Source: a virus. Taken from it: a DNA stretch of 41,350 nt. The DNA lies in IMG/VR virus record IMGVR_UViG_3300031857_000446, positions 1-41,350 of that record. One strand, 5' to 3'. This document shows, one piece after another, positions 1-41,350 of the stretch. Below the pieces are notes generated by a model that was not told the origin of the DNA, did no database searches, and saw only the letters and a program-made list of their open reading frames with translations. The translations under genes and the position numbers were made by a program. Each line of letters starts with the position of its first letter. The first letter of the stretch is position 1.

Positions 1-311
1 CTGCGGTAGATGCAATAACCAACTTAGCTAATCAACAGCAACAGCAACAAAACGCCTTGTTGAACATGATGATGAGTGACAAGACTGAGGGCGCTAAGAT
101 AAAATCTTACAAAGAGCTGTTTGGGGAAGATTTGTTTGGCAGTAGTTACATTCCGCCTTCTGCGCTTGGGGCAAGTGACGGTTTCTCAGGGATGCCGATG
201 CCAATGCAAGGGATGCAGCAGGAGCAAGATTCTGGGGATGACGAGTTTTCTAATGGTGGTCGCGTAAACAGTACTGACGTTGACACTTTGTTACAAATTT
301 TGAGGAGTTAA
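1..311 (+). CDS. C-terminal part of a virion-region protein (5' end outside window)
   Basis: The reading frame starting at base 3 is open from the left edge to the stop at 309-311, so this is the tail of a gene that begins outside the window. The visible part opens with a glutamine tract (CAA/CAG codons at about 33-50), then a Met-rich stretch, and ends with a Gly-Gly motif (FSNGGRV) and a Leu-rich tail. The same [FY]-x-x-GG-x-V motif recurs in the next virion genes. The stop lies 1 nt before the next gene, which has its own GAGGAG ribosome site inside this coding end. No enzymatic domain is recognised; a structural or assembly role is inferred from position only. Confidence 0.6.
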   Translation, partial: AVDAITNLANQQQQQQNALLNMMMSDKTEGAKIKSYKELFGEDLFGSSYIPPSALGASDGFSGMPMPMQGMQQEQDSGDDEFSNGGRVNSTDVDTLLQILRS

Positions 312-312
312 T

Positions 313-2748
313 ATGGGCCCGATTTTAGAAGGTGTATATGGCAGCGATTACGGAAAAAAGGTTCCAGAAGGCGGGACTAATGATAAACCGTTTAACCTTA
401 ATGAACTAATTGGCATCTCCCCCGGAAGTACTTCGCAATACAGTAATGCAGATTCTCCCAGCAATCGTGACATTGAACGAGACTACAATCTTTTAAATCG
501 CTCAGGCATTACCAACGCCATCAACGATCTTTTTGGAAGCAATCTTTCTGGTAAAGATATAGCAAGCCGTGTTGCCGTTCTTGGTGGTGGCTTAGCTGGC
601 GGCCTTGGTGCTTTTGCACCCAACAGACAGAAGATTGGATACCAAGGTGGCATTCCCAAGTTCACCGCAGAGCGCAATATGGTGACTGCTCCTCCCGCTG
701 GCAGCCGTCCCGGTGCTGGTGGTGTTAACTACGGCGGGGATGTAAATTACGTGCGTCAACCCGGATCTCCTTCCACGTCTTCTGGTGGCGGTGGTGGAGG
801 CGGCGGTTTTGATTTAGGAAACGTAGCCAAAGTAGCTGGTGGCGCTGGATTGGCTGCGTTGCTTGGCAACTATCTTAGTAAGCCCGGTGGGATTAGCAAC
901 ATTGCGTCTATTTTTAAAGGAATGGGCGATAGCGCTCCAGTAAGCAATCAAGGTGGAAGCACTCGTAGGACTGGAGAACCAACCACACCCGCAGGAACAC
1001 CAGATGAATTTGCTGGGATTGATGAACAGATTAGAGCCAATCTACTGCGGCAGCTTCCAAATCAGTTAAACGAAGAAGAAATTCAAGCTGAGTTTGATCG
1101 TCTTCGTGGCGAAATACCAGAGTATGAAATGCCAGTGTATGAAGAGCCAATGTTTAACCCTTCTTTCTACGAAGATGAGGTTCAGTACGCTAAGGGCGGT
1201 AACGTAGATAGCCCTCGATATCTGCAAGGGGAGACTGATGGTATGGCTGATAAGATTCCAGCACGTATTGGCCGCGATCAACCTGCCGCGTTAAGCCACG
1301 GCGAGTTTGTTGTCCCTGCGGATGTTGTGTCTCATTTGGGCAACGGCAATTCTGATGCCGGAGCTAAGAAGCTGTACAGCATGATGGACAAGATTCGTCA
1401 AGCCCGTACCGGCACAAAGAAACAAGGCAAGAAGATTAACCCCGACAAGTTCATGCCCGGTGGTTTGGCAAATGCTTATGCCGAAGGCGGATCAGTTAAG
1501 CGATATCAAACTGGTGGCGCTTTGCCCGCTGGCGTAACAGGCTCGGAGCAAACACTTGCAAGCTGGACTGGTGACTATGTGCCTAACATGCTTGGTAAAG
1601 CTGAGGCTTTGGCTAGTGCCCCATATCAACAGTATGGCGGCCCTTTATCGGCTGGCGCTTCCGGTCTACAACAGCAAGCATTCCAAGCGGCAGGTAATCT
1701 GTCTGTGCCCAGCAGTGTTGGTCAAGCTACGCAGACTGCGGGCGATATTGCTGCCAAGGCTCAAGGCATAAGCTACGATCCAACAAAGTTTGATAGCCAG
1801 TTCAAAGCACCAGAACTCTCTGCTGCCACGCAGTTTACAAACCAGTTCAAAGCACCCGACCCGTACCAAAGTACAACGTTTAAATCAGGTACTTTTGGTC
1901 AAGAGCAAGCCCAACAGTACATGAATCCGTACTTGCAAGCTTCTTTGAACCCACAGCTGGAAGAGGCTCGCCGTCAGTCAAACATTAGCGAGCAAGCAAA
2001 CAAAGCCGCGATGACCAAGGCCGGTGCTTTTGGTGGTGGCCGTAGCGCTATTTTGACCGCAGAGAACCAACGTAACCTTGGCACTAACCTAGCTGGTATT
2101 ACTGGTAAGGGTTATGACACTGCGTTCCAGAATGCTATGTCTCAGTTCAATGCTGACCAAGCCCGTAACATGCAGGCACAGCAGGCATCTGAGCAGTCTA
2201 AGCAATTCGGTGCTACTCAGGGTATGACCGCCGCTGACATGATGGCTAAGTACGGTATGTCTGCACAGCAAGCTCAAGAAGCTGCACGTCAGTTCAACCA
2301 AGGCCAGTCTATGACTGCGGCTCAGCAAGCTGCTCAGTACGGTCAAGCCGCTCAACAAGCATCCGAGCAATCCCGTCAGTTTGGTGCAAACTTGGGTCTA
2401 CAAGGTCTTCAGACCGGTCTGCAGGCTGCACAGACGCAAGGTAACTTGGGTATTTCTGGTGGTCAGTTGGGCTTGGCTCAGTTGCAAGAACAGTCACGTC
2501 TTGGCGCTACTCAGCGTGGTATTGAAGCTGAAGGTATTGCAGCGGACAAGGCTGCGTTTGAAGAAGCTCGTGCCAACCCATACAAGATGCTTCAGTTCCA
2601 GCAGTCCATGCTCCAAGGCTTGCCAATTTCTGCAACTAACTACTCAATGCCGGAGCCAGACGCTCTTACCAATGCGGCTCGTGGTGCGACGACTGTGAAT
2701 CAGTTACTTAAAACTTTGGGTCTTGGAGGGTCCGGATCCCCAAAGTAG
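313..2748 (+). CDS. Virion structural protein, Gly/Gln-rich, with probable -1 frameshift extension
   Basis: An 811-residue protein with ATG at 313 behind GAGGAG. Residues 1-250 are Gly/Ser/Pro-rich with a run of eight glycines and a short hydrophobic Ala/Gly/Leu segment. Around residues 308-365 lies a block common in phage tail-region proteins, with the hallmarks LSHGEFVVPADVVSHLG and then AGAKKL. Two YA-[KE]-GG-x-V motifs flank it (nt 1186-1206 and 1477-1497). Residues 540-760 are Gln/Ala-rich with quasi-repeats (ASEQSKQFGA / ASEQSRQFGA), suggesting a long helical or fibrous segment. It is followed by a slippery heptamer at the stop codon and a stable hairpin, so a longer form of about 931 residues is expected. 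Position between other late genes and family resemblance indicate a tail or internal virion protein; the exact role is unknown. Confidence 0.75.
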   Translation: MGPILEGVYGSDYGKKVPEGGTNDKPFNLNELIGISPGSTSQYSNADSPSNRDIERDYNLLNRSGITNAINDLFGSNLSGKDIASRVAVLGGGLAGGLGAFAPNRQKIGYQGGIPKFTAERNMVTAPPAGSRPGAGGVNYGGDVNYVRQPGSPSTSSGGGGGGGGFDLGNVAKVAGGAGLAALLGNYLSKPGGISNIASIFKGMGDSAPVSNQGGSTRRTGEPTTPAGTPDEFAGIDEQIRANLLRQLPNQLNEEEIQAEFDRLRGEIPEYEMPVYEEPMFNPSFYEDEVQYAKGGNVDSPRYLQGETDGMADKIPARIGRDQPAALSHGEFVVPADVVSHLGNGNSDAGAKKLYSMMDKIRQARTGTKKQGKKINPDKFMPGGLANAYAEGGSVKRYQTGGALPAGVTGSEQTLASWTGDYVPNMLGKAEALASAPYQQYGGPLSAGASGLQQQAFQAAGNLSVPSSVGQATQTAGDIAAKAQGISYDPTKFDSQFKAPELSAATQFTNQFKAPDPYQSTTFKSGTFGQEQAQQYMNPYLQASLNPQLEEARRQSNISEQANKAAMTKAGAFGGGRSAILTAENQRNLGTNLAGITGKGYDTAFQNAMSQFNADQARNMQAQQASEQSKQFGATQGMTAADMMAKYGMSAQQAQEAARQFNQGQSMTAAQQAAQYGQAAQQASEQSRQFGANLGLQGLQTGLQAAQTQGNLGISGGQLGLAQLQEQSRLGATQRGIEAEGIAADKAAFEEARANPYKMLQFQQSMLQGLPISATNYSMPEPDALTNAARGATTVNQLLKTLGLGGSGSPK

Positions 2749-2776
2749 ATTCCGCCGCGTCTTCGGATGGCGGCGG
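2739..2776 (+). promoter_or_regulatory. Programmed -1 ribosomal frameshift signal
   Basis: The heptamer C CCA AAG (2739-2745) fits X XXY YYZ in the frame of the 811-residue gene and abuts its TAG stop (2746-2748). Six nucleotides later a hairpin starts: left arm 2752-2761, cUUCGg tetraloop 2762-2765, right arm 2766-2776 with one bulged G (2770). That is 10 base pairs, of which 8 are G-C. The -1 frame is open from 2712 to the stop at 3105-3107. No U-run follows the hairpin, so a terminator is unlikely. Confidence 0.8.
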
Positions 2777-3107
2777 GGGCTTGGGTTTAGGTTTAGGTTT
2801 GGCTGGTGGTTTAGCTGCGGCGGCGGCACGCCCTGCTGAGCCTGAGCCTATGTTTACGCCAAGGCAAGAACCGTCTTATGCGTATAACCCACCGCCTCCT
2901 GAGCCACCACCGCCACCACCGCCGCCTCCGCCTTCTGCTCCGCCACCAACTCAGGACTTTTCTGAAGAGCAAAATCAGGGAACATTCCAGTTTGACGGCA
3001 CAGGTGGGTTTGGGCGTTCTGGAGGCTATGGCCGAGATTTGGATGACCGGTATTACAACCAAATGTTTGCCAAGGGCGGTTTAGTAAATCTTCTCCGTAG
3101 ACGCTAA
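2745..3107 (+). CDS. Proline-rich C-terminal extension reached by -1 frameshifting
   Basis: This open frame continues the upstream virion gene after a -1 slip and would add 120 residues. It has an Asp/Ser/Gly-rich linker, an Ala-rich stretch, a PPPPEPPP-type polyproline run, an acidic/glutamine segment, then FAKGGLV and an Arg-rich end. The only start-like codon near its beginning is TTG at 2781, with no spaced Shine-Dalgarno other than a G-run, so independent translation is less likely than frameshift expression. The terminal [FY]A-K-GG-x-V motif matches motifs in the two flanking virion genes, which supports this being a real virion protein segment. Function unknown; the polyproline part could bind another virion component. 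Confidence 0.65.
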   Translation, partial: VDSAASSDGGGGLGLGLGLAGGLAAAAARPAEPEPMFTPRQEPSYAYNPPPPEPPPPPPPPPPSAPPPTQDFSEEQNQGTFQFDGTGGFGRSGGYGRDLDDRYYNQMFAKGGLVNLLRRR

Positions 3108-3151
3108 GAGAAATTTCAATAAAATGAGCACAGTTATCAGAAGGAATTATC

Positions 3152-4939
3152 ATGGGTATTGAACAACTTGTTGATGCGTTTAAGGGCAACCCACAGCCCT
3201 TGCAGGCCAAAGTACAACAGGCTCAGCAAGGTCAACCGCCCGGAGCCATTCCGCCCGATCTGGAAGAAGCCATTGCACTTCAGAAAATCACTGAGCTGCG
3301 TAACAGTGCGCAGAACCAACAAGCTATGCAGGCTGGCGGTGCTCAGCCGTCTGTTGTAGAAAAGCTACGCCAGATGTTAAGTGCTGAACAAAGACAACAA
3401 GCTCAACCTTCACAGATGCCACAAGGTATGCCTCAAGGCCCACAAGGACAACCACCTATGCCACAAGGTCAACCACCCATGCAAGGACAACCCGTTATGG
3501 CCGCTGGCGGAGGAAGCATCGCGCAGCTTATGTCTAATCTTGGTCGCCACTATGCAGGTGGCGGTATCGTTGCATTTAACGGTGAAGATGAAAGCCGCGT
3601 TGAGGACGAAGACGTAAAGAAAAAGCTCCAACAGTACACCTTGCAACAACAAGGTGCCGACTATGTTGCGCGTAAACAAGCCGCACGTCTTGCAGAAGCA
3701 GAAGATGAAGCTCGTCGTCAGGCATTGATGTCGCAAATCCCAACCGGCGGCAGAGAAGCCCCTGCCTCTACGGGCCGTATGTCCGGTGAGTTTGAGCGAA
3801 ATTTAAGCAATACATTGGCCGCTATGCCCGGCGCTAGTGTAATGAAAGCATTTAGTGGCAGCGGTCTTCGTGGCTTAATGGGTCTGTTAGGTATTGCGGG
3901 TGATCGGGAAGAAAAACCGGCGGCAGCTACACCTCCCGCTACCTTGGATGCAGAATCCGAGAAACTCAAACGCTTGGCTGCTGTTAAACCCCAAACGGGA
4001 CAAAGCACTAACCCTGATTTAGTACCCAGAAAGCCAATAGTGGGAACTTCTCCTGACGACATTAGACCCGCACCGTCTCGTGCAACTACTGGCGGTGTAG
4101 ATAGCGCGCCCATGCCAAGCGGTTTGGCTAGTCTGCCATCAGTGGGCGTTGGCCGCGACTACGAAAGAAAAATGCTTGCTGAAAATCAAAAATTTGATCC
4201 CGAGGCATACAAGCAGAAATTCTTACAAGAAGTTGGCCGTAAAGATCTTTCTGTCTATGACGAAATGGCCGCCGAACTTAAAGCCCGCAAAGAGCGCCTA
4301 AAAAACCCAGAACCCGGTTTTGATTCTTTGATGGAGTACTTGGGTGCAATTGCAGAGGGCGGGGGCCGCAACTGGATGGAGTCTGGAGCCAAAGGCGCGT
4401 CCAGAGTAAAGGCATTGCAAAAAGAACGTCAAGCCCAACAAGATGCTTTGGTTGATAGGATTCTTGACATTGGTTCCAAGAAGAAAGAAGCCGAATACAA
4501 CGAAAGACTTGGCTTGTTTAACCTTACCAAAACTGAGCAAGACAGAGTTAAATCTGAAAGCAAAGACATCGCTAAATCTCTTGGTTTGTCTGAGGACAAA
4601 GAAATCGAGCAGCGTCAGCAAATGACTATTGAGATGATGCGGATAAAAACTCAAAAAGAAATTGAAGCAAGTAGGGCTGCCAGTCGTGTGGCTGGATCAG
4701 GAGCTGGCGATAAACAACAGTTAAATGAACTTAAGGCATTGCAAACCAGCCTAAAAGACCAGCTAAAAGACCCCCGCATGATGGGTAAAGCCGGTGATGA
4801 TTTGCGCCGCCAATTGGCCGCTGTTAATGCTGAGATTGCAAAAATGGCTGGGCTTAGTACAATGGCAACAGCCCCCGGCGCAGCAAGCCCCGGCGGAACC
4901 AGTACCTCCGGCTGGGGTAAAGCCCAAGTCGTTAAATAG
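3152..4939 (+). CDS. Virion-region protein, Gln/Pro-rich with coiled coil
   Basis: A 595-residue protein; ATG at 3152 follows AAGGA at good spacing. Residues 1-130 are Gln/Pro-rich (QGQPPMPQGQPPMQGQP). Near residues 133-142 is YAGGGIVAFN, again the [FY]A-x-GG-x-V motif. Residues 150-185 and 350-520 are Lys/Glu/Arg/Gln-rich and predicted coiled coil by eye. The C-terminus is Gly/Thr/Ala-rich. It lies between the frameshifted structural gene and the giant polyvalent protein, with only 9 nt to the latter. No enzyme motif seen. Likely a minor virion or internal core protein; this is inferred from position and composition. Confidence 0.6.
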   Translation: MGIEQLVDAFKGNPQPLQAKVQQAQQGQPPGAIPPDLEEAIALQKITELRNSAQNQQAMQAGGAQPSVVEKLRQMLSAEQRQQAQPSQMPQGMPQGPQGQPPMPQGQPPMQGQPVMAAGGGSIAQLMSNLGRHYAGGGIVAFNGEDESRVEDEDVKKKLQQYTLQQQGADYVARKQAARLAEAEDEARRQALMSQIPTGGREAPASTGRMSGEFERNLSNTLAAMPGASVMKAFSGSGLRGLMGLLGIAGDREEKPAAATPPATLDAESEKLKRLAAVKPQTGQSTNPDLVPRKPIVGTSPDDIRPAPSRATTGGVDSAPMPSGLASLPSVGVGRDYERKMLAENQKFDPEAYKQKFLQEVGRKDLSVYDEMAAELKARKERLKNPEPGFDSLMEYLGAIAEGGGRNWMESGAKGASRVKALQKERQAQQDALVDRILDIGSKKKEAEYNERLGLFNLTKTEQDRVKSESKDIAKSLGLSEDKEIEQRQQMTIEMMRIKTQKEIEASRAASRVAGSGAGDKQQLNELKALQTSLKDQLKDPRMMGKAGDDLRRQLAAVNAEIAKMAGLSTMATAPGAASPGGTSTSGWGKAQVVK

Positions 4940-4948
4940 AGACGCAAC

Positions 4949-7900
4949 ATGCCACTGTATCGCATCACAGCACCAAACGGACAAACGTACCAAATTGAGG
5001 GCCCGCCGGGGGCAAGTGATGCGGAGGTGGCGCAAGCGGTTCTTGCGCAGAACCCCGAGGCTGGAACACCAAAACCAGAACAAACAGTTCTGGGCAACGT
5101 TAAAGAGTTGGTCAAGGGCGTTCTGCCCGGTGCTGTTGGGCTGGTTGAAAGCGCAGCAACCGGTGCCTCTGCATTATTGCCAGAGGACATAGAGAAAACC
5201 GCCCGTGAGAAAATCAAGTCTGTAGCCACATCTGCCAAACAGCCATTCACTGCCGCCGCTGGGTATGAAGAGTCCGTAGGTCGTCGACTTGGTGAGGGCT
5301 TAGGCTCAATCGTCCCTGCCGTTCCATTAGCCTTTATGGGTGCCCCCGGTATCGCTGCCGGTATCGGTATGGGTTTGGCATCAGGCGCTGGTGAAGCACG
5401 CACTCGTGCAGAGGGCGAAGGGGCTACTGCAGAACAACGCAGCAAAGCTACGGCTTTAGGCACTCTTCCCGGTGGGTTTGATACAGCCATTGATATGGCC
5501 CTTGCAGCTCTTCCCGGCGGTGTCGGTAAGTCTTTGAGTGTTGTCCGCAGGGCGTTAATGTCCGGTGGAGTTGAAGGCGCTACGGAAGCTGCGCAAGCCA
5601 TCGCCCAAAACGCTATTGCCAAAGGCGTATATAAACCCAGTCAAGCGTTGCTTGAAGGCTCTGGAGAAGAAGGCGCATACGGCGCTGGTGTTGGTGCGTT
5701 AGCCAGTGTGTTGCTGGATATGGCAATTCCCGGACGTCGCGCACAGAAACCCTCAACGCCAACACCTCCACCCCCTGCTGAGCCCGGCCCGCAGATAGCC
5801 CCCGAAGCGCCCGTAGGTACGCAAGGTGCCTTGTTTAGCGAAGCGGAAATGGGTGAGCGTGTGCCTACCCCTAAAGAAGAGCCCGCTGCCCAGCCTACGC
5901 CTGCCGCGCCCCAAGGTGAACAACTTGGACTAGGCTTAGATTTCCAGCGTGACTACGCAGATATTGTCAAAGAGCGCGAAACACTCAAACAACAGCCACA
6001 AACTCCTGAAGTCAAGGCCCGTGTTGCCGAACTAAACGATATGGTCTTGGGCCTGCACGAGCAGGAAGTTGCAAGTATTCGTGCAGAAAAACAAGCGCAA
6101 GCAGAGTTGCAGGAACAATTCCCCGGGCTGTCACAACAGCCTGCACAAGCGAGTTTGTTCCCCGAAATTGACGTAGTCCGGCCTGAAGCTGCGGAGATGG
6201 AGCAGCCAAGACCTACGATATCTATACAGCAGGAAGAAGCCCGCCGCAGGCTGCAGGAAACACAAGACCAAGAAGCTGCGGATATTGCGCAAAAAGAACA
6301 AGAGCGTAAAGGCGGCCAGTATCGGTTGCCATTGCGCACCGTGCCTGAAGATAGAAACGTAAATCGCAACCTGCCTATCCCTGCCCGCCCAACAGAAATC
6401 ACCATGCAGGACTTGGAAGACATCGGCGTTCCCATGCGTACTTCCCAAAAGTGGATGGAGCAAAATGTAATTGGCAAAACCCCTGCGGAAATCCAAGTAC
6501 TTGTTGGTAATAACCCAGACTTGCTGTTGGGTACAGGCTCTCGCGCTCAGATATTGAAATACTTGACTGCGCCCGTACCTGAAGGCTTTAAGGAGGAAAC
6601 CCGTGTCCCGACCCCTACCAAGACGAATCTGCCTAAGCCAAGACCTCAGCCCGGACGAGGTGAGCCAAGCGTGGGAGTACCTAGTGAGCTTACCAGCGCC
6701 GAACTTGTACAACCCCGAGCCAGAGTATCCGCCCCCGCCAGAACACCTGCAGCACCTGACCGACTCCGATTGGCACCTGCTGGACAACCTGTTAGCGAGG
6801 GAGTTGATGTTACGGGAGAGGCTCAGCCTACACTAAATGCACCTGTTACTCCTACTCCTGCTCCTATTGTTGCTGCCCCTGCCGCACCTGTTGAAAAACC
6901 AACGAAAGCTGCTAAGCCAGCTCCTAAAGCTGCCCCTGCCAAAGAGATTAAAGCACCGCCTGCTCCTGAGGCTCCTAAGTCTGTAAAAAGTCGACACACT
7001 CGCTTGCAAGACATCATCGACGACGAGTCCATACCAGCCGCCACCCGCAAGCAGGCTGAGAAAAACATGGATGCGTTGGATGACCCAACGATGAACGCGT
7101 CCGCTGCAGATCGTAAAGGCAATGAAGACTACGTTGACAAATTTCTGACCCGTGTTGAGGGGCTACGCTCTGTTGCCAAAGCTGACGGTCAATCACTTGA
7201 CGCACTGAAAGATGAAGTCAAGAACTCTAAGGGTGTGTTGGGCACAGCACTGCGCCGCATGGTGCAGTCAGGCAAAGTTGTGCTGGAAGAAGCGCATCCA
7301 TCAGGCAAAAAGATCGGTGGTATTTACGACGGCGAGAAGGTTACGCTGTATGCAAATGGCATCCCATCCGGTAGCTCGATGGCGGTAGCACTGCATGAAG
7401 TTGGTGCCCACCTTGGCATGGAGAAACTGCTCGGGAAGAAACAATACAACGCCGTCATTGACCGTATCTTGGACATGGTTGCAAAGGGCGATGGCTCTAC
7501 CGAAGCTAAGATGGCGCAGACCGCGTACAAACGCATCCCCATGTCCGACTTCAAACGAGGCGTGGGCCGTGACGAAATGGTCGCCTACTTCATCGAAGAG
7601 ATGGCGCTGTCTGAAGCTGCTGGCACGCTGCCAAAGGTTGGCCCCCTGCGAGTCTTGTGGGGTCAAATTAAAAATGCAATCGTCACATCGCTCAACAAAG
7701 CGTTGGGCACAAGCTTTGGTATCAAAGACCTATCGGCGCAGGACATCCTAGCAATTGCCAAGAGTTCGTTCGTATCTGAGGCTAAAACCGCCCCCACCAA
7801 AGGCGAAGTCAAAGAGTTGTTCTCTACATCCTACACACCGCAAGACGTTGTGAATAGTATGGGGCCACTGACACCCATAAATGAGCGCGGGCTCAAAGGG

Positions 7901-10438
7901 CTAATCAAAGGCGTCGAGAAAGAAGGCGACCCCTCTGCAGGAGTTAAGTTCCGCGTGGCGGTGGCAGACTCGGCTGCCGCTATTGAAGAGAAGTTTAGCC
8001 GTACCTTTAACGGTGCAGTGCGTGATTCAATGGGCAAACTTAACCCAATGGGTCTGTATCGTCAGGCACAGGATTACAGCAAACTTCTGCTGGAGTACTT
8101 CCAAAAAGGCGCCCTGACCAAGGACAAAACTACAGGCCAATACCGTGTCGAGTCCCTGAGTGACGGCGCTCCAATGGATGTGTTTGACATCATCTACGCA
8201 TGGGGTGAAAAGACAGGCCGCACCAAAACAAAAGCCGAACAATTTGCAAGTCGTGTGGTGGAAGCTAAGCGTTTGGACGAAGTGCTCAAGGTTAATCCGG
8301 ACTTCCCCAAGCAGATTAATGACAGAGACCGTGCGGTCTTGGTTGCGGAATACAACTCCGATCCAATTTATGCCAAGATGAATGAGGCAATGGACAAGCC
8401 GCGTCTCGCATTGATTGACAAGATGGTTGACGTAGGTCGCCTATCTAAAGAAACTGCTGCTGAGTGGAAGTCGGTAGTGGGCTATGTGCCATTTGACCGC
8501 ATTGATGATTTCTCTGAAAAGTTTTCTGCTGTTAAGCGCACAACCGGTCGCTCGCCATTGGCATTGACCAAAGACCCCAAGTTGGTTGGTTCGTTTGATC
8601 GTCCAGTTGGCAATGTGTTTGAAAACTACTTGAACACCATGGGCTGGATGGTCGGCCAAGTGATGAAGAACGATGCTCGTATCCAAACACTGCGCGCCTT
8701 GGAAGACTTAGGTTTCGCCAAGTTCACACGCGGTAGCCCCGGCACGGCAAGCAAGACCGCCAAAGCGTATGTCAACGGCGAGCTAATGTATTGGGAACTG
8801 CCATCCGAATATGACGCTGCCGCTTTCCAAGACCTTAACCCACCCAAAATGGCGTTCATGCGCACACTGGGTGCCTTCTCTAACATTCTGCGTAAGTCAG
8901 TCACAATCTTGCCACCGTTCGCATTGAAGCAGGTAACGGATGACGTGCAGCGTGCGATGCTTACATCTGGTGTGAAGAACCCCGGTGCGCTGCTGCGTAT
9001 GTCATTGGCTAACTTTGGCAAGCTGGCCGTGTCTGAGCTGCGTGGTATTCAGCATCCAATTGTCAAGGAGTTTGGTGCGCTGGGACTGACTGGTGAGTAC
9101 GACTTTGAGGCTGGCAAGCCTGCCGTTTCGTTACTAAAAGACTTAGGCTATCGTGAACGCGAAGTTGCAGGGTCTAAAACACTGGGCACAATCTTGCACC
9201 GACTCGATGGTATTACTCGCGCATCTGACTTGGCCGTTCGTAAAGCAATCTACGAGCAAACAATGCTAGAAACCAACAACGACAGATTGTTGGCACAGAC
9301 CCGTGCCCGTGAGTTCATCAACTTCCGACGCCGTGGAGCCAGTGAAATTATTGCGGTTGGCACAGCCACTATTCCGTTCTTTAACGCCTACGTGCAAGGT
9401 ATGGACGTTCTGTATCGCGCAGCATCTGGCAAGGACTCAAGCTCGTCGGTTGGTCGTGCTCAAGCCCGTCAATTGTTCTGGAGTCGTGCCGGTACTGTGG
9501 CCGCGTTGAGCGCCCTGTATGCGCTGATTGCAGGAGAAGATGAAGACTACCAAGACATGGACTTGCGGACTCGCAACGGCAACTGGATTCTCCCCGGTGG
9601 GTATAAGATCCCTGTGCCGGGCGAACTGGGCGCTATCTTCAAGGTAATTCCTGAGACCGTGGTTGAGTACTTGCGTCGCTCCGGTACGCCTGAAGAGCAG
9701 ACTGCTCTGGAAGCCATCCGCGCATCTGCTAAGTACATGGCAGAGCAATACATTGAGCGCACTGTGCCAATCCCACAAGCGGTCAAACCACTGATTGAAG
9801 CGTGGACAAACTACTCGTTCTTCACGGGGCGCGAACTGGAAGGTATCTACCAAAAGCAGCAAGATCCTAGCATGCGGACTACGTCTAGAACGTCTGAGTT
9901 GGCACAAGCTATCTCTAACTTTAGCCGTGACGTGATTGGTGTTGATGCCGTATCACCCATCCAGATTGACAACATGCTCAATGGCTACTTTGGCTCTACC
10001 GCCGCGCTTGTGACAATGATGACAGACAGCTTGCTGAACCCAACGCGAATCGACCGCCCACTGCACAAGTACGCACTGCTGAGCAACTATCTGTATGACC
10101 CAATTGGCACTCGTAGTTTGACTGAGTTTTACGACGAGCGTGAGAAAGTTGGTAAAGCCAATAACACTCTGCGTCAATTGATGAAGACTGATATTGCACG
10201 AGCTGAAGCCTACGCTGACGCGCACCAAGAAGAACTGGCGCTTGAGTCTGCAATAAACTCCACGCTTGAGCAGCTTGAACGCACTCGTGCTTACCGTAAA
10301 TTCTTGAACAGCCCCGACGGTGCTGCAGATATGAGTAAGGAAGAGCGTGAGTCAGAACTCAACGAAATTAAAAAGATGGAAGTTGAGTTAACCGGTTGGC
10401 TGCGGGAAGCCAAAAACGAAATCCGCAAGGCTCAGTAA
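4949..10438 (+). CDS. Giant polyvalent virion protein with zincin-like and LPD38-like regions
   Basis: An 1829-residue protein, probably packaged in the virion and delivered with DNA, as proposed for phage polyvalent proteins. The first 40 residues (MPLYRITAPNGQTYQIEG...) form a small module often placed at the start of such proteins. Residues 90-265 are Gly/Ala-rich with possible membrane-active helices. Residues 270-690 are low-complexity Pro/Ala/Glu linkers with a coiled coil. Near 816-821 lies HEVGAH, a zincin-like motif with spacing HExxxH. The C-terminal third contains a segment matching the LPD38 type (around 1480-1580, with RNGNWILPGGYKIPVPGELG). Start ATG sits behind GAGACGC. A second reading frame at 6603-6836 looks coding. 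The stop overlaps the stop of the convergent gene by 7 nt. Confidence 0.75.
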   Translation: MPLYRITAPNGQTYQIEGPPGASDAEVAQAVLAQNPEAGTPKPEQTVLGNVKELVKGVLPGAVGLVESAATGASALLPEDIEKTAREKIKSVATSAKQPFTAAAGYEESVGRRLGEGLGSIVPAVPLAFMGAPGIAAGIGMGLASGAGEARTRAEGEGATAEQRSKATALGTLPGGFDTAIDMALAALPGGVGKSLSVVRRALMSGGVEGATEAAQAIAQNAIAKGVYKPSQALLEGSGEEGAYGAGVGALASVLLDMAIPGRRAQKPSTPTPPPPAEPGPQIAPEAPVGTQGALFSEAEMGERVPTPKEEPAAQPTPAAPQGEQLGLGLDFQRDYADIVKERETLKQQPQTPEVKARVAELNDMVLGLHEQEVASIRAEKQAQAELQEQFPGLSQQPAQASLFPEIDVVRPEAAEMEQPRPTISIQQEEARRRLQETQDQEAADIAQKEQERKGGQYRLPLRTVPEDRNVNRNLPIPARPTEITMQDLEDIGVPMRTSQKWMEQNVIGKTPAEIQVLVGNNPDLLLGTGSRAQILKYLTAPVPEGFKEETRVPTPTKTNLPKPRPQPGRGEPSVGVPSELTSAELVQPRARVSAPARTPAAPDRLRLAPAGQPVSEGVDVTGEAQPTLNAPVTPTPAPIVAAPAAPVEKPTKAAKPAPKAAPAKEIKAPPAPEAPKSVKSRHTRLQDIIDDESIPAATRKQAEKNMDALDDPTMNASAADRKGNEDYVDKFLTRVEGLRSVAKADGQSLDALKDEVKNSKGVLGTALRRMVQSGKVVLEEAHPSGKKIGGIYDGEKVTLYANGIPSGSSMAVALHEVGAHLGMEKLLGKKQYNAVIDRILDMVAKGDGSTEAKMAQTAYKRIPMSDFKRGVGRDEMVAYFIEEMALSEAAGTLPKVGPLRVLWGQIKNAIVTSLNKALGTSFGIKDLSAQDILAIAKSSFVSEAKTAPTKGEVKELFSTSYTPQDVVNSMGPLTPINERGLKGLIKGVEKEGDPSAGVKFRVAVADSAAAIEEKFSRTFNGAVRDSMGKLNPMGLYRQAQDYSKLLLEYFQKGALTKDKTTGQYRVESLSDGAPMDVFDIIYAWGEKTGRTKTKAEQFASRVVEAKRLDEVLKVNPDFPKQINDRDRAVLVAEYNSDPIYAKMNEAMDKPRLALIDKMVDVGRLSKETAAEWKSVVGYVPFDRIDDFSEKFSAVKRTTGRSPLALTKDPKLVGSFDRPVGNVFENYLNTMGWMVGQVMKNDARIQTLRALEDLGFAKFTRGSPGTASKTAKAYVNGELMYWELPSEYDAAAFQDLNPPKMAFMRTLGAFSNILRKSVTILPPFALKQVTDDVQRAMLTSGVKNPGALLRMSLANFGKLAVSELRGIQHPIVKEFGALGLTGEYDFEAGKPAVSLLKDLGYREREVAGSKTLGTILHRLDGITRASDLAVRKAIYEQTMLETNNDRLLAQTRAREFINFRRRGASEIIAVGTATIPFFNAYVQGMDVLYRAASGKDSSSSVGRAQARQLFWSRAGTVAALSALYALIAGEDEDYQDMDLRTRNGNWILPGGYKIPVPGELGAIFKVIPETVVEYLRRSGTPEEQTALEAIRASAKYMAEQYIERTVPIPQAVKPLIEAWTNYSFFTGRELEGIYQKQQDPSMRTTSRTSELAQAISNFSRDVIGVDAVSPIQIDNMLNGYFGSTAALVTMMTDSLLNPTRIDRPLHKYALLSNYLYDPIGTRSLTEFYDEREKVGKANNTLRQLMKTDIARAEAYADAHQEELALESAINSTLEQLERTRAYRKFLNSPDGAADMSKEERESELNEIKKMEVELTGWLREAKNEIRKAQ
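6603..6836 (+). CDS. Nested small gene inside the polyvalent protein gene
   Basis: A 77-residue frame lies wholly inside the giant virion gene in a different frame (+1 relative to it). Its GTG start at 6603 is preceded by a full Shine-Dalgarno AAGGAGG (6590-6596) with a 6-nt spacer, one of the best ribosome sites in the window. The product looks protein-like: SPDEVSQAWEYLVSLPAP, then PPPPEHLQHLTDSDWHLLDN, ending RERLSLH. This resembles small phage proteins with an LxxLTxxDWxxL core and a terminal LH, from memory. In the host frame the same bases give a low-complexity Pro/Ala/Arg linker, as expected if one frame is free to drift. Function unknown. Confidence 0.55.
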   Translation: MSRPLPRRICLSQDLSPDEVSQAWEYLVSLPAPNLYNPEPEYPPPPEHLQHLTDSDWHLLDNLLARELMLRERLSLH

Positions 10439-10737
10439 ACCCGCCAGACACGAGCACCATACCTCCCGTATTCACAGCGGGAGCGTACCTCAAATCTAAA
10501 CTTGAAAAACTTAGACGCGGGGGCAATGGCAGCTCGTACTTGCACAGGGGTTGCCGTCGTTGGTAGAAAAAACGATGCCCCAACGAGCAACTTCTCCCAC
10601 TGCATAAAGTACTCCACCCCACAAAGGGTGAGTACTCGCAGATTGTCCGCTAGCTTCGGTACCGGTTTAGGTACAGGCTTTGGCTTAGATTGTGTCTTGG
10701 CCTTCGCCTTGCGTGAACGCCGTTTCGTCGATGCCAA
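10432..10737 (-). CDS. Small conserved phage protein of unknown function
   Basis: A 101-residue protein. The first 30 residues are very basic (Lys/Arg/Pro repeats KPKPVPKPVPK). The rest has a phage-conserved look: LLVGASFFLPTT near residues 51-62, then RCEYGRYGARVWRVY at the end. It is the last gene of the leftward operon: its start overlaps the end of the PrimPol-helicase gene by 53 nt, with GGAG about 11 nt before ATG, and its stop overlaps the stop of the convergent polyvalent gene. The basic N-terminus suggests nucleic-acid contact, but no domain is recognised. Confidence 0.65.
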   Translation of the reverse strand: MASTKRRSRKAKAKTQSKPKPVPKPVPKLADNLRVLTLCGVEYFMQWEKLLVGASFFLPTTATPVQVRAAIAPASKFFKFRFEVRSRCEYGRYGARVWRVY

Positions 10738-13531
10738 TTACGTCTCCATCAAAGATGTAGCAGCGCACTGCGATACCGCTTAAACCGCCCACAGCACCGG
10801 CACCAATACGAGTTGGATGTGACTTACCGTCATACTTTAAGTACTTAGCAGCAGTCAGTTTAGCCAGACTTTCTCTGACGTCCACCTGCCGTGATGTGAA
10901 GAACTTGCGGAACTCAGCCACAGGGATAGCCAACGTCTTGGTGTCGGGGTCATACCGCATACGCAGTTGACCTTTGGGCATCATCGCGGGGCGCTCGGGC
11001 AAGCCACCTTTGGGGGTATATGCCGCTACCATTGCGTTGTTGACGTTCTCGTTGATGAAAGCGCCAAGGGTTTCTTGTGCAATCGTCAGGGAGTTGCCGA
11101 TGTTAGATTGGTTTGCAATACGTGCTTCGCCCACCACGCCTAATGCGTACTGATAGATGCGGGGAATCTCAATGTCAATCAGGCCAAGCTTCTTGGCAAT
11201 CAACGCGCCAACGAAGGCACATGTCAATAAACAAGAATAGAAACGGTCTGTCTGGTCTAGGTCAAGCGCCTTGTCCACCTTCTCTTGCATCTTGGTCAGC
11301 ATATTCAACACATGGTCATGGTTGTCGATGATGTACTGGATATACACCGGACCGGCTACGCCGTAGTTGGTCAGCAGCTTGCCAAACACTGCGTCAATCT
11401 CAGCCTTGGTAGCGCCTTCGTAGGTGTGGAATGCCACCTCAAGAACCCTGCGAAGCTCACCATCTGCCGTGCTCTTAACGCTCTGCAACATGTCCACAAC
11501 AGACGCATTGCCTGACGTGACTGTGATGTTGCACCAAGTGGTGTTGTTAATACGCAACTTGTTGGCCTGATTTTCCATACGGTGCTTGCCTCGCCCTGAG
11601 GTGAACCCATAAGCGTAGTCAGACAGCACTTCATGCTTCTCGTTGGTAATCTCGTCAACAGTAAACGCGATGCTGTTCATCATGCCAAGCATGTGCATCT
11701 TGGAAGCGTATGTATCTTCCTTCTTCATCAGCAGTGTATCGGGGTGCCCAAAGATGGAGTTGATGACCATCTGCGCGGTTGACTTGCCAGAGCCTGAGCC
11801 GTTGTGCTTCAGGTGAATCTGAGCGCCCTTTACATTTTGCTTGGGGCCTATGAATTTCAGTAAGGGTGAACCAAAACCAAAGAACAACGCCAACGCGTGG
11901 GTCTCAAGGCCGGGACGGTTGTAGAAGTTTGCAATCTTGCTCCACTCTTCCAAAGTACCCGTTGCCTTAAATGATTCCGCAAGTTCGCGTGTGCCGCTTG
12001 ATGGGGGCGCTAGCTTAGTGCCAGCCGCTGTATATTCCAACTCACCTACAACGAAGCCAAGCCCGTCAGGTGTCCATCCCATTTGGCTGCGAGTTTTGTT
12101 CGCAGCGTACTGCGATTGCAGTTTACGTAGTGTCGAAGCAAAATAAGCCATGATTGCATCCAAGTGTTTGCCGTATGCGACTACGCCGTTTTTAATCAGC
12201 AAGTCGCGCATTTTGTCTTTAGTGAACAAGGTAGTCACGGGGGCGTAGAACCTGCGGATACCGTCTTGCTTCATGTGCAAGTTCAGTCCCACCATCTCAC
12301 CTTCGCCGTTGCCATACTTGTCCGAATCAAAGTACCTCTCTGTCAGGTATAGGTCGTATGGGTAGATTTCAACGTCTTTCTCCTCACCATCGGGCGTACG
12401 TTCTTTCTTGAACACGCCACCTGCCGCACCGCGAAAGTAAGGGAATGGGTATGCAGGGATTGACGTTGTGAGTGCCGGTGCCGATTCGTCTTCAGGCGTT
12501 TCAATGATGTACTGGTCGTCTTCAACTGGTGCAGCTTCAACAAACTTACCCAACAAAATTGGGGTAGAAATCTTTTGTGGGCACTCGTGGCAGAGCGATG
12601 GGTTGTTGTCCCGATACCACTCGCATGTGTATGGACCTTTGGTCTCAGCCGCTTTAGCTTCGGTTGCTGCGGCGTCGTAGTCAGGGTGATCGCGTGAAAT
12701 CTTATGAATAGCAGAAGCGCCATCTTCACAACGCACTGCAATAGACAGGGCGGCTCGCCACAACGGTTCCTCAAGGCTAGCTGCATTTTGCAACGCGTGT
12801 TTCATCTGAGCGCAGCCACTACCCTTGGAGCTACGTATGGCAATGCGTTTGAACGAACACTTGGGGTACTCACCGCCAAGATCTTTAGATGTCTCGTCCA
12901 TGCCAAACTGTTTAGCCGCACTCAGGTCCATCGCCGGTGCAGGCAGCATTTCAGTAAACTCAGCAAGGGATACAGGCGTACCCATTGCAATAATCTGTAC
13001 AGGTCTCGAGGTTTCGTTTTTAAAGTTATGTGTGCCGGGTATGCGTAAGATACGTGCGGCGTCGGCAGTAACTGCCGGATCAGCAAATAGTTTCTTCTGA
13101 GCGCACAAGCGCTTCAGGGATTTCGCGTGTCGCACCCACTCGGATGCAGGCACGTCTTCAGTCAATGGCCAGTAGACATGGAGTCCACCACCTGAATTAA
13201 CAAGCGTTGGGCTTGGGAGTTGTGTATCAGCAAGAAATATGGATAGTGCTTGGGCAGCGGCGGCTTGGTCAGCGTAGGGCTTACCAGTTCCGCAGTCTAA
13301 GTCTAGAAAGAACGACCGCAGAAAAGCGGCGTTATCAACCTTGCGACCTGAGTCGTCGTTGAATGTGGCGAGTGCGAAGTACGCATCTACGCCTTGAGAA
13401 TCCATACCCGAGCCGACAGCCTCCACGTCTTCAATCGTTGTTTGGAACGACTGTTTGACAGCACCTGACCGAATACCCACAGTGCAATAGACGCCCTGCG
13501 TAGGTAAAACGGAGTTGAGAAAGTCAGTCAC
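10685..13531 (-). CDS. Primase-polymerase/helicase fusion (PrimPol plus DUF927/SF3-like ATPase)
   Basis: A 948-residue replication protein. N-terminal PrimPol-like domain: catalytic DLD at residues 77-79 (FFLDLDCG), His118 in SGGGLHVYW, and R-x2-PGTHN at 163-169. A Cys-containing stretch CHECP follows around residue 320 and could bind zinc. The C-terminal half is a helicase-type ATPase with Walker A GSGSGKST at 578-585, an acidic Walker B-like FTVDEIT, and a TSGN sensor. It would unwind the fork and prime synthesis for the family A polymerase encoded upstream in the same block. Start is GTG at 13531 with GAGG 4 nt before it; no better ATG lies nearby. A terminator precedes it, so it may depend on read-through or on its own promoter. 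Confidence 0.85.
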   Translation of the reverse strand: MTDFLNSVLPTQGVYCTVGIRSGAVKQSFQTTIEDVEAVGSGMDSQGVDAYFALATFNDDSGRKVDNAAFLRSFFLDLDCGTGKPYADQAAAAQALSIFLADTQLPSPTLVNSGGGLHVYWPLTEDVPASEWVRHAKSLKRLCAQKKLFADPAVTADAARILRIPGTHNFKNETSRPVQIIAMGTPVSLAEFTEMLPAPAMDLSAAKQFGMDETSKDLGGEYPKCSFKRIAIRSSKGSGCAQMKHALQNAASLEEPLWRAALSIAVRCEDGASAIHKISRDHPDYDAAATEAKAAETKGPYTCEWYRDNNPSLCHECPQKISTPILLGKFVEAAPVEDDQYIIETPEDESAPALTTSIPAYPFPYFRGAAGGVFKKERTPDGEEKDVEIYPYDLYLTERYFDSDKYGNGEGEMVGLNLHMKQDGIRRFYAPVTTLFTKDKMRDLLIKNGVVAYGKHLDAIMAYFASTLRKLQSQYAANKTRSQMGWTPDGLGFVVGELEYTAAGTKLAPPSSGTRELAESFKATGTLEEWSKIANFYNRPGLETHALALFFGFGSPLLKFIGPKQNVKGAQIHLKHNGSGSGKSTAQMVINSIFGHPDTLLMKKEDTYASKMHMLGMMNSIAFTVDEITNEKHEVLSDYAYGFTSGRGKHRMENQANKLRINNTTWCNITVTSGNASVVDMLQSVKSTADGELRRVLEVAFHTYEGATKAEIDAVFGKLLTNYGVAGPVYIQYIIDNHDHVLNMLTKMQEKVDKALDLDQTDRFYSCLLTCAFVGALIAKKLGLIDIEIPRIYQYALGVVGEARIANQSNIGNSLTIAQETLGAFINENVNNAMVAAYTPKGGLPERPAMMPKGQLRMRYDPDTKTLAIPVAEFRKFFTSRQVDVRESLAKLTAAKYLKYDGKSHPTRIGAGAVGGLSGIAVRCYIFDGDVIGIDETAFTQGEGQDTI

Positions 13532-13553
13532 AGAACCTCACTGGGTTGAGGGG

Positions 13554-13587
13554 AAAAAATAGGGGCGACAGCGCTAACTGTCACCCC
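13554..13587 (-). terminator. Rho-independent terminator after the HTH gene
   Basis: On the - strand a 10-bp stem (arms 13578-13587 and 13562-13571, one G-U pair) with a 6-nt loop is followed directly by TATTTTTT. It sits between the HTH gene and the PrimPol gene and should cut or reduce transcription between them. Confidence 0.8.
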
Positions 13588-13594
13588 ACGAGGT

Positions 13595-13843
13595 TTACTT
13601 ACGTTTTGAAAGACGTGCAATAACTTTAGGCATTGCTGCCTGATGGCGGGCGCGCGGCACCGATTTACCAGTCAGCCAGTTGTACACAGTCGCACGAGTC
13701 ACGCCAAACATCTGCGCAAGCTCGGTAATGGGTGTACCTTTGTTGATGCAAACATCTGCCAACTGCATAACAATCGGCTTCTGATCTGCATCTTCAACTT
13801 TCTGAATGAAAAGGGTGTAGTGCCCCCGCAACTTATTACGCAT
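13595..13843 (-). CDS. Small helix-turn-helix DNA-binding protein
   Basis: An 82-residue protein. Residues about 37-60 read TPITELAQMFGVTRATVYNW, a clear helix-turn-helix of the phage-regulator or resolvase type, followed by a Lys/Arg-rich tail. ATG overlaps the end of the ssDNA-binding protein gene by 8 nt. A strong terminator follows immediately, so this gene ends a transcription unit. It may regulate a promoter in the leftward block, but its target is not evident. Could alternatively be a replication accessory protein. Confidence 0.75.
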   Translation of the reverse strand: MRNKLRGHYTLFIQKVEDADQKPIVMQLADVCINKGTPITELAQMFGVTRATVYNWLTGKSVPRARHQAAMPKVIARLSKRK

Positions 13844-14717
13844 CGTCGTCAGTAGCCCAGTCGTTCAAAATATCAGACACGTCTTTAGGAGCCGGTGTTT
13901 CAGCTTTAGGCTTGGTAGGGCTGCGCTTGACAGGCTCTGCTACGGCTTCCGCTTTAGCGGCAGGCTCTTCCTTAAACGCTTGTGGTAACGCAGGCATGCC
14001 TTCAGCTTTAGATGGAACCATCTTCAACTCAATAGCTTGGCGAGCGTCTTCTGTTTGGCTCTGTGCTTTACCCAGTTCCCACTCTTCTTTCGTCAAGGGG
14101 CGTACAGCACGGAACTTCAACACAGGCACTGCCTCGGCTGTGTCGAAGCGAGCTTCGGTCACGATGCCTGTAATCGGGATACCGTGTCCTGACAAGAACT
14201 TACCAAACGCTTGCAGTGGCATCTTCTCACCTTCAGCACGACCGAAGTATGACTTGGCAGGGACTGACAAGCGGTAGATGTTGCCACCAATGTCGTTCTC
14301 CAAAGCCACAGCCAACCGCTTGCTGTAACGGCAGGCACGAGCCTTACCATCGCCAGAGCCTTCGATGTTCTGAGGGCAGGTAGCGCATGACTTGCTTTGT
14401 GGGTTCGTCACTTCTTCGTTGGGCACTACGCCTTCGGCAGACCAGCAGGCAGGTTTAATGTCTTTGCCTTCTTCGTATTTGTCTGCGTAGAACGTACGTG
14501 TCACACCTTTGCCAGATGCAATCACCACGAAGTTCATGGCGCGTTCTTCGTTCTTGGCAACTTCTTCGCCGCCTACGACCATGCGCCACACGCCGCCTTT
14601 GATTGAGATTTGCTTACCGCCAGAGCTACCTGCAATGTCTTTGGTAGTGGCGTCTGCGGCTTCGCGCAGGTAGTCAGGGATAACGGAACCGGATTTGAAA
14701 AGTGTCATGTTACTCAT
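13836..14717 (-). CDS. Putative ssDNA-binding protein
   Basis: A 293-residue protein with the layout of phage single-stranded DNA-binding proteins: a structured first 200 residues, a Cys pair motif SCATCPQN near residues 110-117 with a later Cys (ACRYSKR) that could hold zinc, a long Pro/Ala/Lys linker (220-275), and an acidic Trp-containing tip NDWATDDDA. Acidic tips in SSBs recruit polymerase and helicase. It is encoded between the PrimPol-helicase and recombination genes. ATG follows AAGGAAAT with suitable spacing. Assigned from architecture and context rather than from a decisive motif. Confidence 0.6.
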   Translation of the reverse strand: MSNMTLFKSGSVIPDYLREAADATTKDIAGSSGGKQISIKGGVWRMVVGGEEVAKNEERAMNFVVIASGKGVTRTFYADKYEEGKDIKPACWSAEGVVPNEEVTNPQSKSCATCPQNIEGSGDGKARACRYSKRLAVALENDIGGNIYRLSVPAKSYFGRAEGEKMPLQAFGKFLSGHGIPITGIVTEARFDTAEAVPVLKFRAVRPLTKEEWELGKAQSQTEDARQAIELKMVPSKAEGMPALPQAFKEEPAAKAEAVAEPVKRSPTKPKAETPAPKDVSDILNDWATDDDA

Positions 14718-14738
14718 TTTGATTTCCTTAATGGGAGG

Positions 14739-15128
14739 TTACTTGGATGAACGGCGAACCGTGATCGAGTATTTCGACTCGATATTCACACCAGCAGGCA
14801 TTTTGTCTGGGTTCTCTTGGATGAACTGTGCAAAGTTACCTTGCGCAATCCGGCGTTCGAGAAGGTCAGGGGCATCATGCTCACGGATGAATTTGTACAT
14901 ACTGTCCCAGTCGCTGGTCCAGTAGCGTGTTTTGACTGCTCGTGTGAACGAGCCATGTTGGGTTTTGCCACCATCTTGTCCGGTGGCCTTGCAGATTTCT
15001 AAAAGCTCTTGCTCTACGGCGGCCAACTGCTGATCGAGGTCAGCAATCTCAGCTTCCATCTGCTTCTTTTTTGTTTCTTTAGCGTCACGTATTTTGATAT
15101 ACACATTGACTAATTGACTTGCATCCAT
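14739..15128 (-). CDS. Coiled-coil phage protein, Gp157-like in layout
   Basis: A 129-residue protein. Residues 10-50 are a charged coiled coil (AKETKKKQMEAEIADLDQQL), followed by a compact domain with W-T-S-D-W and a C-terminal beta-like end. Coiled coil followed by an ICKATG-type segment is seen in small phage proteins near replication genes. ATG follows AAAGGAATC. A sigma70-like promoter lies just upstream. Function unknown; possibly a recombination or SSB partner by context. Confidence 0.6.
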   Translation of the reverse strand: MDASQLVNVYIKIRDAKETKKKQMEAEIADLDQQLAAVEQELLEICKATGQDGGKTQHGSFTRAVKTRYWTSDWDSMYKFIREHDAPDLLERRIAQGNFAQFIQENPDKMPAGVNIESKYSITVRRSSK

Positions 15129-15163
15129 GTGATTCCTTTTGATTTGCGTTGAACGAGTATGAA

Positions 15164-15191
15164 ATTATACACTGTCAAATTTAGCCGTCAA
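15164..15191 (-). promoter_or_regulatory. Sigma70-like promoter for the 15128-13595 unit
   Basis: On the - strand TTGACG (15186-15191), 16 nt, then TATAAT (15164-15169). It overlaps the end of the HExxH gene and would drive the coiled-coil, ssDNA-binding and HTH genes up to the terminator at 13.55 kb. Confidence 0.5.
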
Positions 15192-15570
15192 GCCTTTTTG
15201 CGCAAGCGTGCATCAATTCGGAAGAAATATTCTGTACGGCATACGCCTCACCTTCTGGGCCAAAGCAGCCCATGACACCGGCTTCGCGTTCTGTCCCTTG
15301 CCACACGTGCACAGCTTCATGCACCAACAACGCTGCCAATGCAATGGAGTCAAAGTCTTTCATGCGCTCCAGATCAACCCCAACGATGAAGGCTAACTCA
15401 CCTTTGTTGTTATTTAAAGTATGCGTAGTTGCGTACGAGCCCGGGGTAACAAACCGGTCAGATGCGTCCACATCCATATCCTTTAGGGCGCGTTTGTATT
15501 CAGCCTGCGTAGTCACAAGCGTTAAGTATCCGCCACGCATTAAGCTGCGGTCTAACCATTTTGTTTTCAT
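15181..15570 (-). CDS. Small HExxH metallopeptidase-like protein
   Basis: A 129-residue protein with HEAVH at residues 84-88 inside a helix (LLVHEAVHVWQG), and Glu108 in GEAYAVQ about 20 residues later, which fits the third zinc ligand of a minimal gluzincin. No signal peptide or membrane segment. ATG overlaps the helicase stop (ATGA) and has GGAG in the helicase C-terminal codons. Small predicted peptidases of this type occur in phage replication regions; the substrate is unknown. Loss of catalytic activity cannot be excluded. Confidence 0.7.
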   Translation of the reverse strand: MKTKWLDRSLMRGGYLTLVTTQAEYKRALKDMDVDASDRFVTPGSYATTHTLNNNKGELAFIVGVDLERMKDFDSIALAALLVHEAVHVWQGTEREAGVMGCFGPEGEAYAVQNISSELMHACAKRLDG

Positions 15571-17117
15571 TCCAACTCCTGTTTGTATAAATCGACTAAG
15601 CTTTGATGTAAATCTATTTTGTTTTGCAACATGGTGTACATACGGCGCTCGACTGGACTGCCTTGCAAGTGCGTGACCGTAACGTGGTTCACTTGCCCTG
15701 CGCGGTGTGCTCGTGAGTTAGCTTGTAGGTAGATCTCTGTGGAGCTTACTGGACCCCACCACACTACTTGGTTAGCGCGAGTCAGCGTGATGCCGTGCGC
15801 GGTCGCCTGCGGTACCAACAACAGAATGCGTGGGTCGTCTTCTGTCTGGAATTGTTTGATGATGTCGGCTCGGCGTGTAGAAGCAACGCCGCCATGAATT
15901 GTCTGCACTGTGTATCCTTCTTTGAGCAGAGCATTCTCTACCATCTCAAGCGTGTGCCGGTATGGGATAAACACCAATATCTTGTGGTCGGTCTGCTCAA
16001 TCACATTGATAAGCTCACTCATGCGGTTAGCTACGTCAAACTCAACGACGCCACCATCATCCGTATACACCGCCCCTTGCGCCACTTGCAAAAGTTTATT
16101 TAGCATAGCCGCCGCATTTACCGCCGTGATTTCCGAACCCGCAGCGATGGTCATCATTTGTTTGCGAAGAGCGTCATAGTACTTAGCCTGCTGAGCCGTC
16201 AAGGGAACTTCACGAGTGGAGTACAACAAGTCAGGCAAGTCCAAGCATTCTGCTTTCGTGAATCTAATGGCCGGTTGCAACACTTGATGGACTGTCTGCT
16301 GTGCGTCTTGCTTTGGTACCCACTTGTACTGCGTGAGTTTCAGCATCACCTTGTCACGGAACGCACCAAAGAATCTAGGCACTGAGTCGGGCGTCACAAG
16401 CTTAGCCAAGCCGTATGCGTCTAGAGGTGACTGCGAGGCAGGCGTACCCGTCATGAGCCACAAGCGTGTAGTAGGTTTAACCAAAGACGCAAGGCACTTC
16501 CAACGGTCAGTGGTCACGCTCTTAACTGCATTGGCCTCGTCCACAATGATGAGATCAAACCCACCCTCTGCCAACTCTTTGTTGACAACCTTCACGCCGT
16601 CAAAGTTAATGATGACGAACTCGTAGTCACCGCTAATGACTTTCTGTCTTTGTGTGCGTGAGCCTTGTGCAATAGCAACCGTGCGGTGCATGACAGTCTT
16701 AAATAAATCAGAGCGCCATGCGGTGTCCATGATGGACACTGGGCACACAACAAGCACACGCTTGACTTTGCCTTGGTTCATTAGGTAGTCAGCCGCCCAT
16801 GCCGCCGCACTTGTCTTGCCTGTGCCTGCTTCGTTAAACACAAAGCAACGTGGATGCAGTGTGAGAAATTCCGCAGTAGTGCGCTGGTGGTCAAACGGGG
16901 TAAACATTCCGGGCCATTCGTATCGGCCAAGGATGGGGCTAGGCACTTCACGAATACCTAGATTGCGTAGGAGTTGCACTTCGTCAAACCCCCAGTTGAC
17001 TAGCACTTGGTCAACGTCTCCGTTGGAGCCGAGTATCTTGCTCTTGGGAATGATTGAAGTGATCTGTGGTGCTTTGCGCGTGTTAAACAACAACGCTTTG
17101 TTGTCGATGATTTGCAT
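15567..17117 (-). CDS. SNF2-type DNA helicase/ATPase
   Basis: A 516-residue SF2 enzyme. Walker A EAGTGKTS at residues 96-103, DEAN box at 193-196, a motif III-like WLMTGTPAS, and a motif VI QANSRAHRAGQ near the end, typical of the SNF2 branch. It likely remodels or unwinds DNA during replication or recombination. The ATG at 17117 is chosen because a longer frame would start within the terminator hairpin at 17148-17170. No strong Shine-Dalgarno is seen before 17117. It is the first gene after that terminator. Confidence 0.85.
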   Translation of the reverse strand: MQIIDNKALLFNTRKAPQITSIIPKSKILGSNGDVDQVLVNWGFDEVQLLRNLGIREVPSPILGRYEWPGMFTPFDHQRTTAEFLTLHPRCFVFNEAGTGKTSAAAWAADYLMNQGKVKRVLVVCPVSIMDTAWRSDLFKTVMHRTVAIAQGSRTQRQKVISGDYEFVIINFDGVKVVNKELAEGGFDLIIVDEANAVKSVTTDRWKCLASLVKPTTRLWLMTGTPASQSPLDAYGLAKLVTPDSVPRFFGAFRDKVMLKLTQYKWVPKQDAQQTVHQVLQPAIRFTKAECLDLPDLLYSTREVPLTAQQAKYYDALRKQMMTIAAGSEITAVNAAAMLNKLLQVAQGAVYTDDGGVVEFDVANRMSELINVIEQTDHKILVFIPYRHTLEMVENALLKEGYTVQTIHGGVASTRRADIIKQFQTEDDPRILLLVPQATAHGITLTRANQVVWWGPVSSTEIYLQANSRAHRAGQVNHVTVTHLQGSPVERRMYTMLQNKIDLHQSLVDLYKQELE

Positions 17118-17140
17118 AATAAATTTTGAATAGAGGTGAC

Positions 17141-17170
17141 AAAAATAGCCCAGTAGCACAGCTACTGGGC
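17141..17170 (-). terminator. Rho-independent terminator
   Basis: A perfect 10-bp stem (17161-17170 with 17148-17157), 3-nt loop, followed on the - strand by TATTTTT. It closes the transcription unit that ends with the HNH gene. The 73-nt gap from here to the HNH stop shows nothing else. Confidence 0.85.
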
Positions 17171-17243
17171 AAACCCATTACAGGTAGGAGAAAGAACCAA
17201 TGAAACAACCCAGCAACTGCTCGCCGAGTGGTTCCATACTACA

Positions 17244-17528
17244 TTACTTTTTACGCTCGCGCTTGGAAATTTGCGACTTCATTGCACCGGTTTTAGTGCG
17301 AGCAAAACTGCGGTTGGAGTTGTCTGTGGAGGCACGAAGGTTGCTTAGGCTGGAGGTACCGCCCTTGGACATAGCCTTCTTGTGGTCTACGTCAACATCG
17401 TCCGGCAGGGTGCCGTGAGCCTTCTCGTATGCACGACGTGCCTTGTGTCTCTCGGACTGTGCGGCAAGCTGCTTGGGCGTACCCTGATAGCGCTCGTATT
17501 CTTGTTTGTAATTGCGTTTAGTGGCCAT
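17244..17528 (-). CDS. HNH-type nuclease
   Basis: A 94-residue basic protein. Residues 46-49 DVDH and the following HKKAMSKGGTSSLSNLR with a later Asn (N63) form a compact HNH (DH...N) signature, and the first 40 residues are Lys/Arg/Gln-rich. Start is ATG at 17528, 11 nt inside the end of the nuclease gene upstream. It could resolve or nick DNA during recombination or packaging. Its location deep in the replication block rather than beside terminase favours a recombination or host-DNA role, but this is inference. Confidence 0.75.
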   Translation of the reverse strand: MATKRNYKQEYERYQGTPKQLAAQSERHKARRAYEKAHGTLPDDVDVDHKKAMSKGGTSSLSNLRASTDNSNRSFARTKTGAMKSQISKRERKK

Positions 17529-18183
17529 TGTGATTCTCACAAGATGTAACTGGGCAAAATTTGCAGAGGGCGGAGCTTTTGGGATTCCATACCCCATGCA
17601 CCACAGCCGCTTCGATTGCACTAGCCCTGCCAGCCCATTTAGACAGGATTTCAGGCAACTGTTTCCTAGTGTACTCAGACTTGATAACGTCGCCAACTAC
17701 AACAAACAACAGCGCACCCTTGACGGTATGTACGTCGGGATGGTGAATCATCACCATAGCTGCCATAAGTTCTAACTGAGCGCTATCTGCGTAGCGACTT
17801 GACTTGCCGGTCTTATAGTCGGCTACCCTTGCAATGCCCTTCTCGTGGTTGATTGCAAGATAGTCTGGGATGCCTCGGAACCATACGTCTTTGTCAAAGA
17901 ACCCACAGGGGGTGAAGTCTGCGCGGATGCCAAGCTTCTCTTCACAACGGATGTCGCCTTTGAAGTTGGCAAGGGGTTCCACGAATGGTTTGTAGTGCGC
18001 AAAACTCGCTGGAAGTGGTGTCTTATCACGGATGTATTCTTCGAATGCCTTGTGTACAGCAGTGCCGTACATGGTCGCTTCTGTGTCTTTAGATTTGAAC
18101 TTTTTTAGTATTTTGACTTCGTGGTATCTGCGGGGACAGCCTTCATAATCACGAATGCCTGAGTAGGAATGGGCTAGCGTCAT
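17518..18183 (-). CDS. Cas4/RecB-like PD-(D/E)XK nuclease with iron-sulfur cysteines
   Basis: A 221-residue nuclease. Catalytic residues visible: GIPDYL (Asp107) and VADYKTG (Asp122, Lys124), preceded by GTAVHKAFEEY (41-50) typical of the RecB/Cas4 fold. Cys16 near the N-terminus and Cys207, Cys210, Cys215 near the C-terminus match the four-cysteine 4Fe-4S arrangement of Cas4 and AddB. It likely acts as an exonuclease in phage recombination together with the SNF2 helicase and ssDNA-binding protein. The start at 18183 is chosen because a longer frame would run into the polymerase gene and encodes no conserved sequence. Confidence 0.8.
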   Translation of the reverse strand: MTLAHSYSGIRDYEGCPRRYHEVKILKKFKSKDTEATMYGTAVHKAFEEYIRDKTPLPASFAHYKPFVEPLANFKGDIRCEEKLGIRADFTPCGFFDKDVWFRGIPDYLAINHEKGIARVADYKTGKSSRYADSAQLELMAAMVMIHHPDVHTVKGALLFVVVGDVIKSEYTRKQLPEILSKWAGRASAIEAAVVHGVWNPKSSALCKFCPVTSCENHNGH

Positions 18184-18224
18184 GGAAAAAACTGGGTTGA
18201 TTTTTGTAACCCCGAGTGTACCAA

Positions 18225-20126
18225 TCAACAGTCCCCATAGGAAGCCCCTACGCCTGATTCGCAGGCTAGCGGTAAAGTTTGTGCCCACTTTGGTCTCCAT
18301 GACATGCACTCCTCAACGTATCGTTGTGCTTCTTCTTGTTCTTCAACCGGTGCAATACAAGCCACAGCATCGTGGACTGTCAACACCACCTTGTACTTCT
18401 TGCCGATTCTGAGCATCTGCTCTCCCACGACCTGACGTGCTACCGCTTGACACACGTTCTCCACAACTTTCCCGCCGTAGATGTACACCGGCATGCCCTT
18501 GGAGTAGTAGCGCCACTGGTCTTTGCCAGTTTTCTCATCAGTCACTTTGGCTAAGTCTGGGTACTGGATGAACAGCCCGCTAGGTAGGGTTAACCCTTTC
18601 CCCGGAACCGCCTTGATTAGCCCCTGCTCGTCCACTTGGAGGCCGTTGCCTGTACGCAACGCAATCAGCGCCTCGTCTGCCCTACGCCACAACTCGGGTA
18701 TCTTGTAGTAAGTGTTCCTGTATGCGTCGATGATGCGTTTTGCCTCAGCTTCGGTTACTTCAACACCGGCCTGTTGCTTGAGGAATATCTGTAACTTCTT
18801 GTGCCCAACGCCATAGCCTGCACCAAGCACAACGGTCTTGCCTACCTGACGCTGACTGGCGGGGCCAGTTGTCACTTCCTCAGGCGGTATCTGATAAATC
18901 TGGCTTGCCATCAGGCGGTAGACGTCCTGCTTATTCTCGAACGCTTGCACCAACTCCTGCTGCCCTGCCAACCAAGCCAACGTCCGTGCCTCGATCTGTG
19001 CTGAGTCGCAGTCAATGACAACGTAGCCTTTGGGCGCTTTGATCGCCTTCTTGATCTTGCCTGCGTTCGTACCGCGTGACGGTAAGTTCTGCAGGTTTAC
19101 AGAATCTTGCCCAGACCACCGACCAGAGTGGGCACCGTAGTAACGCAGAGGTACAGGAAACTTGCCTCGATTAGACATACCAATAAAGCGCTCAGTGCGA
19201 GTTTCTTCAATTGTTGTTTTGTTTCCAAGGCGGGCTGCGACAAGCATTTGGACTCGTGCATCAGGGTGCTCCTCTAGTGATTTAAATTCTTCGTCGGTCT
19301 TGGCAAACGCAAAGGCTAACTTGCCAGTGCGTAGGCTTACTTTGGTAGGCGGTACAACGCCGTAGTTCTCGAGTACCTTTGCAAACTTGTCGTTAGACAT
19401 GAGTAGCTTCTTGATGCCATCCATGCCCTCACTAAAGATTGCGTGTACATACTCGGGGTCAGCGTCTTTCAGCATGAAGTCCCGCACAGATTCCATCAGG
19501 GCTTCCTTGGCGTCCTTCACGGCTTCCAAGTGGTCAACGAGTAGCGTCTTGTCTAACTCAAGCACAGGCTCAATGAACATACGCAGAGTCATGTCCATCA
19601 GTTTCAATTCTTGTTTAGGGAAACCCAGCGCCATGTACTTGTTGAACAGCGTGTAGGTCAACTCGGTGTCGTTGATGCAGTACTCAGCGTAGCGAGCCAA
19701 CTCCTCGGCAGAGAAGTCAGCGTAGTGCTTGCCCTTGGCATGAAGCACCTCATCGCCCTTGGCTCCGATACCCATGCGTTCAGCTTGCTTGGCTAGGCCA
19801 TGCGCCTTCTCGTGTGGGAATAAAGCCCGTGACATACCAAGCGTGTCAAACCAAGCCAGAGGCTTTACGCCGTACAGCCAGTCAAGCACCGCACCATCGA
19901 ACGCTGTGTTCTGTGCAACCACCATTGCATCAGACCAGTCGAACTCTTTGAGTACCTTCTCCACTTGCGGTTTGGGATACCAAACTGTTTCACCATCGTC
20001 AACCTTGATTGCAATACCGATCATCTCAAACTGAGGCGACCGCACATACTCCTCGGTCGGGATTTTGGTAAGCGAGTACTCTGTCGAGTAGAAGCACTCA
20101 AGGTCTAAAACTACTAGTTTTGGCAT
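18225..20126 (-). CDS. DNA polymerase, family A, with 3'-5' exonuclease
   Basis: A 633-residue replicative polymerase. The exonuclease domain has D8/E10 (DLE), N73-D77 (NTAFD) and Y149-x3-D153, so proofreading looks intact. Polymerase motif A is DCDSAQIEARTLAW (catalytic Asp at about 372-374), motif B runs RQVGKTVVLGAGYGVG, and motif C is VHDAV with H585 and D586. Motif C usually reads HDE; here the Glu is Ala587. Size and layout are T7-polymerase-like. The start ATG lies 29 nt inside the upstream gene with only a weak purine-rich ribosome site, suggesting coupling. Confidence 0.9.
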   Translation of the reverse strand: MPKLVVLDLECFYSTEYSLTKIPTEEYVRSPQFEMIGIAIKVDDGETVWYPKPQVEKVLKEFDWSDAMVVAQNTAFDGAVLDWLYGVKPLAWFDTLGMSRALFPHEKAHGLAKQAERMGIGAKGDEVLHAKGKHYADFSAEELARYAEYCINDTELTYTLFNKYMALGFPKQELKLMDMTLRMFIEPVLELDKTLLVDHLEAVKDAKEALMESVRDFMLKDADPEYVHAIFSEGMDGIKKLLMSNDKFAKVLENYGVVPPTKVSLRTGKLAFAFAKTDEEFKSLEEHPDARVQMLVAARLGNKTTIEETRTERFIGMSNRGKFPVPLRYYGAHSGRWSGQDSVNLQNLPSRGTNAGKIKKAIKAPKGYVVIDCDSAQIEARTLAWLAGQQELVQAFENKQDVYRLMASQIYQIPPEEVTTGPASQRQVGKTVVLGAGYGVGHKKLQIFLKQQAGVEVTEAEAKRIIDAYRNTYYKIPELWRRADEALIALRTGNGLQVDEQGLIKAVPGKGLTLPSGLFIQYPDLAKVTDEKTGKDQWRYYSKGMPVYIYGGKVVENVCQAVARQVVGEQMLRIGKKYKVVLTVHDAVACIAPVEEQEEAQRYVEECMSWRPKWAQTLPLACESGVGASYGDC

Positions 20127-20493
20127 ATTCTTTTTCGAACTCTCGTTCGAGTATCTTTTCAGTTTCGTTTAACATGTACTGTGGGGTGATGAGCTTACTA
20201 CGGTTTCTATACGGCTGATCCATATTGATGTTGTACTCAGGTGTTGGTCTAAGAATGTCCTGCACTACTTTCGCTGTGAAAATCTGCTTGTGCATGTCCC
20301 TGTAACCGTCGCTCAATGCCTTCTTCTCGGTTTCATTGAGAAACCATAACGGTTGATGCGCAGGCGGGGCGTTTAGGACTTCGTCCATTGTGTTGCGATA
20401 CCCATACAACCGGCCTTCGTAGTCAAAATCTTCGGGGTTGTTCTTCATGCGGTCAAGCAGCATCTTGACGCCATCACAAATTTCTTCGCTCAT
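20098..20493 (-). CDS. Small phage protein, paralogue of its upstream neighbour
   Basis: A 131-residue protein of unknown function. Its core resembles the preceding gene: NPEDF...LYGYR, then LWFLNETEKKALSDGYRDM and IFTAKVVQDIL. The C-terminal part (LNETEKILEREFEKEY) is a charged helix. ATGA overlap with the upstream gene and GGAGAGCCCGT before ATG. Its end overlaps the start of the polymerase gene by 29 nt, so expression may be linked to polymerase synthesis. A polymerase accessory role is possible but unproven. Confidence 0.6.
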   Translation of the reverse strand: MSEEICDGVKMLLDRMKNNPEDFDYEGRLYGYRNTMDEVLNAPPAHQPLWFLNETEKKALSDGYRDMHKQIFTAKVVQDILRPTPEYNINMDQPYRNRSKLITPQYMLNETEKILEREFEKEYAKTSSFRP

Positions 20494-20903
20494 ACGGGCT
20501 CTCCTTCTTGTTTAGGTATTACGTTACCCCACGGGTTTGGGGCTGTACCAATACTTAAATTGCCTGACGCGTCCAAAGTCATTGCGGGTTTATATGTCAC
20601 CGTACTACGTTCTTTTTTTTCTTGCCTAGTCAGCAATTGGTGAAATGTTCTAGCCTCAAACCTTGCACGACGGGCTTCTTTGTATGCGGCAAGTAGCGCC
20701 GCTTTTTCTTCAGGCTCCAAATACCACAGGCGGTGTACATGTCCGACGTCAGGTTTCTCTATCAATAAGTCATCTAACTTTTCCCTAATGTCGTCAAACC
20801 TTGGTGAGTAACGTCCGATAAGCCTTTCCCCATCCAAGTCCCCAAAGAATTCCTCGGGGTGCGACTTGAGTCGTTCAATAATTACTTGTACTGCTTGCAT
20901 CAT
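20490..20903 (-). CDS. Small phage protein, paralogue of its downstream neighbour
   Basis: A 137-residue protein of unknown function. Residues 10-100 align by eye with the next gene: HPEEFFGDLDGERLIGRYSP, LWYLEPEEKAALLAAYKEA and FEARTFHQLL. The tail is different (Thr/Asn/Gly/Pro-rich). ATG ATG start behind GGAGCTAAAA; overlaps the VRR-NUC gene by 29 nt. The pair looks like a tandem duplication with divergence. Confidence 0.6.
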   Translation of the reverse strand: MMQAVQVIIERLKSHPEEFFGDLDGERLIGRYSPRFDDIREKLDDLLIEKPDVGHVHRLWYLEPEEKAALLAAYKEARRARFEARTFHQLLTRQEKKERSTVTYKPAMTLDASGNLSIGTAPNPWGNVIPKQEGEPV

Positions 20904-21210
20904 TTTTTAGCTCCATGTTCATGCACTCCTTAATTACGTTCTCTAAATACTCGTAGTTGTCCTCACGAATAATCATTGGATGTCCCCCACACTTTTGTAT
21001 TGCGTCAAGGTTTTTGATTTGCAGGGCAGTCGCCTGCCCCTTACCCGCCTTGGCTTCGATAGCTACGAAGTGTCCGTTGATACAGCACAGAAAGTCAGGG
21101 ACTCCACTGTTGCCGTAGCCAGTGCCAATCGGCATGGCGTAGTAGATGTTGTGGGCTTTCAAGATCGCTTTGATCTTGGCTTTTACAAGGCTTTCAGGCG
21201 TCGCTGCCAT
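20875..21210 (-). CDS. VRR-NUC-type nuclease
   Basis: A 111-residue VRR-NUC protein. The catalytic core is visible as GYGNSGVPDFLCC (Asp39), then VAIEAKAGKG (Glu52, Lys54) and a Gln64 in TALQIK. VRR-NUC enzymes cleave branched DNA such as Holliday junctions or flaps; in phages they often sit in replication blocks and may resolve concatemers. ATG at 21210 follows GGAGG and overlaps the DUF3310 gene by 17 nt. Confidence 0.85.
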   Translation of the reverse strand: MAATPESLVKAKIKAILKAHNIYYAMPIGTGYGNSGVPDFLCCINGHFVAIEAKAGKGQATALQIKNLDAIQKCGGHPMIIREDNYEYLENVIKECMNMELKNDASSTSNY

Positions 21211-21439
21211 CGGTCATTTCCTCCAACTTGTATTTGTAGTGCAGTGCTTTACCGGCGTCGTCGCTACCATCTTTCCGGCCTTGACGCATGGCGTACTTGA
21301 TGATGTTGCCTTTCAAGAACCCACGGAATTCTTCGGGGGTCAACACGGCTTGCATTACTGTCCATGGTTGGATTGCCATGTCTTTGTAGTGACTGCCACT
21401 CACTTGCATATCGTCTGCGTTTGGAACCATTTCAATCAT
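21194..21439 (-). CDS. DUF3310 family protein
   Basis: An 81-residue protein of the DUF3310 family, seen in many phages and labelled nucleotide-kinase-like. The core is visible: SHYKDMAIQPWTVMQA, then TPEEFRGFLKGNIIKYAMR and a Lys-Ala-x-His-Tyr helix. ATG follows AGGAGAAACTAA and overlaps the upstream gene by 8 nt. The biochemical role is not established. Confidence 0.85.
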   Translation of the reverse strand: MIEMVPNADDMQVSGSHYKDMAIQPWTVMQAVLTPEEFRGFLKGNIIKYAMRQGRKDGSDDAGKALHYKYKLEEMTDGSDA

Positions 21440-21611
21440 TTAGTTTCTCCTGTAGTAAAGCGTCATAGTACTGCTTGGGCATAGGGGCTTTCTTGTCGAG
21501 GGTTTCCCTCAACCACTCCAAGCCACCAAGCTGTTTAAAAATTATCCACTGCTTGTCACTTAAACGTACGTATCGTACCTTTAGGGGGGCGGGGGGCTTT
21601 GGTCTTGGCAT
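21432..21611 (-). CDS. Small phage protein with LSDKQWxxFKxLGGxEWLR motif
   Basis: A 59-residue protein. The start at 21611 is chosen because GAAGGA lies 10 nt upstream and the earlier in-frame region overlaps the neighbouring gene. The motif VRLSDKQWIIFKQLGGLEWLR resembles small predicted DNA-binding or helix-rich phage proteins with RLSDEEW starts. Overlaps the upstream gene by 56 nt in a different frame. Function unknown. Confidence 0.65.
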   Translation of the reverse strand: MPRPKPPAPLKVRYVRLSDKQWIIFKQLGGLEWLRETLDKKAPMPKQYYDALLQEKLND

Positions 21612-21804
21612 GTTCAAGTGTTCCTTCGTGTTTGTTTGGTTGTCTTTCCTTGGCTCGTGTGAACGTGCCAAACTGTTTGTAGCCTAGGTCGTCTTTGCTT
21701 TTGATCTGGTTGCTTGGGTTCTTCGCACGAAAGTACGGGTCGGCTGCAAAAATACTCGGACGGTCTACTTGCGCCAACTCCTCCCATGGGTTAAGTGCTG
21801 TCAT
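21556..21804 (-). CDS. Small phage protein of unknown function
   Basis: An 82-residue basic protein starting MTALNPWEELAQVDRPSIF. The ATG follows AAGGAGAAACAC, a strong ribosome site, and overlaps the HTH gene stop. The C-terminal half is Lys/Pro/Arg-rich, and its last 56 nt overlap the next gene in another frame, which limits how freely both can evolve. No domain recognised. Confidence 0.6.
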   Translation of the reverse strand: MTALNPWEELAQVDRPSIFAADPYFRAKNPSNQIKSKDDLGYKQFGTFTRAKERQPNKHEGTLEHAKTKAPRPPKGTIRTFK

Positions 21805-22022
21805 GTGTTTCTCCTTAGTACCAGTCGATTAACGACACGCTCAGATGGTCTTTGCTCGACGTTAAATATGTCTGCTTCGATTGCAAGTAAAAATAGTTTG
21901 GGCGGTTCATCTCCCGAAAACCACCTACGAATGGTTCTTGAATCCACACCAATAAACCTACCAACTTCTTGTTGGCTTACGCCCTTACGTTCAAAGTAGT
22001 CACGTATTTCTTGGGTTGTCAT
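21801..22022 (-). CDS. XRE-type helix-turn-helix regulator
   Basis: A 73-residue protein. Residues 15-36 read SQQEVGRFIGVDSRTIRRWF, a clear Cro/XRE-like helix-turn-helix, followed by SGDEPPKLFLLAIEADI, the helix usual in small phage regulators. ATGA overlaps both neighbours. Target unknown; the repeated dyads between 26.9 and 36.1 kb or the GTTAC dyads are candidate sites. Confidence 0.75.
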   Translation of the reverse strand: MTTQEIRDYFERKGVSQQEVGRFIGVDSRTIRRWFSGDEPPKLFLLAIEADIFNVEQRPSERVVNRLVLRRNT

Positions 22023-22186
22023 CTGTTTCTCCTAAACAAATTACAAAGCCTGCTCCACAAAATTCGCCGAACGCTGATGTTGTTCATGGCATCAAGGCGC
22101 TTGCGCAGTTCTGCGTTTTCTAGCAATAGCTCACTGTTGTGCATGGACATTAACCTCCATGCCATTTCAATTTCACTCGGTGTCAT
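22019..22186 (-). CDS. 55-residue coiled-coil protein
   Basis: A short gene: ATG at 22186 overlaps the upstream stop (ATGA) and its TGA overlaps the ATG of the HTH gene. The product has a Leu-rich charged helix (HNSELLLENAELRKRLDAM), likely a short coiled coil, and a basic tail (LFRRNR). The final codons contain AGGAGAAACAG, the ribosome site of the HTH gene. Function unknown. Confidence 0.65.
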   Translation of the reverse strand: MTPSEIEMAWRLMSMHNSELLLENAELRKRLDAMNNISVRRILWSRLCNLFRRNR

Positions 22187-22392
22187 TTTTTCATATCCCT
22201 GATGTAAGCGGAAAAACTACCTATCGTATCTGGCCCAAATGCTTTGAACTTCTCGATCTCTTTAGCCACTTCTTCTAAGACTGTGTTGCGCTGTGAGGGC
22301 GACACGTAAACGTCGTAGTGGTAGGGCTGCCCCTTCATGGTGTTCTCACGCTCAATACGCTCGAACTCATCGTCTTCATCGGTGTGAATCAT
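22183..22392 (-). CDS. Small acidic phage protein
   Basis: A 69-residue protein. N-terminus is acidic (HTDEDDEFERIEREN), the rest a helix around VLEEVAKEIEKFKAFG. ATG at 22392 has AAAGGAGAAGAACAC directly upstream, which also encodes the end of the preceding gene. Both ends overlap neighbours by ATGA. Unknown function. Confidence 0.65.
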   Translation of the reverse strand: MIHTDEDDEFERIERENTMKGQPYHYDVYVSPSQRNTVLEEVAKEIEKFKAFGPDTIGSFSAYIRDMKK

Positions 22393-22583
22393 GTGTTCTT
22401 CTCCTTTGGTGGGAATGTTTCAATGCAAGGGCAACCACGCTCCATACACGCGGGGTCAAGGTCGGGGATGTGCCTGTCAACAGCGTCCGCTATTCTTTCG
22501 CGCAACATGGTTGGGCTTCCATGAAACAGTATTGCAATGCTCATCAGCTCTTCAACAAGTGGTTTGGACTGTGAGTATTTCAT
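22389..22583 (-). CDS. Small phage protein ending KEKNT
   Basis: A 64-residue protein with two Cys in RGCPC (residues 49-53) and an N-terminal helix. The last five codons (Lys-Glu-Lys-Asn-Thr) are the ribosome site AAGGAGAAGAACACA of the next gene read as protein. Starts with ATGA overlap behind the same ribosome-site sequence. Function unknown. Confidence 0.6.
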   Translation of the reverse strand: MKYSQSKPLVEELMSIAILFHGSPTMLRERIADAVDRHIPDLDPACMERGCPCIETFPPKEKNT

Positions 22584-22795
22584 GTGTTCTTCTCCTTGAG
22601 TTTGGCTTCAACAGCTCGAGTTTGTTCCTGATAGTTAGGAACATACGAATCTTCAATTTCTTCTTGTGTCAACCCTACCCACTCTTGCTTTGGATACAAA
22701 CCCCACACCTGACCAAGCGGTGTAAACAAAGGGCAGTCTCTATCTGTACTTACCATGCCGTTGCTTGGGTCGTACCATGCTATTGGTTTATCCAT
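22580..22795 (-). CDS. Small phage protein with WVGLTQEE motif
   Basis: A 71-residue protein: starts with MDKPIAWYDPSNG, contains EWVGLTQEEIED and again ends KEKNT through the downstream ribosome site. The WVGLT-x-EE motif also occurs in the neighbouring 54-residue protein and is frequent in small phage proteins, from memory. Function unknown. Confidence 0.65.
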   Translation of the reverse strand: MDKPIAWYDPSNGMVSTDRDCPLFTPLGQVWGLYPKQEWVGLTQEEIEDSYVPNYQEQTRAVEAKLKEKNT

Positions 22796-22952
22796 GGTTC
22801 TTCTCCTTTAAGGCTTTCTCAATGGCGTTGAATAGCGCATCCCATTCTTCTTGGGTCATTTGATCGGCAGTCCAAAAACTCTTCTTTTCCTCATCCGTCA
22901 GACCCACCCAAGGGCGAACGTAGTCTTGAATGTCATCGTCATCTTGTGTCAT
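22788..22952 (-). CDS. 54-residue protein with WVGLTDEE motif
   Basis: ATG at 22952 overlaps the upstream stop; TAA at 22788-22790. Product: an Asp-rich start, WVGLTDEEKKSFW, then a helix and ending ALKEKNHG, again the coded form of the downstream ribosome site AAGGAGAAGAACC. It overlaps the next gene by 8 nt. Shares its central motif with that gene, so the two may be diverged copies. Function unknown. Confidence 0.6.
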   Translation of the reverse strand: MTQDDDDIQDYVRPWVGLTDEEKKSFWTADQMTQEEWDALFNAIEKALKEKNHG

Positions 22953-23047
22953 CTCGGTGCATCCTCGTAGTTGTCAGGGTTGAACTTCGGCTCTCGCTTG
23001 TCGTTCTTGTCCTTTGGGTTTGGGAATGGGGGAAAGGGCCATGTCAT
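22949..23047 (-). CDS. 32-residue protein, Pro/Asp-rich
   Basis: A very short frame held by ATGA overlaps at both ends (start 23047, stop 22949-22951). Sequence begins MTWPFPPFPNPKDKND and ends NYEDAPR. Being enclosed exactly by the coupled genes on both sides supports translation. No function can be named. Confidence 0.45.
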   Translation of the reverse strand: MTWPFPPFPNPKDKNDKREPKFNPDNYEDAPR

Positions 23048-23499
23048 AACACCGCCGATTCTTGTTGTGCCTCGTATCGTTTGAGTTCCGTATCCATCTG
23101 CACAATTAAGTCAGCCAAGTCAGACTCGAGCAAATGCACCTGCTTAACCCAACGTGCAACGGTTAATCGTAAGTCGTGCAAGAACTCTTCCTTCATGTGT
23201 TGGCTTGCCATTACCTCAGCCACCATGCGATACCCACCACCTGAGTCACGATCAGATTGCAAGCTAACAAAAGCGCGAACATGTGTAGGTGTTGAGTCGC
23301 CCACAGTTATCTTACACTTTTGGATTAGCGACCTTGCTTGTTCCCTGCGAAATTGTTTAGCAGCCTCTGTATCGTCCCACTCAAAGTAGCGATGCAAGAT
23401 GTTGTCCTCATCTTTAGCTACTGCAATCACATCATCAATAAGTAGCACACCACCATTTCGGCGCGCCATCGTTTCTAAATACTTACGTTCTGCGTTCAT
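23044..23499 (-). CDS. Conserved phage protein of unknown function
   Basis: A 151-residue protein. The ATG follows AAGGAG at good spacing. The segment HRYFEWDDTEAAKQFRREQA (about 36-55) is of a type recurring in phage and prophage proteins. The last 40 residues form a helix. It is the first gene downstream of the pentanucleotide repeat. Function unknown; stays a hypothetical protein. Confidence 0.65.
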   Translation of the reverse strand: MNAERKYLETMARRNGGVLLIDDVIAVAKDEDNILHRYFEWDDTEAAKQFRREQARSLIQKCKITVGDSTPTHVRAFVSLQSDRDSGGGYRMVAEVMASQHMKEEFLHDLRLTVARWVKQVHLLESDLADLIVQMDTELKRYEAQQESAVL

Positions 23500-23525
23500 G
23501 ATTTCTCCTTGTTAAAAATAAAAAT

Positions 23526-24037
23526 GCCTGCCCTACCACTCCATGCCTAGTCGAGCCATGCCTGCCTTGCCATACCAGACCGCACCTTGCCTGTCCTCAA
23601 CGCAACGGGCCTGCCTTGCCAAACTCCGCCACACCTCACTGCGCCTTGCCACGCCGTGCCTGCCATACTGAGCCCGTACCGCGCCATGCCATACCGAACC
23701 AAGCCCATCCTAGCCTGCCTTACTTCGCCCGACCCCGCCATAACGAGCCGTGCCGTGCCGTGCCTGCCTGCCTTACCGAACCCGTCCTAGCCTTGCCGTG
23801 CTCCGCCTAACCTTGCCTGCCGAGCCAAACCCGACCACTCCATACCTAGCCCTTCCCCGCCGAGCCACGCCTGCCGTGCCGAACCTAAGCGCACCACGCC
23901 ATGCCAATCCGAGCCTAGCCTGCCGTGCCATACCCCGCCGCACCTGATCGTGCCCTGCCGGTCCCCGACGTGCCTGCCGTGCCCAGCCAAACCGAGCCTT
24001 GCGGTACCTTACCCCGCCGGGCCCAGCCTCGCCTGCT
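23526..24037. repeat. Degenerate pentanucleotide repeat (NNNCC on +, GGNNN on -)
   Basis: About 510 bp filling the whole gap between two - strand genes. On the + strand CC dinucleotides recur every 5 nt (atgCC, ttaCC, gaaCC, tagCC...), occasionally reset by a 4-nt step tgCC. On the - strand, the coding strand of the operon, this reads GG-N3-GG-N3. Individual units differ, so it is a spacing pattern, not a simple tandem copy. Frames remain open in several phases because units rarely make stops; none has a spaced ribosome site, so no protein is called here. Confidence 0.85.
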
Positions 24038-24049
24038 TCGGTGTTTGGA

Positions 24050-24715
24050 TTATTTAATACCAAACTTGGCTTTGACTGCGCTTTCGTTAGCGCTCTCTAC
24101 AACACGGAACAAACCAAACCCACATCCGGCACTAGCCTTACTGTCGGGACGACCTGCTCCGATACCTACTTGCAAACCGCAACGGCTTACAAGATTAATT
24201 ACATCCGCTGTTTTAAATTGATCCATGTCGAAGCGGACACGCAGTTTACACGCCCACTCTTTGTACATTGGACGAGACCGAACATCGACCACACCTGTTG
24301 CATTGCGAGTGTGCGCCGTATATGTATCGCTCTTACCATACACACGAACCAAAGGAATACCGTCTTGCTTGTCCCAACCATCGGCTTCAACAAACGTGGA
24401 CAACTTAGCCAACGTCATCTTGAACCCAACCAATCGGCAAGCAGAGATCATTGCTGCCCTGAATGCGGCGGCATTCATACCTTCCCAGCCATCCATACTG
24501 CGGTAACGTGCGTCCTCCGCTTCCCTCTCGTAGTCACGAGCGTCACGTACCTTTTTGCTCTTAGACGACGGGCCTTCTTGCATCTTCGCCATTAGCTCAG
24601 CTTTCTTGCTGAAACGCTCGACAACCAAGGGGGCAATGCCCTCAAGGTACAAGTCGATTGTTGCAAACTTAGGAGGAGAGATTACATAACTAGTTTCGAT
24701 TTCTTTGGTAGCCAT
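24050..24715 (-). CDS. Conserved phage protein with Gly-rich GIGAGRP segment
   Basis: A 221-residue protein. Visible blocks: GMNAAAFRAAMISACRLVGFKMT (about 80-102), DGIPLVRVYG (119-128), and QVGIGAGRPDSKASAGCGFG near the end. It looks like a widely shared phage protein of unknown role; the Gly-rich C-terminal loop plus an FR-x-A-x-I-x-A-C helix is faintly reminiscent of RAMP-like folds, but this is weak. Starts at ATG 24715 behind an AT-rich leader with AAAGTAAAAA; ends 13 nt before the pentanucleotide repeat. Confidence 0.6.
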   Translation of the reverse strand: MATKEIETSYVISPPKFATIDLYLEGIAPLVVERFSKKAELMAKMQEGPSSKSKKVRDARDYEREAEDARYRSMDGWEGMNAAAFRAAMISACRLVGFKMTLAKLSTFVEADGWDKQDGIPLVRVYGKSDTYTAHTRNATGVVDVRSRPMYKEWACKLRVRFDMDQFKTADVINLVSRCGLQVGIGAGRPDSKASAGCGFGLFRVVESANESAVKAKFGIK

Positions 24716-24748
24716 TTTTTACTTTCGTTGATTTAAATTGAACGGGTT

Positions 24749-24952
24749 TTATACTGCGTCAAGTTCGGTCAGTATTTGATTAGTGATTTCCCGCACGCGG
24801 CCTAACGCATCTTCAAGATCAGCCTTGTGTTTGAAATCATTTGTGATTGCCAGTTTGATATTAGCTAAAGCCCTGTACATCTGCGGTCCTTTGACTGCGT
24901 ACAAAAGCTTCTCTTCATCGTCTGGGTAGTTAAACTCTAGTACGGCTTTCAT
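24749..24952 (-). CDS. Small conserved phage protein
   Basis: A 67-residue protein: MKAVLEFNYPDDEEKLLYAVKG... then two helices ending ITNQILTELDAV. The start block K-A-V-L-E-F-N-[YL]-P is typical of a small phage family (recalled). ATG overlaps the upstream stop by ATGA. Function unknown. Confidence 0.7.
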   Translation of the reverse strand: MKAVLEFNYPDDEEKLLYAVKGPQMYRALANIKLAITNDFKHKADLEDALGRVREITNQILTELDAV

Positions 24953-25488
24953 TTAGATAAGCCACCAAAGTATTGATGCAGCTTGCAATACAACTCATGC
25001 GCCTCACTCAGAGTAATGGTGTCCAAGATGACCTCAATGTTTGAACGAATAGGCACTTCAATCAACCTATTCATACCGATACTACCCATCGCTTCCGCCG
25101 CTGCCGCTAATGCTTCCTTGCTTGGCTCTATAGAAGTTCTAAGCTTAGAAGTTTTTGGTTTCTTTGCCTTGTTCTTTAGCGTGGTAGTAGACTTGAGCGG
25201 TCTGTATTCGTTAAAGTTCGTGTGCAACAGCCCCATGTCATCCACAGAAATATGCCCTTGCCGTATCATCTGTGCAAGCAACGATGAGGTAGATGATTTC
25301 TTAAATCCTTTTTGTTCAAGCAGTTTGATGTACTCGCCCTTGGACTTGTAGGGGTTGTCACGCACGAGTTCAAATGTTGCACGAGATGTATTGGTAGTTG
25401 TTGTAAACACGGTTGTTTCCTCAGTTGTTTTTGGTTCGTCCCACGATTGCAATATCTTCTGCATTTCTGTTTGTAAGTCAGGCATCAT
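24949..25488 (-). CDS. Putative winged-helix protein
   Basis: A 179-residue protein. Residues about 36-85 (TFELVRDNPYKSKGEYIKLL, then SSTSSLLAQMIRQGHIS) look like a winged helix with a DNA-binding or protein-binding role. A basic linker follows (KNKAKKPKTSKLR), then a C-terminal domain with DTITLSEAHELYCKL. Start ATG ATG at 25488/25485 lies inside the end of the preceding small gene. A regulatory or replication accessory role is plausible from the fold only. Confidence 0.55.
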   Translation of the reverse strand: MMPDLQTEMQKILQSWDEPKTTEETTVFTTTTNTSRATFELVRDNPYKSKGEYIKLLEQKGFKKSSTSSLLAQMIRQGHISVDDMGLLHTNFNEYRPLKSTTTLKNKAKKPKTSKLRTSIEPSKEALAAAAEAMGSIGMNRLIEVPIRSNIEVILDTITLSEAHELYCKLHQYFGGLSK

Positions 25489-25651
25489 CGTCCTCGAATA
25501 GGTTAAGTTGTTTAGGGTCAGGCATTGTGTTTGCTAAGTCCTGCATGTCACGCAGTCGCATCTCTAGCCTTTCAGAAAGAACTTTGATTAGCCCTGAATG
25601 CCCATCGGCAAACCGGATTAGTTCTTCGTCAGTCAAGTTGTCATAGTTCAT
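25478..25651 (-). CDS. 57-residue acidic helical protein
   Basis: ATG at 25651 overlaps the upstream TGA (ATGA) with GGAGCTTAA just before; TGA at 25478-25480 overlaps the next gene. The product starts MNYDNLTDEELIRFADG and ends QLNLFEDDDA; the QLNLFED end resembles a sliding-clamp or SSB-type short linear motif (Q-L-x-L-F). Otherwise one helix. Function unknown. Confidence 0.6.
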   Translation of the reverse strand: MNYDNLTDEELIRFADGHSGLIKVLSERLEMRLRDMQDLANTMPDPKQLNLFEDDDA

Positions 25652-26010
25652 TTAAGCTCCATAAAGTTAATTAAGTTTCCATCGTCGTCGGTTGTGAACC
25701 AAACGATGTTGTCAGGGGGAGGCACCATCACCCGCTTCAGATGCCCACCCACCGTTGCTACGTCCCTGATTCTTGATAGCCAATCAGGTAAGTCAGTCAC
25801 AAGCCCACGAGATGCAGTCTCATGCCCATCACGCCATTGCTTGAGCGTGTAGTCGTGCCCTCGTTCTTCGTATCTACATTCGTACATAGGATTGTCTTTG
25901 TGATACCCAAGTTTGTGTTCTAGGATGCGAAGTGCGTCGGACTTCGCTCGCCCTTGATGATCTGCATAATCCATGACTTCAGTTACCAGATTCTTCAGCA
26001 TCCCCATCAT
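25648..26010 (-). CDS. Hypothetical phage protein
   Basis: A 120-residue protein, starting at ATG 26010 or 26007 behind a G-run; the second gives better spacing. It overlaps the DUF3150-like gene by 32 nt. Contains YHKDNPMYECRYEERGHDY and a C-terminal IVWFTTDDDGNLINFMELK. No domain recognised. Confidence 0.55.
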   Translation of the reverse strand: MMGMLKNLVTEVMDYADHQGRAKSDALRILEHKLGYHKDNPMYECRYEERGHDYTLKQWRDGHETASRGLVTDLPDWLSRIRDVATVGGHLKRVMVPPPDNIVWFTTDDDGNLINFMELK

Positions 26011-26905
26011 CTACCCCCCAATCAAATGCACCTAAGATCTCGTCCACCTTTTGTTTTGTGATTGCACGAGTGCTATCTTCTTCCCGCAATTCTTTAGGTG
26101 TTACCCCAGACAATACCTCCTCAAGCTTACGTGAAGCTTTCGTCAATGCAGGATCGTTCGTAATGTTCATCACTTGCAACAACTCACACAGGTCAACGGC
26201 ATTGGTTACTGTCGTGTCGTGGAACGTACGCTTCTTGCCATCCTCATCCACAGTCAAGCGATCACTCAGCTTACTGATAGCGTTATACAAACGAGTCCAC
26301 GAATCTTGGTTCGCAGCTCTGAGCTTAGCGTCGAGCTTCTCTTCGTACTGTGCGATCAGAGTGCGTTGTACTTCGCTCTCAACGTCAAGGCGGAAGTCCC
26401 CACCGGTAGGCAAGGGAGTGAACGATGCCTCCATACGAAAGCGCTGTGCCACCTTGCCCCTGCTTGGGTACTCGCTACGATCAAACAAGGTACCGAGTTG
26501 GAATGCCGCGCCTGCTACGAGTGTGTCGTACTTGTCCAAGAACGCATCGACGAGTCTGTTGAATTCATCTTTGTAGCGTTGCATTGTCTTCTGGTAGTCA
26601 AGCAGTGCTGCAGTGGGCAACAACCTTGCACCTTGGTCATTCCAAGGGAGAGTCAAGCGATAGTGTTCAGCACGAGCACGAGCTTGGAACTTAGTGATTG
26701 CATCTAACTCTTTGCACTCAGCAAACAAGTTCTTGTACACCGATGCCGCCTTCTTAGAGCCTGACCCCTTGGCGTTAGTGACCTCGGCTTGCGTACTCTT
26801 GTCTTGCTTACGACCCGAGTAGATTGCGATGTTCAAGTCCACCATCATGGCGGAACGAGCGACGCCTGCAATAGGTTTTTCAGTTTGTGTTGTGTAGTAG
26901 TTCAT
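25979..26905 (-). CDS. DUF3150-like protein, partner of the MoxR ATPase
   Basis: A 308-residue helical protein resembling DUF3150, a family found next to MoxR AAA+ and VWA genes. Features: an N-terminal VDLNIAIYSGRKQDKSTQAEV segment, a LPWNDQGARLLP block (about 92-103), long helices to residue 240, and an acidic C-terminus. The MoxR and VWA genes lie 2-5 kb upstream in the same direction, supporting the assignment. ATG is preceded by a dyad whose AAGG may also serve as the ribosome site. Role: probably an adaptor of the ATPase; inferred from gene company. Confidence 0.6.
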   Translation of the reverse strand: MNYYTTQTEKPIAGVARSAMMVDLNIAIYSGRKQDKSTQAEVTNAKGSGSKKAASVYKNLFAECKELDAITKFQARARAEHYRLTLPWNDQGARLLPTAALLDYQKTMQRYKDEFNRLVDAFLDKYDTLVAGAAFQLGTLFDRSEYPSRGKVAQRFRMEASFTPLPTGGDFRLDVESEVQRTLIAQYEEKLDAKLRAANQDSWTRLYNAISKLSDRLTVDEDGKKRTFHDTTVTNAVDLCELLQVMNITNDPALTKASRKLEEVLSGVTPKELREEDSTRAITKQKVDEILGAFDWGVDDGDAEESGN

Positions 26906-26909
26906 GATT

Positions 26910-26928
26910 GTTATAACCTTATAACTTT
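26910..26928. promoter_or_regulatory. Dyad repeat copy 1 (TTATAA-GG-TTATAA)
   Basis: Perfect inverted arms around GG on the - strand, 4 nt upstream of the DUF3150-like start. It begins right at the stop of the preceding gene. One of 11 related dyads between 26.9 and 36.1 kb. Confidence 0.75.
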
Positions 26929-27245
26929 TATTTGGTTTTGTATAAAAACTTAGCCATTCGCATGGCTTCGCGTAGTGTCAGAAACGGAAATAGTTTCTTG
27001 TACCCCTTGACCTCCGCTATGTAGCGGTTGCCGTGTTTAGCTTTGTTCACATTGGCTACGGATTGCCACATCACGTGTTTCCGTTCTGGTGTATCTGTAC
27101 CGACATCAACGTATGCAACTAGCTCTCGTTGCAGAGTAAATCCACCGTTGGTGTTATGTTCCCATCGGTAGTTGCCTTCGCCAAGTGTGTAGTCCTTGAC
27201 GTTTTTCATCACCGCGTGCAGATTAGGTTGGAGGCTTGTAGTCAT
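26928..27245 (-). CDS. Hypothetical phage protein
   Basis: A 105-residue protein. Beta-rich first half (GGFTLQRELVAYVDVG), then a basic segment and a Leu/Arg helix (LTLREAMRMAKFLY). The start overlaps the preceding gene end by 23 nt with no clear Shine-Dalgarno, suggesting coupling. Function unknown. Confidence 0.55.
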   Translation of the reverse strand: MTTSLQPNLHAVMKNVKDYTLGEGNYRWEHNTNGGFTLQRELVAYVDVGTDTPERKHVMWQSVANVNKAKHGNRYIAEVKGYKKLFPFLTLREAMRMAKFLYKTK

Positions 27246-27489
27246 TTAGTTTCATCGTCAGTTTGATGGTGTCGATGAGGTCATCGTCGACGGGTTGGCA
27301 CTGCAGTGCGGTCTGAAGTCTTGGCTTGTACACAATCGGCACATACGAATTCATATACCCCTGCGTACCCTTGTCAGTACCCATGTGCTTCTCCTCCATG
27401 ACCTCGCAACCTTTCAAAGTTTCCATGATCGTGGCTAACCCCTCGGGCGGTAGTAAGAAGTTCTTGTCCCCTACTCTAAGCTGCAACAT
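27223..27489 (-). CDS. Hypothetical phage protein
   Basis: An 88-residue protein. The start at 27489 (MLQLRVGDKNFLLPPEGL) is chosen because AAGGAGAAGAACATC lies directly upstream, the same ribosome site type as near 22.4-22.8 kb. It overlaps the preceding gene by 14 nt. An in-frame longer version would only re-read the neighbour. Function unknown. Confidence 0.6.
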   Translation of the reverse strand: MLQLRVGDKNFLLPPEGLATIMETLKGCEVMEEKHMGTDKGTQGYMNSYVPIVYKPRLQTALQCQPVDDDLIDTIKLTMKLNDYKPPT

Positions 27490-28096
27490 GATGTTCTTCT
27501 CCTTCAATTTCAAATGTGATGTCGTTGCACTCGCACGATTCCACAAACGCATCTTCGCTAGTAATGTTTTCATATTCATCCCTTAGTCTGTCATACATGT
27601 CTGACATGAACCTTTCGCATGTCGATTTGATTTCTTCCTCGAGTCCCGCAGTGCCCCACTGCTCGGTAACTAGCTCAACCCATGCCTCATCATCGAGCAT
27701 GCCGAACACCCCTTCGGGTTGGGTTTCATACAAGTACTCGGTCACGTTGGTGTGCATGTGAAAGCCACGATTAGATACACGCAAAGTCATGTAGCTACCG
27801 TCCGCTTTGCACGCAAGGTACAACGCTGGGTATCGCTCGATGTACTGTGGGTTAGCCTCCATCCACTGATAGACCATGACGTGCCCATCGAATGCCGCCC
27901 CATCGCCTTGTGAGTAACTAATGTCCCAAGTAAACCTATCCACGTGGATGCCTTGCACTTGCATTTGGGATTCAAAGTCTTCCTTGATGTAGTCAGCCCA
28001 GTCGTAGTCAGCGGCGTACTCTGTCCATTTTTGATACTCTTTTTCGAATCTCTTCGGGTGTTGGCTTCGGAGTTCTTCGGGGGTATAGGTAGGCAT
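27476..28096 (-). CDS. Conserved phage protein with ISYSQGDGA motif
   Basis: A 206-residue protein; ATG at 28096 follows GAAAGG with 7-nt spacing, preferred over the TTG at 28111. Residues 50-75 include WDISYSQGDGAAFDG, a signature of a phage-borne hypothetical family recalled from other phages. Acidic overall, ending in EGEEHHVAA. Overlaps the upstream gene by 89 nt in another frame. Function unknown. Confidence 0.65.
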   Translation of the reverse strand: MPTYTPEELRSQHPKRFEKEYQKWTEYAADYDWADYIKEDFESQMQVQGIHVDRFTWDISYSQGDGAAFDGHVMVYQWMEANPQYIERYPALYLACKADGSYMTLRVSNRGFHMHTNVTEYLYETQPEGVFGMLDDEAWVELVTEQWGTAGLEEEIKSTCERFMSDMYDRLRDEYENITSEDAFVESCECNDITFEIEGEEHHVAA

Positions 28097-28322
28097 CGTT
28101 AAACCTTTCAAAGTTTTGTGTTGCGTTAATCATTGCAATGGCTTTTGCTGCTTCGAGGGAATCGGCTTTCATAGGTAGCGGGTCCTCGCCTTCTAACTGC
28201 ACTGTCCACCCTGCGAAGTGTTGCACTAAGGCAATAGCATGGTCACGTTGTTTGTGCATGAGATACCAGCGATCGAATTCTTTCTCAACCCACTCGTACT
28301 CGTCGATGTTGTGCTGTATCAA
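28008..28322 (-). CDS. Hypothetical phage protein (TTG start)
   Basis: A 104-residue protein whose TTG start overlaps the upstream TGA (TTGA) behind GAGGTGCGGTT. An internal ATG (22nd codon) is a weaker alternative. Charged N-terminal helix (EWVEKEFDRWYLMHKQRDHA), basic C-terminus. The last 89 nt overlap the next gene. Function unknown. Confidence 0.5.
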   Translation of the reverse strand: MIQHNIDEYEWVEKEFDRWYLMHKQRDHAIALVQHFAGWTVQLEGEDPLPMKADSLEAAKAIAMINATQNFERFNDAYLYPRRTPKPTPEEIRKRVSKMDRVRR

Positions 28323-28684
28323 AACCGCACCTCAATCTCTCTACGCACACACAGATACCCTTGCGCGTCACCCGTACTGTCGTATTCAATATCGGTATCT
28401 TCTTCACCAACACGAATGATTTCGTACTCGTAGTCAAGCTCGTGCATCTTGGTTAGGAACTCACCAAACTGTTGTACATCAGGGTATCCGTCGTACCACT
28501 TAACGGACTCCACCGAAAACTGAAGCACACGATGCTTGTCATCCCACACGAAGTGCTCGCTCCACTCATCTAAAAAATCCTTGAACGTTGTATTCATTAA
28601 GAGCTTGAGCTTGTCGTAGTGAAGCAAGCTTTCCGCCCCACTCACAGGGTAAACAAGTGCCGTCACATCTGATCTGTATCCCAT
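28319..28684 (-). CDS. Conserved phage protein
   Basis: A 121-residue protein starting MGYRSDVTALVYP, a beginning shared by a family of phage hypothetical proteins. Contains a W-x-D-G-Y-P-D-V segment near the middle and an acidic C-terminal half (GEEDTDIEYDSTGD). ATG follows GGGAGAAGATT; a dyad copy lies just upstream of that ribosome site. Function unknown. Confidence 0.65.
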   Translation of the reverse strand: MGYRSDVTALVYPVSGAESLLHYDKLKLLMNTTFKDFLDEWSEHFVWDDKHRVLQFSVESVKWYDGYPDVQQFGEFLTKMHELDYEYEIIRVGEEDTDIEYDSTGDAQGYLCVRREIEVRF

Positions 28685-28695
28685 AATCTTCTCCC

Positions 28696-28717
28696 AAAGT
28701 TATAAGGTTATAAGTTT
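28696..28717. promoter_or_regulatory. Dyad repeat copy 2 (TTATAA-GG-TTATAA)
   Basis: Perfect dyad filling the gap between the stop of the VWA gene and the ribosome site GGGAG of the next gene on the - strand. Confidence 0.75.
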
Positions 28718-29877
28718 CAAACTTCGACACGGATAGTCGTACCAAACGGTGCAACCAAGTCACTCGTCACAGCCCACAAGGTAGGCACATTGGTATTACC
28801 CCAGTCGCCGACGTAGCCGTCAGTAAACTGCACAATGGCTTGAGGGTTGATGTTGTGTTCCTTGAGGTATGTGAACAAGACTGAGCCGTCCGTACCACCA
28901 CCGCCCTTGATGTTCAAGTTCTGTACAGCGAACTGACCCTCCTCGAATGTTTGATGCCCTGCCACCTCGGTGTCCCAATAGATCACATGAACCTTGGTTG
29001 GCTTGATGTCCTCGATGATGGTTTTGATCTCGGAAACAAACACAGTCATTTCGTCGCCACCAAAGATTGAACCCGACGTGTCGAAGCCAATCACAAGCTC
29101 TGTCATAGTAGTGCCCACCATTGAGGGCATGTAAACGTCGTAGCTCAAGAACCTACGGTTAGGCTTACGCCATGAGGACTCGTCACGACCCGCGCATGTC
29201 TCGGTGATGAAGTCACGCATTACTTTCTTCCAGTCGATCTTGGGTTGTAGCAAGTCACCGAACACACCATCCGCACCACCGGCACCTTTGCCCGCCATCT
29301 TGCGGCGCACGATCTCACCCTGACGAATGGCGCGTTGGATCTCATTGGCTCGCTCTTGCTCCTTAGCGGGGTCGCCACTCATTGCGTTCTCCCAGTCATG
29401 CTCATCCATGCCATCACCATCGCCTTGACCTTGCCCCTCACCATTAGCCTTGAGGTCTTCGAAGATCTGCTTGACTGACCACCCACGATACTTAGGGTCA
29501 GGCTGAACACCAACGCTAGGCATCTTGATGAACCCCTCACCCGCATCCATATCAACCAATGACAAGTTGACGAAGTGATCTGCTGCGATGTTGGCCAGTT
29601 GTGCGTTCTCGTCGTGTAGTGCACGCCATACCTGTAAGTGACGATAGGCTTTGTGCTGTGCCTCATGCAAGATAAGAAAGCGTAGCTCGGGGTCAGGCTT
29701 CATGTACTGCTCGATGAAGTCAGGGTTGTAGTAAACATCCCACCCGTTGGTCGCCGCAGTGGATACGTCGTCGTTCACCTTGACCTTGCCACATGCGAGG
29801 ATGCCGCTGTACGAGCAAAAGGTTTTGTGTTGCATGATGGCGATGTGAGCCTTCTTGATTCGGTCTTGTACGTTCAT
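28717..29877 (-). CDS. Metallopeptidase-like plus VWA domain protein (COG3864/DUF2201 type)
   Basis: A 386-residue protein. N-terminal half: HEAQH at residues 71-75 in a helix (LILHEAQHKAYRH), a zincin motif as in DUF2201_N. Residues 145-200 are a Gly/Asp/Glu-rich linker. C-terminal VWA-like domain with MIDAS DTSGS at 266-270, GGGGTD around 325-330 and FTDG at 351-354. Such proteins pair with MoxR AAA+ ATPases, and one is encoded 0.8 kb upstream. The pair may act in metal insertion or remodelling of a protein complex. ATG follows TTGGAGAAACACC, with a dyad just before it. Confidence 0.8.
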   Translation of the reverse strand: MNVQDRIKKAHIAIMQHKTFCSYSGILACGKVKVNDDVSTAATNGWDVYYNPDFIEQYMKPDPELRFLILHEAQHKAYRHLQVWRALHDENAQLANIAADHFVNLSLVDMDAGEGFIKMPSVGVQPDPKYRGWSVKQIFEDLKANGEGQGQGDGDGMDEHDWENAMSGDPAKEQERANEIQRAIRQGEIVRRKMAGKGAGGADGVFGDLLQPKIDWKKVMRDFITETCAGRDESSWRKPNRRFLSYDVYMPSMVGTTMTELVIGFDTSGSIFGGDEMTVFVSEIKTIIEDIKPTKVHVIYWDTEVAGHQTFEEGQFAVQNLNIKGGGGTDGSVLFTYLKEHNINPQAIVQFTDGYVGDWGNTNVPTLWAVTSDLVAPFGTTIRVEV

Positions 29878-29888
29878 GGTGTTTCTCC

Positions 29889-29910
29889 AAAAGTTATAAG
29901 CTTAGAACTT
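29889..29910. promoter_or_regulatory. Dyad repeat copy 3 (TTATAA-GC-TTAGAA)
   Basis: Lies between the VWA gene ribosome site and the preceding gene, whose last codons and TAA stop fall inside the left arm (TTC TAA). Confidence 0.75.
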
Positions 29911-30495
29911 ATGTGTTGTTGGTATGTTGTATTCGAGGTCATCGTCCAGATACCTTGCGATGCGCTCAGCTATGGCGATCTCCTCGACTGTGCGTTCCCG
30001 TAGAAATACCTCTGCCATCTGTTGTCTTAACTTGGCGGTGCGCAAAATTAAATGGACTGCCTTAGCATGTTCAACAAACTTTAGCCTCGTGATGTTATGT
30101 GCACATCGTTCGTCAATTGTTTTGTAAAAGTCTGAGCGTGTGGGTCTGTATCTACCTTCACTGTCGTCATACCCCATCTTCTGCAGGGTGCAGTCAGCCT
30201 CGAACAAACCAATCATCTCGGACAAGTTGTCAGCAGTGATCGGACGGGGCGTTGTAAACGACATGTAGTCTGCGTATTGCGTCGCATACACAATAGGCTT
30301 CTCACCGGCAACGCTAAACACTAGGTCGCGCACATCTCTACTCTTGCTTGACCACCCACCGGTGTGATAGCCCGTTGCAATACTCTTGCGGGTCATGTTG
30401 CGTATCGTCTTGGTCAGGCGTGTAGGGTTAAAGGTTGCGACTGTCTGCACTCCGGGCGCTTGCAGTTGTCTTGCAATGGCGTACATGTGGCTCAT
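29902..30495 (-). CDS. Hypothetical protein between VWA and MoxR genes
   Basis: A 197-residue protein; ATG at 30495 follows AAGGAAACAATC. Contains GYHTGGWSSKSRDVRDLVFS, FTTPRPITADNLSEMIG, and a C-terminal helix with REIRYLDDDLEY-like acidic end. Part of the MoxR/VWA gene group and possibly a functional partner, inferred from position only. Confidence 0.6.
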   Translation of the reverse strand: MSHMYAIARQLQAPGVQTVATFNPTRLTKTIRNMTRKSIATGYHTGGWSSKSRDVRDLVFSVAGEKPIVYATQYADYMSFTTPRPITADNLSEMIGLFEADCTLQKMGYDDSEGRYRPTRSDFYKTIDERCAHNITRLKFVEHAKAVHLILRTAKLRQQMAEVFLRERTVEEIAIAERIARYLDDDLEYNIPTTHKF

Positions 30496-30656
30496 GATTG
30501 TTTCCTTAGGAAGGCTGTTTGAATGTTCCACGCATCTTTCGAGAGGTGATAGCGGGGGCGTGGGGGTGTGTACGATTTGCTGATGCGATCAGGGTGCCAG
30601 TCTTTTTTCAGCACGACAATGGTCTTGCCGTTTGAGTTTCGTTCGATGATTAACAT
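30492..30656 (-). CDS. 54-residue phage protein
   Basis: ATG at 30656 behind GGGAGACCAAC; TGA overlaps the next ATG. Product: MLIIERNSNGKTIVVLKKDW, then PPRPRYHLSKDAW, ending FLRKQS. Its final codons contain AAGGAAACAA, the ribosome site of the next gene. No function known. Confidence 0.6.
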   Translation of the reverse strand: MLIIERNSNGKTIVVLKKDWHPDRISKSYTPPRPRYHLSKDAWNIQTAFLRKQS

Positions 30657-30667
30657 GTTGGTCTCCC

Positions 30668-30688
30668 AAAGTTCTAAGGTTAGAAGTT
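30668..30688. promoter_or_regulatory. Dyad repeat copy 4 (TTCTAA-GG-TTAGAA)
   Basis: Perfect arms, located between the MoxR stop and the ribosome site GGGAG of the 54-residue gene. Confidence 0.75.
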
Positions 30689-31755
30689 CAAAAGAATTTA
30701 CCGAGTTTTGCAGCTTGCGATGTGAACTTGCGACTGCTACACGCCATGCCTACCTTGGCTTTGTTGGATGCAAGTGATGTGATGAAGAGGGCATGTGCCT
30801 CAAACGATTCGTTAGCCATTCGGTCTGCGTAGTCCATCACGGCGTCGATAGTCTTGGCATCCACTCGACCTGCCAACATGAAGGCGAGAATAAATAACGC
30901 ACCTGCACTCGATGGCACCTTGGCTTTGAATGGTTCCTTGACGATGTTCTCGAATAGCGGGAGTTGATCGGCCAAGTTAATGAGCGCATCCATGTCACGA
31001 GCAGCGGCTTCACCTACTGTACCGGCAAGAGCGGGGAGGGTTGCATCGCCTAAGATGGTGCGTTGTTTGATGATGTTCGATGCCTTCTCGAGTGAACGAG
31101 GCGAGCAGTATGCTTTCACGTTGCCCGTCATTGGGTTAAAGATGTATGGATTCTTAGCCTTGGGGTCAAGGTCGGTGTAGCACTCGAACACTTGCGGATA
31201 CTGTTTGGCAAATGCCATAACCTCGGGGGAGATCTCGTTGTCTGATGCCCACTCAATCCACTGTTCAGGGCTTGGGTTGGCTAGGTTGGTTACTGTCATG
31301 CGGTTGTATGCATGGGCAGGGATGTTGTCACCCACGCCGTCAGTATCTAGGTTGGTTGTTGCAAATACGATGGAGCCAGTCGGCAGGGGTACGTCACCTA
31401 CACGATGCTCGAGGATAGTCGGCAACAACATGTTCATCACAGGGCGGGACGCCTTACCCAACTCGTCAAGCATAAGCACGACAGGGCGGGATTGATTCTT
31501 ACCTACACCGAAGCGTACGTTGGGTGCATACGATGTCGTCATGTTCTCTTTGTCAATGACTGGCATGGCCAAGTCACCGAGGTCTAAGTTTGCACAGTCG
31601 ATGTAGCACATCTGATAGTCAGGCAGGTCTTTGCCTAGTGTTGCAAGGATGGATGATTTACCTACGCCGGGCTGACCACGCAGAAGGATGGTGTTTGTTG
31701 TACCCACGTTACGGATGAGAGTGGATGCTTGCTTGAGGTTTACGGACAAGTTCAT
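30688..31755 (-). CDS. MoxR-type AAA+ ATPase
   Basis: A 355-residue AAA+ protein. Walker A GQPGVGKSS at 27-35, Walker B VVLMLDELGKA with D96/E97, sensor 1 region IVFATTNLDTDG (129-140), then a lid domain. Acidic and Asp/Asn placements fit the MoxR/CobS branch. It likely works with the metallopeptidase/VWA protein and the DUF3150-like protein downstream as a chaperone-like or metal-insertion complex. ATG follows AAAGGAAATCATC; a dyad lies 36 nt upstream of the start. Confidence 0.85.
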   Translation of the reverse strand: MNLSVNLKQASTLIRNVGTTNTILLRGQPGVGKSSILATLGKDLPDYQMCYIDCANLDLGDLAMPVIDKENMTTSYAPNVRFGVGKNQSRPVVLMLDELGKASRPVMNMLLPTILEHRVGDVPLPTGSIVFATTNLDTDGVGDNIPAHAYNRMTVTNLANPSPEQWIEWASDNEISPEVMAFAKQYPQVFECYTDLDPKAKNPYIFNPMTGNVKAYCSPRSLEKASNIIKQRTILGDATLPALAGTVGEAAARDMDALINLADQLPLFENIVKEPFKAKVPSSAGALFILAFMLAGRVDAKTIDAVMDYADRMANESFEAHALFITSLASNKAKVGMACSSRKFTSQAAKLGKFF

Positions 31756-31790
31756 GATGATTTCCTTTGATTGAAAGTTTGGGAAGGTTA

Positions 31791-31812
31791 AAAGTTCTAA
31801 GGTTAGAAGTTT
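31791..31812. promoter_or_regulatory. Dyad repeat copy 5 (TTCTAA-GG-TTAGAA)
   Basis: In the 80-nt gap upstream of the MoxR gene. Confidence 0.75.
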
Positions 31813-31835
31813 ATAAAAATAGGCTTGCGCCCCGC

Positions 31836-32600
31836 TTACAGTACGAATGTCTCAGAGCGAGACACAACATACATGTTCTTTTTGCACTCGGCCATGATGG
31901 TTGCCCAGCATGACTTCGCGGTTGTTTTTTCTTCGGTCACATACTTGCCTTGATGGTACGAGTAGTAACGATAGAATTTAGTTCGGGCAATAATCATTTG
32001 CCACTTGTCTGCTCGGTTGTTATCAACAAGCACGTCCCGCCATTTCGTACCAAACAACTCGTAGTTGTTCTCGGCTATGTTCTCAATGGTTGTCGTGGCA
32101 TACAGCAGGGGGAATGTGTCCTTGAATCCGGACTCTTTTAGTTCGTCGGCAAACGCTGCGGTTTCTTCTTTGTCGATGCGCTTTTGCTCGAACGCTTGGA
32201 GCGGCGTGGTGATCTCGCCTTGGGCATTAAGAGTGATGCCGTCATAGTAGCGATACTTCTTGCCGTTGACGCTGAGTATGGGTTGGTTGTAGCTAAAGAT
32301 ATTCTGCATGCGCATGCCCACACTTACACCAGTGAAGAAACAAAACGACTCGTTCAGTCGCAGAACAGTTAGCCTTCGGTCGTACCATCCATCGGTATGG
32401 ATTCGCACAGTGCCATCTTCGTATGCAGTCAGTATGTCTGTGCCAAACAATCGCACCGCCATGGTTCCGTCGTTGTTCTTAACGACTCGGTGATAGTCTC
32501 TGCGTCGCTTGGTGCCATCGGCAGGGGCTGACCCTTTGTTTGCGCCTTTCTTATACATGTGACGCTCAAGGTGCATCATTAGTTTTGTGTACATGTTCAT
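31836..32600 (-). CDS. Hypothetical protein of the MoxR/VWA group
   Basis: A 254-residue protein; ATG at 32600 follows AAAGGAAACTACC, preferred over a longer frame. Features: MNMYTKLMMHLERHMYKKGANK, AVRLFGTDILTAYEDGTVRIH, RLTVLRLNESFCFFTGV, then a basic C-terminal half. Beta-rich; resembles phage hypothetical proteins that handle small regulatory roles, but no domain is recognised. A dyad lies before its ribosome site. Confidence 0.6.
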   Translation of the reverse strand: MNMYTKLMMHLERHMYKKGANKGSAPADGTKRRRDYHRVVKNNDGTMAVRLFGTDILTAYEDGTVRIHTDGWYDRRLTVLRLNESFCFFTGVSVGMRMQNIFSYNQPILSVNGKKYRYYDGITLNAQGEITTPLQAFEQKRIDKEETAAFADELKESGFKDTFPLLYATTTIENIAENNYELFGTKWRDVLVDNNRADKWQMIIARTKFYRYYSYHQGKYVTEEKTTAKSCWATIMAECKKNMYVVSRSETFVL

Positions 32601-32619
32601 GGTAGTTTCCTTTAGATCT

Positions 32620-32640
32620 AAAGTTATAAGCTTAGAAGTT
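32620..32640. promoter_or_regulatory. Dyad repeat copy 6 (TTATAA-GC-TTAGAA)
   Basis: Upstream of the ribosome site of the 254-residue gene; its left arm (AAC TTC TAA) contains the stop and last codons of the upstream gene. Confidence 0.75.
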
Positions 32641-32895
32641 ACGGGGTTCTTCCCGCCATTCGGGGTGCAGTTTGTATAGCAGGATTGCGAGGTCTTGTGC
32701 CTCTTTAAGTGTGTGGGCTTGCCCCACTTCGCGGGCATTGATAAAGATTAGCCATGTTTCGGTGGCAGATGAATACCCGACACGCAAGGTGTCATCGAGT
32801 TGATTGCGAATGTCTGATACGACGAACTCCCACATTTGGTATCCAGTTTGTAGCCATTCAAACTTTGGCTTGTGTTTCCCATATACGATTGCCAT
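32632..32895 (-). CDS. Hypothetical phage protein
   Basis: An 87-residue protein with ETWLIFINAREVGQAHTLKEAQDLA in the middle, a pattern typical of small alpha-beta phage proteins (W-x-x-x-I-N...LKEAQ). Starts within TAATG overlap behind GGGAGG. Its end falls inside dyad copy 6. Function unknown. Confidence 0.6.
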   Translation of the reverse strand: MAIVYGKHKPKFEWLQTGYQMWEFVVSDIRNQLDDTLRVGYSSATETWLIFINAREVGQAHTLKEAQDLAILLYKLHPEWREEPRNF

Positions 32896-33116
32896 TACAT
32901 AACACCTCCCTTGTGTGATGAGTTAAGACCTTTGAGTAGATTGCGGTCGGTCACTACGATGTAGTTGGACTTTGGCATTGGCACGATGGTGTGCTTGCGT
33001 GTCTGTGCTTGGGCTTCACCGCACGACATACATGTTCGATAGCCGAGCTTGGCTCGGGCAGGGGGTATCCGTACTGCGTAGCAACATGTGCAGATAGGTA
33101 AGTGGTAGTGAGTCAT
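32895..33116 (-). CDS. Small zinc-ribbon protein
   Basis: A 73-residue protein with CxxC at residues 9-12 and CMSC at 29-32, a minimal zinc ribbon, and MPKSNYIVVTD, a phrase shared by small phage proteins (from memory). ATGA overlap with the HNH gene. Probable nucleic-acid or protein adaptor; role unknown. Confidence 0.65.
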   Translation of the reverse strand: MTHYHLPICTCCYAVRIPPARAKLGYRTCMSCGEAQAQTRKHTIVPMPKSNYIVVTDRNLLKGLNSSHKGGVM

Positions 33117-33601
33117 GGTTTTCTTTCTTCTAAGGTTAGAAGTTTTTTCGCGTTCAGGTAGGCGGCGTATGCGGCTTCGGCAGTGTCGAACAAACCCAAG
33201 TACTGCTGTTTACCATTGACCGTGAGGTCAGCGCGCCATTTATTGTTGTGTGCTACCACGCCGCGATACCCAGAGCGGTTATCACTACGCGGTCGGTGTT
33301 TGTTGAGGTTGTTGGCACTTCTGTCAGATAAGCGAAGGTTGGCTATGCGGTTATCGGCGGGGTTGTTGTTTATGTGGTCAAGCTCAGAGACCGGCCAGTC
33401 ACCGTACATATAGCACCACGCGAGGCGATGTACATAACAACGATAGCCATCCACTGTGGCGTAGATGTACCCATTATTGGTAAGTGACCCCACGATAGAA
33501 CCGGCGGCAAAACCGCGCACTCCTATGCGACGAGTAAAAACCCCAGTGTCAGGGTCGTAATTAAGAAGCTCCCGCAAGCGGGTAGAATTTGGTTTGCTCA
33601 T
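33113..33601 (-). CDS. HNH endonuclease with AP2 DNA-binding domain
   Basis: A 162-residue homing-type nuclease. HNH core: CYVHRLAW (His58), SELDHINNNPADNRIANLR (Asp75, His76, Asn88). Residues 108-150 are an AP2 domain (RSGYRGVVAHNNKWRADLT and LGLFDTAEAAYAAY). Such genes are often mobile. ATG follows AAAGG at 9 nt. The final codons contain a copy of the intergenic dyad, so its end seems grafted onto an existing intergenic element. Confidence 0.85.
   Translation of the reverse strand: MSKPNSTRLRELLNYDPDTGVFTRRIGVRGFAAGSIVGSLTNNGYIYATVDGYRCYVHRLAWCYMYGDWPVSELDHINNNPADNRIANLRLSDRSANNLNKHRPRSDNRSGYRGVVAHNNKWRADLTVNGKQQYLGLFDTAEAAYAAYLNAKKLLTLEERKP
33128..33145. promoter_or_regulatory. Dyad repeat copy 7, inside the HNH gene end
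   Basis: TTCTAA-GG-TTAGAA lies within the last codons of the HNH gene (encoding LLTLE) and just before the zinc-ribbon gene start, matching the usual position of other copies. Confidence 0.7.
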
Positions 33602-34169
33602 GTTGTCATGCCTTTACATGATGGTTTGGGAAGTGACCCCGTTAGCCTGCCAGCTTTCGGGGTTGCGTTTATTTTAAATGCCAGCAAATATAAATGCAAG
33701 TCATAGCCCACAGAATGGGCTACAAGCTGAACTCATCAGCGAGGGGTATACCCCTGTTGTGTACGATAGGGCGCGTCGTGTTGGCATATCAGGATTGGCT
33801 ACCTTTCCAACTACCAAGCAGTCATACATAATTTCTTAGAGAGGACTGCACCCAATTAAGTACATAGCGTTCGCATTGCATTTCGACTTTCCGGATGGTT
33901 GACACTTGCCTATATCCTTACTCCATCAAAATACTGGGGCTAAACCCAACGCCTATTCACCGAGGGAGGACTGCACAAGGCACCCTATTTGGCTTCTATC
34001 ATTTAGACAGCGGCGGCTCGAAGGTCTTGTGTGTTGGGGGTACTGAGTACTGAACCCAAAGCTATAAGGTTATAACTTACACAAAGACCTAACTGATAGA
34101 TTATTAAAGAACGTGCGCCCAATAGGTGTAGGTGGTGCGAGACAAGCCGAGGCGTTACTCGACTTGATG
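33602..34169 (-). other. Long untranslated leader with hairpins and a direct repeat
   Basis: No convincing gene on either strand over about 570 nt between a strong promoter and the HNH start. It holds a 7-bp hairpin (TAGCCCA/TGGGCTA, about 33705-33723), the palindrome AGGGGTATACCCCT (about 33742-33755), an ACTGAGTACT palindromic segment near 34042, an 11-bp direct repeat GAGGACTGCAC (33841 and 33966) and dyad copy 8. On the - strand only short frames of 19 and 42 codons occur, without ribosome sites. May contain a noncoding RNA or attenuator. Confidence 0.5.
34059..34079. promoter_or_regulatory. Dyad repeat copy 8 (CTATAA-GG-TTATAA)
   Basis: About 95 nt downstream of the strong promoter, within the leader; one mismatch in the left arm. 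Confidence 0.65.
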
Positions 34170-34175
34170 TTATCA

Positions 34176-34204
34176 ATTATAACAGATTATACCCAGCTTG
34201 TCAA
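34176..34204 (-). promoter_or_regulatory. Consensus sigma70 promoter with extended -10
   Basis: TTGACA (34199-34204), 17 nt, TATAAT (34176-34181), with TG one base before the -10. A second TATAAT lies in the spacer (34187-34192). Directed left toward the accessory block, just past the end of the regulator gene. Confidence 0.85.
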
Positions 34205-34215
34205 GTGTTTTATAG

Positions 34216-34695
34216 TTATTCTGCTTCCGCCCATTCCCGCAAGATTGCGGCTGTTCGGGCTTTGGCTTCAGGCGTGTTGTCTGGGTCTGCCTTCTTACCT
34301 GCGGCTACGATCTGATGAATACGAATCAGGGACAGGTCATAATCTGCGGCAAGGATCTTGCGCTTCACGCCATTTTTAGCCCTGCGGTAGATTTCGGCAT
34401 CTCGTTCAGCCGCTATGTTGCGCAGTGACTTGTCGGGCGTTTGGCGGGATTTCTCATCTAAAGCAGTAATGGCTTTTCTGATTGCCTTTTCCACAGACAT
34501 GCCGTTTGCAAGTGCGTAGCCTTGGGCTATTGAGATGTGCCGTTCCCCGATCTTGAGCCAAAGCCGCAAGGCAGCAACAGTTGCACCTTCGAGCCCATCT
34601 TCGTGGGTTTTAGCCAAAGCTTCAGCGGATTTGATAGGCAAGTTGATGGTCAACTCGTGCATGGGTTCGTGCATGATGGCGGTGGTATGAGTCAT
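34216..34695 (-). CDS. Putative RHH/HTH transcription regulator
   Basis: A 159-residue protein. Residues 12-50 (MHELTINLPIKSAEALAK then GATVAALRLWLKIGE) fit a ribbon-helix-helix layout: a short beta strand followed by two helices. The second half (NGVKRKILAADYDLSLIRIHQIVAAGKK) looks like a helix-turn-helix. It sits alone between the strong leftward promoter and the GTTAC dyad region, with dyad copy 9 some 55 nt upstream, so it may regulate one of these site families. The ribosome site is weak; Met8 or Met12 are possible starts. Confidence 0.5.
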   Translation of the reverse strand: MTHTTAIMHEPMHELTINLPIKSAEALAKTHEDGLEGATVAALRLWLKIGERHISIAQGYALANGMSVEKAIRKAITALDEKSRQTPDKSLRNIAAERDAEIYRRAKNGVKRKILAADYDLSLIRIHQIVAAGKKADPDNTPEAKARTAAILREWAEAE

Positions 34696-34749
34696 AGTAG
34701 TTGAGGGGTGTGAAGTTGATGAAGTGGGGAGTGTACCACAAGTTGATAG

Positions 34750-34771
34750 AAAGTTATAAGCTTAGAAGATT
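34750..34771. promoter_or_regulatory. Dyad repeat copy 9 (TTATAA-GC-TTAGAA)
   Basis: Upstream of the putative regulator gene, 55 nt from its start, at the edge of the GTTAC dyad cluster. Confidence 0.7.
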
Positions 34772-34829
34772 GCAAAGTATAGATCTTGTTACGATGTTAC
34801 AAAAGGGGTTTGGATGTTACAGAGGGGGT

Positions 34830-34842
34830 GTTACGATGTAAC
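34830..34842. repeat. GTTAC-GAT-GTAAC dyad
   Basis: Perfect 5-bp arms with 3-nt spacer. Confidence 0.75.
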
Positions 34843-34925
34843 GAAAGTGGGGTTCTAGCATCCATGCGGGTTTGCAGGTTAGCGTTATATAACATTATAG
34901 ACGAAAAGTGTTGTTTTTACGCTAT

Positions 34926-34938
34926 GTTACAAAGTAAC
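34926..34938. repeat. GTTAC-AAA-GTAAC dyad
   Basis: Perfect 5-bp arms with 3-nt spacer, about 96 nt from the previous dyad. Confidence 0.75.
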
Positions 34939-35057
34939 GCTGTTTTTCAGAAAAAGCGCACGTCAAAAAAAGTGCGTATAACCTATACACACAAACACAC
35001 AAAAAACCCAGTATAGTTCTATAGCCCCTTTTTTGACCCGTATTCTCTAAAAAGTGC

Positions 35058-35070
35058 GTTACAATGTAAC
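35058..35070. repeat. GTTAC-AAT-GTAAC dyad
   Basis: Perfect arms, directly before the AT-rich block. Confidence 0.75.
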
Positions 35071-35115
35071 ATAATAATAAAGTAAATAAATTTATATATA
35101 TATCTATATCTTTTT
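35071..35115. other. AT-rich block, possible DNA unwinding element
   Basis: About 45 bp almost only A and T (alternating TATATATATA included), flanked by GTTAC dyads. Confidence 0.45.
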
Positions 35116-35205
35116 GTATCTGTTTTGAAACGCTTAGTATTACTTTTTCAAAAGCCCTTGCATTTTTTGGCGTTACAGGCGTTTTGTAACATTTTGATTG
35201 TTTTT

Positions 35206-35218
35206 GTTACATTGTAAC
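35206..35218. repeat. GTTAC-ATT-GTAAC dyad
   Basis: Perfect arms; with the flanking T and A it is a 15-bp dyad. Confidence 0.75.
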
Positions 35219-35227
35219 ACGCATGCC

Positions 35228-35250
35228 AAACTTCTAAGCTTATAAGATTT
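35228..35250. promoter_or_regulatory. Dyad repeat copy 10 (TTCTAA-GC-TTATAA)
   Basis: At the right edge of the GTTAC cluster. Beyond it, 35265-35310 is strongly GC-rich with alternating CG steps and no gene. Confidence 0.7.
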
Positions 35251-35376
35251 CCCCCATTGCCATCGCTCACGCACGCTCGCGTACGCGCGCCCGCCCGCTC
35301 ACTCTCCCGCACGGTCAGACTACTATGACGCTTTATAGACGCATACTATAAGCGCCTATACACAAAACTCGGGGCG

Positions 35377-35399
35377 AAAAAAAGCCCGCTTGCGCGGGC
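35377..35399 (-). terminator. Rho-independent terminator of the 172-residue gene
   Basis: On the - strand GCCCGC-GCAA-GCGGGC (35384-35399) followed by seven T (35377-35383). Placed 18 nt after the stop codon; it isolates the control region from the gene on its right. Confidence 0.9.
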
Positions 35400-35417
35400 C
35401 GGTTGGGTTGGGGTCAA

Positions 35418-35936
35418 TTACTTATCAAGTACTGTTTCTTTGAACCCGTCTAATGATTCGATGCAAAGATCAAGCATTTCCGCCGCGAACTCAGTTAAGC
35501 CTAACATGCGGGCTTGAGCAAGGGCCTTGCTTAGGGTTTTATCCAAGTCAGTGCGCGAAGTTGAAGTTACTTTTCCGGCCTTTGGTGTAGCGTCTTTTTT
35601 AGCGTCTGACTTTTTATTGACAAGATCGCGTTGAAATTCAACACCGGTTTCAAAGGCTATCCAAAAGGCCGTCTGATATTGTGCGCCCGATGCCTTGGAA
35701 ATGAAACCCTTTTCAACTAGGCCGTCAAAAATGCCCTTGATATCGGCGCGCGCGGGGTTTGTCTTTGCATTGCCCTTCATGAATTCGGCCTTTGGTTTGT
35801 CGCATGCAAGGGTTATTACATCAAGGGCTTGTTGAATTGCTTGATCTTGAATGGCGCGGGCTTTTTGAACGGCCTTTGCTTCACCCTCGAAGGCTTTGAA
35901 GATTGTAGAAACGATTGATTTTGAAACGTATGTCAT
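35418..35936 (-). CDS. Hypothetical helical protein transcribed from its own promoter
   Basis: A 172-residue, Ala/Lys-rich helical protein without a recognised domain. Segments: KAVQKARAIQDQAIQQALDV, then ARADIKGIFDGLVEKGFISK, and a Leu-rich C-terminal helix pair. ATG follows AAAGG. It has its own promoter (TTGACA at 36020) and terminator, so it forms a single-gene unit next to the divergent control region, as expected for an early gene. Function unknown. Confidence 0.6.
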   Translation of the reverse strand: MTYVSKSIVSTIFKAFEGEAKAVQKARAIQDQAIQQALDVITLACDKPKAEFMKGNAKTNPARADIKGIFDGLVEKGFISKASGAQYQTAFWIAFETGVEFQRDLVNKKSDAKKDATPKAGKVTSTSRTDLDKTLSKALAQARMLGLTEFAAEMLDLCIESLDGFKETVLDK

Positions 35937-35996
35937 TTTGAATACCTTTGAATAAAAGTTGAATAGAAACGTCAGTAAAAATTAACTGACAACTGA

Positions 35997-36025
35997 ATTG
36001 TGCATGAATGTTCAAGGCTTGTCAA
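35997..36025 (-). promoter_or_regulatory. Sigma70-like promoter of the 172-residue gene
   Basis: On the - strand TTGACA (36020-36025), 17 nt, CACAAT (35997-36002). A dyad copy lies 11 nt upstream of the -35. Confidence 0.5.
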
Positions 36026-36036
36026 TAGATACCATT

Positions 36037-36055
36037 AGATCTAACCTTAGATCTT
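36037..36055. promoter_or_regulatory. Dyad repeat copy 11, divergent (GATCTAA-GG-TTAGATC)
   Basis: The most divergent member: perfect arms but with GATC in place of the usual outer bases. Sits just upstream of a promoter, as an activator or operator site would. Confidence 0.55.
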
Positions 36056-36060
36056 TTTAT

Positions 36061-36313
36061 CGGGTTCTCTCGACCCCACCGCCCCCCAACCCCAAGCTGT
36101 GGGTATTAGGAGTCCCCGTCCGCTATACGCTGAGTGTTGAACCCCCCAACACCACTTAACCACCATGCTATATAAAACTATACCTGCCCCATAAAACCAA
36201 AATATACCCCAGCCTAATCCAAACTATACCCGCTACGCCAAACCAAATAAAAAACCCCAATCCCCCGACCCCACCCCCTTGCTACAGGAAACACCCCCCA
36301 TGCAAAAATAAAG
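36061..36313. other. C-rich divergent control region with TATACC repeats and a G-quadruplex motif
   Basis: No gene. The + strand is rich in C-runs. TATACC occurs at 36179, 36203 and 36225, spaced 24 and 22 bp, about two helical turns. At 36255-36278 four C-runs (4, 5, 4, 5) give a canonical G-quadruplex motif on the - strand. It lies upstream of the + strand terminase genes. Confidence 0.55.
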
Positions 36314-36341
36314 TGCACATGAAAAAAATAACATATATAAT
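36314..36341 (+). promoter_or_regulatory. Putative late promoter for terminase/portal genes
   Basis: TGCACA (36314-36319), 16 nt, TATAAT (36336-36341), four of six and six of six matches to sigma70 boxes. Directed at the terminase genes; AAGGAG follows at 36352. Confidence 0.5.
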
Positions 36342-36372
36342 CCGCTCAACTTAAGGAGTGCGATTCCCTCCC

Positions 36373-36930
36373 ATGTACACACCAGTTATAGATTACGACG
36401 TTCCACTTGCGAACTACTCCCCGACATTCGAGTCGCTGGAGACACGCGTGGCTGCTGCCATGTCCGCGTTAGTAGACACTAACAGTTTACCCGCCCCCAA
36501 CGAAATTTCTGACGAAGACAAAGAGAAAGCACGCAGTGTGTTTTCCGGTAATGCGCTTGCATCCGACGAGGATTTGTCGTCCCCCGGCATGGTGGTGTAT
36601 CTGCAGTCTCTGCTATCTGAATACGATCAGGTGGTTATCAAGTCAGCGCAGCAGATCAGGACCTACGTAACAAACAAGCTCATCATGGACAGTGCCAATG
36701 CCGACCCACGGATCCGGCTAAAGTCTTTAGAGATGCTGGGCAAGATCAGCGACGTTGGGCTTTTCACCGACAAGACAGAAATTACAATGCGCCACCGGCC
36801 TACTGAAGAGTTGGAGCAGATGCTACGTGAACGCCTGACCAAAGTTTTGGAAGCCGAAGTGGTGGACAACACTGCAAAACCCAATAGGGCCCAAATACAA
36901 ATAGATGTGTCTGACATCGAGGCGCTCTAA
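36373..36930 (+). CDS. terS: Terminase small subunit (probable)
   Basis: A 185-residue protein just before the large terminase, sharing TAATG with it. Contains a helical N-terminal half and RIRLKSLEMLGKISDVGLFTDK, a layout seen in phage small terminase-like proteins, then an Arg-rich helix and an acidic tail. ATG at 36373 is chosen, with AAGGAG 15 nt upstream (longer than ideal); a GTG at 36358 is possible. Its role would be DNA recognition for packaging; based mainly on position. Confidence 0.65.
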   Translation: MYTPVIDYDVPLANYSPTFESLETRVAAAMSALVDTNSLPAPNEISDEDKEKARSVFSGNALASDEDLSSPGMVVYLQSLLSEYDQVVIKSAQQIRTYVTNKLIMDSANADPRIRLKSLEMLGKISDVGLFTDKTEITMRHRPTEELEQMLRERLTKVLEAEVVDNTAKPNRAQIQIDVSDIEAL

Positions 36931-38453
36931 TGGATGCCACACTAACGCCAGAGTTAATTGAGCGGATTTCGAAGAAGCTGCCAAAGGATGAGGCGGCTGA
37001 ATTAATTGCCATGTTCGATGAGTTGGACGGCAGGAAGCGGCAAAGCTTGGCCCAAAACGACTTTTTGTCGTTCATTGCTGCAATTGATCCTAACTATAAG
37101 TTTGGTGCGCACCTAAAAAGACTGGGCGGCCTGCTGATGGAGGTCGAGCAAAACGTTAAAAACCGGATTGCCGTGTCGATGGCACCCCGTATGGGCAAGT
37201 CCCAGATGATTTCTATCTACTATCCGGCTTGGTACTTGGGAAAACACCCCGACCACAAGGTAATTGTTGCCTCACACACTGCAGATTTGGCGGTTGTCAT
37301 GGCCCGCAAGGTGCGAAATTTGATTACGACACCGGAATACAAGGCAATTTTTCCCCAAACAAGCATTGCGAGCGATGCAAAAGCTGCTGCGCAGTGGAAT
37401 ACGACCAAAGGTGGTGAGTATTTTGCAATTGGTGTGGGTGGTGCGCTGGCCGGACGGGGCGCTCACTTGATTATTGCCGACGATCCGCTGTCAGAACAGG
37501 ACATTAAGGCTGGAAACACCAGCTCCCTTGACTCAACTTACGAGTGGTTCAGTGCTGGCCTGCGTACCCGCTTGATGCCAGAGGGAAAAATCTGCGTATT
37601 ACACACAAGGTGGCACCAGCGGGACCTGATTGGGCGGCTAATTAAAGACTCTGCCATGAACGAGGGCGGGGACAAGTACGAAACGTTTGAATTCCCTGCA
37701 ATTTTGAACGAAAACACAGAAGAAGAGAAGTCAATCTGGCCAGAACAGTGGTCTTTGGAATCTCTGCAGCAAACCCGGGCGTCGATGCACCACATCATGT
37801 GGCAATGGTTCGCTCAGTACCAGCAAAACCCAACCGCAGCCGAGGCTGCGATCATAAAACGGGACTGGATACGCTGGTGGGAGAAGGATGATCCGCCTAA
37901 AATTAACTTTATTGTGCAGTCGTTTGATACGGCGCTTACCACCAAGCAGCGGTCTGACTTTTCTGTGTGCCATACGTGGGGTACGTGGACAAATGAGGAC
38001 GACGGGACGGAGAACGTCATCCTGCTGAACAAGGTCAAGGGGAAATATGAGTTCCCGGAGTTAAAAGCGATGGCGCACGAGCAGTTTAAAGAGTGGCAGC
38101 CCGACAGTGTGATCGTCGAGGCCAAGGCCAGCGGTCAGCCGCTGATTGACGAGATGCGTAGGTCAGGTATATTTGTGCAGGACTTCAGTCCGGGTAAGGG
38201 TCAGGACAAGATTGCCAGACTTAACGCCGTGGCAGATATGTTTGCGTCTGGGCATGTGTGGTTCCCCGAGAATGCGTGGGCTGCGGCCACTGTGGAGGAG
38301 ATCTTAGCGTTTCCTGCGGGCGAGCATGACGACGAGGTTGACACAATGACACTTGCCTTGATGAGAATTCGCAAGGGTGGGCTATTGCGCTTGAGCAGTG
38401 ACCACGAGGATAATGAACCCCGTTACGCGGCCCGTCGGCAGGCGTACTATTAA
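36930..38453 (+). CDS. terL: Terminase large subunit
   Basis: A 507-residue packaging motor. The ATPase domain has a Walker A-like APRMGKS (85-91) and Walker B HLIIADDP (179-186), typical of the variant terminase ATPases. The C-terminal nuclease domain starts with SFDTALTTKQRSDFSV (near 330), continues with VIVEAKASGQPLIDEMR, and ends with HDDEVDTMTLAL, all matching RNase H-fold large terminases. ATG overlaps the small subunit stop. It cuts and translocates DNA into proheads. Confidence 0.9.
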   Translation: MDATLTPELIERISKKLPKDEAAELIAMFDELDGRKRQSLAQNDFLSFIAAIDPNYKFGAHLKRLGGLLMEVEQNVKNRIAVSMAPRMGKSQMISIYYPAWYLGKHPDHKVIVASHTADLAVVMARKVRNLITTPEYKAIFPQTSIASDAKAAAQWNTTKGGEYFAIGVGGALAGRGAHLIIADDPLSEQDIKAGNTSSLDSTYEWFSAGLRTRLMPEGKICVLHTRWHQRDLIGRLIKDSAMNEGGDKYETFEFPAILNENTEEEKSIWPEQWSLESLQQTRASMHHIMWQWFAQYQQNPTAAEAAIIKRDWIRWWEKDDPPKINFIVQSFDTALTTKQRSDFSVCHTWGTWTNEDDGTENVILLNKVKGKYEFPELKAMAHEQFKEWQPDSVIVEAKASGQPLIDEMRRSGIFVQDFSPGKGQDKIARLNAVADMFASGHVWFPENAWAAATVEEILAFPAGEHDDEVDTMTLALMRIRKGGLLRLSSDHEDNEPRYAARRQAYY

Positions 38454-38473
38454 GAATACCGTAAGGACACACA

Positions 38474-41047
38474 ATGGCTACTAATATGTTCCCCTCATTG
38501 TCGCAAGCTCCACTGGGCTTGGACGCGTTGGACGATACGGGCGACATGCCCGTGATTGAGATCGAGATTGAGAACCCCGAGGGTGTTCGCCTAAATATGG
38601 ACGGCACGGTCATTGACTTGATGCCCGGCGATGTGACTGAAGTGTCGTTTGATGCCAACCTTGCCGAGGACATGGACTCCGGTGAGCTTCAGAAAGTAGC
38701 CAGCGACATTATTGAGATGGTGGACGCAGACATTAACTCCCGCAAAGAGTGGGTGGACATGTACGTCAAGGGCTTAGATGTTTTGGGGATGAAATATGAA
38801 GAGCGTACTGAGCCATGGTTGGGGGCGTGTGGTGTATTTTCGACTGTTCTTACCGAAGCTGCCGTTCGTTTCCAGAGTGAGACGATTATTGAAACGTTCC
38901 CAGCGGCGGGTCCAGTTAAAACAGAGATTGTCGGTGCGATTGACAAACTTAAGGAACAAGCGGCGGAGCGTGTAAGAGATGACATGAACTACCAGCTCAC
39001 CGAGGTGATGACTGAGTACCGCCCAGAGCATGAGCGCATGTTGTACAACCTTGGACTGGCCGGTGCAGCGTTCAAGAAAGTTTATTTTGACCCGTCGCTT
39101 GACCGTCAGGTGGCGATGTTTATTCCTGCTGAAGACATTATTATTCCGTATGGCGCGTCCAGTGCCAACACAGCAGAGCGTTTGACTCACGTCATGCGCA
39201 AGACCAAGAATGACTTAAAGAAATTACAAGTCGCGGGCTTTTACGTTGATGAAGACTTGGGTGAGCCTGTTGCGATTCACACAGACGTAGAGAAGAAGAA
39301 AGCGGAAGATCAGGGTTACAGCCTGACAGACGACGACCGCTATCAGATCCTTGAGGTGCACATCGACTACGACCTGCCCGGTTATGAAGACGAAGATGGC
39401 ATTGCGCTTCCTTATGTTATTACCATTGAGCGCGGCACTAGTACAGTGCTCGCCATCCGTCGTAACTGGGAAGAGGATGACAAGAAGAAATTAAAACGCC
39501 AACACTTCGTACAGTACACATACGTACCCGGCTTCGGTGCTTATGGTCTTGGCTTGATCCACTTAATCGGTGGCTATGCCCGTGCAGGCACTTCCCTGAT
39601 CCGTCAATTAATTGACGCTGGCACGCTGTCTAACTTGCCCGGTGGTCTTAAGACTCGTGGTCTGCGTATTAAGGACGACGATACCCCAATTAGTCCCGGC
39701 GAGTTCCGGGATGTGGACGTGCCCAGTGGCTCGGTTAAAGATAACATCATGGCGCTGCCATACAAAGAACCGTCACAAGTTCTGGCAAGTCTCTTAGATA
39801 AAGTAACCGAAGAAGGCCGCCGTCTGGGTTCTATTGCTGACATGAACGTTAGCGATATGTCCGCCAACTCCCCAGTGGGTACAACGCTGGCTCTGTTGGA
39901 GCGTCAGCTCAAGACGATGTCTGCTGTTCAAGCGCGTATTCACTACTCAATGAAGCAAGAGTTCCAGCTTCTGCGCAACATTATTCGTGACCATACGCCA
40001 GAAGAGTACAGCTACGACCCAGCAGAAGGTGATCGTCAAGCCAAGCAAGCTGACTACGACATGGTGTCGGTAATTCCAGTCAGTGACCCCAACAGTGCAA
40101 CGATGGCGCAGCGCATCATGCAGTACCAAGCTGTTATTCAGCTGGCTCAAGGCGCTCCACAGATTTATGACTTGCCCTTGTTGCATCGCCAGATGATTGA
40201 GGTTTTAGGCATCAAAAACGCAGACAAGCTCGTGCCGATAGATGACGACCAGACTCCTCGTGACCCTGTGTCTGAGAATATGTCGTTCTTAACCGGTAAG
40301 CCGACTAAAGCGTTTATCTACCAAGATCACGATGCTCACATTGCTGTACACACATCAATGATGCAGGATCCGATTGTGATGGGGCAGATTGGTCAGAACC
40401 CGATGGCTCAGCAGATCCAAGCTGCGATCATGGCTCACGTTTCAGAGCACGTTGCGTTCCAGTACCGTCAGAAAATTCAGGAGCAACTGGGCGCTACATT
40501 GCCAGCACCCGATGCTAAGTTGGATGAGAACGCCGAAGTGCAGATCTCTAAACTGGTGGCTCAGGCTTCTACGCAACTTCTTGCAATGGACAAGGCTAAA
40601 CAGGCTCAGCAGCAAGCTGCTCAACAAGCCCAAGATCCAATCATTCAGATGCAACAAGCTGAACTTCAAATCAAGAAACAAGAAGCTGAAATCAAAGCAC
40701 TCAAAGTCAAGGGTGACTTGCAGCTCAAGGCTGAAGAGTTGTCACTCAAGGCACAAGAAAGCGCGACTCGCGGTGGCGAAGACCCAGCACTTGCTGCGAT
40801 GCGACTACAGCAAGAAATTGCTCAAGCTCAAGAGTTGCATGGCTTAGAGATAGCGGCTAAACAAATGGAGTTGCAGCAAGCGCAAGCTCAGCAACAACAA
40901 GCCCAGATGCAACAGCAGCAAGCTATGGCTCAGCAGCAAGCTCAGGTTCAGCAGAAGATGGCTCATGGCGGGCAAGTCCATGAACAGAAGATGAAGCATG
41001 CTGATCTAGACAGAATTCAACGGTTATTACAAGGTAATAAGGAGTAA
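38474..41047 (+). CDS. Portal protein, podovirus-type
   Basis: An 857-residue portal. The core includes RKEWVDMYVKGLDVLGMKYEE, TEPWLGACGVFSTVLTEA, RAGTSLIRQLIDAGTLSNLPGG and a conserved SPVGTTLALLERQLK segment (about 460-474), all typical of large podovirus-like portals. Residues 690-857 are Gln/Ala/Lys/Glu-rich, a long coiled coil ending in a basic tail; this extension may reach into the capsid. ATG follows AAGGACACACA. It would form the dodecameric DNA gateway for the terminase upstream. Confidence 0.85.
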   Translation: MATNMFPSLSQAPLGLDALDDTGDMPVIEIEIENPEGVRLNMDGTVIDLMPGDVTEVSFDANLAEDMDSGELQKVASDIIEMVDADINSRKEWVDMYVKGLDVLGMKYEERTEPWLGACGVFSTVLTEAAVRFQSETIIETFPAAGPVKTEIVGAIDKLKEQAAERVRDDMNYQLTEVMTEYRPEHERMLYNLGLAGAAFKKVYFDPSLDRQVAMFIPAEDIIIPYGASSANTAERLTHVMRKTKNDLKKLQVAGFYVDEDLGEPVAIHTDVEKKKAEDQGYSLTDDDRYQILEVHIDYDLPGYEDEDGIALPYVITIERGTSTVLAIRRNWEEDDKKKLKRQHFVQYTYVPGFGAYGLGLIHLIGGYARAGTSLIRQLIDAGTLSNLPGGLKTRGLRIKDDDTPISPGEFRDVDVPSGSVKDNIMALPYKEPSQVLASLLDKVTEEGRRLGSIADMNVSDMSANSPVGTTLALLERQLKTMSAVQARIHYSMKQEFQLLRNIIRDHTPEEYSYDPAEGDRQAKQADYDMVSVIPVSDPNSATMAQRIMQYQAVIQLAQGAPQIYDLPLLHRQMIEVLGIKNADKLVPIDDDQTPRDPVSENMSFLTGKPTKAFIYQDHDAHIAVHTSMMQDPIVMGQIGQNPMAQQIQAAIMAHVSEHVAFQYRQKIQEQLGATLPAPDAKLDENAEVQISKLVAQASTQLLAMDKAKQAQQQAAQQAQDPIIQMQQAELQIKKQEAEIKALKVKGDLQLKAEELSLKAQESATRGGEDPALAAMRLQQEIAQAQELHGLEIAAKQMELQQAQAQQQQAQMQQQQAMAQQQAQVQQKMAHGGQVHEQKMKHADLDRIQRLLQGNKE

Positions 41048-41049
41048 TC

Positions 41050-41244
41050 ATGGCCAGTTTGCTTGAGGTGTTAAACAAAAAACTTGACGAGCATGTCAAG
41101 CAATTGGTCGATGTTGTCAGTGGTGGTGGAGCTAAATCCCACGACCACTACAAAGAACTGTGCGGAACTATCCGGGGTCTGCAAACCGCGCAGTATGAAC
41201 TTGCTGACCTCGTGCGAAAAACTAAGGAATATGAAGATGAGTGA
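41050..41244 (+). CDS. Small conserved protein after portal
   Basis: A 64-residue, mostly helical protein (LLEVLNKKLDEHVKQLVDVV, then DHYKELCGTIRGLQTAQYEL). ATG follows AAGGAGTAATC. A short helical gene right after the portal is common in podovirus-like phages; its role is unknown. It overlaps the next gene by 8 nt. Confidence 0.6.
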   Translation: MASLLEVLNKKLDEHVKQLVDVVSGGGAKSHDHYKELCGTIRGLQTAQYELADLVRKTKEYEDE

Positions 41245-41350
41245 ATTTGATGTCAGTGCGGTTGATCTAAGCGGGGTGCTCAATACCTCCGCCGAAGAAA
41301 AAGCCAAACAAGTGCCTGATCCAGCGACGTACCACTTGCTGTGTATGTTG
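41237..41350 (+). CDS. Start of a head-region gene, cut by the window edge
   Basis: ATG at 41237 follows AAGGAAT; the frame is open to the edge (38 codons: MSEFDVSAVDLSGVLNTSAE..., then VPDPATYHLLCML). The final P-x-x-Y-H-L-L segment resembles the beginning of phage GroES-like co-chaperonins, which often start with P-x-G-[YW]-x-[IL]-L; this is a weak guess. Confidence 0.5.
   Translation, partial: MSEFDVSAVDLSGVLNTSAEEKAKQVPDPATYHLLCML

Follow-up and report, generated by a model that had tools for sequence, protein, structure and literature searches.

A probable programmed -1 ribosomal frameshift extending a putative ejection-type phage protein with a proline-rich tail

A gene at one end of a viral genome fragment very probably gives two products, the longer of which would be made by programmed -1 ribosomal frameshifting and would carry a proline-rich tail on a protein of DNA-ejection type; from the sequence comparisons below we put the probability of this full account at about 0.9. 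Programmed -1 frameshifting at 2739-2745 is in itself close to certain on the comparative evidence, and the full account is somewhat less so because it includes an inferred function. The sequence studied is one linear IMG/VR record, a fragment of 41,350 bases, which is called the window throughout, and its features are collected in Table 1.

Table 1. Features of the window that bear on the frameshift cassette and its neighbourhood
Feature	Position	Strand	Remarks
Upstream structural gene, 3' end	3..311	+	ends FSNGGRVNSTDVDTLLQILRS; same kind of tag in homologues of most relatives
Zero-frame ORF, 811 aa	313..2748	+	probable DNA-ejection (internal virion) protein, short product; ORF call
SD-like GGAGGG, possible 5' stimulator	2725..2730	+	8 nt upstream of heptamer; anti-SD duplex
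Slippery heptamer C_CCA_AAG	2739..2745	+	X_XXY_YYZ register in zero frame; identical in 12/12 sequences
Zero-frame stop TAG	2746..2748	+	abuts heptamer; TAA or TGA one codon later in six relatives
3' stimulatory hairpin (putative)	2752..2776	+	10 bp, one bulge, UUCG loop, spacer 6 nt; folding
-1 frame tail, 120 aa + stop	2745..3107	+	open in 12/12 sequences; purifying selection; proline- and glycine-rich
C-terminal tag of tail, FAKGGLVNLLRRR	3066..3104	+	GG[LI][VI] and LLRR kept in aligned tails
Next structural gene, 595 aa	3152..4939	+	no PHROG or Pfam match
1829-aa protein, probable large internal virion protein	4949..10438	+	phrog_18222 and phrog_9854 matches, both of unknown function
Portal protein	38474..41047	+	phrog_1216 portal 2.5e-23; C-terminal MAHGGQV...RIQRLLQGNKE tag

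The shift site at the end of the 811-aa frame

The ORF ends in TCC CCA AAG TAG. The first-pass annotation had described here a heptamer C CCA AAG right before the stop codon, a 10-bp, singly bulged hairpin with the loop UUCG after 6 nt, and a -1 frame uninterrupted for 120 codons as far as 3107, and the sequence bears out all three: the heptamer and TAG occupy 2739-2745 and 2746-2748, the stem arms at 2752-2776 are CCGCCGCGUC and GAUGGCGGCGG, closed by UUCG and with one bulged base, and the -1 frame, reading CCC AAA GTA GAT and so on, stays open past the heptamer to a TAA at 3105-3107. On the whole, the 43 ORFs of the window have 21 in-frame X_XXY_YYZ heptamers, among which this is the only one with both a long -1 frame beyond the stop and a strong hairpin. 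When stability is ranked in segments of 40 and 45 nt, one of 809 segments of the zero-frame gene folds as stably as the hairpin. For its composition the hairpin is moderately unusual taken alone (z of -1.7 to -1.8), and since this score is modest, the case for the cassette rests on the relatives.

Frameshift efficiency at sites of this kind varies with the tRNA-Lys of the host. C_CCA_AAG is described as highly shift-prone in E. coli (PMC5009743), which may not be the host here. Upstream of the heptamer, the duplex with the anti-SD reaches -9.8 kcal/mol in seven of the 12 sequences that have the cassette and is weaker, from -4.0 to -5.9, in the other five, and the SD-like GGAGGG may thus be an extra stimulator that is not universal in these 12. 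Rfam and tRNA scans of the window gave no matches.

Conservation of the cassette and of the tail

When viral contigs were scanned for the 811-aa protein, 76 loci were obtained. The cassette is present in 11 further IMG/VR contigs (L001-L009, L019 and L070), coming from ten metagenome identifiers; all of them carry CCCCAAAG, and their -1 frames are open for 121-276 codons counted from the heptamer. An alignment of relatives had been proposed as a check on the conservation of heptamer, stop and stem. It upholds the heptamer and the 6-nt-spaced hairpin in all 11 tail bearers, and, with the window included, all 12 sequences have exactly 6 nt between heptamer and stem; the stop is the part that does not stay fixed, changing in kind and position, always 0 or 3 nt past the heptamer. 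Two sub-types are seen, one with TAG directly after the heptamer and the stem CCGCCGC/GCGGCGG, the other with an extra codon (AGG or AAG), then TAA or TGA, and the stem CCCCC-U-CC../..GG-C-GGGGG, and the 6-nt spacing is constant despite the differing stop and the two unlike stem sequences. In addition, a 6-nt deletion in L004 and L009 takes away only the apical part of the hairpin. The z-scores of the hairpin are modest across the cassette sequences, from -0.7 to -2.0. Because the arrangement is conserved in 11 further contigs, chance and sequencing error are excluded.

A second protein search with the tail, together with two DNA-pattern scans, returned the same 11 contigs and no others. In the 59 more distant relatives without the tail there is no cassette and no heptamer-plus-tail, and no stable structure follows the stop (median -3.8 kcal/mol, best -11.3 kcal/mol); two of the 59 have AAAAAAT by chance, without a tail. 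The cassette bearers form one group with support 99 on a quick protein tree, on which a single change is needed, and as judged from this tree the cassette is confined to one clade and was gained once. In the tail-less relatives the protein stops close to where the zero-frame product does, which suggests that the short form is the protein of ancestral length. In L026 and L048 two neighbouring genes take the place of the one that encodes the 811-aa protein, and in the window protein these two seem to be fused.

The tail itself has 22 prolines with a longest run of 10, the -1 frame product ends MFAKGGLVNLLRRR, and the peptide predicted at the junction is ...GSGSPK-VDSAASSDGG.... Compared with L006, the closest informative pair, 19 of 23 differences in the -1 frame are synonymous, with a dN/dS of 0.06. 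Over all tail pairs the median dN/dS is 0.32, probably raised by misalignment within the proline repeats, and changes are about twice as frequent at third codon positions as at first or second ones. By these measures the -1 frame is under purifying selection of the type expected from translation. The tail lengths vary widely among the relatives and the frame is never broken. Tail segments of L002, L004 and L070 are also 70-92% identical to in-frame segments of another protein, a phrog_4287 DNA-ejection protein, where they are located in a proline-rich N-terminal region and belong to an ordinary ORF that has a start codon of its own, showing that these peptides are elsewhere encoded in the usual way. 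In this phrog_4287 ejection family (L102:1-1604 at the start of contig G001; L108-L187), about 20 of 80 members have a long in-frame proline-rich N-terminus, composed of the modules that also make up the frameshift tails. That these proline-rich ejection genes of other phages might be frameshift products too was considered and rejected, as they have their own starts.

Three other origins of the tail have to be weighed against ribosomal frameshifting. The tail ORF could be a separate gene, begun by re-initiation or at an internal start, for which a TTG at 2781 opening a 108-aa ORF and, in L070, a GTG overlapping the zero-frame stop are at hand; however, the TTG is absent in L070 and sits just past the hairpin without a classical SD, the GTG is GTA in the other members, neither start accounts for the invariant heptamer and the fixed spacing of the hairpin, and the codons from the heptamer to the TTG are conserved as -1 frame protein, all of which makes this origin very improbable. 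Even less credit is given to slippage in transcription rather than on the ribosome. It would make use of the CCCC and AAA runs at the shift site, but these are short (3-4, up to 5 C in L070) against the runs of about 9 A or T on which slippage is described in the cited review, and a hairpin conserved at +6 nt is in keeping with slippage on the ribosome. The least probable origin is an artefact of sequencing or assembly, or a gene decaying after a frameshift mutation. Although a single-base error could split one ORF in two, the 12 contigs, which stem from at least ten metagenomes and differ in stop codon and stop position, all show the same arrangement, and the tail is under purifying selection, contrary to error or decay; the comparative data refute this origin. 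Programmed -1 ribosomal frameshifting is therefore the reading kept below.

The extended protein and its neighbours

The 811-aa protein of the window matches no PHROG or Pfam family. In its family of 36 members, whose alignment (A4) covers the C-terminal half of the protein, eight match the phrog_4287 DNA ejection protein (best 1.4e-18), the window copy not being among them, and members of the family can be aligned with the protein of G001 (the contig of L070) that matches phrog_4287, the pairwise match being weak. G001 has in turn the portal, head protein genes, the ejection-type protein, a tail fibre, holin and endolysin, then the frameshift gene, and the match to the phrog_371 major head protein is a separate gene (L103:5774-6682). 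On these grounds we consider the extended product likely to be an internal protein of DNA-ejection type, an assignment limited by the fact that it is relatives, not the window protein itself, that match phrog_4287. The claim of the first-pass annotation that a structural protein receives a proline-rich extension is supported, and is refined to most likely a DNA-ejection protein. The frameshifting may also be real and the protein another virion part, such as a tail or head-vertex protein, which would agree with its lack of a PHROG or Pfam match and with a weak tblastn match to a protein annotated as tailspike in phage phiM5. The phrog_4287 matches and the place of the gene before two large structural ORFs speak against this, and we regard it as a possible but less likely identity.

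Further searches add little to the ejection-type assignment. AlphaFold2 on the A4 alignment gave a model too poor to inform (pLDDT 54, pTM 0.25), a profile search of the PDB had no match and Pfam nothing useful, a search of genome contigs found no relative and thus no host clue, and a search of the phages collection had four distant matches only.

The -1 frame was said to end with FAKGGLV, a motif shared by adjacent virion proteins, and this holds on counting: [FYM]xxGGxV is found in five of the nine plus-strand ORFs (the tail counted as one) vs one of 39 minus-strand ORFs. In most of the relatives examined the upstream gene, too, has a related tag at its end, such as FSNGGRVNSTDVDTLLQILRS or MATGGHLDDLLAEQMTVDDLLKLLR. 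The portal tag is present in the window and in G001 and absent in three relatives without the cassette, a small comparison of two against three. More generally, a GGx[VLM]...LLxxLR tag recurs on several structural proteins of the window (282-308, 3066-3104 and 40958-41044) and on the upstream genes of L016, L028, L033, L056 and others. We hypothesize that GGxV...LLxxLR is a docking tag. The 1829-aa product is probably a large internal virion protein, as suggested by its size and place.

Some repeats in the window are recorded here for their own sake. Short in-frame tandem repeats of 18 nt (40913-40965) and 21 nt (3440-3492) lie in the portal gene and the 595-aa structural gene respectively. 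At 23540-24035, about 500 nt without an evident gene, CC recurs every 5 nt: the 109 CC form 67 pairs spaced 5 nt apart and 61 spaced 10 nt apart, vs 5-14 at most neighbouring distances. The composition is 46% C and 21% G, the phase of CC drifts, and Tandem Repeats Finder detects only a small part.

Predicted products and comparison with known systems

In the mechanism we propose, most ribosomes would translate C CCA AAG in the zero frame and terminate immediately, and the 811-aa protein that they make would correspond to the whole protein of the cassette-less relatives plus a few residues (GGSGSPK). A minority, detained by the hairpin that begins 6 nt further on, would move back by one nucleotide on CCC AAA, in many members with assistance from the SD-like GGAGGG upstream, and these ribosomes would add the 120-aa flexible proline-rich tail that ends in the GGxV...LLRR tag. 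The protein would then be packed in the head as a DNA-ejection protein, with a minority of copies extended, and the tail might act as a long flexible arm carrying the docking tag. The tag occurs on the neighbour protein family-wide and, among the few portals compared, only on those of the frameshifting clade, so that it may serve to position a few subunits in the virion. More speculatively, the frameshift ratio might set the number of ejection subunits bearing a polyproline arm and the GGxV...LLxxLR tag, and the stoichiometry of the ejectosome might thus be under translational control, an idea we rate as doubtful.

If the proposed mechanism is true, phages tune the make-up of the DNA-ejection machinery by ribosomal frameshifting, as is the case for capsid and tail proteins. 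One ejection protein has the proline-rich modules in its normal frame and another would gain them by frameshifting, which would also show signals arising when a mobile segment lands out of frame. Gene callers split such a product, so the full protein would be missed in annotation, and the shift site is compact and amenable to E. coli reporters. A limited literature search, which is no proof of absence, did not find an earlier report of a frameshift-extended ejection protein with a proline-rich tail.

The first-pass annotation had set this gene apart from the tail assembly chaperones for which phage frameshifts are best known, a contrast that was overstated, since frameshift-extended structural proteins are already known in T7/T3 gene 10, Lactobacillus phage A2 and the Listeria phages A118, A500 and PSA (PMC5009743). 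Frameshift extension of phage structural proteins is thus established, and we call the extension of an ejection-family protein a new variant of it. In T7 gene 10A/10B and T3 gene 10, a -1 shift late in a structural gene yields a minor form with a C-terminal extension, as is predicted here, and both gene 10 products are in the capsid (PMC5009743). T7 and T3 extend the major capsid protein, and T7 uses a partly slippery site with a distant 3' stimulator; here the gene is of the ejection family, the heptamer is canonical and the hairpin adjacent. A capsid extension of the T7 type was rejected, as the major head protein match in L103 is a different gene. Virion proteins are likewise extended in PSA, A118, A500 and A2 (PMC5009743). 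In those phages, however, it is the major capsid or tail shaft protein that is extended, by a +1 shift in some cases, and A2 gains an Ig-like domain, unlike the -1 shift and the proline-rich disordered tail here. Lambda gpG/gpGT also has its -1 shift at the end of a phage morphogenesis gene, of a different family. Neither gpG nor gpGT is part of the virion; they link the tape measure to the tail tube. A chaperone of this type was rejected because the gene does not lie between a major tail protein and a tape measure; no tape-measure or tail-tube match is found among the neighbours, and portal, head, holin, endolysin and tail-fibre matches lie elsewhere.

Outside phages, the cassette is similar to that of E. 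coli dnaX, with its A_AAA_AAG, SD-like upstream element and 3' stem-loop, and, just as in the window, the dnaX of some bacteria has its zero-frame stop immediately behind the shift site; dnaX is a cellular polymerase gene, however, and in E. coli its shift yields the shorter product, unlike the present case. Related in content are the phrog_4287 ejection proteins (L108-L187 and L102:42-1601), which have tail segments in common with the frameshift gene at 70-92% identity and a distant similarity to it in the ejection domain. Their proline-rich part is N-terminal and read in the normal frame from its own start, whereas in the present gene it is C-terminal and would be reached by frameshifting.
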